Source: Crocinitomicaceae bacterium (GTDB lineage Bacteria; Bacteroidota; Bacteroidia; Flavobacteriales_D; Crocinitomicaceae). Taken from it: a DNA stretch of 64,000 bases. Shown here one piece after another: positions 1 to 64,000 of this stretch. The translations under genes and the position numbers were made by a program. The notes under the pieces were generated by a model. That model did no database searches, was not told where the DNA came from, and saw nothing but the letters and a program-made list of their open reading frames with translations. The stretch's first letter is position 1, and each line of letters begins with the position of its first letter. Location of the stretch: NCBI GenBank assembly GCA_029238665.1, contig JAQWFQ010000024.1:1-64000 (forward strand), written 5' to 3'.

Positions 1-265
1 CTTTGTCGCCTTCAACTTGATTTATGACTAAGCAATAATTATTATCAAGGACTCCTAATTCTGCAATCAAACTTCCATTTGATTTTGCAATAATTAATAA
101 TTTATAATCTAAGTATTTCAAATAATCCTTTTTATTTTCAATTTCTGAAAATACCCATTGTGAAGCATAGTGAAAGTCTTGAATTAGTAAGTCTCTAATA
201 AAAGAGGAATCAAGATTATTCCATGTTTTCCCAAATTCAATTACTAACTCTTTGTTTGTTTGCAT
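1..265 (-). CDS. NTF2/SnoaL-like protein, 3' part missing (partial)
   Basis: An open frame runs from an ATG at 263-265 leftward off the window edge, giving 88 residues without a stop. The peptide starts MQTNKELVIEFGKTWNN and continues with short helices followed by beta strands (LLIIAKSNGSLIAELG, NNYCLVINQVEG). Helices followed by strands in a ~100-residue protein fit the NTF2/SnoaL-like fold, but no catalytic motif is visible, so the family is a guess from pattern. Its C-terminus lies outside the window. It is separated from the tRNA-Arg unit by about 250 bases and transcribed in the same direction. Confidence 0.55.
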   Translation of the reverse strand, partial: MQTNKELVIEFGKTWNNLDSSFIRDLLIQDFHYASQWVFSEIENKKDYLKYLDYKLLIIAKSNGSLIAELGVLDNNYCLVINQVEGDK

Positions 266-516
266 AACAGAATAAATATGTGTGTGTTAACGTTAAGTAT
301 ATGAAAAGTTGCGGACTTCGAAGCTCAATTTTCTCAGTTTACTACAATTTTGACACGAGCTACAAAGTTTGATATTACTATCTTTTTGGCATTATTATTA
401 AATAATGCGGTTCTGTCGCATTAATTCTATTTTCTCCGCTATCCCTTTATTATCAAAGGATTTAGCAAAAATAAAAAGCGGAGAACCAGTTGATTTCAAC
501 CAATTCTCCGCTAGAG
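266..516. other. intergenic region upstream of the partial gene
   Basis: No gene is supported here. It contains the tRNA-Arg terminator (467-512) and an additional copy of the motif ttctccgct at 432-440 that could pair with agcggagaa at 477-485. The remainder is AT-rich and shows no clear promoter for the leftward partial gene beyond a weak TATTTA-like stretch near 275. Confidence 0.5.
467..512 (-). terminator. rho-independent terminator of tRNA-Arg
   Basis: Read on the minus strand, a 9-bp perfect stem (AGCGGAGAA pairing TTCTCCGCT, 477-512) is extended inward by a second, wobble-containing stem and followed by TTTTTATTTTT. It lies immediately downstream of the tRNA, so its role is clear. 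Confidence 0.85.
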
Positions 517-590
517 TGACCCCGTCAAGATTCAAACTTGAAACCTCTACAGCCGTAATGTAGTGCTCTATTCAGTTGAGCTACGGGGCC
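517..590 (-). tRNA. tRNA-Arg (anticodon ACG)
   Basis: The minus strand folds as a standard cloverleaf: acceptor GGCCCCG pairs CGGGGTC (one G-U), anticodon stem CTACA/TGTAG encloses the loop TTACGGC, anticodon ACG. ACG reads CGU and, after deamination of A34 to inosine, CGC and CGA. The discriminator base is A and CCA is not encoded. It is a single-gene unit with its own promoter (601-609) and terminator (467-512). Confidence 0.95.
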
Positions 591-600
591 AATTGCGAGT

Positions 601-609
601 GCAAATATA
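601..609 (-). promoter_or_regulatory. -7 box of tRNA-Arg promoter
   Basis: TATATTTGC on the minus strand matches the Bacteroidota -7 consensus TAnnTTTGC exactly and ends 10 bases before the first base of the mature tRNA. Confidence 0.8.
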
Positions 610-672
610 ACTCGTTTTTTCCTTTTAGCAATAACTCTATCGAATTAATTACTATTTTTTTTCGTATCCGAT

Positions 673-945
673 CTAATCAATTTCAGCTGTTATTCCACGG
701 TCTAACAAAGCCGTACACATAGGTTCTAATTCAGAATAACCACCACTCTTTACATGACACCTTCCTTTATAATGAACCAACCAAGTACACTGCTCAGCTT
801 GTATTGGTGTATGTTTCACAACTTTAATTAACGAATTAATAACATGATCAAACGTATTGTAATCATCATTAATAACAATCAAAGCTTTTTTATCGACCTG
901 TTTGTCAGCAACTAATTCCTCTACCGCTATATCTGTTTCTAACAT
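673..945 (-). CDS. clpS: ATP-dependent Clp protease adaptor ClpS
   Basis: ClpS binds the N-terminal domain of ClpA/ClpC and delivers N-degron substrates to the ClpP protease in the cytosol. The core INDDYNTFDHVI, the helix AEQCTWLVHYKGRCHVKSG and the C-terminal strand LLDRGITAEI are diagnostic. The frame stays open up to an ATG at 982-984 (103 residues), but a strong -7 box at 995-1003 would leave almost no leader for that start. The ATG at 943-945, preceded by AAGGAATAAA, gives 90 residues, the usual family length, and is preferred. clpS follows the tpiA-prmA block, as in many Bacteroidota, but here the giant secreted-protein gene intervenes. Confidence 0.92.
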   Translation of the reverse strand: MLETDIAVEELVADKQVDKKALIVINDDYNTFDHVINSLIKVVKHTPIQAEQCTWLVHYKGRCHVKSGGYSELEPMCTALLDRGITAEID

Positions 946-994
946 TTTATTCCTTTCAAATTCTAAATTACGTTCAGCACACATTGCTTCTGGT

Positions 995-1003
995 GCAAAT
1001 ATA
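995..1003 (-). promoter_or_regulatory. -7 box of clpS promoter
   Basis: TATATTTGC on the minus strand is a perfect TAnnTTTGC match between the giant gene and clpS. It gives clpS an independent transcript and argues for the internal start at 945. Confidence 0.75.
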
Positions 1004-1028
1004 CAAACCCCATTATATACCTACTCTA

Positions 1029-4000
1029 TTATTTAAATAGATTCATGAATTTTGCAAGGTAGGCTGTATTATCTGTTGCTTCAAACATAAAGTTTTTCTT
1101 CTTACGCTTGTCCTCTTTCATTTCCATCAATGATGTAGATAGCTCCTTGTCTCCGGTTAAAATTTTAAGCGTTCCGTTCTTCTTATCCATCGAATAATGA
1201 AATAAATAATCGTGCCCTCCAGGAATGCGCATCAGTGTTGTAAACGCATCACCTCCAGACCTTGAATAGATTTGTTGAAAGAACGCCTTAAATGGAATGT
1301 ATTTCATTACTGGTTCTCCATAAAAGTTAACAAGAACAGCGCTTCCAGCATTTGTAATAAGTCCCTTATCCTGAAGTTTTTGATTATCAAACGAGCTCAA
1401 GTGTAAGCCTGTAATTGTCATTGACTTATTAATCCCATCAGGAACTCTTTTAAGTGTTCCTAAACGTGCGTATTCATCTTTCACCTTATCGGCTGCCTGC
1501 TGACCGTTCCATGTAATAATTGCCTGTTCAAGTGTCGTTGAATTGAAGTCCATTGGATGCAATCCTTCGATAGCATTTATTTTTGCTGCTACTTTTTGCA
1601 TCAATCTTTTATCCAACTCCATATCAAACCTAGCTGTAACATCCATAGATGTCTCACCTGTTTGCTGGTCATAACTGACCGTCCCCACCGCATCAACACC
1701 AACACTCCCGTAATCCATTCCGAGTGAAACAACCCCATCTCCACTCAACGAACACGTACCTGTGTGAAGGGCAAGATAATTTCCTTTTCCACTGCGATTA
1801 ATCAACTTTTCTTTAGATCCTATTTGAAATTCATTCGAGCCATAGTCATATTGTAAATAGCCTGTCGATGTCATTACAATCGGGTCTTCTTGGTCAATCA
1901 ATGCAGACAGAAATGTTGGATACAATACAATACTATCTGTTGCGGGTGAATCCCGCCAAACAATTCCAGCAGAAATTGCATTACCCTCCAAATCGTTCAT
2001 TTCATCAAAAACCGGAATTTGAATGTTTTTCGGATTAATCTCAGAGGTAAAAGCCATCCAGTTTCGATCAAACTTACTACATGAATGATTCAGACGTGTC
2101 GCTCCAGAAAATAGAATCAATGGATTGGATGCATAAACACGTACACCTCCATAATAATCAAACTTATTGTTTAGTTTAAAACCTGTATCAAGGGTGATTT
2201 CTCCTGACGCTGTTGTTTGATAAGAGGAGTCTAAACCAATATCAGCCATCGCAATAAACGTCACAGTGCTATCCAAATCATAATACAAATACTGCCCTGA
2301 AGCAACATAGTCTCTACCTGTTTTTACATCAACAGTCGCCTCAAAAAACTGATGATAGCCAGCTACAAGCTCAGCATTTACTAGCTGATCCAACTTAGCA
2401 TTCTTACGAATCGTTAGCTTTAAACTATCTGGATAAATACGTGCGTCTGCCACATCAACATACCTTACCTTATTACACGAAATAGTCTTTGTTTTTAAAT
2501 CAAACTTTGCTTCTGGTGCTCTAAACCGAAGTGAATGTTCACCTAAAGGTGTTGAAAAGAAATTTGTTGCAACACGATCACTTCCTAAAGCAGATTGTTT
2601 TTCAGCTTGTTGCATTTCTATTGATGCATCATCTATCAACCATGTAAATTCATCCACCTCACACCCATACTGATTCACTGGGAACTCAACAACAGACCTA
2701 CCCTCACTTGATTTAAATACTCCTTTTCGATCCTGAATTGAGATGTACGCATTTACATTGTTAGCCTTAAATGCCAATGGAGGCTCATCAACATTAACAC
2801 TATCATTTTTCAGGTTAAACCTTGCAGAAGCTGCACCTATATCATAATGATTGTAATTAAAATTATCTGAAATTAATGACGCATTAACAAAAGTCATCTC
2901 TCCCGACCCCATTATACCATCAACCTGTACCGTTGCCACACCTTTAAGACGTGCATCCTGATCAAAGAAAACCAAGTCATTATTCGGAGATGATTTTACT
3001 TTTAAAATGTGTTTTTTTGGAATGTATGTAATGTAAGCATCGGTTGCTGTAACATGCGGAAATTCTACTCCTGTTGACACTGGTCGGTTTACAAACTGTG
3101 CAACTCCAATCGTTGAATCTGGTAAAAAAGATAACTGCTTAGATATTGATCTTGAATGCACAAAATCAATAACCCCCAAGCCCTGCAACCCATTGCCTGA
3201 CAGTGCAACTTGATGTTCATAATTGGCTTCTGTTCCATAAAACTTATATCCTCCACTTGGGGCTACAACAGAAAATCCAAATGAATAATCGGGCATAATT
3301 TTTAAATCCTCATTGATTTTTGGAAATATTCCAGCTGATGTCAGTGCCCCTTTTAACTTAAACGCCTTCTCATTAAATGAATTTAAGCTGTCCAATTCAA
3401 ACGGGAGTACGGTATAATAAAAGCGTGCACTATCATAAATACCTCCGTGAATCACCTTTGAATTATAAAACACCTTTGAGCTTGTCTTCGATTTCAATTG
3501 GGGATAACTCTCATACCCAGCTCTATGTCCTGACTTATTTTCAGAGGCATCAATCAATAGCTCGCCAGAAATCCCAACAAGGCTCGAAACCATTGCTATA
3601 GACCTCTGTCCATCTTCTTGTTTTAAAGGTCTCACCTTGAAAAAGGAGCCTTCCGTACTCAATAAGTTAAGCTTAAAGGCTTTGTACTCAAAACTCGCTT
3701 CTTTTGTATTAACCTCAAGTTTCCCAGCATTTACCCATCCTGAAAAATCAAAATTTCGATCTCTTTTAATCCTAACCGTATTGTTGGCTGGAAAAACAAC
3801 CGTGTTATTTGATGCAGAAAGTACAACCCTATCTACTGCTTCTAAATCTAAATCGAGTGTTGTTAAACTTAAAACACCAAAATTCTTTTTTATTCTCCGT
3901 TCCTTATTTTGTGTTTCATACAAGCTTTTTAAGGATTGTAGATAAGGGTCATTATCAACGCGGTCTTTTGAATACCCTTTCAAAGTTTTAGGCCTTAAAT

Positions 4001-5618
4001 CAGATGTAAATACAATATTATCATAATCAATGCGTCCGGCATTTGCTTTAACAAAGGTTTCTAACTTATCGGTAATAGTTACCGTCTTGCCCTCAGAATC
4101 ATACACAACAAACCCCATACTAGACAACCTATACAAGGTTAATTTCGCTTGAGACACTGTCATTCCAAGTACAGATGCAGCAGCACCTTCAGTAATCACA
4201 TACTCATCATGCAGGTAGCAATGTTTTGACAGGGCAACTAAAGGGTTTACGCTTGACTGAACTTGCAACTGGCTATACAGTTGAGCATCATAATAAGCTT
4301 TTGACTGAAATGAAGCTGTCTTTTGCTCTTGACTTATTCCTGGTTCATAGGTAAAATAAACAGCAGTGTCAGCAACATTCCAAGTTACTCTAGGTGCATA
4401 AATTTCCAATTGGTGATAAGAATCCTCAAAAGGCGCCTGACCAATTCCTGATGCAGTTCGTGCAAACTCAATACGTTTCTTTTTTAAATCATAGTTGAAA
4501 TTAAGACCAGGGTGATATAGCGAATCTCCCGAATTAAAATACATTGAAATAGCAGCCTTATTAATTGCAATCTTATCCGGTTTAATTCGAATTTCTTTTG
4601 CCTTTGCAGTAATAAACGCTGTATTGTTTTTTTTCAAGATTATCTGAGCTTTCTCGCTCGCTGACCCCATTCCAATAAAATCATCCCCCCGCATTGAAAA
4701 CCCTCCTATATAGTCCATGTTTGGGATAATATTTTCGACGAGTAAGTTGTGTTTAAAGGATAAAAACTGTGGGTATATTTTATCTTCTTCTCGATTGACC
4801 TTAAAAGCGCGATCTGTCATCATCCCCCCAATCATTTCATTAAAATAAGGGGTTCTAATGTTTACTGAATCAATTCTAAGCTTAGAGTTTTTTAACGACA
4901 AGCCATAACTGGTTATTAATGCAAACGTCTTATCTGGATTCAAACCTGCTTTTTCCCATGTAATTTTACCTCCTGATCCAATCCATTTTCTCAATTTAGG
5001 GTCATACCTTCCTGAGGTATTAATCACATTTAAACTGTCAATAACTTCTAAGTTACTTCTTGACTTGTTCGAAATTACACGACACACCAAGTTTCCTCCC
5101 TCAAAATTGATGAATGCTTTTTTGTCATACTCAAATTCAAAACTTCCACCTACATAATACCATGAAAAGCTTGACGACTCTGCAATGCATGACTCTGAGA
5201 ATAGCGCTTCAGACATTTCTAAAAATTCAGAAAACTTCTTTACATTTCTACCGGACAATAACTTATCTACGGAACTATGCCAAGCGTTATAACTTTCGGC
5301 CGTTTGATTACTTTTTGCAAAGGCGCTTACCGCATAAACATAATTATAGATATCGGGGTACGTTTTCCGCTTTTTTAAGTGCATCTGGTTACACATCTCA
5401 ACCATTTTGGAAAAGTTGCTGTTTGAAAAACTTGAGTTCCCAAGCAATAAACCAGGCAGCTCTTTTTTAGCAAAATCATATATTTCACCTCTCCCATGTT
5501 CGCTCAGTGCTTTTTGAAATTCTTTGACAAACTTCTCTTTATCGTCTGAATACACCTGAGCTATAGACATTGATGACATCATCAATACTAACAGTAACAA
5601 AAGACCTTTTAACCCCAT
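1029..5618 (-). CDS. giant secreted beta-rich protein of unknown function (1529 aa)
   Basis: Not recognised as a named family. Residues 1-20 form a signal peptide (MGLKGLLLLLVLMMSSMSIA, cleavage near SIAQ), so the product is exported to the periplasm or surface. Residues 25-145 look helical; from about 150 to 1500 the chain is a long series of short alternating strands (for example NFEGGNLVCRVISNKS and YLYYDLDSTVTFIAMA), like a beta-solenoid or stacked jellyrolls. Residues about 474-515 interrupt this with a helix-turn-helix plus wing pattern (AAASVLGMTVSQAKLTLYRL then strands). No C-terminal type IX sorting domain, transmembrane segment or catalytic motif was found. It begins 15 bases after the prmA stop, so it is probably the distal gene of the tpiA-prmA operon. 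An envelope-maintenance role is possible but unsupported. Confidence 0.85.
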   Translation of the reverse strand: MGLKGLLLLLVLMMSSMSIAQVYSDDKEKFVKEFQKALSEHGRGEIYDFAKKELPGLLLGNSSFSNSNFSKMVEMCNQMHLKKRKTYPDIYNYVYAVSAFAKSNQTAESYNAWHSSVDKLLSGRNVKKFSEFLEMSEALFSESCIAESSSFSWYYVGGSFEFEYDKKAFINFEGGNLVCRVISNKSRSNLEVIDSLNVINTSGRYDPKLRKWIGSGGKITWEKAGLNPDKTFALITSYGLSLKNSKLRIDSVNIRTPYFNEMIGGMMTDRAFKVNREEDKIYPQFLSFKHNLLVENIIPNMDYIGGFSMRGDDFIGMGSASEKAQIILKKNNTAFITAKAKEIRIKPDKIAINKAAISMYFNSGDSLYHPGLNFNYDLKKKRIEFARTASGIGQAPFEDSYHQLEIYAPRVTWNVADTAVYFTYEPGISQEQKTASFQSKAYYDAQLYSQLQVQSSVNPLVALSKHCYLHDEYVITEGAAASVLGMTVSQAKLTLYRLSSMGFVVYDSEGKTVTITDKLETFVKANAGRIDYDNIVFTSDLRPKTLKGYSKDRVDNDPYLQSLKSLYETQNKERRIKKNFGVLSLTTLDLDLEAVDRVVLSASNNTVVFPANNTVRIKRDRNFDFSGWVNAGKLEVNTKEASFEYKAFKLNLLSTEGSFFKVRPLKQEDGQRSIAMVSSLVGISGELLIDASENKSGHRAGYESYPQLKSKTSSKVFYNSKVIHGGIYDSARFYYTVLPFELDSLNSFNEKAFKLKGALTSAGIFPKINEDLKIMPDYSFGFSVVAPSGGYKFYGTEANYEHQVALSGNGLQGLGVIDFVHSRSISKQLSFLPDSTIGVAQFVNRPVSTGVEFPHVTATDAYITYIPKKHILKVKSSPNNDLVFFDQDARLKGVATVQVDGIMGSGEMTFVNASLISDNFNYNHYDIGAASARFNLKNDSVNVDEPPLAFKANNVNAYISIQDRKGVFKSSEGRSVVEFPVNQYGCEVDEFTWLIDDASIEMQQAEKQSALGSDRVATNFFSTPLGEHSLRFRAPEAKFDLKTKTISCNKVRYVDVADARIYPDSLKLTIRKNAKLDQLVNAELVAGYHQFFEATVDVKTGRDYVASGQYLYYDLDSTVTFIAMADIGLDSSYQTTASGEITLDTGFKLNNKFDYYGGVRVYASNPLILFSGATRLNHSCSKFDRNWMAFTSEINPKNIQIPVFDEMNDLEGNAISAGIVWRDSPATDSIVLYPTFLSALIDQEDPIVMTSTGYLQYDYGSNEFQIGSKEKLINRSGKGNYLALHTGTCSLSGDGVVSLGMDYGSVGVDAVGTVSYDQQTGETSMDVTARFDMELDKRLMQKVAAKINAIEGLHPMDFNSTTLEQAIITWNGQQAADKVKDEYARLGTLKRVPDGINKSMTITGLHLSSFDNQKLQDKGLITNAGSAVLVNFYGEPVMKYIPFKAFFQQIYSRSGGDAFTTLMRIPGGHDYLFHYSMDKKNGTLKILTGDKELSTSLMEMKEDKRKKKNFMFEATDNTAYLAKFMNLFK

Positions 5619-5633
5619 AATTTAAAATACGTT

Positions 5634-6467
5634 TTAGACTTTAGTCAATTGAATACACGCCCATTCATCTTTAGAAAAAACCGTTGTCTTCTTTAAGCTG
5701 AATTTTTTAGCAAAATCTATCATTTCGTCAACATCCGAAATAAAAAAACCACTTAATAAAAGTGTTGCGCCATCTGTTAATGCACTTGAATATGTTTCCA
5801 TCTGTGCTTTTAAAATGTTCTTATTGATGTTTGCTATAATCAAACCAAAACTATGTCCCTCCACCTTATCGATGTCTCCACAAACACATGTAATTGTTTT
5901 ACAATTATTGCGCACTGCATTCTCTTGTGCATTAATCGCAGACCAATCCTCAATATCAATTGCCAAGGTCTTTTTTGCGCCTAACTTTTCAGCTACGACA
6001 GCCAAAACACCAGTACCTGTCCCCATGTCTAATACGTGCTCAGGCATGGAACCCAATTCAAACAATGCCTTTGTCATCATCCAGGTAGTTTGGTGATGCC
6101 CTGTCCCAAAAGACATTTGAGGTTGTATAGTTACCACAATACCTTTTGTTTCAAGTTCTTTATGAAAAGGAGCAACAATAGTAGCATAATCCTCAACATA
6201 AACTGGATGAAAATCAGCCTCCCATTTTGCATTCCAATTTTGGTACGGAATAACACGTTTTGAAAATGCTACATCAACATCTTTTTCGCCATTGAGCAGA
6301 GTGTCAGAAATAACCTCATCGAAATCTACCGAAGCTTCGCAATAAGCAATAATGCCATTGTCTGTAGTTACAAAACTATCAAATCCACAAGCAGACAACT
6401 CTGAAATTAAAATATCACTCCAAGGATCTTTGGGCGTTAAGCTAACTGTTAGTTCTATAGTATCCAT
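5634..6467 (-). CDS. prmA: ribosomal protein L11 methyltransferase PrmA
   Basis: Trimethylates ribosomal protein L11 using S-adenosylmethionine. The 277-residue protein has an N-terminal substrate-recognition domain (1-95), the PrmA motif MSFGTGHHQTT (118-128), and a Rossmann methyltransferase core with DMGTGTGVLA (147-156) and the acidic residue ending strand 2, DIEDW (171-175). The later IIANINKNIL matches the NPPY-like motif region of PrmA (NIL form). Start and stop codons overlap tpiA by one base, so the genes are co-transcribed and probably translationally coupled. Confidence 0.95.
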   Translation of the reverse strand: MDTIELTVSLTPKDPWSDILISELSACGFDSFVTTDNGIIAYCEASVDFDEVISDTLLNGEKDVDVAFSKRVIPYQNWNAKWEADFHPVYVEDYATIVAPFHKELETKGIVVTIQPQMSFGTGHHQTTWMMTKALFELGSMPEHVLDMGTGTGVLAVVAEKLGAKKTLAIDIEDWSAINAQENAVRNNCKTITCVCGDIDKVEGHSFGLIIANINKNILKAQMETYSSALTDGATLLLSGFFISDVDEMIDFAKKFSLKKTTVFSKDEWACIQLTKV

Positions 6468-7213
6468 TAATACGATTGTATAATTGCACTAAAATCTGTT
6501 GCTTTCAATGAAGCACCTCCAATAAGGCCTCCATCAACGTTTGGACAGCTAAACAATTCTTTAGCGTTCGAAGGCTTACAACTTCCCCCATACAAAATAG
6601 AAATGTTGTTTGCTACAGCTGTACCGTAAACTTCTACCAGCCAAGAACGGATGTTTTTATGCATATCTTCTGCCTGCTCTACAGAAGCCGTAACCCCTGT
6701 ACCTATGGCCCAAACAGGCTCGTAAGCAATTACACCGCCATCAATTTGATTTGCCGTTAAATGAAATAAACTCTCTTGTAACTGTTTCTTAACAAAAGCC
6801 AACTCACCTCCAGATTCACGAACAGACAAAGGCTCTCCACAACAAAAAATAAAATCAAAATTATTTGCTACTGCATGATCCACTTTTGATTTTAAAAGTT
6901 CACTCGACTCAGCATGATATGCCCTTCGTTCACTGTGCCCTATTAAGCCCACTGTTCCACCAACACTCTCAACTTGAGATATTGAAATTTCTCCAGTATA
7001 AGCCCCGTCGGTGTTCTGGCTAAAATTTTGAACCCCCAATTCAAAGTCGCCTTCTTTCAAAGCTGACATAGGTTGAACAAATAAGGCAGGTGGAAATATA
7101 ATTACCCGAACATCTTCATCAAGTTGTTTTGCATTTAATTCTTCAGTCAATTGTAGCGATTGCTCCAAATCATGATTCATTTTCCAGTTACCTGCAACAA
7201 TTTTTTGTGCCAT
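6467..7213 (-). CDS. tpiA: triosephosphate isomerase
   Basis: Interconverts dihydroxyacetone phosphate and glyceraldehyde 3-phosphate in glycolysis/gluconeogenesis. The 248-residue length is standard. Active-site residues are all present: N9 and K11 (GNWKMN), H93 (IGHSERR), E165 (AYEPVWAIGTG), with the phosphate-binding loops ISILYGGS and DGGLIGGASL near the C-terminus. It overlaps both neighbours by one base in a tight leftward operon, DUF1599 - BT_3928 - tpiA - prmA. Confidence 0.97.
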   Translation of the reverse strand: MAQKIVAGNWKMNHDLEQSLQLTEELNAKQLDEDVRVIIFPPALFVQPMSALKEGDFELGVQNFSQNTDGAYTGEISISQVESVGGTVGLIGHSERRAYHAESSELLKSKVDHAVANNFDFIFCCGEPLSVRESGGELAFVKKQLQESLFHLTANQIDGGVIAYEPVWAIGTGVTASVEQAEDMHKNIRSWLVEVYGTAVANNISILYGGSCKPSNAKELFSCPNVDGGLIGGASLKATDFSAIIQSY

Positions 7214-8967
7214 TAATCTAAGTGTTTAGTTATAAATCCTTCTTTCGAAGGCGTTGATCTGTAAGGATACTTCCCTACTACCACAGCATTCTCAATAACC
7301 AAAATTGTAGGGTTTGATCTTGAAATTGCTTTCAATTCTGTTTCGTCATTCACAAAAATAGGAGCTGTAAAGCTGTATTTTTTTCTAAAGGCATTTATCC
7401 GCTCACGGCTTGCACTACAAATCATTACGAATGGGACTGATTTTAACGCACACGCTTTTTGAATGGCCTTGATTTTTTTCAAATTACCCCAGTTTGCTCC
7501 GTCCAAACTTTTTGAAGAAAGCAAAACAATTTTTTCTGCATTTATGACATAATCGCGAATACTGATTTCAGTAATTGATGGGTCGTCCATTTTTAGTGCT
7601 ACTGAATCTAATTTTAATTCATATGCTCCAACTTCATCAGTTCCGATAAAGGGATTAAACTGATTTGTAATCGAAGGGATTCTTGTAGGCGTTATCTCTT
7701 TTTGAATCATGCTATCATAAACCCAATCTTTATCTTCCCATATTTTAGATGATCTGTACTTTGTTGATGAAGCTAAAAACTCAACTGTTTTTCCCGTTTT
7801 TTTATTCTTGTACACCAGTAAGCTTTCATACTCACCTTCCACTCCATCATTCATCTTCTCAATCAGGTTGGAACCTACTGCGTATGCTCTATAATCTTTT
7901 AGTGGAAGGTAACTTAATACATACCAAACTAAAACACCACACAGCCCAGAAACAAACAAAGTACTTCCATAATAATTACCCAAGTACCTGCCTCCCGCGT
8001 TTAAGAACCAAAGCGAACCAAAAACTGAAGCTAACCCAAAGAAAACTGGAAAATACCACCCAAAGACCCAAGAAAAGAATAAAATAACCAACATTGATGC
8101 CGTTATGAATACCCTATTTTCTTTACGTGTATTTCGCTTAATGATAAATTGTGTCACAAAAATCCAGCCTACAAGGTAAACTAAAACAATGTCTTTCCAC
8201 AGAGATTCCTTTGGAGTCAACGAACGTCCAACAGAACCTTTCATTGCATCACCAAAACAGCCACAATCATCTACACACTGTGGCATTTTCAGCTCATCAA
8301 CAACCAATACACTCGAAGCTTCAGAAACAATAGTAAGCTCTGTATTTACCTCAGCTTCTGCACGTTTCAATACTGCAATTGGATCTGACATTGCGTAAGT
8401 ATCGCGATCTGTGAATTTTTGAAAACTATCACAACTTGCTGTGTGCCACGTGAGAAACGTAAAAAACAACATCATCAACAACATCGCGTAAGAGACAAGT
8501 TTTATTTTTCCTCCAAGAATTGTTAGTACACCCAAAACAATTTCAGCAATGCAAATAAGCACACTAAGCATAAGGGCATAATCCATAAAAAATTCCAAGG
8601 AGAATTCTGGAGCAGAAAACCACGATTTAATTCTAAACGCAAGGGCACCATCTTCAAAGTACTCTTCAAGTTTGTATGAAAAACCAACAGGGTCATTTGC
8701 CTTAACAAGGCCTGATACAATGAACAAGCCTCCAACCAACACCCTGGCGACACCCGACATCAACAACCTACCCCTAAAAACAATAAGCCCAGCAGTACTA
8801 AGCAACAATAAAATTGTTCCTAAAACACGAAACAAAAATGCTTTTTCTTCAAAATTGTCATGAAAACCAAGCACCATCAACACCACCCCCGCTAAATTTA
8901 AACACACAAAACTTATGTTTAGCAGCAGTGATTTCCCTGGAATAGTATGTATTTCTTTCATTTTCAT
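7213..8967 (-). CDS. BT_3928-family DoxX/MauE membrane protein with thioredoxin-like tail
   Basis: A 584-residue membrane protein of the BT_3928 type found in Bacteroidota beside tpiA. The N-terminal half has about eight hydrophobic segments, including a DoxX/MauE-like bundle, and a cysteine cluster CVDDCGCFGD typical of MauE/DoxX proteins. The last ~180 residues are soluble and end in a thioredoxin-like fold (FVMICSASRERINAFRKKY, then TAPIFVNDETELKAISRSNPT), but the CxxC redox pair is replaced by CSAS. The exact role is unknown; a link to disulfide or quinone chemistry in the envelope is inference from the folds. It overlaps DUF1599 by 4 bases and tpiA by 1. Confidence 0.85.
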   Translation of the reverse strand: MKMKEIHTIPGKSLLLNISFVCLNLAGVVLMVLGFHDNFEEKAFLFRVLGTILLLLSTAGLIVFRGRLLMSGVARVLVGGLFIVSGLVKANDPVGFSYKLEEYFEDGALAFRIKSWFSAPEFSLEFFMDYALMLSVLICIAEIVLGVLTILGGKIKLVSYAMLLMMLFFTFLTWHTASCDSFQKFTDRDTYAMSDPIAVLKRAEAEVNTELTIVSEASSVLVVDELKMPQCVDDCGCFGDAMKGSVGRSLTPKESLWKDIVLVYLVGWIFVTQFIIKRNTRKENRVFITASMLVILFFSWVFGWYFPVFFGLASVFGSLWFLNAGGRYLGNYYGSTLFVSGLCGVLVWYVLSYLPLKDYRAYAVGSNLIEKMNDGVEGEYESLLVYKNKKTGKTVEFLASSTKYRSSKIWEDKDWVYDSMIQKEITPTRIPSITNQFNPFIGTDEVGAYELKLDSVALKMDDPSITEISIRDYVINAEKIVLLSSKSLDGANWGNLKKIKAIQKACALKSVPFVMICSASRERINAFRKKYSFTAPIFVNDETELKAISRSNPTILVIENAVVVGKYPYRSTPSKEGFITKHLD

Positions 8968-9515
8968 TCGTTTTTCCCTACGTTCAAATGAATTAATGCA
9001 AACACTGAATAGTTCAGCATGTCAAAGTAATTTGCATCAATTCCTTCGCTAATAATTGTTGCTCCGTTATTATTTTCTATTTGCTTTACGCGGTATATTT
9101 TCTGAAGAATTAAATCGGTTAACGAGCTAACACGCATCGTTCTCCATGCCTCTCCGTAATCATGATTCTTTTTTATCATTAACTCGTATGCCTCTTTCAA
9201 ATACTTCTCATACAGAGACGAAGCTTCATCTACAGGCAATTCAAATTCTACTAAACCAGTTTCACGAACCTGAATGATAGACATAACGCAATAGTTCACT
9301 ATTGCCACAAACTCATCTTCTATGCACTCTCCCACTTTGTTTTGCCCCGTTTCTTGTATTGTACGAATACGTTGAGCCTTAATAAAAAGCTGATCGGTCA
9401 ATGAACTTGGACGGAGAATTCTCCATGCCGTTCCATAATCTTTTGTTTTTTTCAAGAAAACATCTCGACAAACATTGATTACATTTGTATATTCTGTGTT
9501 GGTTTTACTCATCAA
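8964..9515 (-). CDS. DUF1599 protein with internal duplication
   Basis: A 183-residue protein of the DUF1599 family, function unknown. Two tandem copies of one unit are visible: FLKKTKDYGTAWRILRPSSLTDQ (residues ~18-40) and MIKKNHDYGEAWRTMRVSSLTDL (~113-135), each followed by an R/Q-rich helix and a NYCVMSII or NYSVFALI helix. The KDYG-W-R pattern recalls all-alpha NTP pyrophosphohydrolase-type folds, but the acidic metal site is not obvious, so that is only a suggestion. First gene of the leftward tpiA operon; its start is 6 bases from the divergent folP start. Confidence 0.88.
   Translation of the reverse strand: MMSKTNTEYTNVINVCRDVFLKKTKDYGTAWRILRPSSLTDQLFIKAQRIRTIQETGQNKVGECIEDEFVAIVNYCVMSIIQVRETGLVEFELPVDEASSLYEKYLKEAYELMIKKNHDYGEAWRTMRVSSLTDLILQKIYRVKQIENNNGATIISEGIDANYFDMLNYSVFALIHLNVGKNE
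9480..9487 (+). promoter_or_regulatory. candidate -7 box for folP
   Basis: TACATTTG on the plus strand is a perfect TAnnTTTG match 34 bases before the folP ATG, inside the first codons of the divergent DUF1599 gene. No TTG is seen at the expected -33 position, so confidence is moderate. Confidence 0.45.
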
Positions 9516-9521
9516 TTATCT

Positions 9522-10379
9522 ATGCAAAATTTAGACTTTGAAAATACAAAAACCTGTTCGAAATACAGCATTCGAATAGGGGATAAATTAATTGATTTAT
9601 CCACACCACTTGCAATGGGGATTGTAAACATAACCCCCGACTCATTTTACGCTACAAGCCGTACAGATACTAGAGATGAATTAATATCAAGGGTGGAACA
9701 AATGCTAACTGAAGGGGTTTCAATTGTTGATATCGGCGGATATTCTTCGCGCCCAGGCGCTAAAGATGTTAGCATTGAAGATGAAATCAAGCGTATCGTT
9801 CCGGCTGTTCAGGCTATTTCTGAAGCTTTTCCCGATCTAACTATCTCTATCGACACTTTTCGTTCTGAGGTTGCTGATGCAGCATTGACACATGGGGCTC
9901 ACATTATAAATGACATTAGCGGTTTTAGTATAGACCCTAAAATAATTCATGTCGCTGCAAAACATAACGCACCATACATCTTAATGCACATGCGAGGAAC
10001 ACCTCAAACAATGCAAACGCTAACTAATTACGAAAATTTATTTCGAGAAATCGCAACTTATTTTTCTAAAAAAATAAGTCAACTACAGGATGCTGGGGTA
10101 AACGACATTATTCTTGATCCAGGGTTTGGATTTAGTAAAACACTAACACAAAATCACCAACTTCTAGACCACCTAGAACACTTTCATTTTTTAGAGAAAC
10201 CTATACTTGCAGGATTGTCACGCAAGTCAATGATTTACAATAAGATAAACAGCACACCTGACTCAGTGGAAACACTACAAGAAACAACAAGATTAAATCA
10301 GGTCGCATTAAAAAAAGGGGCACACATACTGCGCGTACACGATGTAAAAGAAGCCGTTGAATTAATCACAAAGAACTAA
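9522..10379 (+). CDS. folP: dihydropteroate synthase
   Basis: Condenses 4-aminobenzoate with 6-hydroxymethyl-7,8-dihydropterin pyrophosphate in folate synthesis; the sulfonamide target. The 285-residue TIM barrel carries the signature MGIVNITPDSF (32-42), DIGGYSSRPGA (loop 2, the usual GxxSTRPGA position here reads GYSSRPGA), SIDTF, NDISGF, ILMHMRGTP, DPGFGFSKT and the phosphate-binding GLSRKS. Divergent from the DUF1599-tpiA operon, an arrangement common in Flavobacteriia. Confidence 0.96.
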   Translation: MQNLDFENTKTCSKYSIRIGDKLIDLSTPLAMGIVNITPDSFYATSRTDTRDELISRVEQMLTEGVSIVDIGGYSSRPGAKDVSIEDEIKRIVPAVQAISEAFPDLTISIDTFRSEVADAALTHGAHIINDISGFSIDPKIIHVAAKHNAPYILMHMRGTPQTMQTLTNYENLFREIATYFSKKISQLQDAGVNDIILDPGFGFSKTLTQNHQLLDHLEHFHFLEKPILAGLSRKSMIYNKINSTPDSVETLQETTRLNQVALKKGAHILRVHDVKEAVELITKN

Positions 10380-10422
10380 CCCAACTCCGGCAGTAAGACA
10401 ATGTAACACAGAGTAAAATCGA

Positions 10423-11352
10423 TTAAAAGAATTTAAATCCACTTTTTTTCTCAATACCCTCCACACCCTGAAGTCCACCTGTATGTATAAACAACACATT
10501 TGAATTGTCATAACTCGATTTTTTCAGCTCATTCACCATTCCAAACATGGCTTTACCTGTATAAACCGGGTCTAATTTTAACCCTATACCTTCATAAAAA
10601 CCGCTTATAAAATCGAGTAATTCAACCGTGTACTTACCATACCCTCCAAAGTGATATTGGTCCAAAACCTCAACCTGATTCATAAGGGAATCTGCCCACC
10701 CTTGTTCAATTCTAGACCTTCCAATTAACACCTTCATTTCTTCTAAAGAATCATACCCTTTTAACGCTGGAACAACGTGTAATTGTTGATTCAGGTTTAA
10801 GGAAAGTAATACACCACAACTAGTTGTAGATGTACCTTGCGAAACAAAAACATGATCTATTGACTCATCAACCTCAGTCATTATTTCTTGACAACCAATC
10901 ATACCATAATAATTAGCGCCACCCTCTTCAACAATATGAAAATTAGGATAATCTAAAGACAAGCTTTCGCGATACGCCTTTTCATTTTTAATTCGATATG
11001 TTTCTCTAGAAATAAAAACCAATTGCATTCCTAAATCATGACACCTTTGTAAGGTTGAATTACTTGTAAAACTCAATTCTTCTCCCCGAACAAACCCGAT
11101 TGCCTTTATCCCAACCTGCTTACACGCCGATGCAGTTGCCACCAAGTGATTTGAAAATGCTCCTCCAAAGGTTAACACCCCCTCATTTTTACGCGAATAA
11201 CACAGTTCGATGTTGTATTTTAATTTACGCCACTTATTCCCTGAAACCTCTTCATGAATAAGGTCGTCTCGTTTCACAAACACCTTTAACCCCCGTTCCT
11301 TTGAGCACAGTAGGTCAATGCATTCTACTTTTGATTTACTAACATCTATCAT
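10423..11352 (-). CDS. ACC deaminase / D-cysteine desulfhydrase family PLP enzyme
   Basis: A 309-residue fold-type II PLP enzyme. The PLP lysine sits in SGNKWRKLKYN (near residue 41), followed by FGGAFSNHLVATA and the cofactor-phosphate loop region VFVSQGTSTTSCGV. These match the 1-aminocyclopropane-1-carboxylate deaminase/D-cysteine desulfhydrase family, in which most bacterial members act on D-cysteine or are uncharacterised. Substrate cannot be assigned from sequence alone. It converges on folP and is divergent from the DUF5522 gene. Confidence 0.87.
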   Translation of the reverse strand: MIDVSKSKVECIDLLCSKERGLKVFVKRDDLIHEEVSGNKWRKLKYNIELCYSRKNEGVLTFGGAFSNHLVATASACKQVGIKAIGFVRGEELSFTSNSTLQRCHDLGMQLVFISRETYRIKNEKAYRESLSLDYPNFHIVEEGGANYYGMIGCQEIMTEVDESIDHVFVSQGTSTTSCGVLLSLNLNQQLHVVPALKGYDSLEEMKVLIGRSRIEQGWADSLMNQVEVLDQYHFGGYGKYTVELLDFISGFYEGIGLKLDPVYTGKAMFGMVNELKKSSYDNSNVLFIHTGGLQGVEGIEKKSGFKFF

Positions 11353-11393
11353 TTGTGTCGTTATATTTCACAAATATGGGTTAAATTTACAGC

Positions 11394-11582
11394 ATGAGCG
11401 ATGACATGTCTGGGTTTTCTAAGAAATCAAAAATTGAAAAAGATGAATACTACACTAGCCCTGATGGTTATATCGTTTTTACTGAAAAGTATTTATTAAA
11501 ACGAGGATACTGCTGTAAAAACAGTTGTAAACACTGTCCGTATGGTTTTGACCGAACTGTGGGGCGATTTAAAAAACATTAA
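11394..11582 (+). CDS. DUF5522 small cysteine-rich protein
   Basis: A 62-residue protein with the DUF5522 pattern: YYTSPDGYIVFTEKYLLKRGYCCKN then SCKHCPYGF. Four cysteines in CC-x3-C-x2-C spacing suggest a small metal site. Function unknown. The coding sequence overlaps the stop of the convergent acyltransferase by 4 bases. The ATG follows a TAAATTTA near-consensus -7 box, so the leader would be short. Confidence 0.85.
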   Translation: MSDDMSGFSKKSKIEKDEYYTSPDGYIVFTEKYLLKRGYCCKNSCKHCPYGFDRTVGRFKKH

Positions 11583-12121
11583 CGTATTCCATTTTCTGGG
11601 TGCTTCCCTTTGTACTGTTTTAGAATATTCTTGATGTATTCAATATCCTTATCCACATCTCCTGTAGGCGTAAATTTACTATGAAACCCACCTATTTTCT
11701 TTTCATAATCCATATATCCGATATAAATCGGAACATTTGCCTTTAGCGCGATATAATAAAAACCTTTTTTCCATTTAGGGTTATAGCTTCGCGTTCCTTC
11801 TGGCGTAAACACCATAAACATTTTCTCATTTTTCTCAAACTCAGAAACAGCTAAATCTGTCGTATTATTTCTTGTTTTTCGATCGACAGGAATTCCACCC
11901 ATTGCCCTTAAAAACCAACCCAATGGAAAGAAGAACAATTCCTTCTTAATTAAGAAGCGTCCATTCACACCATAAGAAGCAAAAGCAAGTCTACCAACAA
12001 TAAAGTCCCAGTTAGATGTATGTGGCCCCATAACAACGACACACTTATTAATCCCTTCGGGTGTATGCGCATCGACACGCCACCCCAATACTTTTAAAAT
12101 AAACCTGGTAATTTTACCCAT
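11579..12121 (-). CDS. lysophospholipid/1-acyl-glycerol-3-phosphate acyltransferase (PlsC-like)
   Basis: A 180-residue acyltransferase. The catalytic HxxxxD motif is visible in MGPHTSNWDF (H34, D39), the glycerol-phosphate site in GGIPVDRKTRNN, and FTPEGTRSYNPKWKKGFYYIA supplies the EGTRS block. It transfers acyl chains at the inner membrane, probably to lysophosphatidate or a related lipid. The protein is shorter than typical PlsC (about 240 residues) and has only weak hydrophobic segments. A perfect -7 box sits 4 bases upstream of the ATG. Confidence 0.9.
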   Translation of the reverse strand: MGKITRFILKVLGWRVDAHTPEGINKCVVVMGPHTSNWDFIVGRLAFASYGVNGRFLIKKELFFFPLGWFLRAMGGIPVDRKTRNNTTDLAVSEFEKNEKMFMVFTPEGTRSYNPKWKKGFYYIALKANVPIYIGYMDYEKKIGGFHSKFTPTGDVDKDIEYIKNILKQYKGKHPENGIR

Positions 12122-12125
12122 GGCT

Positions 12126-12133
12126 CAAAGTTA
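12126..12133 (-). promoter_or_regulatory. -7 box of acyltransferase gene, adjacent to start codon
   Basis: TAACTTTG on the minus strand is a perfect TAnnTTTG match ending 4 bases before the ATG at 12121, so the transcript would be leaderless or nearly so. Confidence 0.65.
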
Positions 12134-12153
12134 GTGATTTCAACAATAAGATG

Positions 12154-12161
12154 TACTTTTA
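12154..12161 (+). promoter_or_regulatory. near-consensus -7 box before the 425-aa gene
   Basis: TACTTTTA differs from TAnnTTTG only in the last base and ends 4 bases before the ATG at 12166, facing the similar box of the divergent acyltransferase. Confidence 0.4.
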
Positions 12162-12165
12162 AGCC

Positions 12166-13443
12166 ATGCGTAACACCAAAGTATTGAAAACAGGAATACA
12201 AACCACACTGGTACTCGGAGTAATCTGGACAATCTTTTTCATCGCCTCAAACGCATATAATAACTTCAAGAATAACAACCTGAAATATATTCCTGCAGAA
12301 TCAGACCTTATCATTCAAATAGATGCAAACCAAATATTAAAGAACAGTATTAAAGGGGTATTAACTACCGAAGACAATAAGCTTCTTGAATTAATTCAAG
12401 AAACTAGAGCTGAGACAAGTAAAACAAACGGAAAAGAGTCAGGGATAATCCTGAACGCAAAAACCATTTTATTTTCTATTCTCAAAGACGAAAAACGATT
12501 TTACGGAGCTCTTTTTAACATTAAAGATCAAAACGACTTCAAAAATTATTTCACTCAAAAAAAATACATTGGAATAGCTACCACCAGTGATGTTGGTTTA
12601 ATTGTGACAACAAGAACACCCTCAAAACTAACAGCGCTAGCAGAATCATTATTGCAAGGGAAACATGCGTCTATCGAGCTTAAAAATAGCAGTAGTCCCA
12701 TTGCAATCTGGACAAAACGAGCAACAAAACACAAGCGCCTAGATATACAAGTAGAGCAGGGACACATTCATTTATCTGGAGAAATTTTCACCCCACACCA
12801 TACTGCAAGGAATTTCAAACCATTAAGTCAAGATGGTTTCCACACAACAATAGCACAGATTCCAACTTGGATAAACGACACAATTCAATCCCAAATCGAC
12901 CATTCAATTCCAAGCATTTCAGGTGTGTCATTTAATTATTTCGGAACAGAGATAATTGAAGAACCTAATTTTATTCTTGCACCCGAAGCTGATGTTTTAA
13001 TTCAATTTGAAACACCCTTTCATCTAGATAGTTGTATTGAAAGTCTTCATGAAAAAATGATCATAGACAGTGTCAATCCTCACAAGTTTTACATCGGGCA
13101 CAAAGAATATTACGCCAATCAAATTTCAAAAAACTTGATTTTCATCGGAACACATGACTACGATTCAATACAGACAACTACAAAACAATCTGTACTACAT
13201 ATTTCTGGTGATCCTACCCGATTAACTCAAATAAATGGAAATGGAATGTTCAAATACCTCTTAGGTATAATTCCAATTTACGGGGCATCTAAGCAACTGG
13301 CATCTAAAATACAATCGTTTGATGTTGAACTCACTAAAAAAGATGAAAATACATTAACCGTAACAGGGGACGTCATCTTAAAAGAAGGTGAAAATGCCTA
13401 CATTGAAGCAATTCGATTCCTTCTAATTGGTCAATTCATTTAA
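12166..13443 (+). CDS. membrane-anchored protein of unknown function
   Basis: A 425-residue protein not recognised beyond general features. Residues 9-30 (TGIQTTLVLGVIWTIFFIASNAY) form one N-terminal membrane anchor; the rest is a soluble alpha/beta domain starting YIPAESDLIIQIDANQIL, a pattern seen in DUF3352/DUF4836-like envelope proteins. The C-terminus ITPHx-free strands (SFDVELTKKDENTLTVTGDVIL) are beta-rich. It is divergent from the acyltransferase and converges on the metal-receptor gene with a 21-base overlap. An envelope location is likely; no enzymatic motif is seen. Confidence 0.8.
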   Translation: MRNTKVLKTGIQTTLVLGVIWTIFFIASNAYNNFKNNNLKYIPAESDLIIQIDANQILKNSIKGVLTTEDNKLLELIQETRAETSKTNGKESGIILNAKTILFSILKDEKRFYGALFNIKDQNDFKNYFTQKKYIGIATTSDVGLIVTTRTPSKLTALAESLLQGKHASIELKNSSSPIAIWTKRATKHKRLDIQVEQGHIHLSGEIFTPHHTARNFKPLSQDGFHTTIAQIPTWINDTIQSQIDHSIPSISGVSFNYFGTEIIEEPNFILAPEADVLIQFETPFHLDSCIESLHEKMIIDSVNPHKFYIGHKEYYANQISKNLIFIGTHDYDSIQTTTKQSVLHISGDPTRLTQINGNGMFKYLLGIIPIYGASKQLASKIQSFDVELTKKDENTLTVTGDVILKEGENAYIEAIRFLLIGQFI

Positions 13444-14211
13444 AAGTGACTCAAAATACTCCGGTGCTTTTTTTAAACGTGAACCATACCAACTAAACAT
13501 TTCTCCATCAACGAACACAAGCTTTGATTCTGAAAAATGCTTTTTAAAATACGCTAAATGCTTTTCTTTAAAAGGAAATGGTTCTGAACTTAAAAAGATG
13601 AAGTCTGGGTTAGAGCTCAAATCCACCTCAGGGTAACGCGCTTCTTTCGTTAAATTGTGTAACCCACACTCTAAAAGCATAGCATCTATGAACGTTGATT
13701 TTCCGGCCACCATATCTGGGTCGTGCCATATAAAATAATGAACAGATTTCCCCCTTAACGAACGAACAACTTGACTGTTTTTCAACTTATTAAATCCGAC
13801 TTTTATATCATCGATCAGCGCTAAACTTTCTGCGACGCTATTCGTAACCTTTCCAAGCGACGCTATCATTGCATACGCATCACTTAAATTAGAAATGTCA
13901 CTCATCCAAATTGGAGCAATGCCTCGAAGAGATTCAATGTTTTCAAAATCATTTTCTTCTTTATTTCCAATAATAAGATCTGGCTGAAGTGCTTTAATTT
14001 TAGCTATATCAATATTCTTTGTTCCTCCCACCCTACTTTTTGTACGAAACCACTCTTTAGGATGAATGCAGAACTTTGTAATTCCAACAACCCTATCTCC
14101 AAGTCCTAAATCATACAATAATTCAGTTTGAGAAGGCACTAAAGAAACAATCCGACATGGAGAAGACTCCAGTCGGATTGTATTATTGAGTTGATCTGTG
14201 AAATTACACAT
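13423..14211 (-). CDS. BtuF-like helical-backbone metal/corrinoid receptor without signal peptide
   Basis: A 262-residue protein with the BtuF/FhuD fold: CRIVSLVPSQTELLYDLGLGDRVVGITKFC, then VGGTKNIDIAKIKALQPDLIIGNKEEN, a long connecting helix and the second lobe DFIFLSSEPFPF. These families bind cobalamin or iron chelates for ABC importers. Odd here: there is no signal peptide (the chain starts MCNFTDQLNNTIRL and an in-frame stop lies just upstream), so it should be cytosolic, and no ABC permease is adjacent. It is 16 bases downstream of the cystathionine-synthase-like gene and probably co-transcribed. A role in cytosolic metal or corrinoid handling is possible. Confidence 0.85.
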   Translation of the reverse strand: MCNFTDQLNNTIRLESSPCRIVSLVPSQTELLYDLGLGDRVVGITKFCIHPKEWFRTKSRVGGTKNIDIAKIKALQPDLIIGNKEENDFENIESLRGIAPIWMSDISNLSDAYAMIASLGKVTNSVAESLALIDDIKVGFNKLKNSQVVRSLRGKSVHYFIWHDPDMVAGKSTFIDAMLLECGLHNLTKEARYPEVDLSSNPDFIFLSSEPFPFKEKHLAYFKKHFSESKLVFVDGEMFSWYGSRLKKAPEYFESLLNELTN

Positions 14212-14227
14212 TGCGTAATTTTAAACC

Positions 14228-15214
14228 TTAATCTTCTTGTAAGAAATCGTTTGCACGCATCCAGTCATCGTTGAACATCTTACCAACGTAACGACTTCCA
14301 TGATCATGAAACAACACAACGACAACATCGTCTTCCGTTAGCTCATCTTTTAACTGAAGCAACCCTTTTATAGCCGAACCAGCAGAGTTACCTACAAATA
14401 TCCCCTCTTCTTTTGCTATCTTACGTTGCCAAACAGCTGCATCCTTATCCGTTACCTTCTCAAATTTATCAATCAGGCTAAAGTCTACATTTTTAGGAAG
14501 AATATCTTCTCCAATCCCTTCTGTTATGTATGGGTAAATTTCATTTTCGTCAAAAATTCCTGTTTCATGGTATTTTTTAAACACAGAGCCGTAAGTATCA
14601 ATTCCCCACGTTTTAATGGCTGGATTTTTCTCTTTTAAATATTTACCAACACCCGAAATGGTTCCGCCTGTTCCTACTCCCACTACAAAATGTGTAATCT
14701 TACCCTCTGTTTGCTCCCAAATTTCTGGGCCTGTACTTAAATAATGTGCTTTTGCATTTGATGGGTTATCGTATTGATTAACATACCAAGAATTTGGTGT
14801 TTCATCTGCAAGTCGTTTTGATACAGAGTAATAAGAACGAGGATCTTCTGGAGAAACATCTGTTGGGCACACATGCACCTCAGCACCTACAGCACGAAGT
14901 ATATCCATCTTTTCTTTTGACTGCTTATCGCTCAAAACACAGATTAACTTATAGCCTTTTATAATTGCTACGAGTGCCAACCCCATTCCTGTATTACCTG
15001 AAGTTCCTTCAATAATCGTCCCTCCTGGTTTCAATCTCCCATCTTTTTCTGCATCTTCAATCATTTGAAGCGCCATTCTATCTTTTACGGAGTTTCCAGG
15101 GTTCGTTGTTTCTACCTTTGCAAGAACTGTTGCTTTGATATCTCCAATGACATGGTTCAATTTAACCAAAGGAGTATTTCCAATTGTTTCTAATATGTTG
15201 TTGTAATATTTCAT
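14228..15214 (-). CDS. cystathionine beta-synthase / cysteine synthase family enzyme
   Basis: A 328-residue fold-type II PLP enzyme. PLP lysine lies in NPGNSVKDRMALQMIEDAE, the substrate loop is GTSGNTGMGLALV, and the phosphate loop is GVGTGGTISGVG. The wording (SVKDR, LKPGGTIIEG, LRAVGAEV, YDNPSNAKAHY, GIGEDILP) is closer to the cystathionine beta-synthase catalytic core than to CysK. It lacks the C-terminal CBS regulatory pair that full-length bacterial and eukaryotic relatives carry. Reactions consistent with this fold are serine + homocysteine to cystathionine or O-acetylserine + sulfide to cysteine; sequence does not decide. Confidence 0.88.
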   Translation of the reverse strand: MKYYNNILETIGNTPLVKLNHVIGDIKATVLAKVETTNPGNSVKDRMALQMIEDAEKDGRLKPGGTIIEGTSGNTGMGLALVAIIKGYKLICVLSDKQSKEKMDILRAVGAEVHVCPTDVSPEDPRSYYSVSKRLADETPNSWYVNQYDNPSNAKAHYLSTGPEIWEQTEGKITHFVVGVGTGGTISGVGKYLKEKNPAIKTWGIDTYGSVFKKYHETGIFDENEIYPYITEGIGEDILPKNVDFSLIDKFEKVTDKDAAVWQRKIAKEEGIFVGNSAGSAIKGLLQLKDELTEDDVVVVLFHDHGSRYVGKMFNDDWMRANDFLQED

Positions 15215-15230
15215 CTAAGTTGATTTTTGT

Positions 15231-15239
15231 GCAAAAATA
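15231..15239 (-). promoter_or_regulatory. -7 box of cystathionine-synthase-like gene
   Basis: TATTTTTGC on the minus strand is a perfect TAnnTTTGC match, 16 bases upstream of the ATG at 15214. Confidence 0.7.
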
Positions 15240-15277
15240 AGTGATTCTTATTAAAAGAAAAATGTTTTAATCGTTTT

Positions 15278-16240
15278 CTAAACCATGCCTTTTATTCGCA
15301 GTAGTATAATGACAATATATGCAGTGTAAGATAAAAGTAGTACTACACCTTTAACCCTTCCTATCTTTTTACCTATAGCTAAAACAAACAGTAACAACAG
15401 GGCTATGCCAATCATATACACCATATCAAACGTCAATACACTTTGCGTCACTTCAAGTGGCCGTACCATAGATGTCACTCCAAGCACCATCAGAATATTA
15501 AAGATGTTTGAGCCTATTAAATTACCTACAGAAATATCGGTTTCCTTACGGTAAGCAGCCACACTAGAGGCTACCAACTCAGGCATACTGGTGCCAAAGG
15601 CAACTACCGTAACGCCAATTATCGCATCTTTATTCGCATTTCCTTCAAGTAGATAATTTGCTATTAAAATTGCTCCGTCGATAAACCAACCTGCTCCAAA
15701 GTACAGCCCAACAAAACCGAATAGTAGAAAACTTGTTGACTTCCAAAAAGGTGTTTTAGTTTCTTTTGTAGAAATATCTAATTTGTCTTGCTCTGTTTTC
15801 TTTCTTGAATTTGAAATTAAAAATGTTGTAAAAACAACAAGTATTGAAAAGAGAATAATCCCTTCTACCATTGATAGCAATCCATCTGAAGAGAAATAAA
15901 ACAACAGTAAGGTCGAAAACAGTAGCATTGGAAAATCAATACGCATTGTTTGCTTGTCCGCAATAATTGGAAAAATAATAACCGTAAGCCCTAAAACCAA
16001 AGCAATGTTTGCAATGTTTGACCCTACAACATTTCCTATAGCTATTCCTGGATTACCTCCAACAGCACTTTGTAAGCTTACCAATAACTCTGGTGCAGAT
16101 GTTCCAAATGCAACAACTGTCATACCTATAACCAATGGAGAAATTTTCATTGTTCGAGAGAAGCCAATAGCACCTCTCACTAGAAATTCACCACCAATTA
16201 TTAACACAGCCAAGCCAATCAATAAGATCAAAATACCCAT
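15278..16240 (-). CDS. calcium/sodium antiporter (YrbG/CaCA family)
   Basis: An inner-membrane cation exchanger of 320 residues with about ten hydrophobic helices. The two inverted alpha repeats are plain: GMTVVAFGTSAPELLVSLQSA with GNVVGSNIANI in the first half and GVTVVAFGTSMPELVASSVAA with GNLIGSNIFNI in the second. These GTSxPE motifs form the ion-binding site of K+-independent Na+/Ca2+ exchangers. The gene is alone, divergent from uvrB, with its own -7 box at 16273-16280. Confidence 0.94.
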   Translation of the reverse strand: MGILILLIGLAVLIIGGEFLVRGAIGFSRTMKISPLVIGMTVVAFGTSAPELLVSLQSAVGGNPGIAIGNVVGSNIANIALVLGLTVIIFPIIADKQTMRIDFPMLLFSTLLLFYFSSDGLLSMVEGIILFSILVVFTTFLISNSRKKTEQDKLDISTKETKTPFWKSTSFLLFGFVGLYFGAGWFIDGAILIANYLLEGNANKDAIIGVTVVAFGTSMPELVASSVAAYRKETDISVGNLIGSNIFNILMVLGVTSMVRPLEVTQSVLTFDMVYMIGIALLLLFVLAIGKKIGRVKGVVLLLSYTAYIVIILLRIKGMV

Positions 16241-16272
16241 AGAATAAAATCCGTTTTAATTTGATTTGAAAT

Positions 16273-16280
16273 CAAAGATA
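16273..16280 (-). promoter_or_regulatory. -7 box of antiporter gene
   Basis: TATCTTTG on the minus strand is a perfect TAnnTTTG match, 32 bases upstream of the ATG at 16240. Confidence 0.6.
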
Positions 16281-16311
16281 ATAGTTGCGTTTAAAATGGC
16301 TCTTTAATTGT

Positions 16312-16319
16312 TAATTTTG
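16312..16319 (+). promoter_or_regulatory. -7 box of uvrB promoter
   Basis: TAATTTTG is a perfect TAnnTTTG match 16 bases before the uvrB ATG. A TTG at 16285-16287 is 24 bases upstream, slightly farther than the ideal -33 spacing. Confidence 0.65.
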
Positions 16320-16335
16320 TTAAAAACTAATCTCA

Positions 16336-18354
16336 ATGGATTTCAAATTAGTTTCTGACTTTGAACCAACAGGTGATCAACCAAATGCTATTGCGCAATT
16401 GGTGAATGGAATTAAGGAAGATACGCCACATCAAACCTTACTTGGGGTTACAGGTTCAGGAAAAACATTTACCGTTGCAAATGTGATTAAGGAAACCAAT
16501 CGACCTACATTGATTCTTTCTCACAACAAAACATTGGCAGCTCAACTTTATGGAGAGTTTAAACAGTTTTTCCCTGAGAACTCTGTTGAATATTTTGTTT
16601 CTTATTATGATTACTACCAACCTGAAGCATACCTCCCCGTAACAGGTACATTTATTGAAAAAGACCTGGCAATTAACGATGAAATTGAAAAGTTACGTCT
16701 ATCTGCTACTTCAGCCCTATTATCCGGAAGAAGGGATGTCATTGTTATTGCCTCCGTATCGTGCATATATGGCATTGGAAACCCTGAAGAATTTGCGAGC
16801 AGTATTTTAACTATAAAAACAGGGCAGTTATTATCCCGAAATAAATTCTTATTTAAACTTGTAGAAAATCTATATTCGCGCGCAACACAAGAGTTTGAAC
16901 GCGGAACCTTCCGCGTAAAAGGAGACACAATTGACATCTACTTGGCCTATGCAGATTACGCGCTACGTGTTGAATTTTGGGGAGATGAAATAGAGTCCAT
17001 TTCGACCATTGATCCAAAAACGACAGACCGGCTAGAAGCACACGAAGAAATTAGCATTTATCCTGCAAATATTTTTGTAACAAATCCGGACACAACCAAG
17101 CAGGCAATCGATATGATTGGTGAAGACATGGTTGTTCAAGTTGAAGCATTTCGTAAAGCAGGTAAAATTGAAGAAAGTAACCGACTTAAAGAACGTATTT
17201 CATACGACTTAGAAATGATACGTGAACTAGGATACTGTTCTGGAATTGAAAATTACTCACGTTACTTCGATAAACGTAAGGCCGGACAACGTCCATTCTG
17301 CTTATTGGATTATTTTCCAGATGATTTCCTAATGGTTATTGACGAGAGCCACGTAACCTTACCACAAGTACGAGCAATGTACGGTGGAGACAGGGCAAGA
17401 AAAGTTAATTTAGTGGATTATGGATTTCGTTTGCAATCGGCCATTGATAATCGTCCTTTAAAATTTGAAGAATTTGAAATGATGTTGTCCAGAACATTAT
17501 ACATTTCTGCCACACCGGCTGATTACGAGTTAGAAAAATCAGAAGGAGTTATCATTGAGCAGGTTATTCGACCAACAGGTCTACTGGACCCTATTATTGA
17601 AGTTAGACCGAGTAAAAACCAAATTGATAATTTAATTGAAGAAATCCACCTCCGTATAGCCAAAGATGAACGCACCCTTGTTACCACGTTAACAAAACGC
17701 ATGGCAGAAGAACTTCAAAAATACTTAGAGCGATTAGGAATAGCTTGCAGCTACGTACACTCCGACGTTGATACACTTGACCGTGTCGAAATCTTACGTC
17801 AACTAAGACTAGGGATATTTGATGTACTTATTGGGGTTAACCTTCTTCGTGAAGGACTGGATTTACCCGAAGTCTCTCTTGTTGCCATTATTGATGCCGA
17901 TAAAGAAGGGTTTCTTAGAAATGAACGCTCACTAGTACAGACAGTAGGACGTGCAGCAAGAAACATCAATGGTATGGTTATCATGTATGGCGATAAAACA
18001 ACCCATTCCATGCAACGCACAATTGACGAAACTGCAAGAAGAAGAAAAATTCAAGAAGACTACAACACCAAACACGGTCAAGTACCTACAGCACTTGTTA
18101 AATCGACTGATAAAATTATGAAGAGTACTCAAGTTGCTGATTGTGACGAAGATCTTGAATACACGCTTGACACCACTGCCACCATAGCCAATGACCCTGT
18201 AGTCAAATACATGACTGACGAACAGATGGAAAAAACAATAAGACACACCAGGAAACAAATGGAACAAGCCGCAAAAAACCTTGACTTCATTGAAGCTGCA
18301 CGTTTACGCGATGAGTTATTCTCCTTAGAAAATATAAAAAAATCAAATACATGA
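16336..18354 (+). CDS. uvrB: excinuclease ABC subunit B
   Basis: The DNA damage-verifying helicase of nucleotide excision repair, loaded by UvrA and partner of UvrC. The 672-residue length is typical. Walker A is GVTGSGKTF (37-45), the beta-hairpin with YYDYYQPEAYLP follows at 90-101, motif II is DESH (336-339), and motifs V/VI appear as GVNLLREGLDLPEVSLVAIIDADKEG and QTVGRAARN. The C-terminal UVR domain (EQMEKTIRHTRKQMEQAAKNLDFIEAARLRDEL) binds UvrC. It overlaps the next gene by 4 bases and heads a rightward operon. Confidence 0.98.
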   Translation: MDFKLVSDFEPTGDQPNAIAQLVNGIKEDTPHQTLLGVTGSGKTFTVANVIKETNRPTLILSHNKTLAAQLYGEFKQFFPENSVEYFVSYYDYYQPEAYLPVTGTFIEKDLAINDEIEKLRLSATSALLSGRRDVIVIASVSCIYGIGNPEEFASSILTIKTGQLLSRNKFLFKLVENLYSRATQEFERGTFRVKGDTIDIYLAYADYALRVEFWGDEIESISTIDPKTTDRLEAHEEISIYPANIFVTNPDTTKQAIDMIGEDMVVQVEAFRKAGKIEESNRLKERISYDLEMIRELGYCSGIENYSRYFDKRKAGQRPFCLLDYFPDDFLMVIDESHVTLPQVRAMYGGDRARKVNLVDYGFRLQSAIDNRPLKFEEFEMMLSRTLYISATPADYELEKSEGVIIEQVIRPTGLLDPIIEVRPSKNQIDNLIEEIHLRIAKDERTLVTTLTKRMAEELQKYLERLGIACSYVHSDVDTLDRVEILRQLRLGIFDVLIGVNLLREGLDLPEVSLVAIIDADKEGFLRNERSLVQTVGRAARNINGMVIMYGDKTTHSMQRTIDETARRRKIQEDYNTKHGQVPTALVKSTDKIMKSTQVADCDEDLEYTLDTTATIANDPVVKYMTDEQMEKTIRHTRKQMEQAAKNLDFIEAARLRDELFSLENIKKSNT

Positions 18355-18647
18355 ATTTAAAAACATGCCTAGGCCAACTTCGAATACTAGCAATTCTAGA
18401 AGGGATATCTTACCTACTGCTCGGCTTGACAATGCCACTAAAATATGTATACGAAATGGGGCTACCGAATAAAATTGTTGGAATGATTCACGGTGTGCTT
18501 TTTATACTTTTTTGTCTCTGGGTTATCCGATATTCCATTTTCAAGAAATGGAGCCTAACAACAACATTAATTTGCCTTGCATCATCACTCATTCCTTTCG
18601 CAACCTTTATTGTTGATCATAAGATTCTAAAACACGAAGTTGAGTAA
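18351..18647 (+). CDS. DUF3817 membrane protein
   Basis: A 98-residue integral membrane protein with three hydrophobic helices and the DUF3817 opening LRILAILEGISYLLLGLTMPLKYVYEMG, followed by HGVLFILFCLWVI. Function unknown; DUF3817 domains occur in YdzA-like membrane proteins. It overlaps the uvrB stop by 4 bases, so it is translated from the same message. Confidence 0.88.
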   Translation: MNLKTCLGQLRILAILEGISYLLLGLTMPLKYVYEMGLPNKIVGMIHGVLFILFCLWVIRYSIFKKWSLTTTLICLASSLIPFATFIVDHKILKHEVE

Positions 18648-18658
18648 GGTTTTTTTTC

Positions 18659-18667
18659 TATTTTCGC
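18659..18667 (+). promoter_or_regulatory. variant -7 box (TTCGC type) before comB
   Basis: TATTTTCGC differs from TAnnTTTGC by one base and ends 6 bases before the comB ATG. The same C-variant precedes two other genes in this window. Confidence 0.35.
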
Positions 18668-18673
18668 AGAACG

Positions 18674-19393
18674 ATGGATAGCAGAAAACACGTGGAGGTT
18701 TGCTTCACACCAGGAGAATACGAATACTTCAAAGATGAATACGAAATTGTTGTAGTAATTGATGTGTTAAGAGCCACTTCGGCTATTTGTGCAGCATTTG
18801 ACAACGGCGTAAACTCAATTATTCCGGTTGCTACCATTGACGAAGCACGCGCATATCAAAAGAAAGGTTTTTTAGTTGGAGCTGAACGAAAAGGTGAAAT
18901 TGTAGAAGGATTTGACTTCGGAAACTCGCCATATTCCTACATGAAAGAAGAGCTGAAAGGGAAAGATGTTGTTCTTTCAACAACAAATGGAACAAAGGCA
19001 TTAAACATTGCTAAAGATGCTGAAACAGTTGTTGTTGGTTCGCTTTTAAACATCGACGTACTGTGTAAATGGTTAGCGAAACAGAACAAAAACATACTCT
19101 GCCTTTGTTCTGGGTGGCAAGACAAATTCAATTTAGAAGACACAATCTGCGCTGGAGGAATTTCAGAGTACTTAATAAACACCGGAGACTTTACATCGGA
19201 TGAAGACTCATCAATCGCAGCAAAATATTTGTATCTTTCTGCTCGGGATAACCCTATGGGGTATTTAAAGTCGAGTTCTCACCGAAGAAGGTTAAAGAAT
19301 TTGAATTTAAATGAAGATTTAAAATACTGCTTAACGCCGAATTCATCTAACGCTATCCCAATTTTAAAAAATGGGAAACTGGTTAAATTATAA
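18674..19393 (+). CDS. comB: 2-phosphosulfolactate phosphatase ComB
   Basis: Dephosphorylates 2-phosphosulfolactate to sulfolactate, second step from phosphoenolpyruvate and sulfite. The 239-residue protein shows the ComB pattern: VVVIDVLRATSAICAAFDNG, LVGAERKGEIVEGFDFGNSP, LSTTNGTKAL, and CSGWQDKFNLEDTICAGGI. ComB belongs to coenzyme M synthesis in methanogens; in bacteria it feeds sulfolactate or sulfonolipid pathways. The partner comA is about 5 kb away on the other strand. It overlaps the next gene by 23 bases. Confidence 0.93.
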   Translation: MDSRKHVEVCFTPGEYEYFKDEYEIVVVIDVLRATSAICAAFDNGVNSIIPVATIDEARAYQKKGFLVGAERKGEIVEGFDFGNSPYSYMKEELKGKDVVLSTTNGTKALNIAKDAETVVVGSLLNIDVLCKWLAKQNKNILCLCSGWQDKFNLEDTICAGGISEYLINTGDFTSDEDSSIAAKYLYLSARDNPMGYLKSSSHRRRLKNLNLNEDLKYCLTPNSSNAIPILKNGKLVKL

Positions 19394-20378
19394 ATTCTTT
19401 CTACTCCTTTTTTCTCTTACAATTCTAGCAAGTATTGGAGAGTACCAGCTCACACAAAACAAGTGGGGTTTTTTTGGTCACAAGCGAATTAATCGCATTG
19501 CAACATTTACACTCCCTCCAGAAATGTTCGGCTTCTACAAAGAACACCTAGAATACATTACAGAACATGCAGTTGATCCTGATAAACGTAGATATGCGGT
19601 TGACGGAGAAGCACAGAGGCACTACATTGACATTGATCACTATGCTAAGCACGGTGAAAACCCCTTTGATCTTGTTCCAAGAAAATGGAATGATGCAGTA
19701 GATCAATTAAGTGAAGATACGCTTCAAGCTTACGGAATTGTGCCTTGGCATATTTCGGTGATGAAATTTAGGCTTCAACGCGCCTTTGAGCAGAAAAACG
19801 TAGACCTAATTTTAAAATACTCTTCAGACATTGGACACTACATTGGTGATGCACATGTGCCTTTACACACCACAGAAAACTACAACGGACAGTTAACTAA
19901 TCAAAAAGGAATTCATGGATTATGGGAGTCCCGATTGGTTGAAATTAACGTTGAAAACTACGATTACTTTGTAGGAAAAGCTAAATACATCAAGCATATT
20001 GGCAATCATATCTGGGATGCTGTGGAAACTTCTCACATGGCAGTAGACTCTGTTCTACAACTAGAGAAAGACGTAACCAATGATTTTGCTTCAGATCGAA
20101 AATACAGTTTTGAACGCAGAGGAAATGTTACCACTGCTGTTTACTCCCATGATTTTTCTCAGGAATACCACCGCAGAATGAATGGAATGGTTGAACGCAG
20201 ACTTAGAGCCGCAATTGCTTGTGTAGGGTCTATGTGGTACACTGCCTGGGTTGATGCGGGTCAACCAGACCTGTCAAACCTTCAAAACACCCCCCCATCA
20301 GCAGCACTCATTGAGGAAATGAAAACCTTAGACCTACACTACCACAACAGTCCACACAAAGGACGTATTTGTGAATAG
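19371..20378 (+). CDS. zinc-dependent phospholipase C / S1-P1 nuclease-like protein
   Basis: A 335-residue exported protein: an N-terminal hydrophobic segment (FFLLLFSLTILASIG) precedes a helical domain beginning WGFFGHKRINRIATFTLP. Metal ligands expected for the zinc-dependent phospholipase C/S1-P1 fold are recognisable (GHKRIN, RHYIDIDHY, SDIGHYIGDAHVPLHTTENY, HGLWES). Substrate is not decided: members cleave phospholipids or single-stranded nucleic acid. The start lies within the last codons of comB (23-base overlap), suggesting coupled translation. Confidence 0.85.
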   Translation: MGNWLNYKFFLLLFSLTILASIGEYQLTQNKWGFFGHKRINRIATFTLPPEMFGFYKEHLEYITEHAVDPDKRRYAVDGEAQRHYIDIDHYAKHGENPFDLVPRKWNDAVDQLSEDTLQAYGIVPWHISVMKFRLQRAFEQKNVDLILKYSSDIGHYIGDAHVPLHTTENYNGQLTNQKGIHGLWESRLVEINVENYDYFVGKAKYIKHIGNHIWDAVETSHMAVDSVLQLEKDVTNDFASDRKYSFERRGNVTTAVYSHDFSQEYHRRMNGMVERRLRAAIACVGSMWYTAWVDAGQPDLSNLQNTPPSAALIEEMKTLDLHYHNSPHKGRICE

Positions 20379-20429
20379 TATTTCACATTATTTAGCAAAT
20401 AATCAAGCTCTAAAATCAATTCCAATACT

Positions 20430-20437
20430 TAAATTTG
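20430..20437 (+). promoter_or_regulatory. -7 box of natAB-type operon
   Basis: TAAATTTG is a perfect TAnnTTTG match 17 bases upstream of the ATPase ATG at 20455. Confidence 0.6.
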
Positions 20438-20454
20438 ATATCAAATTAGTTTAG

Positions 20455-21225
20455 ATGATAGAGGTCTCAGATTTAAGAAAAGAATTTACACTTTCGAAGC
20501 AACATCGAAAAGAACTGAACACGAAAGAATCAATCGCCACAGCAGTTGACGGAATCAGTTTCAACTGCAAACCAGGTCGAATATTTTCATTATTGGGTCC
20601 AAATGGAGCAGGAAAAACAACAACACTCCGAATGATTTCCACGATATTTAAACCAAGCTCTGGAAGTATCAAAATTGCAGGAATTGATTCAATTTCAAAC
20701 CCAACTGAAGCACGTAAGAAAATTGGCTTTCTAACGGGATCAACTGGCCTTTACGCACGACTAACACCCAATGAACTCATTAAGTATTTTGCTGATTTAT
20801 ACGGGATTTCTAACACTGATTTCAAAGAACGTAAAGAACACCTTTACACCTTGTTAGACATGCACGACTTTCAAGAAAAACGCATTGGAAAACTATCCAC
20901 AGGGATGAAACAAAAGGTTTCTATCTGTAGAACAATGATTCACGACCCTGAAGTTGTGGTTTTCGATGAACCGACGAGTGGTTTAGATGTTATTACTGCT
21001 GAAAATATCATTCAGCTTATTAGAGACTGCAAAACACAAGGCAAAACAGTTATTTTCTCAAGCCACATTATGAGCGAGGTTGATTTACTTTGTGACGATA
21101 TGGCAATTATACACAAGGGAAAGATGTTGTTTGATGGAACCATGAGCGCATTTAAAGATCAAATGCAGGCAGAGAACCTAACCGCAGAATTTATTCGAAT
21201 TGTCAACGCTACAAAAACAAACTAG
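20455..21225 (+). CDS. ABC transporter ATP-binding protein (NatA-like)
   Basis: A 256-residue ABC ATPase. Walker A is LLGPNGAGKTTTLRM, the signature is LSTGMKQKVSICR, Walker B is VVVFDEPTSGLD and the switch histidine is in IFSSHIMSEVD. The closest named type by motif wording is NatA, energising Na+ export or export of small substrates. It is 2 bases from the permease gene that follows. Confidence 0.93.
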   Translation: MIEVSDLRKEFTLSKQHRKELNTKESIATAVDGISFNCKPGRIFSLLGPNGAGKTTTLRMISTIFKPSSGSIKIAGIDSISNPTEARKKIGFLTGSTGLYARLTPNELIKYFADLYGISNTDFKERKEHLYTLLDMHDFQEKRIGKLSTGMKQKVSICRTMIHDPEVVVFDEPTSGLDVITAENIIQLIRDCKTQGKTVIFSSHIMSEVDLLCDDMAIIHKGKMLFDGTMSAFKDQMQAENLTAEFIRIVNATKTN

Positions 21226-21227
21226 GG

Positions 21228-22418
21228 ATGATTTTTACAATATTTAAAAAAGAATTAAAAGATACTCTTCGAGATAAAAGAACCCTCATGATGATGCTGG
21301 TCATACCAACATTGGTCTTTCCTATTATCATGTCTCTTTTCATCTCTATTTCAAGCTCATTCTCAGAAGAAGCAGCAAACAAAGAAGTAAAAATAGGCTA
21401 TGTTGGAAACAAAGACAATTATGTAATTAACCAGCTCAATCAACTGCCTGAAATCTACGGTAAAAAAGGGCTGTACGCATACACCGACTCCATTCAATTA
21501 AAAGCCGACATCCATAAGGACACACTCCAAATGGGAATCTACATCCATACTGATTTTAATCGTGATTTCTCGAGTAAACATCCAGCAAAAATCAAGGTGT
21601 TTTATAATGCAACCAATATTGGAATGGAAGAGCGAGCAAAAACCTACATAGAAACAATCGAAGAAATTGCTTTACAGGAACGCTACTTAGAACTAGAGCT
21701 AGAGGCCACCGAGTTAAGACCCATCGAATCAAAATTCAGTAATATTGCTTCTGACAAAGAAATGATCGGGAAATTAGCAGGAGGTTTTCTACCCTATATT
21801 TTCATTGCTTTTGGTTTTTTAGGGTGCATGTACCCTGCCATTGATCTATTTACAGGTGAAAAAGAGCGTGGTACTATTGAAACACTCCTTACAACCCCTG
21901 TTGCAAGGTGGCAAATACTATTTGGAAAAATGGGAGTTGTTATCTTATCTGGGCTCGTAGCAGCGTCAGCATCACTACTCGGGTTATTTATTTCCATTGA
22001 AGTCTTTGACTTTGTAGATAATGAACAATTGCTGGAAATTATTCATGGAATACTTAGCGTTAAGTTTATCATAACTCTATTTTTACTACTATTTCCACTT
22101 ACTATTTTCATTGCTGGTATAATGATTCCAATTGCTGTTTACGCCAAGAGCTTTAAAGAGGCACAAAGCATTATTACACCTTTAAACATCATTATTATCC
22201 TACCTGCAATGGTTGGTTTTTTTCCTGGCATAGAACTAACAGCTGTAACAGCCTGTATCCCGATTATAAATGTTGTTTTAGCAACAAAAGAGCTTATTGC
22301 AGGTACACTTGATTATAGTCTTCTTGGTTTGAGTTTTACCATCATGATGGCATTTGCAATGTTGTCTGTCTTTATTTCATATAAGCGGTTTGACAAAGAA
22401 ACAAACGTAGTTCTATAA
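21228..22418 (+). CDS. ABC transporter permease (NatB-like, ABC-2 type)
   Basis: A 396-residue membrane protein with the ABC-2/NatB layout: one N-terminal helix (LMMMLVIPTLVFPIIMSLFISI), a large extracytoplasmic domain (about 45-180), then five or six helices. The sequence FTGEKERGTIETLLTTPVARWQILFGK between helices is the typical coupling segment of NatB/YhaP-like exporters. It forms the exporter together with the preceding ATPase. Substrate is not determined; sodium export is known for NatAB. Confidence 0.92.
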   Translation: MIFTIFKKELKDTLRDKRTLMMMLVIPTLVFPIIMSLFISISSSFSEEAANKEVKIGYVGNKDNYVINQLNQLPEIYGKKGLYAYTDSIQLKADIHKDTLQMGIYIHTDFNRDFSSKHPAKIKVFYNATNIGMEERAKTYIETIEEIALQERYLELELEATELRPIESKFSNIASDKEMIGKLAGGFLPYIFIAFGFLGCMYPAIDLFTGEKERGTIETLLTTPVARWQILFGKMGVVILSGLVAASASLLGLFISIEVFDFVDNEQLLEIIHGILSVKFIITLFLLLFPLTIFIAGIMIPIAVYAKSFKEAQSIITPLNIIIILPAMVGFFPGIELTAVTACIPIINVVLATKELIAGTLDYSLLGLSFTIMMAFAMLSVFISYKRFDKETNVVL

Positions 22419-22522
22419 TACGATCATTAAGGTTAAATTCAGCTAAGCTACTCGCTTGCACCTGCCAATGAATTAATTTTATTTTTTATTTTCTATCGCT
22501 CTATATTTAAAGAACATTGAGT

Positions 22523-22531
22523 TATATTTGC
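22523..22531 (+). promoter_or_regulatory. -7 box of tRNA-Leu promoter
   Basis: TATATTTGC is a perfect TAnnTTTGC match ending 9 bases before the tRNA, the same layout as at tRNA-Arg. Confidence 0.8.
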
Positions 22532-22540
22532 ATCCTACAA

Positions 22541-22622
22541 ACCTGGGTGGCGGAATTGGTAGACGTGCACGCTTGAGGGGCGTGTGTCTTAGGACGTGTG
22601 GGTTCGACTCCCATCCCAGGTA
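22541..22622 (+). tRNA. tRNA-Leu (anticodon GAG)
   Basis: The acceptor ACCTGGG pairs CCCAGGT, the D-arm GGCGGAATTGGTAGAC is of leucine type, the anticodon stem CACGC/GCGTG encloses TTGAGGG (anticodon GAG, codons CUC/CUU), a short variable arm GTCTTAGGAC follows, and the T-arm is GTGGGTTCGACTCCCAT. Discriminator A; CCA not encoded. The extended variable arm is that of class II tRNAs. Confidence 0.95.
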
Positions 22623-22631
22623 CAAAAAATA

Positions 22632-22766
22632 CAGGGTGAGTGTGTAGAGCGAGAGCAATTGACATTCACCCTTATTTTTTACCTCAAAACTCATATTATT
22701 CCTCACTCTTCTAATCCAATGCTATCAAATAAAAACACAGAGTGAGTGCAGAGCGAGAGCGAAATT
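22632..22766. repeat. two-copy direct repeat around the tRNA-Leu terminator
   Basis: A ~29-base element (core gagtg..agagcgagagc) occurs at 22632-22660 and, with a 2-base gap and one insertion, at 22738-22766. The first copy forms the 5' arm and loop of the tRNA terminator; the second copy is followed by a similar but weaker ttacattcac segment. This may be a duplicated tRNA 3' flank. The rest of 22681-22887 holds no gene. Confidence 0.55.
22633..22680 (+). terminator. terminator after tRNA-Leu
   Basis: An 11-bp stem (agggtgagtgt, 22633-22643, pairs acattcaccct, 22662-22672, one G-U) with an 18-base loop is followed by tatttttt. It sits 10 bases after the tRNA. Confidence 0.75.
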
Positions 22767-22887
22767 ACCACGCTGGTTTTCTTTACATTCACATTCAAAC
22801 TCCATCTCACACTTTTCATAAGTTAAATCTTAAGGTATATCTAAGATATTAATAGCGGTTTTACTGATGTAATTTAGATAACATTAT

Positions 22888-22895
22888 TATATTTG
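22888..22895 (+). promoter_or_regulatory. -7 box of small lipoprotein gene
   Basis: TATATTTG is a perfect TAnnTTTG match 20 bases before the ATG at 22916. Confidence 0.65.
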
Positions 22896-22915
22896 AGTTA
22901 AACAAAACTATTATT

Positions 22916-23176
22916 ATGAAAAAAATATTTTTACCATTCTCTTTTATTTTATTACTAGCATCATGTAGTGGTGAAGCAAATAACGAAAACAACGAAACTG
23001 CAGCTCCGTCTACTCCGTTATTAACGGCTTGTGAATGTGCTGATATATATGCGAACAACCCAACTCTAGCTCCAAACAACAGTGAGGAAAGTAGAGAAGA
23101 ATTGGCTAATAAATGGAATGAAATGTGGGCACCTTGTGAAGGTATCGACATGTCAGAAGTATTAAAGTGTAAATAA
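22916..23176 (+). CDS. small lipoprotein of unknown function
   Basis: An 86-residue precursor. The signal peptide MKKIFLPFSFILLLASC ends in the lipobox LASC (Cys17), followed by a Ser/Gly-rich, acidic linker (SGEANNENNETA) as is usual for Bacteroidota surface lipoproteins. The mature domain has three further cysteines (CECADIY, APCEGIDMSEVLKC), possibly two disulfides or a metal site. Family not recognised. It is monocistronic: own promoter upstream and hairpins at 23219-23273 downstream. Confidence 0.8.
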   Translation: MKKIFLPFSFILLLASCSGEANNENNETAAPSTPLLTACECADIYANNPTLAPNNSEESREELANKWNEMWAPCEGIDMSEVLKCK

Positions 23177-23218
23177 TACCCTACATACTTCTACTCAATT
23201 TTACTGAGTATATTTTAT

Positions 23219-23273
23219 AAGTTCTATTTGTTCTTAGGTAAAACTAAAACAGATAGAACTTTTTTAGTTTTAC
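23219..23273 (+). terminator. terminator region with two interlocked 12-bp hairpins
   Basis: Hairpin A pairs 23219-23230 with 23250-23261 (one G-U) and is followed by a short T run. Hairpin B pairs 23238-23249 with 23262-23273 perfectly. The two stems overlap in order and cannot form fully together. They lie between the lipoprotein gene and the convergent WD40 gene, so termination is the simplest role. Confidence 0.65.
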
Positions 23274-23304
23274 ACCTTTTTGATTCTGATTACCGCAATG
23301 AAAA

Positions 23305-24195
23305 CTAGTTTTTATGCTCCCACAACACAATTCGTCTATCGTCAGAACAACTTGCAACAAGCTCTTCACTAAGAACACACAAATCATTCACAGAATGCTT
23401 ATGCCCTCCCAACTTGGCATCCAATCGTTTTACAAAATCCAACGAAGACGTCCATTCTTTAACACACTTATCACGACTGGCAGTTACAATTGTTTTTCCA
23501 TTATTGATTGATGCAATTGTGTATATAGCAAAGGTATGCGCAACAACAGATTTTAACTCTTTTCCAGATTTCCAATTCCATAACTTCAATAAGGCATCCT
23601 TACCACCTGTAATTAAAAACGCTGGATTCAGCGGGTGAAAAAGAGCTGCCGTTGCCCCTCCATTATGACCATCAATGGTTACAATTTCATTAAAGTATTC
23701 AGAATCAAAAATGCGAACCGTTCCATCTTGGCAAGCTAAAGCAAAGTGCTCCCCTTCATTTTCAACACTTATTGAACGTACCTTTCCACAACCCAACGGT
23801 AAGTATATTACCAATTTACTTCCATCTGATGACCATACAGACAAATTTCCATCTGCATCAGCGACATAAATATGATTCTTTATTGAATTGTATGTTATTG
23901 AAAAAATAGCTGCTGTATGCTGTGTATAAAACTTGAGTTCTTTTCGTGAACTAATGTCAAAAAAATGCAATCCTCCATTAGCCAAACCAACAACTAAAAC
24001 ATCTTCATTAGTAACACAAAGCGTATAGACACTTTGTTCAAATTTTATAGCAAACTTATCTTGGACTCCCTCATTGATTTTCCAACGCGCTACATAGTTG
24101 TCTGAGCTACCTGTATAAATGTAATCGTCCTTACTTGCACAGCAATAGACCGCACCTGCATGACCTGTAATTTCTTTTAACTGTTGAAGTGGCAT
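23305..24195 (-). CDS. WD40-repeat protein
   Basis: A 296-residue beta-propeller. About seven repeats are visible, each opening with an ITGHAGAVYCC-, IDGHNGGATAALFHP- or LGGHKHSVNDLCV-type GH dipeptide and closing in a WD-like pair (KLWNWKSG, VARWKINEG, VLWEHKN). No other domain or signal peptide is present, so it is a cytosolic interaction scaffold. It is the last gene of the TPR - comA - WD40 leftward operon, 5 bases after comA. Confidence 0.9.
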   Translation of the reverse strand: MPLQQLKEITGHAGAVYCCASKDDYIYTGSSDNYVARWKINEGVQDKFAIKFEQSVYTLCVTNEDVLVVGLANGGLHFFDISSRKELKFYTQHTAAIFSITYNSIKNHIYVADADGNLSVWSSDGSKLVIYLPLGCGKVRSISVENEGEHFALACQDGTVRIFDSEYFNEIVTIDGHNGGATAALFHPLNPAFLITGGKDALLKLWNWKSGKELKSVVAHTFAIYTIASINNGKTIVTASRDKCVKEWTSSLDFVKRLDAKLGGHKHSVNDLCVLSEELVASCSDDRRIVLWEHKN

Positions 24196-24200
24196 GAAGA

Positions 24201-25019
24201 TTAATCTTCGTCATCAATTTCATCTTCATCATTTACTTGCTTTAAACGCTCTGCGTAATCTGCTGGTAGAAAATCAAAAAATGTATCTCCTCGTAACCCC
24301 AATCGTAAACACTCCAATGGAATCATCTCATTATGTGCAATGTTACCTAAGTTTACGTTGTGACCAAATAGTTTAATAAACCAAACCTGCTGTGTCTTTT
24401 TAGGAGCCTCCCAAAGAATATCGTTTGGGTCTATTTTTGCTATAATTCGGTTAATCAATAACGTATGCGCTGTTCCGTTTGGTCTAAAAACACCCACGTT
24501 ACCTGACTCTCGACCTTCAGCAATCACCTTCCAGGAACCTGCTTCAAGTTCATTAGACATCATTTTAATCCACTTTGCAGGAGACACAATAATACCTGAA
24601 TCTTTTGATCCAACTTCAGACATGATTGTTCTGTCTTTAGACATTGAGTGAATTAACTCACACTTTTCATCGTGATTAATAATAATAGAACCATCTGAAA
24701 CTTCAGCTAAATCTAAACCATATTTATCGATTGTATCGAGGTACTCTTTGACCATGCCACGTGCATAAAAAGCTTCAAAAAGTGTCCCGCCAAAATATGG
24801 GCGAATTCCCGCTTCTTTATACAAGTTGATTTTAGTTTGTAAGTTTTGTGATACAAACGATGTACCAAATCCAAACTTTACAACATCTGTTAAATGTCCT
24901 GATGCTTCAATAAAATTCTCAACTTCCCGAACAGAAAGCCCTTTATCCATCATCATTGTAACTCCTGACGTTCTTGGTTTGGATGAACGCTCAGGTATGT
25001 AGCTTAATTCAAAATTCAT
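24201..25019 (-). CDS. comA: phosphosulfolactate synthase ComA
   Basis: Adds sulfite to phosphoenolpyruvate to give (R)-2-phosphosulfolactate. The 272-residue TIM barrel shows the ComA pattern: PRTSGVTMMMDKGLSVREVENFIE, DVVKFGFGTS, YFGGTLFEAFYARG, LAEVSDGSIII, SEVGSKDSG, VIAEGRESGNVGVF and GNIAHNEMIPLECLRLGLRGDTF. It ends in an acidic tail (EDEIDDED). The next enzyme, ComB, is encoded at 18674-19393. The gene lies between a TPR and a WD40 gene with gaps of 5-7 bases. Confidence 0.95.
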   Translation of the reverse strand: MNFELSYIPERSSKPRTSGVTMMMDKGLSVREVENFIEASGHLTDVVKFGFGTSFVSQNLQTKINLYKEAGIRPYFGGTLFEAFYARGMVKEYLDTIDKYGLDLAEVSDGSIIINHDEKCELIHSMSKDRTIMSEVGSKDSGIIVSPAKWIKMMSNELEAGSWKVIAEGRESGNVGVFRPNGTAHTLLINRIIAKIDPNDILWEAPKKTQQVWFIKLFGHNVNLGNIAHNEMIPLECLRLGLRGDTFFDFLPADYAERLKQVNDEDEIDDED

Positions 25020-25026
25020 TCTCTAT

Positions 25027-26430
25027 TTAATTGTCTGCCAAAAGTACTAATTCTGATACGGTTTTCAAGCTTGGATTAATTTCAAATAACTCCAAGGCTT
25101 TTTCTTTATTTTCTTCTATACAATTCTTAAATAATTGTATTGCTTCTTTTTTGCGGCCTAACTCCCAAAGAACATCTACCCTTAAGACAGGAAGTATTTT
25201 ATTTTCTTGTTTCTGAGCTTGGTATACATCAAGGTACTCAAGTGCACCCTGAACAGACTCCTTCTTCAACAAACCTACATAGTTTGTTAAACATTCTTCA
25301 TCATTTGGGTCTAAGCTCAGTGACAATTCATAATTCTCATGTGCGTGTTCAAATTCTTCAACTTTTTCATAAGCACCAGCCAACACATGGTAAACACCTG
25401 CATTCTCAGGGTCCAATTCACTTGCTTTTTGAATCAAGGTTATTCCTTCTCTAGTATCCCCTTCAAGATCTTTAATAATCCCTAGGCCCAACCAAGCATC
25501 TGGCAGCAATGGCGCAAGCTCTAAACTTCGCTTGTAAAATAGCTTAGCCAATTCTAATTCATTTAGCTGTTCATGGCATTCACCAATATAGCAAAGTGCC
25601 ACAGGGTCATCTCCGTCCAACTCAATGTATTTGTCAAAGTGCGCAATTGCTTTTGTAAATTTTTCCTGTGCTAAATATGCATTGGCAATATTAAAGTAAA
25701 CAGGACTAAATTCTTCATTAATTAAAATACAATAATCGTATGCCCAAATAGCCTTATCAAACATTTCAAGTTTTGAGTGTGCATTTCCAAGGTTATACCA
25801 AGCAGTAAATGAATATGGATTCTCATCAATAAAATCAGAGTAACATTTTATTGAGTTTTCATAAGCTCCTAAATGGTCATAACAAAACGCAATTTCATAA
25901 ATTGCTGACTCATTGTTTGGGTTTGATTTTATGGCTTCTTTCAGCACATTCAGTGCCGCCTTATAATTGCCATCATTTTCATACTCAACAGCAAGATCAA
26001 GGTATATTTCGTCTCGGTCTCCAGCTGAAGCTGACTCCAAAGCACTTGTGAAATATTTGATTGCATTTTTTGAATCTTTCAATTGACTAAACACAGAAGC
26101 TTTAGTCAAAAGTAATTCAAACGAACGCTCCCCTAATTTTTCTAAATCGGATAATATACTGATTGACTCCTTCAGCTTACCCATAGCACTATGACACTGC
26201 GCCATTCTCAATTTAAACAAGGTGTTGTATGAAAATTGAAATAACGCTTCTTCTGTGCACATAAGAGCCTTATTGTATTGACCGTTTAATAAAAAATGAT
26301 CAATCAACAACTCCCACCTGTCACTGTCTAAGAAACCAAAAGGCTCCCCATTAATAAATGCATCAAAACGAGTTAATTCCTCACTGAGGTTTTTATCGTC
26401 AAAAGCATCCTCATCTTCTTCATCGAACAT
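25027..26430 (-). CDS. tetratricopeptide repeat protein
   Basis: A 467-residue protein made almost wholly of TPR units (for example AIYEIAFCYDHLGAYENSIKCY, AWYNLGNAHSKLEMFDKAIWAYD, VYHVLAGAYEKVEEFEHAHENYE), about ten repeats. The start MFDEEDEDAFDDKNL is strongly acidic. No signal peptide or enzymatic domain. Such proteins scaffold complexes; the partner is unknown. First gene of the operon that also carries comA. Confidence 0.9.
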   Translation of the reverse strand: MFDEEDEDAFDDKNLSEELTRFDAFINGEPFGFLDSDRWELLIDHFLLNGQYNKALMCTEEALFQFSYNTLFKLRMAQCHSAMGKLKESISILSDLEKLGERSFELLLTKASVFSQLKDSKNAIKYFTSALESASAGDRDEIYLDLAVEYENDGNYKAALNVLKEAIKSNPNNESAIYEIAFCYDHLGAYENSIKCYSDFIDENPYSFTAWYNLGNAHSKLEMFDKAIWAYDYCILINEEFSPVYFNIANAYLAQEKFTKAIAHFDKYIELDGDDPVALCYIGECHEQLNELELAKLFYKRSLELAPLLPDAWLGLGIIKDLEGDTREGITLIQKASELDPENAGVYHVLAGAYEKVEEFEHAHENYELSLSLDPNDEECLTNYVGLLKKESVQGALEYLDVYQAQKQENKILPVLRVDVLWELGRKKEAIQLFKNCIEENKEKALELFEINPSLKTVSELVLLADN

Positions 26431-26479
26431 AGGCTTTTTGCTTTATTCTAAGATAGCCAATTTGATTCTATTAGACACA

Positions 26480-26511
26480 AATACGGTGTTAATAATTATT
26501 AACACCGTATT
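26480..26511. terminator. perfect 32-base palindrome after typA (likely terminator)
   Basis: A perfect inverted repeat, each arm beginning aatacggtgttaataa, lies 42 bases after the typA stop (which reads leftward) and 50 bases before the TPR start. On the minus strand the hairpin is followed by TTGTGTCT, a weak T run. Operator function for the TPR operon is an alternative. Confidence 0.6.
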
Positions 26512-26552
26512 CACAATTTTATTTCTTCAAAGGAAGAATCCTTTACTGTAAC

Positions 26553-28349
26553 TTACTTAGCTCCTCTCTTACGCTCGTTTTCTTTCAATAAAATCTTACG
26601 CATTCTTAAGCTTTCTGGTGTAACCTCAACATATTCATCCGCTTGAATGTACTCAAGACACTCCTCTAAGCTAAATGTTTTTGGTGGTATTATTCTCACC
26701 TTTGCATCAGTACCCGACTTACGCATATTCGTTAATTGTTTCGTTTTTGTTACGTTAACAACTAAATCATTTGCACGACTATTTTCACCAATAACCTGTC
26801 CTTCATAAATAGACTCACCTGGCTCAATAAAGAACGTACCTCTTTCTTGTAAGTTATTCAACGAGAAAGGAATTGATGTCCCTAATTCCATAGAAATTAA
26901 AGAACCATTCAAACGTCCTGGAATATCTCCTTTGTACGGTTGGTACTCTAAGAATCTATGTGACATAATAGCCTCACCAGCAGTAGCTGTTAATAAATAG
27001 TTACGCAAACCGATAATACCTCTAGAAGGTACTTCAAAAGTAATGATCATACGGTCCCCTTTTGGTTCCATATTGGTCATTTCTCCTTTACGTTTAGTTA
27101 CCGCTTCAACAGCCGTCCCACTATTCACTTCAGGTAAATCAATTGTCAACTCTTCAATAGGCTCACACTTAACACCATCTATTTCTTTTATTAACACCTG
27201 AGGTTGACCAACTTGAAGTTCATATCCCTCACGACGCATTGTTTCAATCAGTACAGACAAGTGCATTACACCACGACCAAAAACCATCCATTTATCAGCC
27301 TTGTCTGTTTTACCAATTCGCATTGCTAAATTCTTTTCAAGCTCTTTATCTAAACGTTCTGAAATATGACGAGATGTTACCATCTTACCCTCTTTACCAA
27401 AGAAAGGAGAATCATTAATTGTAAACAACATACTCATTGTTGGTTCATCAATCGCGATACTTTCTAGTGGCTCAGGATTTTCAATATCACAAATTGAATC
27501 TCCAATTTCAAAACCTTCTATACCTGTAATGGCACAAAGGTCTCCACCTTGAACTGAATCCGTTTTAACACGATTAGTTCCTTCAAAAGTAAATACATCT
27601 TTAATTCTATGCTTTTCTTGTGACCCATCCGCCTTAGATAGAATGATCGGCATATTTGGTTTAATTGTACCTCTGGTTAAACGACCAATAGCGATACGTC
27701 CTACAAATGAAGAAAAATCCAACGACGTAATTAACATCTGAGTATTTCCTTCCTCAATAGTAATTGGTGGATAGTAATCAAGAATTTTATCCAATAACGG
27801 TGTAATAGAAGTTGTTGGTTTTTTCCAGTCTTCCGACATCCAGCCGTTCTTTGCAGAACCATAGATTGTAGGGAATTCCAACTGCTCTTCATTTGCATCT
27901 AATTCAAACATTAAATCAAATACTTTCTCATGAACATCATCAGGAGTACAGTTGTCTTTATCTACCTTATTAACAACCACCATTGGCTTAATACCCATTG
28001 ATAGTGCTTTACCAAGCACAAAACGTGTTTGTGGCATTGGCCCTTCAAAAGCATCAACTAAAAGACAAACACCATCAGCCATGTTCAATACACGCTCAAC
28101 CTCTCCACCAAAATCGGCGTGACCAGGTGTATCAATAATGTTGATTTTAGTTCCTTTATAAGTAACAGATACGTTTTTAGAAACAATCGTGATACCACGT
28201 TCTTTCTCTAAATCGTTACTATCCATAATTAACTCACCTTTTGGGCGACTTCTCTCATCGACAACAGCTCCTGCTTCAATCATTTTATCTACCAATGTCG
28301 TTTTTCCGTGATCGACATGGGCAATAATTGCAATATTTCTAATTTCCAT
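26553..28349 (-). CDS. typA: translational GTPase TypA/BipA
   Basis: A ribosome-associated GTPase related to EF-G, involved in ribosome assembly and stress adaptation. The 598 residues show G1 [10 protein letters not shown] (10-19), G3 [16 protein letters not shown]4 VVNKVDKD and the BipA-specific C-terminal region [23 protein letters not shown]. It follows deaD in the same direction after 26 bases, so the two RNA/ribosome factors are probably one operon. Confidence 0.97.
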
Positions 28350-28375
28350 TATATAATTCTAATAAGGTTCAAATA

Positions 28376-30235
28376 CTATCGGCCTCCACCGTAACTTCCA
28401 TCGCGTCTTCCACCACTGCGTCTTCCGCCGCCACCGCCGCCGTAGCTACCGTCGCGTCGTCCTCCGCCGCCGCCAAAAGATCTACGTCCTCCACCGCTTC
28501 CGCCACGATTTCCACCACCACGATGACCACCGCCGCCTCTACTTGAACCGCCAGCTTTTTTCTTGGTAACCTCTACAGAAACTTTATGACCTTCATACTC
28601 AACGCCATTAACCTCTTTGATAATTTTGTCTGCCAATTCATTATCAGCTTCGAAAAATGAGAATGAAGCAAGAATATCAATACGCCCTACTTTACTTGAG
28701 TTAAGTCCAGCAGCATCACAAATAACACGCAATAAACCACCTGGGTTCAATCCGTCGCGTTGTCCTAGATTTACAAAGAAACGTGTTTTATTCTCGTCTT
28801 CTCTTCTTGACCCACGATCTCTATCTCCACGATCTCTATCTCTGCTATTCCCACGATCTCGTCTATCACTGATACGATCATTTCCACGATCATTATCTCT
28901 AGCATCTCGACCTTGTTTGCGGTTTAAATCACCCGCTCGATTGTAGTATTCAATAAATTGATTGAATTCAGCAGAAACGAATTTTTTAACAACTTCTTCT
29001 TTAGATAATTCTTCAAACTCTGCCATAACAGCAGGAATGAATTCAGCAATGTCGTCTTCTTTTACTTCAGTAGAAATAACTTTATTAACGAGCTTTCTCA
29101 ATTGAATTTCACAGATTTCTTTTGGTCCAGGAATAGTTCCTTTTGTAAAAGTAGTTCTGATTTTACGTTCAATCGCTTTTATCTTATACCCTTCTTTTGG
29201 GGTAACTAAAACCAATGATTCACCTTTTTTACCCGCACGAGCAGTTCTACCACTTCGGTGTGTGTAATTTTCAATTTCATCAGGTAGGTTGTAGTTAATT
29301 ACATGCGTAATATCTGTAACATCAATACCTCTGGCAGCAACATCCGTTGCTACTAAAATCTGTACAGATTTACTTCTAAACCTTCTCATTACATTGTCAC
29401 GTTGCGCTTGAGATAAATCTCCGTGTAATGGTTCTGCGCTATACCCTTCTTTACCTAACTTCTCTGCAACTTCCGCTGTTTCACGGCGTGTTCTACAGAA
29501 AGTAACACCATAAATATCTGGGTTAAAATCAATAATGCGCTTTAAAGCAGCATATCGATCTCTTTCTGAAACAGTATAGTATATATGGTCAATGTTCTCG
29601 TTTGTTTGATTCTTATGACCAATAGCAACCTCCAGCGGGCTGTCCATATAGTTTTTAGCAATCTGAGCCACTTCCTTTGGCATTGTAGCTGAAAACAACC
29701 AAACGTTTTTATGGTCTGGCGTATTATCAAGAATTGCATCGATGTCTTCTTTGAAACCCATATTAAGCATTTCATCGGCTTCATCTAAAACAACCCACTC
29801 TACGTCTTGCAACTGAATAGCTTTTCTTTTTGTTAAATCGACTAATCGACCAGGAGTAGCTACAACAATTGAAACTCCTCTTTTAATGTCTTGCATTTGG
29901 CGACGGATGTCCGTACCTCCATAAACTGCAACTACATTTACATTAAGATGTTTCGCGTAATTTTGTATGTCCTTTGTAATCTGTAAGCATAATTCACGTG
30001 TTGGACAAATCACAAGTCCTTGAGGCAGTCTTCTACCTTCTTCGACTTTACTTACTAATGGGAGGCCGAACGCGGCTGTCTTCCCTGTCCCTGTTTGAGC
30101 TAGACCAACAAAATCACTGCTATCTCCCATTAAATGTGGAATAGCTTCTTGTTGGATTGGAGTAGGTGTCTCAAACCCCATGTTTTTTAACGACTTCAAC
30201 ACCTCACTCTTTAGCCCGAGTTCTTCAAACGTCAT
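28376..30235 (-). CDS. DEAD-box RNA helicase (DeaD/CsdA-like)
   Basis: A 619-residue RNA helicase: Q motif PTPIQQEAI, motif I AQTGTGKTAAFG (46-57), motif II DEAD (151-154), motif III SAT (182-184), motif VI HRSGRTARAG. After the core come a dimerisation/linker region, an RD-rich segment (RDRGDRDRGSRR), a DbpA-like RNA-binding domain (FFVNLGQRDGLNPGGLLRVIC, ~495-565) and a Gly/Arg/Tyr-rich tail (GGGGRRDGSYGGG repeats). Likely role: ribosome assembly or mRNA remodelling, often cold-related. The tail DNA (28376-28560) is a GC-rich repeat patch unlike its surroundings because of Gly/Arg codons. Confidence 0.95.
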   Translation of the reverse strand: MTFEELGLKSEVLKSLKNMGFETPTPIQQEAIPHLMGDSSDFVGLAQTGTGKTAAFGLPLVSKVEEGRRLPQGLVICPTRELCLQITKDIQNYAKHLNVNVVAVYGGTDIRRQMQDIKRGVSIVVATPGRLVDLTKRKAIQLQDVEWVVLDEADEMLNMGFKEDIDAILDNTPDHKNVWLFSATMPKEVAQIAKNYMDSPLEVAIGHKNQTNENIDHIYYTVSERDRYAALKRIIDFNPDIYGVTFCRTRRETAEVAEKLGKEGYSAEPLHGDLSQAQRDNVMRRFRSKSVQILVATDVAARGIDVTDITHVINYNLPDEIENYTHRSGRTARAGKKGESLVLVTPKEGYKIKAIERKIRTTFTKGTIPGPKEICEIQLRKLVNKVISTEVKEDDIAEFIPAVMAEFEELSKEEVVKKFVSAEFNQFIEYYNRAGDLNRKQGRDARDNDRGNDRISDRRDRGNSRDRDRGDRDRGSRREDENKTRFFVNLGQRDGLNPGGLLRVICDAAGLNSSKVGRIDILASFSFFEADNELADKIIKEVNGVEYEGHKVSVEVTKKKAGGSSRGGGGHRGGGNRGGSGGGRRSFGGGGGRRDGSYGGGGGGRRSGGRRDGSYGGGR

Positions 30236-30256
30236 GTTTTATTTTTAAAATTGTGT

Positions 30257-30265
30257 GCAAAGGTA
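30257..30265 (-). promoter_or_regulatory. -7 box of the deaD-typA operon
   Basis: TACCTTTGC on the minus strand is a perfect TAnnTTTGC match, 21 bases upstream of the helicase ATG. Confidence 0.75.
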
Positions 30266-30626
30266 CGGAGAATTTAAGGAACATTCATATAATCATGCTA
30301 TTTCATTCCATTAAACTCAAGTTTAACACCTCATTTACAATACAATAAACCATCATTCACGGAAAATAATACCTGTAAAAATAATCGGATAATTGATGAA
30401 CTCGCCCACCAAATGAACTGGTAACTAACTTTAGTAAAAAACTGTAACACCTTACACACAATACAAAACAACAACTAAAAAGATGTTTAGATCATCTGCA
30501 AAAAGTTATCTGTTACTTAAATAAGAACTACCATCGACTTGTCAACAACAGAATGTGCACCTAGAATAACAAAGGAAAGTAAATTAGCAGCTCAGTTTTA
30601 ATCGAGTCAACCCAAAAACTGGACAA
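30266..30626. other. gene-free stretch between tatA and deaD
   Basis: About 360 AT-rich bases without a credible coding frame. No T-tract hairpin, tRNA or known riboswitch pattern was seen; a short palindrome (agatg-tttagat-catct near 30481) is the only structure noticed. Confidence 0.5.
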
Positions 30627-31070
30627 CTAAACTGTTTTTTGGCTTGTATTTTCTGAATCAGTTCCTGCAACTTCTTTTTTAGGATGTTTCGTTTTCAAAG
30701 AATCGTCCGGTGTAGGTTCTGCTAAGGGTGTTACCTCCGTTTTTTCTTCAACAGGTGTTATCTCAACATTTCGCTTAGCAGGCTGGTACTTGATTGTACT
30801 ATCAATATCACTTGCCATTTGATCTAAAGGTCTTCTAATCTCTTCTGTCGTATCCTTAATAAACCCCTCCAAGTTTAAATCCTTCTTCATTTCAGCACCC
30901 GATTTTTTAATCTCATTCTGGATGTCATTTGAAGCTTCTTTAACCTGACGAATTGTTCTACCTAAGGTTTGTGCAAGACCAGGAATGCTTTTTGAACCGA
31001 AAAATATCAGAACAAAAACCAAAATAAGAAGAATCTCAGATCCTGCTACATCATTTAGGATTAATACCAT
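30627..31070 (-). CDS. tatA: Sec-independent (Tat) translocase component TatA/B
   Basis: A 147-residue membrane-anchored protein: N-terminal helix GSEILLILVFVLIFFGSKSIPGLAQTLGRTIRQVKEA is the TatA/TatB signature (FG hinge followed by an amphipathic helix), then an acidic and proline-rich cytosolic tail. It forms the Tat pore with TatC, which is not in this window. The -7 box ends only 3 bases before the ATG, implying a leaderless mRNA. Confidence 0.92.
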   Translation of the reverse strand: MVLILNDVAGSEILLILVFVLIFFGSKSIPGLAQTLGRTIRQVKEASNDIQNEIKKSGAEMKKDLNLEGFIKDTTEEIRRPLDQMASDIDSTIKYQPAKRNVEITPVEEKTEVTPLAEPTPDDSLKTKHPKKEVAGTDSENTSQKTV

Positions 31071-31073
31071 ACG

Positions 31074-31082
31074 GCAAAGATA
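31074..31082 (-). promoter_or_regulatory. -7 box of tatA, abutting the start codon
   Basis: TATCTTTGC on the minus strand is a perfect TAnnTTTGC match with 3 bases between it and the ATG (31070), so transcription should begin at or next to the start codon. Confidence 0.7.
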
Positions 31083-31103
31083 GTTTTTTAATGCTTAGAC
31101 ACG

Positions 31104-31541
31104 TTAGTCAAACCCTGCTTTTTCAGCAGGGTATGAATTAAATGTTCCTGTAGCCGATGCAATTAATTTCCCTTCTTGATTTACAATTTCACCCTCAACA
31201 AACAGCAGGCGTTTACCGGCTTTTACAATTGATGTACTTGCAGTAAGCTTATCCCCTAAAAAACCAGGAGCAATGAATGATATTTTTAACTCAATTGTTG
31301 AAACAACTCGATTATCTGAAATCACTTGAGACAAAGCACAGACTCCCATAGCAGCATCCATTAACGCACTAATAGAACCACCATGAGCTGCCATAGGCGT
31401 TGCTAAATGAGATTTTGTCACAGACATCATATATACAATTTCACCAGGGTTCAAAATTTTAAAATTCATTCCCAACAATTGGCCAAAATTATTTGATTTT
31501 ATATACCCCTGAATTAATGGATTATCAATAAAACTATTCAT
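31104..31541 (-). CDS. PaaI-family hotdog thioesterase
   Basis: A 145-residue hotdog-fold protein. The PaaI-type pattern MAAHGGSISALMDAAMGVCAL contains the catalytic Asp region and is followed by TIELKISFIAPGFLGDKLTASTSIVKAGKRLLFVEGEIV. It hydrolyses acyl-CoA or related thioesters in the cytosol; substrate unknown. It follows the YbgC-like thioesterase by 12 bases at the end of the surface-glycan operon. Confidence 0.9.
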   Translation of the reverse strand: MNSFIDNPLIQGYIKSNNFGQLLGMNFKILNPGEIVYMMSVTKSHLATPMAAHGGSISALMDAAMGVCALSQVISDNRVVSTIELKISFIAPGFLGDKLTASTSIVKAGKRLLFVEGEIVNQEGKLIASATGTFNSYPAEKAGFD

Positions 31542-31553
31542 TGCCGCAATTGT

Positions 31554-31949
31554 TTAATTTAATTTTTCTAAGCCTGCTCGCATTGCAGGTGTAATGGCAA
31601 TGGATTGTTGACTTTGATTATCATAACCAACAAGAACAGACAGCCCTTTACAACATAAAACACCGTTCACAGTCAATTCATAACCCAAGGTAAAACTCTT
31701 AGTACCAATAGCAATAACAGTTATTTTAATTTCTGGAGTATCATTCAGAAGAACAGGCTTTAGGTACTCTATTTCATTTTTCAACAAAATAATTCCATCC
31801 TTATTCCAATTCCAGTCAGAGCCTAACATTTCTTTAAAATAATGCATTCGCGCATTCTCAAAATAACTTAGGTAAACAGCATTATTCACATGCCCCATAA
31901 GGTCAATATCTACAAATCTTACTTGAATTTTTACGGGGTCAATATTCAT
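31554..31949 (-). CDS. YbgC/4-hydroxybenzoyl-CoA thioesterase-like protein
   Basis: A 131-residue hotdog thioesterase. The catalytic segment VRFVDIDLMGHVNNAVYLSYFENARMHYF contains the Asp (VDIDLMGHVNNAVY) and the N/Y helix of the 4HBT/YbgC family. Substrate is likely an acyl-CoA or acyl-ACP. It overlaps the nucleotide-sugar dehydratase gene by 4 bases, so it is in the same transcript. Confidence 0.9.
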   Translation of the reverse strand: MNIDPVKIQVRFVDIDLMGHVNNAVYLSYFENARMHYFKEMLGSDWNWNKDGIILLKNEIEYLKPVLLNDTPEIKITVIAIGTKSFTLGYELTVNGVLCCKGLSVLVGYDNQSQQSIAITPAMRAGLEKLN

Positions 31950-33823
31950 TTGTCTAATTTTTCATACCTCGAATTATTGCTGATAAACTCCGGAACAATG
32001 GACTTCATTTTCACAACAATATCGTCGTTATCCTGGCTTCCAAATAACGTTATTAATTCGTTTATTTTTTCAATTTGCTCTGGAGACTCTTCCCTAACCT
32101 TCGCTTTGTAAATTTGAGGGTGATGCGTATTTAACGTATTCTCTTCTTCGGCAAGCAATTCTTCATATAGTTTTTCACCTGGTCTTAGCCCTGTTATTTT
32201 AATCTGAATGTCTTTACCCAGCTCAAGTCCGCTTAACTTAATCATCTTCTTGGCTAAGTCAATAATTTTAACGGATTCCCCCATATCAAAAACAAATATC
32301 TCTCCTCCATCACCCATTGTTCCTGCCTCAAGAACCAATTGACACGCTTCTGGTATGGTCATAAAAAAGCGTGTAACGCGTTCGTCTGTCACCGTAATTG
32401 GTCCACCTTGTTCTATTTGACGTTTAAACAACGGTATTACCGAACCATTTGAACCCAATACATTTCCGAAACGGGTAGTTACAAACTTTGTTGTCGCTTT
32501 TGCATTGGCCGACTGTGCATATATTTCTGCAATACGCTTTGAGGCCCCCATTACATTTGTTGGATTCACCGCTTTATCCGTACTAATCATTACAAACTTA
32601 TGTACCTCATTTTCTAACGAAAGGTCTACAAGGTTTCTAGTCCCTAAAACATTCGTTAAAACAGCTTCAGAAGGATTACTCTCCATCAGTGGAACATGCT
32701 TATATGCTGCCGCATGAAAAACATATTTCGGTTTAAATGAAGTAAATACATTCTTCATACGGTCAAAGCTCCTAACATCACCTATTATAATTTCAAAATC
32801 AACATTTTTGAATTCAGTAGCCAATTCATTTTGCAAGTCATACAATGGGGATTCTGCTTGATCCAATAAAATTAATTTTGATGGATTGTACTTCGCAATT
32901 TGACGAACCATACCACTGCCAATAGAACCCGCAGCTCCTGTAACTAAAATAATCTGTCCCGCTAACTCACTACGAATCTTCCCCTCATCCAAAGAGATTT
33001 GTTTTCGACCAAGCAAGGAGTCAATTTTAATTTTCGAGATTTGTTTAGATGAAAACTCGCCATTAATCCAACTATTTGTACTCGGAACCTTTTGAATATC
33101 AATGCTATTTGCTAAACAAATTTCAACAATTTTCTTTTTATTCCCTTTATCTGGGTTTTGAATTGCTAGAATAACCAAACTAACTCCTTCGTCCTTAATT
33201 AATCGTTCCAACTTTGAAGAATTAAAAATCGTCAACCCTTCCAGACGGTTTCCAGACAACTTTTTATTGTCATCAATAAATCCTATAATTTTCTTCTTAC
33301 TTAATGGATCTTTTTCAATTGTTCTTTTTGTGATCAAGCCACTTATTCCTGCTCCATAAATAAGGACACGGTCTTCAACATCTTTGTTTTTAATGGATTC
33401 CATGTAAATTAACTTCACCGCAAATCGAGAGCCTAGAAGTAATACTGCAGAGCCTAACAACTCTATTAAAAGAACTGATGTTGGAAACAAAAAGTATCCA
33501 TCAAATAATTTAAACCTTACAAAACCAAAAAATGCAAAAATTAATGATGAAACAAACGACGCTAAAATTATTCGTCTTAAATCTTCCGTTGACGTATGTC
33601 TTACAAGCCCTTTGTGTATTTTAAACAAAAAGAATACGGTTATTTTTACTAAAATATAAATCCCTATAGACTTAGATAGTATGTCCCATTCTACGCGTAT
33701 TAATTCCGCATCAGCTTTTAAATCAAAACGAATAATGTATGCGAATAACAACGCAAAAAGCGACAGCAATATGTCGAGAATAATAATAACCCAACGTGGC
33801 GTATTTGATTTAAGTAAAATCAT
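31946..33823 (-). CDS. FlaA1/CapD-type nucleotide-sugar dehydratase (membrane)
   Basis: A 625-residue protein with four N-terminal transmembrane helices (1-120), a Rossmann-like middle domain (VLIYGAGISGLITKRTIE) and a C-terminal SDR dehydratase: VTGAAGSIGSGM, DVRSFDR, HAAAYKHVPLME and the catalytic STDKAVNPTNVMGASKR (Met in place of the usual Tyr, as in FlaA1/PglF/WbpM). Relatives 4,6-dehydrate UDP-GlcNAc in glycan synthesis at the inner membrane. Context (deacetylase, FemAB-like, SDR) fits capsule or lipid-linked glycan assembly. Confidence 0.94.
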   Translation of the reverse strand: MILLKSNTPRWVIIILDILLSLFALLFAYIIRFDLKADAELIRVEWDILSKSIGIYILVKITVFFLFKIHKGLVRHTSTEDLRRIILASFVSSLIFAFFGFVRFKLFDGYFLFPTSVLLIELLGSAVLLLGSRFAVKLIYMESIKNKDVEDRVLIYGAGISGLITKRTIEKDPLSKKKIIGFIDDNKKLSGNRLEGLTIFNSSKLERLIKDEGVSLVILAIQNPDKGNKKKIVEICLANSIDIQKVPSTNSWINGEFSSKQISKIKIDSLLGRKQISLDEGKIRSELAGQIILVTGAAGSIGSGMVRQIAKYNPSKLILLDQAESPLYDLQNELATEFKNVDFEIIIGDVRSFDRMKNVFTSFKPKYVFHAAAYKHVPLMESNPSEAVLTNVLGTRNLVDLSLENEVHKFVMISTDKAVNPTNVMGASKRIAEIYAQSANAKATTKFVTTRFGNVLGSNGSVIPLFKRQIEQGGPITVTDERVTRFFMTIPEACQLVLEAGTMGDGGEIFVFDMGESVKIIDLAKKMIKLSGLELGKDIQIKITGLRPGEKLYEELLAEEENTLNTHHPQIYKAKVREESPEQIEKINELITLFGSQDNDDIVVKMKSIVPEFISNNSRYEKLDK

Positions 33824-33850
33824 GGTGCAAGATACAAAATGTGATTGGTT

Positions 33851-34564
33851 CTAGGAATAAAGTCCTCCATTGAGGTTAATAGTTTGACCTGTTATATAAT
33901 CTCCCTCATCCGAAACAAGCCACTTAATTGTTTTAAAAACTGATTTAGGGTCTCCCAAACGACCAGCGGGAATAGTACGAATAATTTGTTCTTGTAAATC
34001 GGCTGGAACATCTTCAATCATCCCAACGTTAAAGTAACCTAAAGCCAATGCGTTTACCGTTATTCCAGAACTCACCAGCTCTTTAGAAAGTGTTTTTGTT
34101 AATCCAATCAAACCTGCCTTAGAAGCTGCATAAGCAGCGGTACCAACAAATCCTGTTTGAGCTACAACAGAGGTGATGTTTATAATTCTACCTGATTTTT
34201 TTGCTCTAAAATGAGGTGTTACATGCTTTGATAAAAAAAACGGGGCATCAAGATTAATAGCCATTGTCTCTTTCCATGAGGATGCTTCTGTTTTCCATGA
34301 CATCGCACTGTGTGAAACTCCTGCATTATTAATGAGTACATCAATTCTTCCAAATTTCAGTAAAACACGTTCAATTAATTCAGAAACCTGAAGTTCATCA
34401 GTTAAATCTGCCTGAAAATGCGCAACATTTTCACACGTTTCAAGTTTAACTTTATTGCGATTGTATTGCAGCGCCAACTTAACATTTTCAGTTGAAAATA
34501 ATGTTGAAATTGCTCCTCCCATTCCGCCAGACGCGCCTGTGATTAATATTACTTTTTGATCCAT
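33851..34564 (-). CDS. SDR oxidoreductase (FabG-like)
   Basis: A 237-residue classical SDR: TGASGGMGGAIS (cofactor glycine motif), NNAGVSH, NITSVVAQTGFVGTAAYAASKAGLIGLTK with catalytic S-Y-K, and the C-terminal GDYITGQTINLNGG. The wording matches 3-oxoacyl-ACP reductase FabG, but in this operon it could reduce a keto sugar. It overlaps the acyltransferase gene by 16 bases. Confidence 0.92.
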   Translation of the reverse strand: MDQKVILITGASGGMGGAISTLFSTENVKLALQYNRNKVKLETCENVAHFQADLTDELQVSELIERVLLKFGRIDVLINNAGVSHSAMSWKTEASSWKETMAINLDAPFFLSKHVTPHFRAKKSGRIINITSVVAQTGFVGTAAYAASKAGLIGLTKTLSKELVSSGITVNALALGYFNVGMIEDVPADLQEQIIRTIPAGRLGDPKSVFKTIKWLVSDEGDYITGQTINLNGGLYS

Positions 34565-35430
34565 CTATCCTTAATTCTTCGTGCTAATTTAAACCAAATT
34601 GGGGCATTATCGAAGGTATACCCAAAATATGTAACATCCTTTCCTCCAAGGTTGTGATTAAAACGTTTAACACCTTCAATTCGTGACCCTCCAAAATCAA
34701 ACTGTTTACCGCCTAAAACCGCTTCATTGATTGCTAAATCTAGGCAAGCATACATTCCTCCTGCATGTTTACAAGACGTAGATACTGTTCCTTTTAAATA
34801 AAGGACACTTGACTGATCTGAAATACAAACAACTCCACCATGTCCTTTTATTTCATACACTGAGCACGCCTGCTCTGCTTTTGCCAATTCAAACAATTTT
34901 GACAATGCTTTCATCGAAACAGCATTAATTCCATTGTACTTCCCTACCAATTCATCTGTAATAATTGACTCTACTGTTGTATAATCCGTAGACCTTACCA
35001 CCTCCAAGTTGTTACTCATCGCTTTTTTAAGCGAACGTTTTGCTTGGGAGCCTAACTTTCTTTCTGTGTTTATTTCAATTCTCTGGTACACTAAAGGCGT
35101 ATAATCAGCTCCCAAAACCGGTTGTTTAATGGAGACATCAATGCACGAAAACTGCTGCTTGATCAAGTCACTAAGCATAGCAAAATCGAGTGCTACACCT
35201 AACCACTGAATATACCGTACAAATATTGGGGTATATAATTTTTTCACGCCTAAACGAGTGCTGTATGGAAGAGCGATACCGCTTGTATATGTATCATCAA
35301 CTAAAACACACCAGTTTTCTGCCGTCGCATCTAAATACCAACTCCTTGAAAAGACGCTTGCATCTTCACTTGAACCTACAAGCTGATTCCATTTTTCTAT
35401 ATCAATATGTGGGCGTTCGACTATCTTCAC
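34549..35430 (-). CDS. FemAB-like (GNAT-fold) acyltransferase
   Basis: A 293-residue protein. The C-terminal pattern KQFDFGGSRIEGVKRFNHNLGGKDVTYFGY is characteristic of the FemAB/BioF2-like GNAT superfamily, and the middle QAKRSLKKAMSNNLEV resembles the acceptor-binding region. It probably transfers an acyl or aminoacyl group onto a glycan. It sits between the polysaccharide deacetylase and the SDR with overlaps of 4 and 16 bases; deacetylase/FemAB pairs also occur in exopolysaccharide clusters of other bacteria. Confidence 0.75.
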   Translation of the reverse strand: MKIVERPHIDIEKWNQLVGSSEDASVFSRSWYLDATAENWCVLVDDTYTSGIALPYSTRLGVKKLYTPIFVRYIQWLGVALDFAMLSDLIKQQFSCIDVSIKQPVLGADYTPLVYQRIEINTERKLGSQAKRSLKKAMSNNLEVVRSTDYTTVESIITDELVGKYNGINAVSMKALSKLFELAKAEQACSVYEIKGHGGVVCISDQSSVLYLKGTVSTSCKHAGGMYACLDLAINEAVLGGKQFDFGGSRIEGVKRFNHNLGGKDVTYFGYTFDNAPIWFKLARRIKDRWIKK

Positions 35431-36401
35431 AACTCCTGAACAAACGAAGTGAATACATGTTTCTTATGATTCTTCTCAAGAAACTTTTTTAACTTATTCA
35501 TAGAATACACCGTATTTCCTTTTGGGTGGCCAATCACAACCATCTCTTGGTGTTTTAAATTTTCTGCCTTACTTAAACTAGCATTTAATTTTTTTGCATA
35601 ATAACCGTCTGTTGAAACATAGGTTGTTTTATAAGTAACTAACGATAAAAGCTTACTTCCCCCCTGGCTGATAAACTGACCATCTCCTATACCTTTGTGC
35701 CTTGATGGAAATAATTTACCCAAGCCATAAAGCATCCAATAAAAAGAAGGGCGGTACCTAAAAGAAGATATTGGATATTCGATAAACGGGCCATCTGTAA
35801 CCTCCTTGCACACATCAACCTTAAAATTATATTTTGATTTAAGTGGCACCGTTCGAAAGTCAACATTATAATTATCTGTCATGAAATGACCGCCATGAAA
35901 CACGCTAGAATCGATCTTCAACTCAAGTTCTTCAAACACGGTTTTTAATGCTGAAAAAGGCTGTACACAGAAGCCTCCTGCGCGAAAAGCTGTAACCTCT
36001 CTATCGATCAGTTGCTCTAAATAGAGTTTATACGTTCGAACAATGGCCATCCGTTCTGTTGCATTAAAATCGGACAACTTATATGAACCTTTAATATTCA
36101 TTGCCCACTTCCCATTTGAAAACTTTGCTTTTTCCCAATGTGGGTGAATGTGTAATTGAACATCGTGGCCAAGGCTAATCATTTCCTTAACCTGAGCCTT
36201 AACTCTTGTCACCTCATCCAACAACTCTGGATAACGATCGGCTTGAATTAGGTAGCCAACATCGACAAAAAAAGTATATGAAACATCCTTTCCTTTTGCC
36301 AGGTCAAACAACTCAGCAGTAGGTTCAATCATGCATTTAAGAGCTGTTCCAGTCTGTTTACCAAAATACAACTCATAGTCAAATGTCAAGAATATTTTCA
36401 T
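35427..36401 (-). CDS. polysaccharide deacetylase-like protein
   Basis: A 324-residue protein with the NodB-fold landmarks: LTFDYELY (metal Asp region), FFVDVGYL, a histidine motif HDVQLHIHPHW, and TAFRAGGFCV. Such enzymes remove N-acetyl groups from glycans. There is no signal peptide, so the substrate would be cytosolic or membrane-associated, or the protein is exported another way. First gene of the operon running to PaaI. Its -7 box (36406-36414, TAACTTCGC) ends 4 bases before the ATG. Confidence 0.85.
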   Translation of the reverse strand: MKIFLTFDYELYFGKQTGTALKCMIEPTAELFDLAKGKDVSYTFFVDVGYLIQADRYPELLDEVTRVKAQVKEMISLGHDVQLHIHPHWEKAKFSNGKWAMNIKGSYKLSDFNATERMAIVRTYKLYLEQLIDREVTAFRAGGFCVQPFSALKTVFEELELKIDSSVFHGGHFMTDNYNVDFRTVPLKSKYNFKVDVCKEVTDGPFIEYPISSFRYRPSFYWMLYGLGKLFPSRHKGIGDGQFISQGGSKLLSLVTYKTTYVSTDGYYAKKLNASLSKAENLKHQEMVVIGHPKGNTVYSMNKLKKFLEKNHKKHVFTSFVQEL

Positions 36402-36405
36402 TAAT

Positions 36406-36414
36406 GCGAAGTTA
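36406..36414 (-). promoter_or_regulatory. variant -7 box of the surface-glycan operon
   Basis: TAACTTCGC on the minus strand deviates from TAnnTTTGC by one base and lies 4 bases from the deacetylase ATG; the operon would be transcribed with almost no leader. Confidence 0.4.
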
Positions 36415-36492
36415 ATTGAATTGATGATTTAAGCTGAATGAATTTCGATTTAGTTATATTGGAAGCATAAAACAATTAATCCTATAAGGTAA

Positions 36493-36945
36493 ATGAAGGA
36501 AATTGAATACAAATACCTCGTAAACAAATCAGCATGGGCTCTTATTGAGAAACCAGAGCCTGAATTAATTGTTCAAGGTTTTATTTCAAAGTCTAAAGAC
36601 TGTGTTGTTCGCATTCGAATAAAAGGATCTAAAGGATTTTTGACCATTAAAGGTCAAACAATTGGCATTACACGTCAAGAGTTTGAGTATGAAATACCGA
36701 TAGAGGATGCTGAATCAATTTTGAAACTTTTTATTGATAAAAGTATTAGAAAACATCGCTATGAGATAGAAGTAGCAGGAAAAAAATGGGAAATTGATGT
36801 GTTTCAGGGCCCACTTGAGGGTTTAATTCTTGCAGAACTTGAGGTTAGCTCTGTACACGAGACCTTTGAATTACCAAACTGGGTTACTACCGATGTGTCT
36901 ACAGATCCGAACTACTACAACGCTGTGCTAATCGATCGCTGTTAA
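36493..36945 (+). CDS. CYTH-domain protein (triphosphate tunnel family)
   Basis: A 150-residue CYTH protein. It opens with the ExExK motif EIEYKYLV, followed by tunnel strands DCVVRIRIKGSKGFLTIKGQ, IRKHRYEIEVAGKKWEIDVFQGPLEGLILAELEV. Family members hydrolyse inorganic triphosphate or thiamine triphosphate or, rarely, form cAMP; which applies is not decided. It is alone between two leftward operons. Confidence 0.93.
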   Translation: MKEIEYKYLVNKSAWALIEKPEPELIVQGFISKSKDCVVRIRIKGSKGFLTIKGQTIGITRQEFEYEIPIEDAESILKLFIDKSIRKHRYEIEVAGKKWEIDVFQGPLEGLILAELEVSSVHETFELPNWVTTDVSTDPNYYNAVLIDRC

Positions 36946-36953
36946 AAAAACCT

Positions 36954-37280
36954 TTAAAGACATGATTCTCCTTGAACACTGCCCTTCTCACAATCAAAAA
37001 CCATCGTCCCAGCCTCAACATCAAACCAGTTTAAAAATACCTCCAGTTTTATTTCAGGGAATATAGATTGATCTTCTGAAACACAAGACAATTCACTCAA
37101 GAATATTTTCTTAAAATTAGCTTTCAAAACAGGCTCTATTTCAAAAAAATCTTCTTCAACTAAATAAACATTTGATTCCGATTCTTCATCAATAAATAAA
37201 TCGGAATCGATCTGTTTCACCCATTCCACAAAGGGTTTCTTACCTTTAACCTTTAAATAACTTCTATTTATAATTTTCAT
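36954..37280 (-). CDS. small protein of unknown function
   Basis: A 108-residue acidic protein, not recognised. It contains VEWVKQIDSDLFIDEESESNVYLVEEDFFEIEPVLKANFKKIF and FLNWFDVEAGTMVFDCEKG, and no signal peptide, membrane segment or cysteine cluster. It overlaps the lipoprotein gene by 4 bases and is the last gene of the threonine aldolase - lipoprotein - unknown operon. Confidence 0.75.
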   Translation of the reverse strand: MKIINRSYLKVKGKKPFVEWVKQIDSDLFIDEESESNVYLVEEDFFEIEPVLKANFKKIFLSELSCVSEDQSIFPEIKLEVFLNWFDVEAGTMVFDCEKGSVQGESCL

Positions 37281-37891
37281 AGCTCTAACTTCTTACGCTT
37301 CCCTTCTACAAAAGAATACCAACGTGTTTTTGATTTGCGCGATTGCTCAATCGAATAATTCCATGAGCCCTCTAGATTTCCTAAAACAAAAGCCCAATGT
37401 TTAAAGTCAATTTGATTGCTTCCTTCAATAAAAATCAATGTTGAGTCATTAATTAAAATCTGAAGTGGATTTTCTTGGATATTCTTCTGCTCACCAAAAA
37501 AAAGGGTACTACAATTATCTCCTATACAATTTATCCAATTGGTAAACGCATTCATTACTTTCAATGAATCTTCATACACCCATTTTGAATACAAAATAGT
37601 GTCAGCAGATGTAATTAGCCTGTATTTATCCTTTGACTTCTCCCCAAATCGATCTAAAAACATGCGGTCTGAACGAAACTGTAACGAGGTAACAGGTATC
37701 CCTTGGCTAACAAACCAGCTTTCAGGAATTAATGTCGAATCAACTTCAGACTCAACAGCAACGTGCGAACCCTCTTTGTATCGTTCAGAACTACCCATAA
37801 CATCAGACATGTCTATAAGCTTATCACTACTATTTTCACAGCAGACAAAGAACATTCCTAAAAGGATCGCTATGGTTAATTTAAATTTCAA
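37277..37891 (-). CDS. lipoprotein of unknown function
   Basis: A 204-residue precursor with signal MKFKLTIAILLGMFFVC and a Cys-Cys lipobox region (FFVCC), then an ENSSDK linker. The mature domain (TLIPESWFVSQGIPVTSLQF, then AFVLGNLEGSWNYSIEQ) matches no family that I recognise. It is placed in the envelope by the lipobox. It overlaps the threonine aldolase stop by 4 bases and the downstream small gene by 4 bases, a tightly coupled trio. Confidence 0.78.
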   Translation of the reverse strand: MKFKLTIAILLGMFFVCCENSSDKLIDMSDVMGSSERYKEGSHVAVESEVDSTLIPESWFVSQGIPVTSLQFRSDRMFLDRFGEKSKDKYRLITSADTILYSKWVYEDSLKVMNAFTNWINCIGDNCSTLFFGEQKNIQENPLQILINDSTLIFIEGSNQIDFKHWAFVLGNLEGSWNYSIEQSRKSKTRWYSFVEGKRKKLEL

Positions 37892-38907
37892 ACAATAAGT
37901 TTGTTTAGAGCTTCGACTGTTTGATCAATAGCTGAATCACAAACATCCATGTGTGTAACAAAACGTAGCATACCTGGACCAAACCCCATTATTTTAATCC
38001 CACGCTTACTCAATTCATTTATGACAAGGTCTCTCTTGGACTTATCTTCAAGAATGGCAACCACAATGTTTGTTTCTACCGGGACAACTTCTTTCACCCA
38101 AGGCAAAGCGTTCAAACTCGCTTCTAAAGTCTTTGCATGCGCATGGTCTTCTTTTAATCGATGAATATTATTTTTCAACGCGTAAAGTCCTCCAGCAGCT
38201 ATAATTCCAGCCTGTCTCATTCCTCCACCAAAAACTTTACGAACCCGTCGTGATTGCTTAATGAAGTCATTCGATCCTAACAATAAAGACCCCACAGGGG
38301 CTCCCAAGCCCTTAGACAAACACAGCGATATAGAGTCAAACTGAGTTGCATACTGCTTTAAATCTACGCCATTTTCGACCATCGCATTCATTAACCGTGC
38401 ACCGTCAAGATGTAACGGCAATCGATTGTCTTTACAAAATGTGCTTATTTTTTTGATCTCTTCAAAGTCATAAATAGCTCCACCTCCTCTATTCGAAGTG
38501 TCCTCTAAACAAACAAGCTGTGTAACAGGGAAATGCACATCATCTGGATTTACAGACTCCTCCACATCACTTAGTGTTAGGCGACCTCTATTCCCATGAA
38601 TTAACCGAACAGAAGCACCTGTGTTTTTAGCAATACCTCCACCTTCGTATTTATAGATATGACTTTCTACACTTGTGACAAGTTCTCCCCCGGGCTGTAC
38701 ATGTACATTAATTGCAATTTGATTCGTCTGTGTTCCAGAGCTACAATACAGCGCTTTCTCCATACCGAACAACTCAGCAGCATACGCCTCCAACTCATTA
38801 ACCGTAGGGTCTTCACAAAACACATCATCTCCAAGAGTGGCCGAAAGCATTGCTTCTTTCATCTTGTCTGTCGGCATTGTTACCGTATCGCTTCTAAAGT
38901 CAATCAT
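37888..38907 (-). CDS. ltaE: low-specificity threonine aldolase
   Basis: Cleaves threonine or allo-threonine to glycine and acetaldehyde with PLP. The 339-residue protein starts MIDFRSDTVTMPTDKM, typical for the family, and shows the PLP lysine in SLCLSKGLGAPVGS and GGAIYDFEEIKK, LHLDGARLMNA. The frame stays open to 39228, but that extension is antisense to the TauE gene and carries no family homology, so the ATG at 38905-38907 is taken as start. Confidence 0.94.
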   Translation of the reverse strand: MIDFRSDTVTMPTDKMKEAMLSATLGDDVFCEDPTVNELEAYAAELFGMEKALYCSSGTQTNQIAINVHVQPGGELVTSVESHIYKYEGGGIAKNTGASVRLIHGNRGRLTLSDVEESVNPDDVHFPVTQLVCLEDTSNRGGGAIYDFEEIKKISTFCKDNRLPLHLDGARLMNAMVENGVDLKQYATQFDSISLCLSKGLGAPVGSLLLGSNDFIKQSRRVRKVFGGGMRQAGIIAAGGLYALKNNIHRLKEDHAHAKTLEASLNALPWVKEVVPVETNIVVAILEDKSKRDLVINELSKRGIKIMGFGPGMLRFVTHMDVCDSAIDQTVEALNKLIV

Positions 38908-38974
38908 CTTGTTTTTTATGTAAAAATAATCTTTGAATTTAAATTGAACCGCATATTTTTTGCTTTTTTGTACA

Positions 38975-39775
38975 ATGGAATATGTAATCGTTGCAATTAC
39001 CGTTTTATTTGGTGCGGGATTGACTTTTTTTTCTGGATTTGGATTAGGGACATTAATGCTCCCTGTATTTAGTCTTTTTTTTGAACTCCCTATTGCAGTG
39101 GGAGCCACTGCCATTGTACATTTAGCCAATAACAGTTTCAAATTTATACTTGTATCGAAACATATCCACTTCCCAACCTTACTCCGCTTTGGACTCCCCG
39201 CATTACTATTTGCTTTTATCGGCAGCATACTCCTTACCTCACTTGATCATTCTGAGCCACTATACACCTACCAATTAAACAAACACAACTTTGAATTAAC
39301 ACTTGTAAAAATGACCATTGGTTCGTTGATGATGTTTTTTGCTTGGTTTGATTTAGACCCAAGGTTTGATAACCTTAACATCGAAAAAAAACACATTTAT
39401 TTTGGCGGAATGTTGAGCGGTTTTTTTGGGGGACTTTCCGGTCACCAAGGAGCGTTTAGAGCTGCTTTTTTAGCAAAATCAGGATTAACTAAAGAACAGT
39501 TTATTGGCACGTCAAATGCCGTTTCTTTACTTGTTGACCTAGCTCGACTATGGATCTATATCGTTGGGTTTGTAGCTATAACTGGAAGTGAAAATAAATT
39601 CATTACTGCCATTACAGAAGCAAAAACACTTTTAATTGTAGCTATCACATTTGCTTTTATTGGTACTTACTTTGGGAAAAAATTAGTTCAAAAAACGACC
39701 ATTCAGCGTATTCAACGAATTGTTGGAGCCTTACTCTTAATTATGGGGTGCCTATTAAGTTTGGGGATACTCTAA
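38975..39775 (+). CDS. TauE/SafE-family permease
   Basis: A 266-residue inner-membrane protein with eight or nine helices: MEYVIVAITVLFGAGLTFFSGFGLGTLMLPVF and the second half GGMLSGFFGGLSGHQGAFRAAFLAKSGLTKEQFIGTSNAV, the two repeats of the TauE/SafE (TSUP) family. Members export sulfite, sulfoacetate or other anions; the substrate is unknown. An upstream TTG (38960) also opens the frame, but the ATG at 38975 follows a TATTTTTTGC near-promoter box and is preferred. The 3' end overlaps convergent truC by 21 bases. Confidence 0.92.
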   Translation: MEYVIVAITVLFGAGLTFFSGFGLGTLMLPVFSLFFELPIAVGATAIVHLANNSFKFILVSKHIHFPTLLRFGLPALLFAFIGSILLTSLDHSEPLYTYQLNKHNFELTLVKMTIGSLMMFFAWFDLDPRFDNLNIEKKHIYFGGMLSGFFGGLSGHQGAFRAAFLAKSGLTKEQFIGTSNAVSLLVDLARLWIYIVGFVAITGSENKFITAITEAKTLLIVAITFAFIGTYFGKKLVQKTTIQRIQRIVGALLLIMGCLLSLGIL

Positions 39776-40447
39776 CTGCAAGGCTTCTATCATTCGAGAA
39801 AATTCTGACCCCACAGCTGCAGCTATCGTTAGTTCCACATTGGTTACTGGATGGTTAAATTTCAACTGTCGAGCGTGTAACATCATTGTACTCATCTCAA
39901 ACCTTTCTAAAAACAATTTATTTTGTTTGTTACAGCCATGTGGACGATCGCCAATAATTGGATGACGCAAATGTGCCATGTGTTTTCGAATCTGATGCAT
40001 TCGACCCGTTTCGGGAGAAACATCAATCAGTGAATAACGGGAAGTATCAAATTTCCCATGGGGCAAATTTACTTCTGACCGGGAAACAGTTTCAATGTGA
40101 GTAACTGCATCTTGTAGCTTTCCATCCTCACGCTTTAATGCATAATCAACAGTTACTTCGTCAGTTGTAAAACCTCTAACAATAGCGTAGTACTTTTTCT
40201 TTACAAGCCCTTCCATAAATTGAACTTGCATTGCTGAGTTTACTTCTTTTGAAAGTGCAAATAAAAGCACACCGGCGGTTTTTCGGTCTAATCGATGAAC
40301 AGGGTAAACTGTCTGCCCTATTTGATTGCGCAGCAACTGAACTGAAAACTCGTTTGCATCTCGTGCAATTTTCGTTCGATGAACTAACAATCCGTGCGGT
40401 TTATTAATTGCAACTAAATACTGGTCTTGATATAAAATATCGAGCAT
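39755..40447 (-). CDS. truC: tRNA pseudouridine(65) synthase TruC
   Basis: Converts uridine 65 of certain tRNAs to pseudouridine. The 230-residue protein matches the RluA family: catalytic Asp in VYPVHRLDRKTAGVLLFALS, the start MLDILYQDQYLVAINKPHGLLVHR and the TruC-type VSPETGRMHQIRKHMAHLRHPIIGDRPHGCNKQN. It follows the O-methyltransferase by 1 base and is co-transcribed with it. Confidence 0.92.
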   Translation of the reverse strand: MLDILYQDQYLVAINKPHGLLVHRTKIARDANEFSVQLLRNQIGQTVYPVHRLDRKTAGVLLFALSKEVNSAMQVQFMEGLVKKKYYAIVRGFTTDEVTVDYALKREDGKLQDAVTHIETVSRSEVNLPHGKFDTSRYSLIDVSPETGRMHQIRKHMAHLRHPIIGDRPHGCNKQNKLFLERFEMSTMMLHARQLKFNHPVTNVELTIAAAVGSEFSRMIEALQLEYPQT

Positions 40448-40448
40448 G

Positions 40449-41090
40449 TTACTTTTTACGAATTACGAGTAAGCCATCACGGATAGGAAACAATACTTCT
40501 TGAACACGTGAATCTTCGTGTACAATTCTATTTAAATCTACCAATACCTGCGTATCCTCATCATTCGGTTCTACATCCTCAAGAACCTTTCCTGACCAAA
40601 GTACATTATCAATTATAATATATCCACCTGGTGATAACTTAGTCATAGCCATGTTATAATAATTGATGTAATTTGATTTATCTGCATCTATAAAAACTAA
40701 ATCAAACACTTCTTTCATCGACGGTATCAAATCCATTGCGTCCCCTATAACACATTTAATTTGATCCTTAAATTCAGATTTCGCAACATATTCATTGACC
40801 AAGTCTTCCAACTCTTCATTTTTATCAATCGTAGTAATTTTACCACCATCTGCTAATCCTTCGGCAAAACAAAGCGCCGAATACCCCGTGTAAGTGCCTA
40901 TTTCAAGTACGTTTTTAGGTTGAATCATATGCGAAAGCATACTCAAAACTCTTCCCTGAAAATGACCACTCAGCATTCTTGGACGCAAAACATTAAGGTG
41001 TGTGTCCCTGTTTAAATCATATAGCAATACCGGCTCATCTTCAGAATGTGCACAAACGTAATCGTCTAATTTTTGGCTTATAAACTCCAT
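40449..41090 (-). CDS. class I O-methyltransferase (CCoAOMT-like)
   Basis: A 213-residue SAM-dependent O-methyltransferase: SAM motif LEIGTYTGYSALCFAEGL, metal-binding VFIDADKSNYINYY and DNVLWSGKVLE are the divalent-cation-dependent class I pattern. The physiological acceptor (catechol-like) is unknown. Divergent from the TrmH-type gene; a near-consensus -7 box lies at 41125-41132 on the minus strand. Confidence 0.9.
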   Translation of the reverse strand: MEFISQKLDDYVCAHSEDEPVLLYDLNRDTHLNVLRPRMLSGHFQGRVLSMLSHMIQPKNVLEIGTYTGYSALCFAEGLADGGKITTIDKNEELEDLVNEYVAKSEFKDQIKCVIGDAMDLIPSMKEVFDLVFIDADKSNYINYYNMAMTKLSPGGYIIIDNVLWSGKVLEDVEPNDEDTQVLVDLNRIVHEDSRVQEVLFPIRDGLLVIRKK

Positions 41091-41155
41091 AACTTCTATT
41101 GATAGACTTGGATGAATCTTTCTACAAAGATGAGAAATAATTCAACTAAAAAAGC

Positions 41156-41164
41156 GACATTTGC
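41156..41164 (+). promoter_or_regulatory. near-consensus -7 box of the TrmH-type gene, abutting the start
   Basis: GACATTTGC has one mismatch to TAnnTTTGC and ends 3 bases before the ATG at 41168, implying a leaderless message. Confidence 0.45.
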
Positions 41165-41167
41165 GTG

Positions 41168-41650
41168 ATGAAAACAGTTAATGAAAAGGGATATTGTGCA
41201 ATTGGGGTCTTTAGAGGGAAAACTTCGCACAACTTAGGAACTTTATGGAGGTCTGCATATATACTTGGCGCTGCATATATTTTCACCGTTGAAGGACGTT
41301 ATAAAAAACAATCTTCAGACGTGGTAAGGGCCTGGTCTCGCATTCCATTATTTAACTACAAAGATTTTGACGACCTACTAAAAAATATTCCTTACGACTG
41401 CCGTCTAATTGGCGTTGAAATTGATGATCGTGCTGAATGGCTCCATGAATTCCAACACCCAAAACGAGCCATTTATTTATTGGGCGCTGAGGATACTGGT
41501 CTGCCTGAATACGTACGTGAAAAATGCCATTTCATCGTCAAACTACCTGGAAATTCATCGTTAAATGTAGGGGTAACAGGAAGTGTTGTACTTCATGACA
41601 GAGCTACAAAAGTCCCAACAGATTTTCCGCCAGACCACAGAGACGGTTAA
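41168..41650 (+). CDS. TrmH/SpoU-family RNA 2'-O-methyltransferase
   Basis: A 160-residue SPOUT methyltransferase. The SAM knot is seen as IYLLGAEDTGLPEYVREKCHFIVKLPGNSSLNVGVTGSVVLHDR, with the conserved Asn in SSLNVG. The N-terminal ends in GTLWRSAYILGAAYIFTV. It should methylate ribose of tRNA or rRNA; the target is undetermined. A GTG three bases upstream (41165) could also start the frame; the ATG is favoured. Confidence 0.88.
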   Translation: MKTVNEKGYCAIGVFRGKTSHNLGTLWRSAYILGAAYIFTVEGRYKKQSSDVVRAWSRIPLFNYKDFDDLLKNIPYDCRLIGVEIDDRAEWLHEFQHPKRAIYLLGAEDTGLPEYVREKCHFIVKLPGNSSLNVGVTGSVVLHDRATKVPTDFPPDHRDG

Positions 41651-41702
41651 TAAAACTAAGGGATTCAACACAAAAACCAACTCATCTTGACTGAAAAGTT
41701 TC

Positions 41703-41711
41703 TAGATTTGC
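41703..41711 (+). promoter_or_regulatory. -7 box of the 126-aa gene
   Basis: TAGATTTGC is a perfect TAnnTTTGC match 21 bases upstream of the ATG at 41733. Confidence 0.65.
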
Positions 41712-41732
41712 ACATTCAAACATTAGAAGTAA

Positions 41733-42113
41733 ATGAAACTGGACTACATTGACGAATTAAATGGTTTTGGTGATAATATGGTTAGGCTATTTGACTTTGA
41801 CATGGCTGAATCCATCCTGTTTAGAGACGCCTTAATTAATTTTATTTCTAGCGATTCTATTTACCTCAAACTTGCAGATTTGGAGTTCGTTGAACCTCGA
41901 AATTGCACACTAGTACTGTTTAAAAGTAATGAGGATGAAGGCATCATTTCAGAAGATGATGAAAATTTCTTTTGTGCCTTAACGGTTGAGAAATATCAGA
42001 ATATGATCCAATTGCTAGCACCCTTTTGCAAAAAAGAAACCAAAGGATATCAATTCCTTTACGAAGTAGATAGCTTAACTGATTTTTTATTTTCTCCTGC
42101 TGGAACCTGGTAA
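41733..42113 (+). CDS. small acidic protein of unknown function
   Basis: A 126-residue soluble acidic protein, family not recognised. It shows an even alpha/beta pattern (LNGFGDNMVRLFDFDMAESILFRDAL, RNCTLVLFKSNEDEGI, YQFLYEVDSLTDFLFSPAGTW), no signal peptide and no cysteine cluster. It is monocistronic with a perfect -7 box upstream. Confidence 0.78.
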   Translation: MKLDYIDELNGFGDNMVRLFDFDMAESILFRDALINFISSDSIYLKLADLEFVEPRNCTLVLFKSNEDEGIISEDDENFFCALTVEKYQNMIQLLAPFCKKETKGYQFLYEVDSLTDFLFSPAGTW

Positions 42114-42180
42114 AAACGAATCAAAACTCTACAATCAAAAACAGATCCGTTGATTAATCTTTAGATTCGGAATAATGTAC

Positions 42181-42189
42181 TAATTTCGC
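42181..42189 (+). promoter_or_regulatory. variant -7 box (TTCGC type) of sulP
   Basis: TAATTTCGC differs by one base from TAnnTTTGC and is 21 bases before the ATG at 42211. Confidence 0.35.
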
Positions 42190-42210
42190 ACCCTTAAACA
42201 CCCCCTTAGA

Positions 42211-43794
42211 ATGAATAAAATATTTAACCTATTTGACATTAAACAGAAAGTGAATTACAGAACTGAATTTCTTTCTGGAATAACAGTTGCACTTGCACTT
42301 GTCCCTGAAGCAATTGCCTTTGCTTTAATTGCAGGACTTTCACCTTTAACAGGACTTTACGCAGCTTTCACAATTGGGTTAGTAACTTCTATTCTAGGAG
42401 GTAGGCCAGGAATGATATCTGGAGCAACTGGAGCAATTGCAGTTGTATATGTAGGTATGATTTCTCTATTGAAAACAAACTACCCAGGTATTACCATAGA
42501 TCAAATTACTCAGTATGTATTTGCGACCGTAATTCTTGCTGGAATAATTCAAATTTCAGCCGGATTATTAAAGTTAGGGAAATTCATTCGTCTTGTACCT
42601 CACTCTGTGATGTTTGGATTTGTTAATGGTTTGGCAATTGTCATATTCATGGCGCAAATGACCTCTTTTCAAGAGAAAGATATTAGCGGCCATTACCAAT
42701 GGATGGCTCTAAACGACTTATTAATCATGATCGGGTTTGTTTTATTGACTATGGTTATTATTTGGGGGTTACCAAAAATTACAAAGGCAATCCCATCATC
42801 ACTCGCCGCAATCATTGTTGTCTCAGTAATTATCATTGGATTTGGCATCGATACAAAAACAGTTTCAGACACCATGGATGGAAAAAGTATGGCTGGAGGA
42901 TTTCCAATTCCAGGGCTTCCAGATGTCCCTTTCTCTTGGGAAACACTAACCATCATATTCCCATATGCATTAATCGTTGCAGGCGTGGGGCTTATTGAAA
43001 GTCTTTTAACATTAAACCTTATTGATGAAATAACACAAACACGAGGTAGAGGAAACAAGGAGTGTGTAGCTCAAGGTACAGCAAATATTTTTAGTGGCTT
43101 ATTCCTAGGAATGGGAGGATGTGCAATGATTGGTCAAAGTTTGATTAATATTTCATCTGGCGCTAGGGCTCGACTATCGGGTATTGTTGCAGCAGTCGGA
43201 CTATTAACATTCATCATGTTTGGAGCTCCCATTATTGAACAGCTACCAATGGCTGCTTTAGTAGGCGTTATGTTTATGGTTTCAATAGGAACGTTTGAAT
43301 GGGCCTCGTTAAAAGTAGTCGGAAAGATGCCGATTACAGATGTCATTGTTATGATTGTAGTAACGTTAGTTACAGTCTTCTTACACAACCTTGCGCTTGC
43401 AGTATTGGTTGGGGTTATTATTTCTGCGCTAAACTTTGCTTGGGAAAACGCAAAAAGAATTCGAGCAAAAAAATACATTGATGAAAAAGGATCAAAACAC
43501 TATGAGATTTACGGACCACTATTTTTTGGTTCAATCAGTGCATTCAATAGTAAGTTCGATGTTCAAGGGGATCCTGAAGATGTTATTATTGATTTTTCTG
43601 AGAGTAAAATTGTAGACATGTCTGCAATTGAAGCCGTAAACAGCTTGACTGAACGTTACCTTAAAACGGGTAAAAAAGTACATTTAAGGCATTTAAGTAG
43701 TGACTGTCAAACATTGCTAAAGAATGCCGATAAAATCATTGAGGTTAACGTATTAGAAGACCCTACCTACCATATTGTTACCGATAACATTTAG
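42211..43794 (+). CDS. SulP-family anion transporter with STAS domain
   Basis: A 527-residue inner-membrane transporter. About eleven hydrophobic helices include the SulP-type SGITVALALVPEAIAFALIAGLSPLTGLYAAF and the motif GGRPGMISGATGAIAVV; GMGGCAMIGQSLINI and SGARARLSGIVAAVG follow. The last ~100 residues form a STAS domain (PEDVIIDFSESKIVDMSAIEAVNSL). SulP proteins move sulfate, bicarbonate or C4-dicarboxylates; the substrate is not decided. Confidence 0.95.
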   Translation: MNKIFNLFDIKQKVNYRTEFLSGITVALALVPEAIAFALIAGLSPLTGLYAAFTIGLVTSILGGRPGMISGATGAIAVVYVGMISLLKTNYPGITIDQITQYVFATVILAGIIQISAGLLKLGKFIRLVPHSVMFGFVNGLAIVIFMAQMTSFQEKDISGHYQWMALNDLLIMIGFVLLTMVIIWGLPKITKAIPSSLAAIIVVSVIIIGFGIDTKTVSDTMDGKSMAGGFPIPGLPDVPFSWETLTIIFPYALIVAGVGLIESLLTLNLIDEITQTRGRGNKECVAQGTANIFSGLFLGMGGCAMIGQSLINISSGARARLSGIVAAVGLLTFIMFGAPIIEQLPMAALVGVMFMVSIGTFEWASLKVVGKMPITDVIVMIVVTLVTVFLHNLALAVLVGVIISALNFAWENAKRIRAKKYIDEKGSKHYEIYGPLFFGSISAFNSKFDVQGDPEDVIIDFSESKIVDMSAIEAVNSLTERYLKTGKKVHLRHLSSDCQTLLKNADKIIEVNVLEDPTYHIVTDNI

Positions 43795-43919
43795 TAAAAC
43801 ATCCGTTCATCTATACTATAAGGCCTTCTGTCACTCTTCTATTAAAGTGACTCTTTTCATATGTAATTTTAAGTTTGTTAAAACTTTATAAAAGCACACC
43901 AAAACTAAATGTTCTAGTG

Positions 43920-43927
43920 TATTTTTG
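43920..43927 (+). promoter_or_regulatory. -7 box of the TonB-receptor operon
   Basis: TATTTTTG is a perfect TAnnTTTG match 18 bases before the ATG at 43946; it supports that start over the TTG at 43925, which lies inside the box. Confidence 0.65.
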
Positions 43928-43945
43928 AAGCTACAATTCAACAAT

Positions 43946-46276
43946 ATGAAAAACCTTGTATTAGCCTTTTTACTATTAACTTCAGGATCACTATTCGGGC
44001 AGAAACACACCTTAAGCGGAACAATCAGAGATGCTTCAAATGGTGAGGATATCTATGGTGCAACCATTCGTGTCACCAACCTTTCTAATGTTGGTACAAA
44101 CACAAATGCTTATGGTTTTTATTCGTTAACACTCGATGAAGCATCTTATAAAATAGAGTATCGCGCAGCAGGGTTTGAAACACAATTCTTCACAATTAAT
44201 CTCACAAAGAATATTTCAAAGAACATAGAACTGGTTATACCTCACGATATTCAGCAAATTGAGGAGGTAAGGGTTAATGCTACAAAAGAAAACAATAACA
44301 TCACCTCATCAGGAATGAATGTTACTCAGTTTGACCCTAAAAGCATTGAAACAATCCCTGTACTATTTGGAGAAAAAGACATCATGAAAACGCTTCAACT
44401 TACCCCTGGTGTAAAAGGCGCGGGTGAAGGAAATGCTGGTTTTTTTGTTCGAGGAGGTGGTGCAGATCAAAATTTAATTTTACTCGATGAGGCCCCTGTA
44501 TACAATGCATCTCACCTCTTAGGATTCTTTTCCATATTTAACTCTGATGCCATTAAAGACGTTGCACTATACAAATCTGGAATTCCTGCTAAATACGGTG
44601 GCCGTATATCTTCTGTTATGGATGTTAAAATGCGTGATGGAAACACGAAGAAGTTTGGAGCATCTGGAGGTTTAGGCTTAATCTCTTCTAGACTTACACT
44701 TGAAGCCCCTATTGTAAAAGACAAGGGTTCAATAATCATTTCCGGAAGACGAAGCTACGCTGATTTATTTCTAGGCCTTTCGAAAGAAGTCCCAGATGAC
44801 ACGAAGCTATTCTTCTATGACCTCAATGTTAAAGCTAATTACCGTATTACTGAAAAAGACAGGGTATTCCTTTCTGGATATTTTGGTAGAGATAAGTTTG
44901 GTTTAGGCGATAAGTTTGGTTTTAACTGGGGGAACGCAACAGGAACCTTACGATGGAACCATTTATTTAGCAAAAAGTTATTCTCAAACACTACTATTGT
45001 TTATAGCGACTTTGATTATGAGTTTAACATTGGGGCTGGCGAGGACGGTTTTGGACTTCGTTCATCAATTCAAGACTGGAATATAAAACAAGATTTCACC
45101 TACTTTATAAACAGCAACAACAACCTTAAGTTTGGAGTTAATGGAATCTACCACACATTCAAACCAGGAGCGTTAACAGGTGGAAATGAGTCTTTCAATG
45201 AAATAGTCCTATCTAAGCGTTATGCACTGGAAGTTGGAGCTTATATTCAAAATGAAATGAAAATTGGAAGTCGAATCAATATCATGTACGGATTGCGCTA
45301 CTCTGGATTTAACCTAATGGGAGGTGCCGATACGACATACGCTTATGATTTTGACAGCCAAGGAAACAAAACAGATGAAAGAATATACACTTCCGCTAGT
45401 GAATCTATCGCATATCACCACGGTTTAGAACCACGGTTTTCGATGAGCTACATTCTTTCCGAAAACAACTCAATCAAATTGGGTTACAATAGAAACTATC
45501 AATATTTACACCAACTATCAAATGCGACATCAAGCAGTCCTACCGATAATTGGATCCCTAGCTCAAATAATGTCAAACCTCAAATTGCAGACCAAATTGC
45601 ACTCGGATACTATCAAAATTTAAACAAGAATATGTATCGAATTTCTAGCGAAGTTTACTACAAACACATGGCCAATCAGATTGACTACAGAAATGGGGCT
45701 CAATTAATTCTAAATGATGAAGTGGAGGGTGATTTAGTTTATGGTACAGGCACAGCATATGGACTTGAAATTCAAATAGAAAAAAAGAAAGGTAAACTTA
45801 CAGGTTGGTTAAGCTACACCTTGTCACGATCACTGAGACAATTCGATGAAATCAATGATGGAAATACATTTTCAGCACGTCAAGATCGAATTCACGATGT
45901 CTCAATTGTAGCAATGTACAAGGTAAATAAAGCAATTTCTCTATCTGCAACTTGGGTATACTACACTGGAGATGCCGTTACCTTTCCCTCCGGAAAATAT
46001 GAAATAGCCGGTACAACCATTCCTTTATATACCGAAAGGAATGGATATCGAATGCCAGACTATCACCGAATGGATATTGGATTCACTTGGTACATGAAAG
46101 ACCACAAGAAATTTGAACATAACCTAAACGTTTCAATTTACAACCTTTACGCTCGAGAAAATGCATACACAATTACATTCGAAGAAAATCCAGAAAACCC
46201 TTCAGAAACTCAAGCGATTCAAACAACACTATTCAAATTAGTTCCAGCTATTACATACAACTTTAACCTTAAATAA
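43946..46276 (+). CDS. TonB-dependent outer-membrane receptor with carboxypeptidase-regulatory-like domain
   Basis: A 776-residue outer-membrane importer. A signal peptide (MKNLVLAFLLLTSGSLFG) precedes a carboxypeptidase regulatory-like domain (KHTLSGTIRDASNGEDIYGATIRV, ~20-100), a plug domain containing FVRGGGADQNLILLDEAPVYN, and a beta barrel ending TFKLVPAITYNFNL-type (aromatic end). It lies one base before the DUF4249 lipoprotein gene, its usual partner. The substrate is unknown; the architecture lacks an FecA-type signalling domain. An earlier TTG (43925) opens the frame but falls within the promoter box. Confidence 0.94.
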   Translation: MKNLVLAFLLLTSGSLFGQKHTLSGTIRDASNGEDIYGATIRVTNLSNVGTNTNAYGFYSLTLDEASYKIEYRAAGFETQFFTINLTKNISKNIELVIPHDIQQIEEVRVNATKENNNITSSGMNVTQFDPKSIETIPVLFGEKDIMKTLQLTPGVKGAGEGNAGFFVRGGGADQNLILLDEAPVYNASHLLGFFSIFNSDAIKDVALYKSGIPAKYGGRISSVMDVKMRDGNTKKFGASGGLGLISSRLTLEAPIVKDKGSIIISGRRSYADLFLGLSKEVPDDTKLFFYDLNVKANYRITEKDRVFLSGYFGRDKFGLGDKFGFNWGNATGTLRWNHLFSKKLFSNTTIVYSDFDYEFNIGAGEDGFGLRSSIQDWNIKQDFTYFINSNNNLKFGVNGIYHTFKPGALTGGNESFNEIVLSKRYALEVGAYIQNEMKIGSRINIMYGLRYSGFNLMGGADTTYAYDFDSQGNKTDERIYTSASESIAYHHGLEPRFSMSYILSENNSIKLGYNRNYQYLHQLSNATSSSPTDNWIPSSNNVKPQIADQIALGYYQNLNKNMYRISSEVYYKHMANQIDYRNGAQLILNDEVEGDLVYGTGTAYGLEIQIEKKKGKLTGWLSYTLSRSLRQFDEINDGNTFSARQDRIHDVSIVAMYKVNKAISLSATWVYYTGDAVTFPSGKYEIAGTTIPLYTERNGYRMPDYHRMDIGFTWYMKDHKKFEHNLNVSIYNLYARENAYTITFEENPENPSETQAIQTTLFKLVPAITYNFNLK

Positions 46277-46277
46277 G

Positions 46278-47066
46278 ATGAGAAATATTATTTATCTTTT
46301 TGTAGTTACCTCAGTATTAATTTCATGTCAAAAAGTTATTGATATTAACTTAAACGAATCCAACCCTACTCCTGTTTTTGAAGGAATCTATTCAGCAGAA
46401 GACAGTACAGTTAATGTTAAATTAAGCTTAACGTCAAACTATTTTAATTCAGAAACTTCTAGCTCGATCAATAATGCCCTTGTAAGCATAACAGACAATA
46501 CAGGGCTGACGTCTATCATTCCCTCTATCGGAGATGGAATGTATAAGCTTCAAAACTACATTCCTAGCTTCAACACAACTTATACCTTGTCCGTTAATTA
46601 TAACGATGTTGTTTACTCAATACAAAGCGATTTAACGGACCCCGTTCCTTTAGACGCAATCACTTATGAATACACCCCTGGTATTTTCGGGCCAAACTCG
46701 GGCTACATGGTTTTTTTAAATTTCAACGACCCTATCGCTATAGCAAACTACTACCAGGTTGTACTATCTTTAAATGGAGAAGAATTAAACACCTTAGCAG
46801 ACATGCTTATTCTAGATGATTCACTTCTTGATGGAAACTTTGTTTCAACTCCTTTGTTTAGAGAAGAGTTATTTCAAGTTGGCGATACAATCGGCATGGA
46901 GTTAAGGTCTATAGATAAGGATGTTTACCACTATTTCTATGAATTATACTCAACTTTAGGAGGAGACAGTGCAGCACCTGCAAATCCGAGTTCAAATTGG
47001 GACAACAATGCACTGGGTTATTTTTCTGCTTACGGAAATTCGCGTAAAGACATTGTTATACAGTAA
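46278..47066 (+). CDS. DUF4249 lipoprotein paired with the TonB receptor
   Basis: A 262-residue lipoprotein: signal MRNIIYLFVVTSVLISC with lipobox LISC (Cys17), then the DUF4249 pattern VIDINLNESNPTPVFEGIYSAEDSTVNVKLSLT and NTTYTLSVNYNDVVYSI. DUF4249 proteins are found beside TonB receptors in Bacteroidota and are taken to be surface partners of the receptor (inference from context, not shown here). It ends the operon; a strong terminator follows. Confidence 0.9.
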   Translation: MRNIIYLFVVTSVLISCQKVIDINLNESNPTPVFEGIYSAEDSTVNVKLSLTSNYFNSETSSSINNALVSITDNTGLTSIIPSIGDGMYKLQNYIPSFNTTYTLSVNYNDVVYSIQSDLTDPVPLDAITYEYTPGIFGPNSGYMVFLNFNDPIAIANYYQVVLSLNGEELNTLADMLILDDSLLDGNFVSTPLFREELFQVGDTIGMELRSIDKDVYHYFYELYSTLGGDSAAPANPSSNWDNNALGYFSAYGNSRKDIVIQ

Positions 47067-47088
47067 TAGCAGACATACTTAAAATACA

Positions 47089-47121
47089 AAAATGAATTTC
47101 GAACGGAATTCATTTTTTTTT
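47089..47121 (+). terminator. rho-independent terminator of the TonB/DUF4249 operon
   Basis: A 10-bp stem (aatgaatttc, 47091-47100, pairs ggaattcatt, 47105-47114, one G-U) with a GAAC tetraloop is followed by a run of T. It may act in both directions, as DUF721 ends at 47126. Confidence 0.85.
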
Positions 47122-47125
47122 ACTT

Positions 47126-47449
47126 TTACCCAAACCAAACATCATTAATCATTTGGAAACCTGCCTTTTGGTTAATTCGTTCAATGATTACCTGCTTACC
47201 ATGAGCCAACTCATCACGCATGACAGCTGAATCCATTTTTAAGTAGAGTGTTTGATGTTTAATTGTAAGTTCTCTTGTACGGTGAGCTACAGCAGTACCC
47301 ATCATTTCAGGCCACGCCTTAATGATATCCATTTCTTTCATCTTGCTGTCTAAACGATATGCTTTAAGCCAACGGTCTATCACCTCTTTTAAAGGCGCCT
47401 CATCAGAAGTACGCCTTGTCTCGTTCATTGCGTCTTTCTTTTTTCTCAT
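47126..47449 (-). CDS. DUF721 (DciA-like) protein
   Basis: A 107-residue protein beginning MRKKKDAMNETRRTSDEAPLKEVIDRWLKAYRLDSKM, with the DUF721 core IIKAWPEMMGTAVAHRTRELTIKHQTLYLKMDSAVMRDELAHGKQVIIERIN. DUF721 includes DciA, a DnaB-helicase loader or regulator, in other bacteria; that role is an inference. It overlaps the recF stop by 4 bases, so both are on one transcript. Confidence 0.88.
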   Translation of the reverse strand: MRKKKDAMNETRRTSDEAPLKEVIDRWLKAYRLDSKMKEMDIIKAWPEMMGTAVAHRTRELTIKHQTLYLKMDSAVMRDELAHGKQVIIERINQKAGFQMINDVWFG

Positions 47450-48561
47450 AAGCCTTCTTTATATTCATTAACCTCTCCTTCTGACACAACAAACATCTTA
47501 CTGGCCAAATTACTGTCAGAAAATATAGTCTGAACACGTTCTAAATCGGTATCCGTAACCAATACCTGTCCAAAAAAATTATTCGCAACCAGCTTAATTA
47601 ATTTTTCAACACGCGATTGATCTAATTTATCAAAAATATCATCCAATAAGAGTACTGGAGAAACTCCTAAATGACTCTTGAGCCATTCGTACTGGGCAAG
47701 CCTCAATGCTATAATAAATGATTTTTGCTGCCCTTGGGAACCAAACTTTTTTACCGGGTGTCCTTTTATTTGAAAAATTAAATCATCTTTATGTGTTCCT
47801 GCATTCGAAAAGCGTGTATACGCATCTTTCTGCTGAAATTGTTTTAACAAGTCCTCAAAACATGCCTCGTTCAATTGTGATCGATAAACCATCTGTACTT
47901 CTTCAAGTTCAGACCCGATAGCATTATAATGTTTTTGAAAAACAGGTATAAATTCTTCTAAGAAAGCACTTCGCTGTTTGTGAATATCGTTTCCTAAATG
48001 CACCATTTGAACATCCCAAACGTCTATAGCTTCTTGATCAAACAACCGATGTTCAGCCATATTCTTTAGCAAAGCATTGCGTTGGGCTAATACTTTTCCA
48101 TACCGTTGAATTGACTCCAAGTATTTCCGGTCAAATTGAGAAATAATTCCATCCATCCACTTACGACGTAGTTCACTTCCTTCTGAAATTAAATCACGAT
48201 CGTAAGGAGAAATCATTACAGCTGGAAACTGGCCAATGTGATCTGCTAATTTTTCGTATTCTTTTTTATTTCTCCGAAAAACTTTTTTCACCCCTGATTT
48301 AACCGCACAATTAATATTAATCTTTGCACCATCTTTAAGCCAATTACCTTGAATGACAAAGAAGGGCTGTCCAAAACGAATATTTTGCCGATCAACAGCA
48401 TTCATATAGGACTTGCATATACTTAAGTAATGGACTGAATCTAAGATGTTTGTTTTGCCAGAACCATTCATTCCAACAAAGCAATTTATACCTGCAGAAA
48501 GTGACACTTCTGTCTCTACATAGTTTTTAAAATTAACAAGATGAAGGCTTTCTAAATGCAT
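47446..48561 (-). CDS. recF: DNA replication and repair protein RecF
   Basis: An SMC-like ATPase that helps load RecA at single-strand gaps. The 371-residue protein has HLVNFKNY (N-terminus), Walker A GMNGSGKTNILDSVHYLS, RRNKKEYEKLADHIGQFPAVMISPYDRDLI, signature GSQGQQKSFIIALRLAQYEWL and Walker B PVLLLDDIFDKLD. A -7 box lies 5 bases upstream of the ATG. It precedes and overlaps DUF721, an order seen in Flavobacteriia. Confidence 0.96.
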   Translation of the reverse strand: MHLESLHLVNFKNYVETEVSLSAGINCFVGMNGSGKTNILDSVHYLSICKSYMNAVDRQNIRFGQPFFVIQGNWLKDGAKININCAVKSGVKKVFRRNKKEYEKLADHIGQFPAVMISPYDRDLISEGSELRRKWMDGIISQFDRKYLESIQRYGKVLAQRNALLKNMAEHRLFDQEAIDVWDVQMVHLGNDIHKQRSAFLEEFIPVFQKHYNAIGSELEEVQMVYRSQLNEACFEDLLKQFQQKDAYTRFSNAGTHKDDLIFQIKGHPVKKFGSQGQQKSFIIALRLAQYEWLKSHLGVSPVLLLDDIFDKLDQSRVEKLIKLVANNFFGQVLVTDTDLERVQTIFSDSNLASKMFVVSEGEVNEYKEGL

Positions 48562-48566
48562 TAAGA

Positions 48567-48574
48567 CAAAGCTA
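48567..48574 (-). promoter_or_regulatory. -7 box of recF, 5 bases from the ATG
   Basis: TAGCTTTG on the minus strand is a perfect TAnnTTTG match, leaving a leader of only a few bases. Confidence 0.6.
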
Positions 48575-48660
48575 GTTCAATTTAAGTAAATTCTTTCTAT
48601 TCTTTAATCTTCTTTTCTCCAAAAAAAAAACTATTTTTACTGCGCTAAAAAGTAACAACA

Positions 48661-49302
48661 ATGTTAGAAGATATTTCAGGAGAAAAAATTAAGGAACAAT
48701 TTCAATCAAACAGTAAAGTTCGTTTGGTCACAATGATTGTCGGAGGTCTAATCGTTTTAGTCCTTGGGTACTTCCTATACCGTCAATTTATCTGGGAACC
48801 GATAAATGAAGAATCGAAAGAAACTTACTGGGTAGGTTTAAATCATGCAGCTAAAGATTCAACAGATTTAGCAATTGAAGAATTAAACATTCAGAAAAAC
48901 AAGTACAACGGTAAAGCAGGCGGTGAAATCTCACAATTTATTTACGCACGTCAATTAATGGTTAAAGGTTCTTTTGAAGAAGCTTTGAGCGAGCTTAAAG
49001 GAGTTGATGTTTCTGATAGCTACGTTGCAGTTATGGCAGAAGGACTTCAGGCTGATTGCCTTTCTGAAATGGGTAACTATGGAAAAGCATACGCGAGCTA
49101 CATGAATGCTGCAAACATGAATGACAATGATTTAACTACTCCAATGTACTTAATGAAAGCTGGTTTATGTGCTGAAGAAACAAAAAACTTCGCTGAAGCA
49201 ACTGAGGCTTATCAAAGAATCAAAGACAACTACGCAGCTTTCGCTTCTCAAAAATCAATTGAAAAATACATTGCTCGAGCGAAGAATAAAATAACAAAAT
49301 AA
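48661..49302 (+). CDS. YfgM/TPR-type membrane protein
   Basis: A 213-residue protein with one N-terminal membrane helix (VRLVTMIVGGLIVLVLGYFLYRQFI) and a TPR-like helical domain (AFAEEALSEL-type helices; YGKAYASYMNAANMN, FAEATEAYQRIKDNY). It resembles YfgM, an accessory subunit of the SecYEG translocon, and Bacteroidota TPR proteins at this locus. It is divergent from recF and starts the rightward ribH - glmM run. Confidence 0.8.
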   Translation: MLEDISGEKIKEQFQSNSKVRLVTMIVGGLIVLVLGYFLYRQFIWEPINEESKETYWVGLNHAAKDSTDLAIEELNIQKNKYNGKAGGEISQFIYARQLMVKGSFEEALSELKGVDVSDSYVAVMAEGLQADCLSEMGNYGKAYASYMNAANMNDNDLTTPMYLMKAGLCAEETKNFAEATEAYQRIKDNYAAFASQKSIEKYIARAKNKITK

Positions 49303-49316
49303 CAAAACACTATAGT

Positions 49317-49805
49317 ATGGCTACTGCAAATCGCAACTTGTCAGAATATAACGCGGAATTTATTCCAAACGGTGCCGATTTTAAGATCGGCATTGTTGTT
49401 TCTGAGTGGAATGAAAAAATCACATTAAATCTTTTAAAAGGTGCAAAAAAAGCCCTTTTAGACAACGGAGTAAAAGAAACAAACATCGATGTACGCTTTG
49501 TACCTGGCGCATTTGAACTTCCATTAGGCTGTCAATTTATGTGTGAAAAAAATGAAATGGATGGCATTATTGCTATTGGCGTAGTTATTCAAGGAGAAAC
49601 GAAACATTTTGACTTTGTTTGTGACGGCGCAACACAAGGGATAAAAGATGTTAACCTAAAATACAATACACCCGTTGCATTCTGCCTGCTTACAGACAAC
49701 AATGAACAACAATCGATAGACCGATCTGGGGGAATCCATGGAAATAAAGGCATTGAATGTGCTGTTGCATGTTTAAAAATGGTCGGGCTTAAAAAATCAT
49801 TCTAA
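49317..49805 (+). CDS. ribH: 6,7-dimethyl-8-ribityllumazine synthase
   Basis: Penultimate step of riboflavin synthesis. The 162-residue protein has FKIGIVVSEWNEKIT, RFVPGAFELPLGCQ, AIGVVIQGETKHFDFVCDGATQGIKDV and PVAFCLLTDNNEQQSIDR, the full lumazine-synthase set including the catalytic His in TKHFD. It ends at the base before the glmM start codon. Confidence 0.97.
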   Translation: MATANRNLSEYNAEFIPNGADFKIGIVVSEWNEKITLNLLKGAKKALLDNGVKETNIDVRFVPGAFELPLGCQFMCEKNEMDGIIAIGVVIQGETKHFDFVCDGATQGIKDVNLKYNTPVAFCLLTDNNEQQSIDRSGGIHGNKGIECAVACLKMVGLKKSF

Positions 49806-51191
49806 ATGACATTAATTAAATCAATATCAGGAATTCGGGGAACAATTGGCGGTAAAGTTAATGAAGGATTAACACCACTAGATGCGGTTAAATTTGCTTC
49901 AGCTTACGGGACTTGGATTCTTGCGCGTAACGGAGGAAAAAAATCAACCGTTGTTATCGGAAGAGATGCTAGAATTTCAGGGAAAATGATTTCAGACCTT
50001 GTGTCCTCCTCCCTTGTAGGCTTAGGTATTGATGTAATTAATTTAGGATTATCTACAACGCCAACAGTTGAGGTTGCAGTGCCTTTAGAGAATGCACAAG
50101 GAGGCATCATATTAACCGCAAGTCACAACCCTAAACAATGGAATGCGCTTAAACTTTTAAATGAAAAGGGAGAGTTTATTTCTGGTGATGATGGCAAAGA
50201 AGTTCTTGCGATTGCCGAGTCAGAATCATTTAACTATGCTGAAGTTGATGACTTAGGCACGATCACCGAAAACGATACCTACCTAAAAAAACACATTGAT
50301 GCAATTTTAGATTTACCACTTGTAAATAAAACAGCTATTGAAGTAGCAAACTTTTCGGTTGTTGTTGATGCTGTAAATTCTACTGGAGGAATATTTGTAC
50401 CTGCAATGTTGGAGGCGCTTGGCGTAAAACAAATAGAAAAATTATACTGTGATCCAACGGGGCATTTCCCACACAATCCAGAGCCCTTACCGGAACATCT
50501 ACTAGACCTTTCGGATAAGATTAAAGAATTAAACTCTGACATAGGAATTACTGTAGATCCAGATGTTGATCGCCTTGCACTTGTTTGCGAAGATGGAACT
50601 ATGTTTGGAGAAGAATACACACTTGTTGCTGTAGCAGACTATGTATTATCAAAAACTCCTGGAGCTACCGTTTCAAACCTTTCATCAACACGAGCACTTA
50701 GAGATGTTACAGAAGCTATTGGCCAATCCTATTTTGCATCAGCAGTAGGAGAAGTAAATGTTGTAAATAAAATGAAAGCTGAAAATGCAGTAATTGGAGG
50801 CGAAGGAAATGGTGGTGTCATTTACCCTGAACTTCATTACGGTAGAGACTCATTGGTTGGAATAGCGTTATTTTTATCCTTACTCGCAGAGAAAAAAATG
50901 ACTGTTTCGGAATTGAGAAATAGCTATCCAAGCTATACCATTTCTAAAAATAAAATTCAATTAACTCCTGAAATTGATGTTGACGCAGTCTTAACAACAA
51001 TGGCAAATAAATACGCTGACCAGGAGATCGATACAACTGACGGTGTAAAAATATACATTGAGAAAGAGTGGGTTCACTTACGAAAAAGTAATACGGAACC
51101 TATCATACGTATCTATTCCGAAAGCAAAAATAAAGAAGCAGCAAATGCATTGGCGGAGCGTATAATCAATGAAATAAAATCGATTATATAA
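49806..51191 (+). CDS. glmM: phosphoglucosamine mutase
   Basis: Converts glucosamine 6-phosphate to glucosamine 1-phosphate for peptidoglycan and LPS precursors. The 461-residue protein has the phosphoserine loop TASHNPKQWNAL, metal-binding DPDVDRLALV, the sugar loop EGNGGVIYPELH and the phosphate-binding RKSNTEPIIRIYSE. It starts at the base after the ribH stop. Phosphoglucomutase activity cannot be excluded, but the family members in Bacteroidota are annotated as GlmM. Confidence 0.92.
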   Translation: MTLIKSISGIRGTIGGKVNEGLTPLDAVKFASAYGTWILARNGGKKSTVVIGRDARISGKMISDLVSSSLVGLGIDVINLGLSTTPTVEVAVPLENAQGGIILTASHNPKQWNALKLLNEKGEFISGDDGKEVLAIAESESFNYAEVDDLGTITENDTYLKKHIDAILDLPLVNKTAIEVANFSVVVDAVNSTGGIFVPAMLEALGVKQIEKLYCDPTGHFPHNPEPLPEHLLDLSDKIKELNSDIGITVDPDVDRLALVCEDGTMFGEEYTLVAVADYVLSKTPGATVSNLSSTRALRDVTEAIGQSYFASAVGEVNVVNKMKAENAVIGGEGNGGVIYPELHYGRDSLVGIALFLSLLAEKKMTVSELRNSYPSYTISKNKIQLTPEIDVDAVLTTMANKYADQEIDTTDGVKIYIEKEWVHLRKSNTEPIIRIYSESKNKEAANALAERIINEIKSII

Positions 51192-51343
51192 TTTCTATTG
51201 GCTCTCTTAACATTTGTTTGAGATGGATTTTTGTGTGATTTGCATCCACTCACATTAAAGTAATTGGCTTTATTAAGCCTGTTTTTTGTGCATTTTACAT
51301 TATTAATACCAATATCAATCCCGTTTTTCTTATTTTTATCTTG

Positions 51344-52555
51344 ATGAAAAAATTCGAGATACCGGAGTATTACAAATCTCCAATCATTAGCAAAGTAAAA
51401 GCAATGCGGAAGTTGGAAGACCCTAGAAAAAAGGACTTCTCTCCTACCATACTTAAGTTCGGAAGTGTCGAGTTTATTATCAGTAGACATTTTGGATTTT
51501 GTTATGGTGTTGAAAACGCAATTGAAAAATCCTATCGTGCTATTCAAGAAAATCCTGAAAAACGTATCTTTCTGATTAGCCAAATGATCCACAATCCAGA
51601 CGTAAATCAAGACCTATTAAGTCAGGGTGTACGGTTTATTCAAGACACTGATGGTTCACAACTGATTTCTTGGGATGAGATTACACTTGAAGATATTGTT
51701 ATTATACCGGCTTTTGGAACAACAACTGAAACTCGCAACCTGTTAACAGACAAAGGTGTTGACGTTAAAACCTACAACACAACCTGTCCTTTTGTAGAAA
51801 AAGTTTGGAATCGATCTGCTAAACTTGGAGAAAACGACCATACAATTATTATTCACGGAAAATATAATCACGAAGAAACGAAAGCTACTTTTTCTCATAG
51901 TAAAGAAAATTCCCCTTCACTTATCGTAAAGAACATGGAAGAGACAAAGTTTCTTTCTGATTATATTTTAGGAAAACATTCAACTGAAGAGTTTAATGCA
52001 TATTTCAAACATAAATATTCAGCTAACTTTAACCCTGAGTTAGATTTAGCAAAAATTGGAGTTGTTAATCAAACAACAATGCTAGCCTCAGAAACCCAAG
52101 AAATAGCAAGCTTCATTCGTACAACGATGATTGAAAAATTTGGGGAAGAACAAATCAAAAATCATTTCGCAGACACAAAAGACACCTTGTGTTACGCAAC
52201 AAACGACAACCAATCTGCAACCTTAGAATTATTAAATCAAGAAGCTGACTTGGCTATTGTCGTTGGTGGATATAACAGCAGCAACACCTCACATTTAGTA
52301 GAGCTACTTGAACAAAAATTCAAAACATTCTTTATTAAAAATGATGAGGAAATCTCCAGTAAAAACACGATTAAATCATTTAACATCCACTCCAAAACAA
52401 CCACAAATTCAACCGAGTTTCTTGGAGACAAAAAAACATTGAAAATCATAATAACTTCAGGCGCTTCATGCCCTGATGCAATTGTAGACAATGTAATGAA
52501 ACGTGTTTTAGACCTTATGGACATTCCTTTTGACCCTAATAACATAAAATTATAG
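51344..52555 (+). CDS. ispH: 4-hydroxy-3-methylbut-2-enyl diphosphate reductase
   Basis: Final step of the MEP isoprenoid pathway, an Fe-S enzyme giving isopentenyl and dimethylallyl diphosphate. The three cluster cysteines are in HFGFCYGVENAI, TTCPFVEKVW and SGASCPDAIVDNV; the substrate histidine is in HGKYNHEETKAT. About 403 residues, the long form used in Bacteroidota. A TTG at 51341 also opens the frame; ATG 51344 is chosen, with a TATTTTTA near-consensus -7 box 5 bases before it. First gene of an operon with the cyclase and pduO-type genes. Confidence 0.95.
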   Translation: MKKFEIPEYYKSPIISKVKAMRKLEDPRKKDFSPTILKFGSVEFIISRHFGFCYGVENAIEKSYRAIQENPEKRIFLISQMIHNPDVNQDLLSQGVRFIQDTDGSQLISWDEITLEDIVIIPAFGTTTETRNLLTDKGVDVKTYNTTCPFVEKVWNRSAKLGENDHTIIIHGKYNHEETKATFSHSKENSPSLIVKNMEETKFLSDYILGKHSTEEFNAYFKHKYSANFNPELDLAKIGVVNQTTMLASETQEIASFIRTTMIEKFGEEQIKNHFADTKDTLCYATNDNQSATLELLNQEADLAIVVGGYNSSNTSHLVELLEQKFKTFFIKNDEEISSKNTIKSFNIHSKTTTNSTEFLGDKKTLKIIITSGASCPDAIVDNVMKRVLDLMDIPFDPNNIKL

Positions 52556-54250
52556 ATGGAAAAGTTCATCAACATCCTTATTGTTCACCCCGAAGAAATT
52601 ATCCGAATTGGATTAAAAGAAATTCTTTCCGGAGGAGGCAATAATGTATTGATGGCTAGCAATAGTGAAGAAGCACTAACAACCATTCAAAAAAAAGAAA
52701 TTGGTATTGTCATACTCGATATTGAAATTGTGAATCATGGCAACGCTATAATTAAAGAATTAAAGCTTAAAAGCAAACTCAAGAACAACTACACGATTTT
52801 AATTTCAAATAGGATAACTACCGATTCTAAAATATATAAAGGAATGCAAGGTGGAGCAGTCGACTATATCCCCTTTCCCTTTAACCCCAACCTAATTAAA
52901 AGTAAAATTGAAGTTTTTAAAACACTTTATTACAAAGACCAACGAATTGGTGAATTGTTGAGTAACATATTTCCTGAAACCGTATTAAACGAACTATCTT
53001 CAGGAGGCAAGTTCTCACCTAAGAGGATTGAGAAGGGAGTTGTTTTATTTACTGACTTTGTTGACTTCTCTCAAAAAGCAAAATCAACCAAACCTCTTCT
53101 ATTAATTCAACAACTGGAAAAATATTTCTCAAAATTTGACCAGATCATGTTGAAATATAATCTTGAAAAAATTAAAACAATTGGAGACGCTTACATGGCA
53201 CTTTCGGGGGTGACAGAAGATAATCCAGAACCCGTAATTAGGGCATGTTTAGCAGCCATTGAAATTCGAGATTTCATGAAGAGTGAACGCGATGTTGCGA
53301 TTGCGCTAAAACAAGACTTTTGGGAAATTAGAATTGGTCTACACATGGGACCATTGGTTGCTGGAATTATAGGCGCTACAAAATATAGTTTTGATGTTTG
53401 GGGAGACACTGTCAATGTTGCTGCACGCGCAGAGTCTGGCACTAAAAATGGAACCATTAGCGTTACCCGATCTATTTACAACGAAATAAAAGACCTCTTC
53501 ACCACATCACCTCGAGGAAACATTGACTTAAAAAAGCGAGGCGGATCAGTTGAAATGTTCTACCTAGATTCTATTAACCCTGAAAACTCAATGTATAATG
53601 AAGGTTGTATTCCCGATAGTGAATTACGCCTTAAATGCGGATTAGTGTCAATGGACTTTAATCTTATGCGCAGTTGGATCTTAAATCATTTAAAATCATT
53701 ACTGCCAGAAAACATGCTTTATCACGACATACCACACACCTTAAATGTAGAAAACTCAGCAATACGATATGGAAAGCTAGAAGGTATTACAGATGAAGAA
53801 ATGTGTTTAATTAGAACAGCCGCACTTTACCATGATGCTGGATTCATTTTAAGCTATGAAGAAAACGAAGACTTTGCTATCTCTATGGCTCAATCAACCC
53901 TCCCTAAATTTGGATACTCAGAAAATCAAATTAAATTAGTCTGTGACTGCATACATGCTACAAAGCCTAACATCATCCCTCAAACTCTTCTAGAACAACT
54001 AATGGTTGATGCAGACTACGATTATTTAGGACGACCCGATTACCATGTAATTGTAAAAAAATTACGCTTAGAGCTTAGTGATTATGGTGTTAACATGACA
54101 GAAATAGAATGGTTAAACTACCAATTAAATTTCTTAGAAAACATCCACCAATACTTCACTGTTTCAGCAAAGAACATTCGAGATTACGGTAAGTCTGTTC
54201 GAATTAACGACTTGAAACAAAAATTAGAGAACTTGAAATCAAACGAGTAA
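52556..54250 (+). CDS. receiver - class III adenylate cyclase - HD phosphohydrolase fusion
   Basis: A 564-residue protein of three domains. Residues 5-122 are a receiver domain (phospho-acceptor D55 in VILDIEIV; the usual acidic pocket reads HPEE and the Lys of the YxKP motif is Phe in YIPFPF, so it may be a pseudo-receiver). Residues ~155-340 form a class III cyclase: metal Asp D167 (FTDFVDF) and D211 (IGDAY), ATP-specific K207 and D280 (FDVWG), transition-state N287 and R291 (NVAAR) are all present, so adenylate cyclase activity is expected. Residues ~385-500 form an HD domain with ligands H394, H426-D427 (YHDAG), H467 and D485/D487. The HD part could degrade a nucleotide. It starts at the base after the ispH stop and overlaps pduO by one base. 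Confidence 0.9.
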   Translation: MEKFINILIVHPEEIIRIGLKEILSGGGNNVLMASNSEEALTTIQKKEIGIVILDIEIVNHGNAIIKELKLKSKLKNNYTILISNRITTDSKIYKGMQGGAVDYIPFPFNPNLIKSKIEVFKTLYYKDQRIGELLSNIFPETVLNELSSGGKFSPKRIEKGVVLFTDFVDFSQKAKSTKPLLLIQQLEKYFSKFDQIMLKYNLEKIKTIGDAYMALSGVTEDNPEPVIRACLAAIEIRDFMKSERDVAIALKQDFWEIRIGLHMGPLVAGIIGATKYSFDVWGDTVNVAARAESGTKNGTISVTRSIYNEIKDLFTTSPRGNIDLKKRGGSVEMFYLDSINPENSMYNEGCIPDSELRLKCGLVSMDFNLMRSWILNHLKSLLPENMLYHDIPHTLNVENSAIRYGKLEGITDEEMCLIRTAALYHDAGFILSYEENEDFAISMAQSTLPKFGYSENQIKLVCDCIHATKPNIIPQTLLEQLMVDADYDYLGRPDYHVIVKKLRLELSDYGVNMTEIEWLNYQLNFLENIHQYFTVSAKNIRDYGKSVRINDLKQKLENLKSNE

Positions 54251-54798
54251 TGAAGGTATATACAAAAAAAGGAGATAAAGGAACAACCCAATTGATTGGA
54301 GGAACACGCATTCCCAAAAATGCGCTACGAATTGAAGCTTATGGTACAATTGATGAATTAAATTCATATATCGGGCTAATTCGAGATCAAGAAATTAACT
54401 CCAATTACGTCGATCAATTGATTGAAACACAGGATCGTTTATTCACGCTTGGCTCACTGCTTGCAGCTGACCCTGAAAAATCGACAATGAAACTCCCAGA
54501 ACTTCAAGAGTCAGACATTACAAATCTTGAAAATTGGATTGATGAAATGGAAACTACACTAGAACCAATGACAAGTTTCATCCTTCCTGGTGGACACACA
54601 ACAGTATCTTACACACACATCGCCCGCTGTATTTGCAGACGGTCAGAAAGAGTAATCACCGAATTAAGCTTAACAAATACCGTTTCTCCACGGATTCTTG
54701 CATATGTAAATCGATTAAGTGACTACCTCTTTGTTTTGGGGCGAAAACTAACAAAAGACCTAAATGCAAAAGAACAACCTTGGAAACCGAGAATGTAA
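54250..54798 (+). CDS. ATP:cob(I)alamin adenosyltransferase (PduO type)
   Basis: Makes adenosylcobalamin from ATP and cob(I)alamin. The 182-residue protein shows the PduO pattern: VYTKKGDKGTTQLIGGTRIPKNALRIEAYGTIDELNSYIGL, RCICRRSERVITEL and YVNRLSDYLFVLGRKL. Its start overlaps the cyclase stop by one base, so it is the third gene of the operon. A metal/corrinoid-receptor gene exists elsewhere in the window (13423-14211). Confidence 0.95.
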   Translation: MKVYTKKGDKGTTQLIGGTRIPKNALRIEAYGTIDELNSYIGLIRDQEINSNYVDQLIETQDRLFTLGSLLAADPEKSTMKLPELQESDITNLENWIDEMETTLEPMTSFILPGGHTTVSYTHIARCICRRSERVITELSLTNTVSPRILAYVNRLSDYLFVLGRKLTKDLNAKEQPWKPRM

Positions 54799-54844
54799 TT
54801 TTCGAACTTAATTGAATTCATTTTTGAAACTTTATCCAATAACA

Positions 54845-54876
54845 TTTGGTTTATTTCAAATTAAAATTAATTTTGC
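54845..54876 (+). promoter_or_regulatory. full Bacteroidota promoter (-33 and -7) of the DUF2795 gene
   Basis: TTTG at 54845-54848 and TAATTTTGC at 54868-54876 are separated by 19 bases, the classical -33/-7 arrangement. The ATG follows at 54910, giving a leader of about 30 bases. Confidence 0.85.
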
Positions 54877-54909
54877 GCAAAACACAGAGTAATTTACTAA
54901 AAGAAAAAT

Positions 54910-55131
54910 ATGTACTGGACATTAGAATTAGCATCATACTTGGAAGATGCGCCGTGGCCAGCGGCAAAAGATGAGCTGGTAGACTTCGCAATTAGAACTG
55001 GTGCACCATTGGAAGTAGTTGAAAACCTCCAAGCATTAGAAGATGAAGGTGAAACTTACGAAAATATCGAAGAGATATGGCCGGACTATCCATCTAGAGA
55101 AGATTTCCTTTTCAACGAAGACGAATATTAA
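54910..55131 (+). CDS. DUF2795 protein
   Basis: A 73-residue acidic protein with the DUF2795 pattern WTLELASYLEDAPWPAAKDELVDFAIRTGAPLEVVENLQALEDEGETYENIEEIWPDYPSREDF. Function unknown; small and probably abundant, since it has the strongest promoter and terminator pair in the window. Confidence 0.92.
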   Translation: MYWTLELASYLEDAPWPAAKDELVDFAIRTGAPLEVVENLQALEDEGETYENIEEIWPDYPSREDFLFNEDEY

Positions 55132-55164
55132 AAAAAATCCCGAATTATTTCGGGATTTTTTTTT
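55131..55164 (+). terminator. rho-independent terminator of the DUF2795 gene
   Basis: A 14-bp stem (ending in atcccgaa/ttcgggat) with loop TTAT begins at the last base of the stop codon and is followed by nine T residues. Confidence 0.93.
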
Positions 55165-55340
55165 CACAAAACACCCCCCTATCGAATACGCTCGTTGAGT
55201 ACCTATACACAACCCTTACCTTATTATTTCGATAAAATAAGCCGTATTTAATTACGTTGGTTGCTTCACTTTATTGTTAAATCTACTTTTCATTCAGAAA
55301 AAAAGCCTATTTTAATATCTAAAATTTGACCTAACATATA

Positions 55341-56777
55341 TTGACTCTACTCAAACGTATATTTATAGCACACCTTCTACTCCTTGTTTTCTCAATGAGT
55401 GGCTGTAATAGAGAAACATCTACAGAAGCTTACACACCCATTATTCCAACTGTAGAACTAGACTTACCCCAACTAATCAAAAAAGGGAAAATTACTATTC
55501 TAGCTGAAAATAGCACCACATCGTACTTTATGTACAAAGGAAAAAAAATGGGGTTTGAATATGAGCTTTTAAAACTTTTCGCCGAAGACATCGACCTTGA
55601 TCTAGAAATTAAAGTTGTACACAACTTAGACAGCTTAACAGCAATGCTGAACTCAGGACAAGGTGATATTATAGCATGCAACTATACAGTAACACGTGAA
55701 CGAAGTAAATCAATTCTATTTTCAACGGCTTTTATTCAATCAGAGCAAGTACTCATTCAACGTAAACCTGATAACTGGAAAAGTATGCAGGAAAAAGAAT
55801 GGATGGCCACATTGATTACAGACCCTGTAGAACTTGCTAATAAAACGGTTCATGTATGGTCAAATTCCAGCTACCATCAACGACTACTCCATTTGCAAGA
55901 AGAGATTGGAGACACCATTAATATTCAAGGGGTAAAAGGAAATATTGGAGGCGAAGAGTTAATTGAGATGGTTGCTGACGGAATAATCGATTACACTGTT
56001 TCAGAACAAAATGTAGCACAGGTAAACAAGCAATTCTTTACAAACATTTATACCGACTTAAAGCTATCTGTAAAACAAAAACTCGCATTTGGAATGCGTA
56101 AATCAAGCCCTTTATTAAAGTTAAAGCTAGATGAATGGCTCAACAACTTCATGGAACAACCTACCTATAAATATATCGCACGAAAATACTTTGAATTGCC
56201 CCGAGCAGCAGCAAGAAGACAGCGAGACTTCTCAAAGCTCAACGGATCTTCCATTTCTTCTTACGATGCTACCTTCAAAAAAGCAGCTGAAAAATCTGGT
56301 TGGGACTGGAGATTGATTGCTGCATTGGCATACCAAGAGTCTAAATTTAACCCAAATGCACTCTCATTTGGAGGTGCTTATGGCATGATGCAGTTCATGC
56401 CTAACACAGGGCCAACCTATGGTGTTTTTCCTGATTCACCACCAGAAGTTCAAATTATGGGAGGAGGTAGGAAACTTGCCGCAGATGAAAAGTATTGGCA
56501 TAAAATCCTTGACTCTTTTCAACGAAAAAAATTCTCCATAGCCTCTTACAACGCCGGAAGAGGACATGTATTAGATGCCCAGCGCCTAGCAAAAAAGCAT
56601 GGTTTAGATCACTTAAAATGGGATGATAATGTTGAAAAGATGCTGCTTAATTTATCCAAACAAGAATACTATCAAGATGAAGTTGTTCGACACGGCGTAA
56701 TGAAAAGTCGTATTACATACAACTACGTTCGAGAAGTAACCCAAAGATACTATGAATGGGCTACCATTTACCCATGA
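55341..56777 (+). CDS. mltF: MltF-type lytic murein transglycosylase (lipoprotein)
   Basis: Cleaves peptidoglycan with 1,6-anhydro product formation in the periplasm. The 478-residue precursor has a lipobox Cys22 (FSMSGC), a periplasmic solute-binding-like domain (~45-265, ITILAENSTTSYFMYKGKKMGFEYELLKLF), and a C-terminal SLT domain with catalytic Glu333 in AALAYQESKFNPNA, followed by GGAYGMMQFMPNTG and YNAGRGHV. This is the MltF architecture. The only start before the signal is TTG (55341); an in-frame TAA lies 7 bases upstream. The stop overlaps the miaA start by 26 bases. Confidence 0.9.
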   Translation: MTLLKRIFIAHLLLLVFSMSGCNRETSTEAYTPIIPTVELDLPQLIKKGKITILAENSTTSYFMYKGKKMGFEYELLKLFAEDIDLDLEIKVVHNLDSLTAMLNSGQGDIIACNYTVTRERSKSILFSTAFIQSEQVLIQRKPDNWKSMQEKEWMATLITDPVELANKTVHVWSNSSYHQRLLHLQEEIGDTINIQGVKGNIGGEELIEMVADGIIDYTVSEQNVAQVNKQFFTNIYTDLKLSVKQKLAFGMRKSSPLLKLKLDEWLNNFMEQPTYKYIARKYFELPRAAARRQRDFSKLNGSSISSYDATFKKAAEKSGWDWRLIAALAYQESKFNPNALSFGGAYGMMQFMPNTGPTYGVFPDSPPEVQIMGGGRKLAADEKYWHKILDSFQRKKFSIASYNAGRGHVLDAQRLAKKHGLDHLKWDDNVEKMLLNLSKQEYYQDEVVRHGVMKSRITYNYVREVTQRYYEWATIYP

Positions 56778-57714
56778 TACTTACTACTTTTACAAAAAAA
56801 ACATCAAACATTTAATCGTCATAGAAGGTCCTACTGCTAGTGGTAAAACATCACTCAGCGTAGAACTGGCCAAACATTTCAACACTTCAATTATTTCTGC
56901 AGATTCAAGGCAATTTTATAGAGAGTTAGAAATTGGCACAGCCAAACCATCAAAAGAAGAGCAATCAGGAATTCAACACCATTTCATTGATTCGCATTCA
57001 GTAACAGATGAAATCAGCTCTGCTAGGTTTGAAAAAGAAGGGTTAAAGATTTTAGAAAAACAATTCAATTCAACGAACATTATTATTCTTGTAGGAGGTT
57101 CTGGCATGTTTATCGATGCTTTATGCAATGGATTAGATAATATCCCAGTAGACACAAATATAAAACAACAAATTCAAGCGGAATATGATGAATACGGGAC
57201 ACACTCCTTACTGAATGAATTAAAAGAAAAAGACCCTGTGTATTTCGAAACAATTGACACGAATAATCCTGCACGTATTATTCGTGCAATTGAAGCGATC
57301 CGAATTACAGGAAAACCTTATTCAGAATTGCGGAAATCACAGCCAAAAACACGTCCATTTCAAGTTCACAAATATGTAATTAATCACGAGCGAACGCTTT
57401 TATATAACCGAATCAATTTACGTGTTGACCTAATGATTCAAGCAGGGCTAATTGATGAAGTAAAAGCTGTACAACAACACCGGGATTTATCTTCACTAAA
57501 CACTGTTGGGTACAAAGAATTGTTTGATTATTTAGATGGAAACTACACCCTAGAAGAAGCGGTTGATAAAATAAAACAAAACACAAGAAGGTATGCCAAA
57601 CGTCAACTAACCTGGTTTAGAAGGCACCAAGATGCAGTTTGGGTTGATTTTGACCAAAATTCAAAAATGATGGACGTAATCATAAATCATTTTAACACGA
57701 CACTACAAAAATAA
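56752..57714 (+). CDS. miaA: tRNA dimethylallyltransferase
   Basis: Adds an isopentenyl group to A37 of tRNAs reading UNN codons. The 320-residue protein has P-loop GPTASGKTSL (26-35), SADSRQFYRELEIGTAKPS, GGSGMFIDAL, TVGYKELFDYLDG and NTRRYAKRQLTWFRRHQDAVWVD. The frame has no ATG between the P-loop and 56752, which lies within mltF, so a 26-base overlap is accepted. Its substrate dimethylallyl diphosphate comes from the MEP pathway, whose last enzyme IspH is encoded nearby. Confidence 0.95.
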   Translation: MNGLPFTHDTYYFYKKNIKHLIVIEGPTASGKTSLSVELAKHFNTSIISADSRQFYRELEIGTAKPSKEEQSGIQHHFIDSHSVTDEISSARFEKEGLKILEKQFNSTNIIILVGGSGMFIDALCNGLDNIPVDTNIKQQIQAEYDEYGTHSLLNELKEKDPVYFETIDTNNPARIIRAIEAIRITGKPYSELRKSQPKTRPFQVHKYVINHERTLLYNRINLRVDLMIQAGLIDEVKAVQQHRDLSSLNTVGYKELFDYLDGNYTLEEAVDKIKQNTRRYAKRQLTWFRRHQDAVWVDFDQNSKMMDVIINHFNTTLQK

Positions 57715-57762
57715 TCACGCGTATATAGTCGTTATTGACGCTTCTATAAGAAAAAAACAACC

Positions 57763-58404
57763 ATGAAAATAACACTCGAAAACATTATTCCATACCCACT
57801 GGCCACAACAAAGTATGGGACAGGTAGTGTGTGGGGAAATTTTATTGAGCTAAATCAAGGGCAACAAATCATATTGAATGCATCTAGTGGAAAAGGAAAG
57901 TCAACATTCACAACAACCCTTATGGGCATTCGAAATGATTATGAAGGTTCGATTCTATACGATGGTATAAATATCAAAACATTTACTTCAACTGACTGGT
58001 CAAAAATTAGATCATCTAAAATGGCTGCTGTATATCAAGACCTACAGTTATTTCCTCAGTTAACCGTTAAAGAAAACTTATTACTGAAAAATCGTCTAAC
58101 AGACAGGTATACCGAAACTGAATTGATACAACACGTAGAAAAATTGAAGATTGACACCAAGTGGAATCACCAGTGTGGAAAGCTTTCAATGGGGCAACAA
58201 CAGCGTGTAGCAATTATTCGCGCAATAGCTCAGCCATACGACTGGCTTATTATGGACGAGCCCTTCTCTCACCTTGACCTTGAAAATAAAACCAACTGCA
58301 TGGACTTAATTCACAACAATACGATAGAGCAAGGAGCTGGTTTTATTCTAACAACATTAGATAATAATCACACACATAATTACGATCAAGAATTAAAACT
58401 TTAA
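57763..58404 (+). CDS. ABC transporter ATPase, LolD/MacB-like, with altered motifs
   Basis: A 213-residue ABC ATPase. Walker A is ASSGKGKST (40-48), with Ala in the first Gly position; the Q-loop is YQDLQLFPQ (92); the signature is LSMGQQQR (141-148); Walker B is WLIMDEPF (161-168) with catalytic Glu166. The switch histidine expected near 199 is Leu (ILTTLDNN). It precedes the permease by 2 bases. Probably part of a lipid- or lipoprotein-type exporter (type VII ABC), but weak ATPase activity or altered coupling is possible. Confidence 0.88.
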   Translation: MKITLENIIPYPLATTKYGTGSVWGNFIELNQGQQIILNASSGKGKSTFTTTLMGIRNDYEGSILYDGINIKTFTSTDWSKIRSSKMAAVYQDLQLFPQLTVKENLLLKNRLTDRYTETELIQHVEKLKIDTKWNHQCGKLSMGQQQRVAIIRAIAQPYDWLIMDEPFSHLDLENKTNCMDLIHNNTIEQGAGFILTTLDNNHTHNYDQELKL

Positions 58405-58406
58405 TC

Positions 58407-59588
58407 ATGTTAAAGAACTTGCTTTTCAAGAATCAAGACAAGAAGCAACTGATTATTGCAATGGTTGGAGCTTTTTTAGGAATTACATTTCTCATAACTT
58501 CTATTCATTATTTAATTAGAATCAATGACTTTGGTAAGGGTGCAGACATTTTAGGACCCAATACCATTATTGTTCAGAAACGTGTTTCAAACTCTAGCCT
58601 ACTAAAATTAACACGCACAGACTTCTCTACGTCCGAATTGGAAAAAATAAAACTAAAACCTTTCATTCAAGATGTAAAACCTGTAATTGCAAACAATTTT
58701 AATGTTTCTTTTGAAACTGCAGATCCGCTAATTCCAAGGTTTCGATCCGATGTTTTTATTCAAACCGTCGACCCTAAGTTCATGGATGTAAAATCCACTG
58801 CATGGAAATGGAATGAAGGAGATCAATTTGTTCCTATTATAATGCCTAGAGATTTTCTGGTAATGCTTAATACGTTCATGAGTGCAAGTGGAATACCACA
58901 AATTTCAGACAATTTAGCAATGGCTATTAAATTCAAATTCACACTGAGTAACGAGAAAAACACTCAAAAAGAATGGTTTGATACGCGCATTATAGGGTTC
59001 ACCAATGAGATCGCCTCCCTACTTGTCCCAGAAAACTTCATGAGTTATGGAAACACCAAGTTTTCTAACGGAAAAGAGCAAAAAATAACACAAATCATGA
59101 TTTCTGGTAAGGAAGGTGAATTTGGCTTGGTTGAAGATTTATTAACAAAACGTGGACTAAGTTCTAAGAACGCTCAAATGGTTGTGGGAAAACTAAAAAG
59201 TATAATAGGCACCTTGCTTATGCTTATTCTAGGAATCTCTACAATCGCTGTTTTTGTGTCAGGGCTAGTCTTAATTCAATATATGCAACTATTAATATCA
59301 CGCAATATTTATGAAATAAAAACACTCATACATATTGGCTACCATCCAAAAAACATTCTATTCAAATTCTTTTTTTATTTCGCATCAATTTTTGGACTAA
59401 TCGCAAGCCTAGGGGTAGCCTTCTTCTTTTTTATCAAACACTACATAGACGGCATATTAGATACAGGTGGAATACATATCGACAAGGGCATTACACCGGG
59501 TAGTTTATTAGCACTTCTAATTGCATACACCCTATTTATATCTATCAATTATTTCACCGCAAAAAAAAATGTACACAAGCTATCTTAG
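58407..59588 (+). CDS. FtsX/MacB-type ABC permease
   Basis: A 393-residue protein with the type VII topology: one N-terminal helix (IIAMVGAFLGITFLITSIHYLI), a ~225-residue periplasmic domain, then three C-terminal helices (TLLMLILGISTIAVFVSGLVLIQY; FFFYFASIFGLIASLGVAFFFF; SLLALLIAYTLFISINYF). Its ISRNIYEIKTLIHIGYHPKNILFKFF segment is the coupling-helix equivalent of FtsX/LolC/MacB. With the preceding ATPase it makes a minimal two-gene exporter or mechanotransmission unit. Confidence 0.87.
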   Translation: MLKNLLFKNQDKKQLIIAMVGAFLGITFLITSIHYLIRINDFGKGADILGPNTIIVQKRVSNSSLLKLTRTDFSTSELEKIKLKPFIQDVKPVIANNFNVSFETADPLIPRFRSDVFIQTVDPKFMDVKSTAWKWNEGDQFVPIIMPRDFLVMLNTFMSASGIPQISDNLAMAIKFKFTLSNEKNTQKEWFDTRIIGFTNEIASLLVPENFMSYGNTKFSNGKEQKITQIMISGKEGEFGLVEDLLTKRGLSSKNAQMVVGKLKSIIGTLLMLILGISTIAVFVSGLVLIQYMQLLISRNIYEIKTLIHIGYHPKNILFKFFFYFASIFGLIASLGVAFFFFIKHYIDGILDTGGIHIDKGITPGSLLALLIAYTLFISINYFTAKKNVHKLS

Positions 59589-59671
59589 GCGTTAAAAAAA
59601 TGTTAATCTAATGTTGTGTTTAGCTATAGTCAATGATTAAGGATACATTTAAATAAAAAAACTAAACGACG

Positions 59672-61198
59672 ATGAAAGTACTAGTAGCATTTGCATTATT
59701 ATTTACAACATCAATAGCTTTTGGCCAAACACTAAAGTTCAAAATAAAAGGGCAAAAGGATACAACTGTAAACCTTGTTAGATATTATGGTAAACGTCTA
59801 TACTATGCAGACACTGCGGAATTAAAAAATGGCACTGTTGTTTTTGATGGGTCGAAACAAAAACCTGGCATATTAGCACTTTTTCTACCTGATCAAAAAA
59901 TGCTTGAGTTCATCTACAACGATGAAGATGTAACTATTGAAGCGGACTACCCTGACCTCATGGGGACTGCACATGTAAAAAAGTCTGATGAAAATAAAGT
60001 TTTCAGTGCCTACATTAAATACATCAACTCCCAAAGAGCAATGGCGAACCAATTGGTAGAACAACGTAAAGGTTTTGCCCCTAACTCAACTGAATACAAA
60101 TCATTAACGGAAGAAATAAACCAAAAAACTGAAAACGTAGTCGCCTATCAAAATGACATTGTAATAAATCACTGGGATAAGTTCGTTTCTAGAATTGTAA
60201 AAATGTCTATGGACATTGTTATTCCCGATGCTCCTTTAGACGAAACAGGAGCTCCGCTTGATTCAAACTTTAAATTTCTTTATTTCAGAAAGCACTATTT
60301 TGACAACATTGACTTACAAGATGAACGCCTGGTTAGAACACCTATTTACCACAATAAGTTAGAGAATTACTTCAGTAAAAACATGATGGTTCAACACTGG
60401 GACACCGTATTGCAATATGCTTTTGATTTATGCGATCAACTGAATCCAAAAAATGAATTGTTTCAATACACCGTATCCTGGATTACCAGTTCTTATGAAA
60501 AAAGTAAAATCATGGGTATGGATAAAGTATTCGTAATGATGGGTGATCGTTACTACTGTCCACGAGATGCTGATGGAAACTCACTAGCTTCTTGGATGAC
60601 AGCAGAAAAATTAAAAACACTTTGCGAAAAAGTTGAAACACAAAAAAACCTGGTAATGGGCGCCACTGCTCCTAATATATCACTTAGAGACACTTCAGAT
60701 GTTACATGGAAAGATTTCTACAGCTTAGATAGCGAGTATAAAATACTCTACTTCTGGGACCCAAACTGTGGGCATTGTAAAAAAATAACGCCCAAATTAC
60801 AAGTTCTATATGAACGTAAATTTCGAGAGCGAAATGTTGAAATATTTGCCGTTGGAAAAGCAATTGGTGATGAATTCGAAAAATGGAAAACGTACATTAA
60901 GAACAATAACTTAGAATTTATCAATGTTGCCGTTACAGATAATTTATTTAAAGCAGCTACTGAAGATGCACGGCAATTTATACCCAGATACACGACATTG
61001 GAAGCTTTGAACTACCAACAAACCTATGATATATACGCCACTCCAAAAGTTTTTGTTTTAGATCGGGCGAATAAGATAATTGCGAAAAGCCTCAGTGTAT
61101 CTCAACTAGAAGACTTGATTGATCGGCTTCAAGGCAAAAGTGATGTTGAGAAAATATATCCACCAGAAGACGTTCCAGAGGACGAACAAATGCACTAG
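59672..61198 (+). CDS. secreted thioredoxin-fold protein (TlpA-like) with DUF-type N-terminal region
   Basis: A 508-residue exported protein: signal MKVLVAFALLFTTSIAFG, an N-terminal beta domain (KFKIKGQKDTTVNLVRYYGKRLYYADT, DUF4369-like), a helical middle, and a C-terminal thioredoxin-like domain with the redox motif C366-G-H-C369 in YFWDPNCGHCKKITPKLQ. Similar Bacteroidota proteins act in periplasmic thiol redox. A near-consensus box TACATTTA is at 59644-59651. Confidence 0.88.
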   Translation: MKVLVAFALLFTTSIAFGQTLKFKIKGQKDTTVNLVRYYGKRLYYADTAELKNGTVVFDGSKQKPGILALFLPDQKMLEFIYNDEDVTIEADYPDLMGTAHVKKSDENKVFSAYIKYINSQRAMANQLVEQRKGFAPNSTEYKSLTEEINQKTENVVAYQNDIVINHWDKFVSRIVKMSMDIVIPDAPLDETGAPLDSNFKFLYFRKHYFDNIDLQDERLVRTPIYHNKLENYFSKNMMVQHWDTVLQYAFDLCDQLNPKNELFQYTVSWITSSYEKSKIMGMDKVFVMMGDRYYCPRDADGNSLASWMTAEKLKTLCEKVETQKNLVMGATAPNISLRDTSDVTWKDFYSLDSEYKILYFWDPNCGHCKKITPKLQVLYERKFRERNVEIFAVGKAIGDEFEKWKTYIKNNNLEFINVAVTDNLFKAATEDARQFIPRYTTLEALNYQQTYDIYATPKVFVLDRANKIIAKSLSVSQLEDLIDRLQGKSDVEKIYPPEDVPEDEQMH

Positions 61199-61271
61199 TA
61201 AACATTTATCTTAGTAACTTTTGCTTGTTAAAAACTTAGTGAATGGTTTAATAAAAAAGTTCTTTATAGTT

Positions 61272-61279
61272 TATATTTG
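61272..61279 (+). promoter_or_regulatory. -7 box of the large surface-protein gene
   Basis: TATATTTG is a perfect TAnnTTTG match about 65 bases before the ATG, giving a leader of roughly 60 bases, unusually long for this window. Confidence 0.6.
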
Positions 61280-61344
61280 TACTTATAACGAATGATTTAT
61301 AAAAATAAATCGTATATTAATATGATTTTATACGGATATCAGCT

Positions 61345-64000
61345 ATGAAGAAATTACTACTCATACTACTCTGCTTTCCAACATTAACATGGGCACAACA
61401 AACCTATGTTCCTGACGATAATTTTGAACAAGCATTAATTGATTTAGGATATGACAATTCCTTGGATGATTATGTCCTTACATCAACTATTAATACGATA
61501 ACCACACTTAACATTAACAATAAGTCTATCAGCGACTTAACAGGAATCGAGGACTTTACTGCTTTAACTGAACTGAACTGCTACCACAACAACCTTACAA
61601 CGATCAATGTCAGTAGTAATAATGCACTTACTTCTTTATTTTGTTACAACAATCAACTCACAACCCTTGATGTAAGTAATAATACTGCGTTAACGAGTTT
61701 ATTTTGCCATAACAATCAACTTACCAGCCTTGATGTACGAAACGGTACAAACGTTAACATGCCTTCATTTTATGCCATAGGAAATCCTTACCTCTATTGT
61801 ATTGATGTTGACAACCCTGCATGGTCAACTACAAGCTGGACAGGTGTTGATTCGTGGGCTTCCTTTGCGATTAATTGTTCTTCAGGAGCTGGGTACACCT
61901 ATGTTCCGGACAATAATTTTGAACAGGCATTAATTGACTTAGGATATGACAACTTTATAGATGATTACGTGCTGACCTCAAACATCAACACAGTTACCAC
62001 ACTAGATATCAATGGTGAATCTATTGCTGACTTAACAGGCATTGAGGACTTTACATCCCTCACTGAATTGTTGTGCCAAAATAATCAATTGACAGCACTT
62101 GACGTAACCAATAATAGTGCAATAACGAACTTAAACTGTCAAGACAATCAAATAATTAGTCTCGACTTAAGCTACAACACTGCCTTAACAATCCTCAATT
62201 GTCAAAACAATCAACTTACTAGTCTTGATGTTAAAAATGGCAATAACATCAACGTGATATCTTTTTTTAGCACCAACAATCCAGCTCTATATTGTATCGA
62301 AGTGGATAATCCTACATGGTCAACTACAAATTGGACAAGTATAGATACTCAATCCTACTTTAGTATAGATTGTACACCTGCATGTATAGACCCAACAGCT
62401 TTAGCAGCAACAAACATTATAGATATTTCCGCAGACTTAAACTGGTCTACTACTGCAGGCTTGTCTAATATTGAATATGGTTTAACCGGATTTATATTAG
62501 GGACAGGGATACAAATAATTGCAATAACCGATACAACCCAAACAATTACTGGATTGACCGCTTCAACCGCATACGAATACTACATTCAGTCTGATTGTAT
62601 TATTAATGAAAGCGCGTGGGTTGGTCCTTTTACACTCGTAACAACACCACCTATTCCAACCACACAATTAGAAAGCATAAGCTGTAATACTGTAATTGGT
62701 GGAGTAACGGACATCATCAAAGCAGATGCTGTTGCTGGTGCAAGTAATTATAGGTTTAGATTGATCAATGGCACGGACACATTAATTGTTGATCGTCCTT
62801 TTAGATCACTTCCCTTGAGCCTCGTCTCTCTATCCTATGATTTAACTTACAATGTAGATGTTGCAATAACCCTTAACGGAATACAGGGGGATTTTGGTCC
62901 TGTTTGTACAATAACAACTCCTGTTTTCCCAATGACTCAACTAGAAGCAATCTATTGTGGAAGCACGCCAAGTTCACTAAGTAGCAGTATAAAAGCAGAT
63001 GCTGCTACTGGAGCAACTGGTTACCGATTTAGATTTAGAGATGGTGTAGACACAATGACCTATGACGCACCTTTCAGAACCGTAAGCTTATCCAACTTTG
63101 CTCTAGAAGACGGGACAATATATATTGTTGATGTTGCTGTAATTATTAATGCTTACATAGGTGATTTTGGACCACTCTGCACCATAACAACCGAAGCATT
63201 TCCAATGACACAATTGGAAACAACTTACTGTAACATCACGGTAAACTCTTTAACAGATAACATTAAAGCAGATGCTGCAACTGGGGCAACTGGATATCGA
63301 TTTAGATTCATTAACGGAATCGACACCATGATTTACGACGCACCATTTAGAACGGTAAACCTTTCTAATTTCGCGTTAAATTTTGGAGTTACATACGATG
63401 TTGATGTCGCTGTAATAGTAAGTGGTGTTATTGGCTCTTATGGCCCCGTATGCACGATAACAACCCCTATTCCAACAACTCAACTAGAAACATCTTTTTG
63501 TAACATTTCTATTTCATCCCTATCGAGTAGTATTAAAGCGTATGCAGCAACTGGGGCTACCGGATATCGTTTTAGATTTATTAATGGTTCGGATACATTA
63601 ATCTATGATGCACCTTTTAGAACCGTAAACCTATCTAATTTCGCATTGAACAATGACCTAACTTACAATGTTGATGTTGCGGTAATTATTAACAGTATTA
63701 CTGGGCAGTTTGGGGTAGTTTGTACAATTAAAACCCCGACAACAATTACACAGCTTTCACAATTTTACTGTGGAAGCACTTCCAATTCACTCGTAAGTAG
63801 TATTAAAGCAATTGCTATAACTGGCGCAACAAACTACAGATTTCGATTTATCTATGGTACAGATACAATGACTGCTGACGCTCCATTTAGAACAATTTAT
63901 CTGTCTGAATTTGCTTTAATCGCAAACACAACCTACAATGTTGATGTTGCTGTAACAACAGGGGGTATTATGGGGGTGTATGGACCAGTCTGTACCATTA
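61345..64000 (+). CDS. large secreted repeat protein, 3' end outside window (partial)
   Basis: From ATG 61345 the frame is open to the end of the window (885 codons, no stop). A signal peptide (MKKLLLILLCFPTLTWA) is followed by two 159-residue copies of an LRR-like domain (61402-61878 and 61897-62373; each begins TYVPD.NFEQALIDLGYDN and contains LTELnC-NNqLT-LDV units), a fibronectin-III-like domain (~62380-62649), then at least five ~90-residue beta repeats with KADAATGATGYRFRF and YNVDVAV motifs. Such proteins are usually exported by the type IX system with a C-terminal sorting domain, which would lie outside the window; adhesion is a reasonable guess. Confidence 0.88.
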   Translation, partial: MKKLLLILLCFPTLTWAQQTYVPDDNFEQALIDLGYDNSLDDYVLTSTINTITTLNINNKSISDLTGIEDFTALTELNCYHNNLTTINVSSNNALTSLFCYNNQLTTLDVSNNTALTSLFCHNNQLTSLDVRNGTNVNMPSFYAIGNPYLYCIDVDNPAWSTTSWTGVDSWASFAINCSSGAGYTYVPDNNFEQALIDLGYDNFIDDYVLTSNINTVTTLDINGESIADLTGIEDFTSLTELLCQNNQLTALDVTNNSAITNLNCQDNQIISLDLSYNTALTILNCQNNQLTSLDVKNGNNINVISFFSTNNPALYCIEVDNPTWSTTNWTSIDTQSYFSIDCTPACIDPTALAATNIIDISADLNWSTTAGLSNIEYGLTGFILGTGIQIIAITDTTQTITGLTASTAYEYYIQSDCIINESAWVGPFTLVTTPPIPTTQLESISCNTVIGGVTDIIKADAVAGASNYRFRLINGTDTLIVDRPFRSLPLSLVSLSYDLTYNVDVAITLNGIQGDFGPVCTITTPVFPMTQLEAIYCGSTPSSLSSSIKADAATGATGYRFRFRDGVDTMTYDAPFRTVSLSNFALEDGTIYIVDVAVIINAYIGDFGPLCTITTEAFPMTQLETTYCNITVNSLTDNIKADAATGATGYRFRFINGIDTMIYDAPFRTVNLSNFALNFGVTYDVDVAVIVSGVIGSYGPVCTITTPIPTTQLETSFCNISISSLSSSIKAYAATGATGYRFRFINGSDTLIYDAPFRTVNLSNFALNNDLTYNVDVAVIINSITGQFGVVCTIKTPTTITQLSQFYCGSTSNSLVSSIKAIAITGATNYRFRFIYGTDTMTADAPFRTIYLSEFALIANTTYNVDVAVTTGGIMGVYGPVCTI
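61402..62373 (+). repeat. tandem duplication of LRR-like domain (period 495 bases)
   Basis: Two copies of equal length (477 bases, 159 codons) start at 61402 and 61897. They share the opening TYVPD.NFEQALIDLGYDN, three to four LRR-type turns and the closing ..YCI.VDNP.WSTT.WT, so the duplication is evident at protein level. Confidence 0.85.
62659..64000 (+). repeat. tandem array of ~90-codon beta repeats
   Basis: Repeat starts at 62659, 62932, 63205, 63475 and 63745, periods 273, 273, 270 and 270 bases. Each has ..TQLE..YC, SIKADAATGAT.YRFRF, D..FRTV.LS.FAL and YNVDVAV, ending G.(F/Y)GPVCTI. The array continues past the window edge. Confidence 0.85.

Follow-up and report, generated by a model that had tools for sequence, protein, structure and literature searches.

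A receiver, cyclase and HD fusion in Crocinitomicaceae as a candidate one-chain cAMP synthase and cyclic-nucleotide phosphodiesterase

Joining a synthase and a hydrolase in one chain is a known concept, represented by CAPE and, for other messengers, by Rel and GGDEF-EAL proteins. Rel pairs a synthetase with an HD hydrolase in a single polypeptide, and Rel/SpoT, GGDEF-EAL and GGDEF-HD-GYP proteins each combine the synthase and the hydrolase of one second messenger, HD-GYP domains being recognized by their GYP motif. CAPE (COMBINED AC with PDE), found in streptophytes, unites a class III adenylyl cyclase with a class I phosphodiesterase (PDE); the passages of PMC8115329 and PMC5159850 that describe it give an N-terminal PDE, a C-terminal cyclase and two membrane helices between them, and PMC5159850 reports both AC and PDE activities for MpCAPE of Marchantia. 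The same passages place Asn or Thr at the PDE Gln position of CAPE and state that the Thr-type MpCAPE hydrolyzes cAMP (PMC8115329, PMC5159850), so that PDE activity is, on this account, possible without the Gln. In the classification given in PMC8115329, class I PDEs are eukaryotic and bacterial PDEs belong to class III, while the corresponding passage of PMC4858519 assigns bacterial PDEs to classes II and III.

The window, the whole 64,000-nucleotide stretch of DNA analyzed here, from a marine member of the Bacteroidota family Crocinitomicaceae, encodes at 52556..54250 (plus strand) a 564-residue protein with the order receiver, class III nucleotidyl cyclase, HD domain. We regard it, with moderate confidence, as a bifunctional cAMP synthase/cyclic-nucleotide phosphodiesterase whose activities are balanced by a pseudo-receiver and by dimer contacts. 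The pairing of activities proposed for it is that of CAPE, but the domain order is reversed, the protein is bacterial, and no membrane helix is evident; moreover, the PDE of CAPE is eukaryotic and recognizably class I, whereas the HD domain studied here falls below the PDEase_I cut-off. Rel/SpoT, GGDEF-EAL and GGDEF-HD-GYP proteins differ from it in messenger and in synthase family, and the GYP signature of the last group is absent from its sequence, which ruled out an HD-GYP assignment. A search of the open-licence literature, judged by titles and abstract openings, returned no description of a bacterial cyclase-HD fusion.

Architecture, distribution and neighborhood

Pfam places Response_reg at aa 7-118 (1.6e-10) and Guanylate_cyc at aa 156-338 (9e-41), PF00211 scoring 139.9 bits against a curated cut-off of 21.9. 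HD (PF01966) is located at aa 394-487 with 19.8 bits in the full protein, just below the cut-off of 22, and reaches 22.5 bits when aa 361-564 is scanned alone; the H...HD...D pattern of the HD superfamily is present in that region, and its residues are invariant in the alignments. A preliminary, sequence-only reading had described one polypeptide holding a receiver, a cyclase with every ATP-type residue and an HD domain with an intact ligand set, and both Pfam and the residue checks agree with that description.

Whole-genome searches recovered REC-cyclase-HD genes in 33 of 34 genomes of the genus (its own and 32 of the 33 others), the remaining genome, G004, containing other cyclase matches only. 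Contig ends or gaps leave three or four of the 33 copies incomplete (that of G030 is divided over contigs, and those of G013, G011 and G006 are partial), and 30 (own plus 29) form the genus alignment. Because the architecture recurs so widely, chance and a local or strain-specific fusion artefact are ruled out, which also answers the earlier concern that the HD or the cyclase part might be a fragment peculiar to this strain.

A scan of named genome contigs extended the comparison: its best 80 matches correspond to 78 distinct loci, mostly titled Crocinitomicaceae, Fluviicola, Brumimicrobium, Crocinitomix or Lishizhenia, with further titles of Flavobacteriales, Flavobacteriia and Bacteroidetes MAGs. 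A few MAGs are titled Chryseobacterium gleum, Chitinophaga or Planktophila, names that we take to be assembly labels. The nearest of these best 80 matches belongs to Flavobacteriales bacterium UBA4466, at 84 % identity. The window protein and 60 of the 78 loci were assembled into a 61-row alignment (hereafter the best-80 alignment), of which 48 rows, the window included, have a receiver and 13 do not; the 18 loci outside it comprise the partial ones and some of the cyclase-HD paralogs.

Genomic neighborhood analysis reveals tight packing on the plus strand. The ATG lies on the base directly after the stop codon of ispH (LytB; 51341..52555; PF02401, 3.3e-67), and the stop codon shares one base with the ATG of the downstream gene (TAATG), a PduO-type cobalamin adenosyltransferase (54250..54798; Cob_adeno_trans, PF01923, 5.8e-58). 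Within the genus, ispH is directly upstream in 27/27 loci and the adenosyltransferase directly downstream in 28/28 loci with enough flank. In the contig set drawn from the best 80 matches, which overlaps the genus set, the corresponding counts are 27/48 and 30/48. Each of the two ispH counts includes two loci (among L006, L030, L055 and L094) whose stop-to-stop frames overlap ispH by >60 bases. Brumimicrobium (L082) and others have different neighbors. The ispH/pduO setting is a lineage-specific operon conserved in the genus, with nothing to show that it is functionally connected with isoprenoid or cobalamin metabolism. The position between these two genes, earlier called an odd home for a signaling enzyme, is as described, but within the genus it is a conserved operon and not an oddity; the comparison of the ispH linkage across relatives that had been proposed shows it to hold throughout the genus and to be missing in many more distant relatives.

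Receiver and cyclase domains

A phosphorylatable receiver (PF00072) is defined by an acid pair, a phospho-Asp, a Thr/Ser and a Lys. The degenerate receiver of the window protein (aa 7-118; 52574..52909, plus strand), assigned by PF00072 and residue counts, has an incomplete set: D55 and S84 are retained, H11 and P12 occupy the acid pair, and F107 occupies the position of the conserved Lys. Classical phosphorylation appears unlikely on these residues, and the sequence-only reading, which had noted the missing Lys and the partial loss of the acid pocket, is borne out for the window protein. It does not extend to a uniform trait, since the decay is graded. Across the 48 full-length rows drawn from the best 80 matches, the phospho-Asp column contains N in 35, D in 9 and S in 4, the Lys column contains K in 15, and the full set of acid pair, Asp, Thr/Ser and Lys is kept in only two (L079 and L080, both with Thr). 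Mean pairwise identity in the best-80 alignment is 0.45 for the receiver, 0.54 for the HD domain and 0.62 for the cyclase, making the receiver the least conserved part: its site decays, whereas the active sites of the cyclase and the HD domain are nearly invariant. Two loci of another family (L034, L035) encode the same architecture with acid pair, Asp and Lys in the receiver, which suggests, on a comparison made without a tree, that phospho-control is the older state. No partner histidine kinase was found in the 5 of 9 frames scanned beside these two loci, which encode PriA, HisRS (twice), TamB and one protein without a family. In the full-length AF2 model, a long helix (aa 111-138; 52886..52969, plus strand) joins the receiver to the cyclase, with low pLDDT near the helix end.

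The class III nucleotidyl cyclase domain (53021..53569, plus strand) is identified by PF00211, near-invariant residues and a fold match. The window protein has all of D167, K207, D211, D280, N287 and R291, of which we take D167 and D211 to be the metal Asp residues, K207 and D280 to mark the ATP type, and N287 and R291 to stabilize the transition state. These residues are present in 30/30 rows of the genus alignment; in the best-80 alignment the first five occur in 61/61 rows and R291 in 59/61, the window included. Fold comparison of the full model returned cyclase-containing chains, mainly over aa 106-350, with 5oyh at Z 25.1 and CyaB at Z 24.6. The class III adenylyl cyclases Rv1625c, CyaB of Pseudomonas, AC5 and AC9 share this fold (Z 21.6 to 24.6), and the full ATP-type catalytic set is common to class III adenylyl cyclases and this protein, which differs from them in adding a C-terminal HD domain and a pseudo-receiver. 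Residues and modeled fold together give good support to the predicted cyclase step, and we infer that its substrate would be ATP. In one homolog (L033), a stretch of about 22 residues is missing behind the first metal Asp; this cyclase may be inactive, or the assembly may be at fault there.

In this genome, 98.45 % complete, PF00211 matches and HD-family members each number exactly two, and each HD is fused to one of the two cyclases. The second such protein, L002 (minus strand of G000:C9, match 3632-4930), is encoded by an open frame of 1325 aa that combines Reg_prop and Y_Y_Y domains with a class III cyclase and the HD domain. Long frames of this kind recur within the genus, and additional cyclase matches in many genus genomes stop short of an HD domain.

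The HD domain and its likeness to class I phosphodiesterases

The HD domain (aa 361-564; 53636..54247, plus strand), which resembles class I cyclic-nucleotide PDEs, was characterized with a 78-row alignment, an AF2 model, VIA-align structural comparison and profile alignment. Its residues in the window are Y389, H390, H394, H426, D427, D485 and D487, arranged as YH, H, HD and DAD, together with Q523 and F526. The first seven are invariant in the 78-row alignment and in 61/61 rows of the best-80 alignment, where Q523 is likewise found in 61/61 and position 526 is F or Y; the six His and Asp residues occur in 30/30 rows of the genus alignment.

Structurally, the model of this domain, built from the 78-sequence alignment, has a mean pLDDT of 96. 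In the Foldseek ranking, the ADP complex of YpgQ leads (E 5.5e-4) and PDE5 comes eighth (7.3e-3). When VIA-align was run on Foldseek's top 1000, the top row was PDE10A (Z 18.2, 195 of 204 residues aligned, rmsd 2.9), with the Salpingoeca rhodopsin-PDE at Z 17.6 over 197 residues and the uncharacterized HD protein 2pq7 at Z 17.7 over 163. PDE10A and 2pq7 tie in Z, and the PDEs cover more of the modeled domain. A shared fold does not imply a shared function, and the match to the class I PDE fold says nothing on activity.

YpgQ is a (d)NTP/NDP pyrophosphatase, and the HD domain may hydrolyze such a nucleotide, or an alarmone, with the protein linking cAMP synthesis to another pool. This is the foremost alternative, although we consider it rather unlikely. 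It draws on the first rank of YpgQ, on the tie between 2pq7 and PDE10A, and on the best PDB sequence-profile matches, which are uncharacterized HD hydrolases; YpgQ-type enzymes (5dqw, 2pq7) indeed share the HD fold at a comparable structural score. Against it, 2pq7 aligns over a smaller share of the domain than the PDEs do (163 residues as opposed to the 195 of PDE10A), and the fusion of the family to class III cyclases and PycTM, or its position beside such cyclases, weighs weakly in the same direction. We know of no linkage of YpgQ-type HD hydrolases to cyclases.

Profile comparison bears on homology. Aligned with five class I PDEs, a 134-row HD profile scored 42.5 (probability 79.3), whereas control maxima were 19.5 in 100 column shuffles and 13.7 for reversed profiles. 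Y389/H390, H394, H426/D427, T469 and D487 fall on the YH, H, HD, T(LATD) and D(HCAD) of PDE4D; in the unmasked alignments, H390, H394, H426, D427 and D487 pair with the PDE4D His, His, His, Asp and Asp, and Q523 and F526 fall on the Gln and Phe of its SQVGF. These pairings are stable with all rows, with Gln-type rows, with the rows of the 78-row alignment alone, or with any one of the other four PDEs dropped. The statistical signal depends on breadth: the 78-row set alone reaches a global probability of only 7.5, so that the 134-row set is required, and a single-sequence hhalign comparison of the 78-row alignment with PDE4D aligns 26 columns at a probability of 0.6, the five-PDE profile being needed. 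It also resides in the N-terminal part of the domain (probability 83), the C-terminal part alone giving no match to the PDEs (0.4). With Q523 and F526 masked, the His and metal pairings stay in local mode and the Gln pairing is lost, while in global mode the profile shifts from aa 466 onward; when the profile is built solely from non-Gln members, the global alignment keeps no pairing past the HD motif. Sequence profiles therefore support homology between the HD core and class I PDEs, the yardstick being shuffled and reversed profiles rather than other HD families. The equivalence of Q523 to the purine-reading Gln of PDEs is only suggestive, as a pairing that shifts under masking is not robust.

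In sum of shared features, fold is common with class I PDEs (PF00233; PDE4D, PDE10A) over 195/204 residues and the YHxxxH, HD and AD positions align, but the HD domain studied here is shorter, does not have the second PDE histidine after HD (HDAGF in the window vs HDVDHPG in PDE4D), and fails the curated model. Recognition by the Pfam PDEase_I model (PF00233) was unsuccessful: this genome yields no match at E 0.01, and the curated cut-off is exceeded in 0/296 phylum genomes. Where PF00233 does match the HD family weakly, in six genomes (G111, G115, G084, G126, G190, G195), the members concerned are all non-Gln and mostly PycTM-fused.

Fold, profile and company together point to PDE activity of the HD domain. 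In the mechanism we propose, the class III domain would convert ATP into cAMP, probably in homodimeric form, and the C-terminal HD domain, using two metals and the catalytic histidine H390, would hydrolyze the 3',5'-cyclic phosphate. The pseudo-receiver and helix may set the balance of synthesis and hydrolysis through contacts within the dimer or with a partner, not through phosphorylation, yielding a short-lived or set-point-controlled cAMP signal; such reciprocal control, and the input role of the receiver, are what we infer from this arrangement. The sequence-only suggestion that a synthase is joined to a possible nucleotide hydrolase gains strength from the class I PDE likeness and from the cyclic-nucleotide contexts of the HD family. 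The genome also encodes two metallophosphoesterases, so the HD domain need not be its sole candidate PDE.

Less probable than hydrolysis of another nucleotide is a regulatory role, in which the HD domain would bind cAMP or a different nucleotide and govern the cyclase while turning over little or none of its ligand. Regulatory HD domains exist, and this protein already has one degenerate, non-canonical input in its receiver; however, all candidate ligand and catalytic residues are kept in 61/61 rows from the best 80 matches, which binding alone would hardly need.

If a bifunctional synthase/phosphodiesterase is the correct reading, a one-chain writer and eraser of cAMP would parallel Rel and the plant CAPE, and a class I-like bacterial HD domain tied to class III cyclases would offer a testable relative of a drug-target family. 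It would also give a way into cAMP signaling in these Bacteroidota, no receptor being evident in this genome. Canonical CRP carries a recognizable cAMP-binding cassette, and by eye neither of the genome's two PF00027 (cNMP-binding-domain) proteins shows it, so canonical CRP was rejected as the receptor.

Company of the HD family across the phylum

In a sample of 148 phylum genomes, the HD family occurs in 67 and PF00211 in 85. The company of the HD domain was classified from loci in 52 of the 67, the other 15 being weak matches that were left out, and some classified loci are one gene entered twice. Cyclase-fused HDs have Gln at the 523 position in 12/12 cases of this set and in 61/61 rows of the best-80 alignment. 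A second group comprises 35 HD-PycTM fusions, proteins of ∼400 aa in other Bacteroidota (L147-L157, L160, L162 and others between L164 and L223), with 27 N, 2 T, 2 D, 2 Q, 1 S and 1 I at this position; PycTM was identified by Pfam in three of these proteins (PF18967, 1e-34 to 2e-36) and in the rest by a model built from 13. Among the stand-alone Q-type HD genes, those at L136 and L146, in two other genomes, follow a class III cyclase gene (PF00211 1e-54) on the same strand at distances of 34 and 209 bp.

The HD family is thus associated with cyclases, albeit without a clean split between types: 739 bp separate a T-type stand-alone HD (L211) from a same-strand cyclase, and one PycTM fusion (L204) overlaps a cyclase-like frame on the opposite strand, the other 34 having no cyclase frame in the flanks examined. 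PF00211 is present in 12/12 genomes with a Q-type HD vs 73/136 others (p 9e-4, 148 genomes, kinship ignored); against genomes with other HD types only, the association is weak (12/12 vs 29/40, p 0.04, kinship ignored). A FastTree phylogeny of 134 HD domains groups all cyclase-fused and nine stand-alone HDs in one clade (support 0.72), some stand-alone HDs nesting with weak support among the fused ones, so that fission or fusion of HD and cyclase may have happened repeatedly.

Pycsar (PycC/PycTM) likewise uses a class III-like cyclase, paired with a PycTM or PycTIR effector, and the same HD family is fused to the PycTM effector domain in other genomes of the phylum. A Pycsar-like reading, in which the cyclase makes another cyclic mononucleotide and the HD domain removes that product, can appeal to these fusions and to the PADLOC PycC models, which match the cyclase weakly (best 3.4e-13). 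We consider it improbable: the ATP-type K207 and D280 are present in 61/61 rows from the best 80 matches, no PycTM is found in this genome, and the context is ispH and pduO with no defense locus. Membership of Pycsar itself is unsupported on the same grounds, and PycTM-HD proteins need not be defense effectors.

A broader proposal, which we put forward as speculative and rather doubtful, is that eukaryotic class I PDEs have their bacterial counterpart, and perhaps their root, in this HD family, the residue at the 523 position (Gln when cyclase-fused; Asn, Thr, Ser, Asp or Ile in 33/35 PycTM fusions) marking the cyclic nucleotide that is erased. That the gene is instead an ordinary multidomain signaling gene with the HD domain as a passenger devoid of catalytic consequence is very improbable, given that the domain is kept in 33/34 genus genomes with its residues invariant in the 30 aligned and that a second architecture of the same genome also bears it, even though another family of the order has a REC-cyclase protein of 386 aa without HD (L036).

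Other partners of the HD family were also observed. At L139 (the same gene as in L186), Pfam identifies a fusion to a YitT membrane protein with DUF2179; at L141, a YitT/DUF2179 fusion was called by sequence likeness, and its frame overlaps a weaker cyclase-like frame by 4 bases. At L138/L217, 14 bp separate the gene of a TPR-HD protein from a weak cyclase-like frame on the opposite strand.
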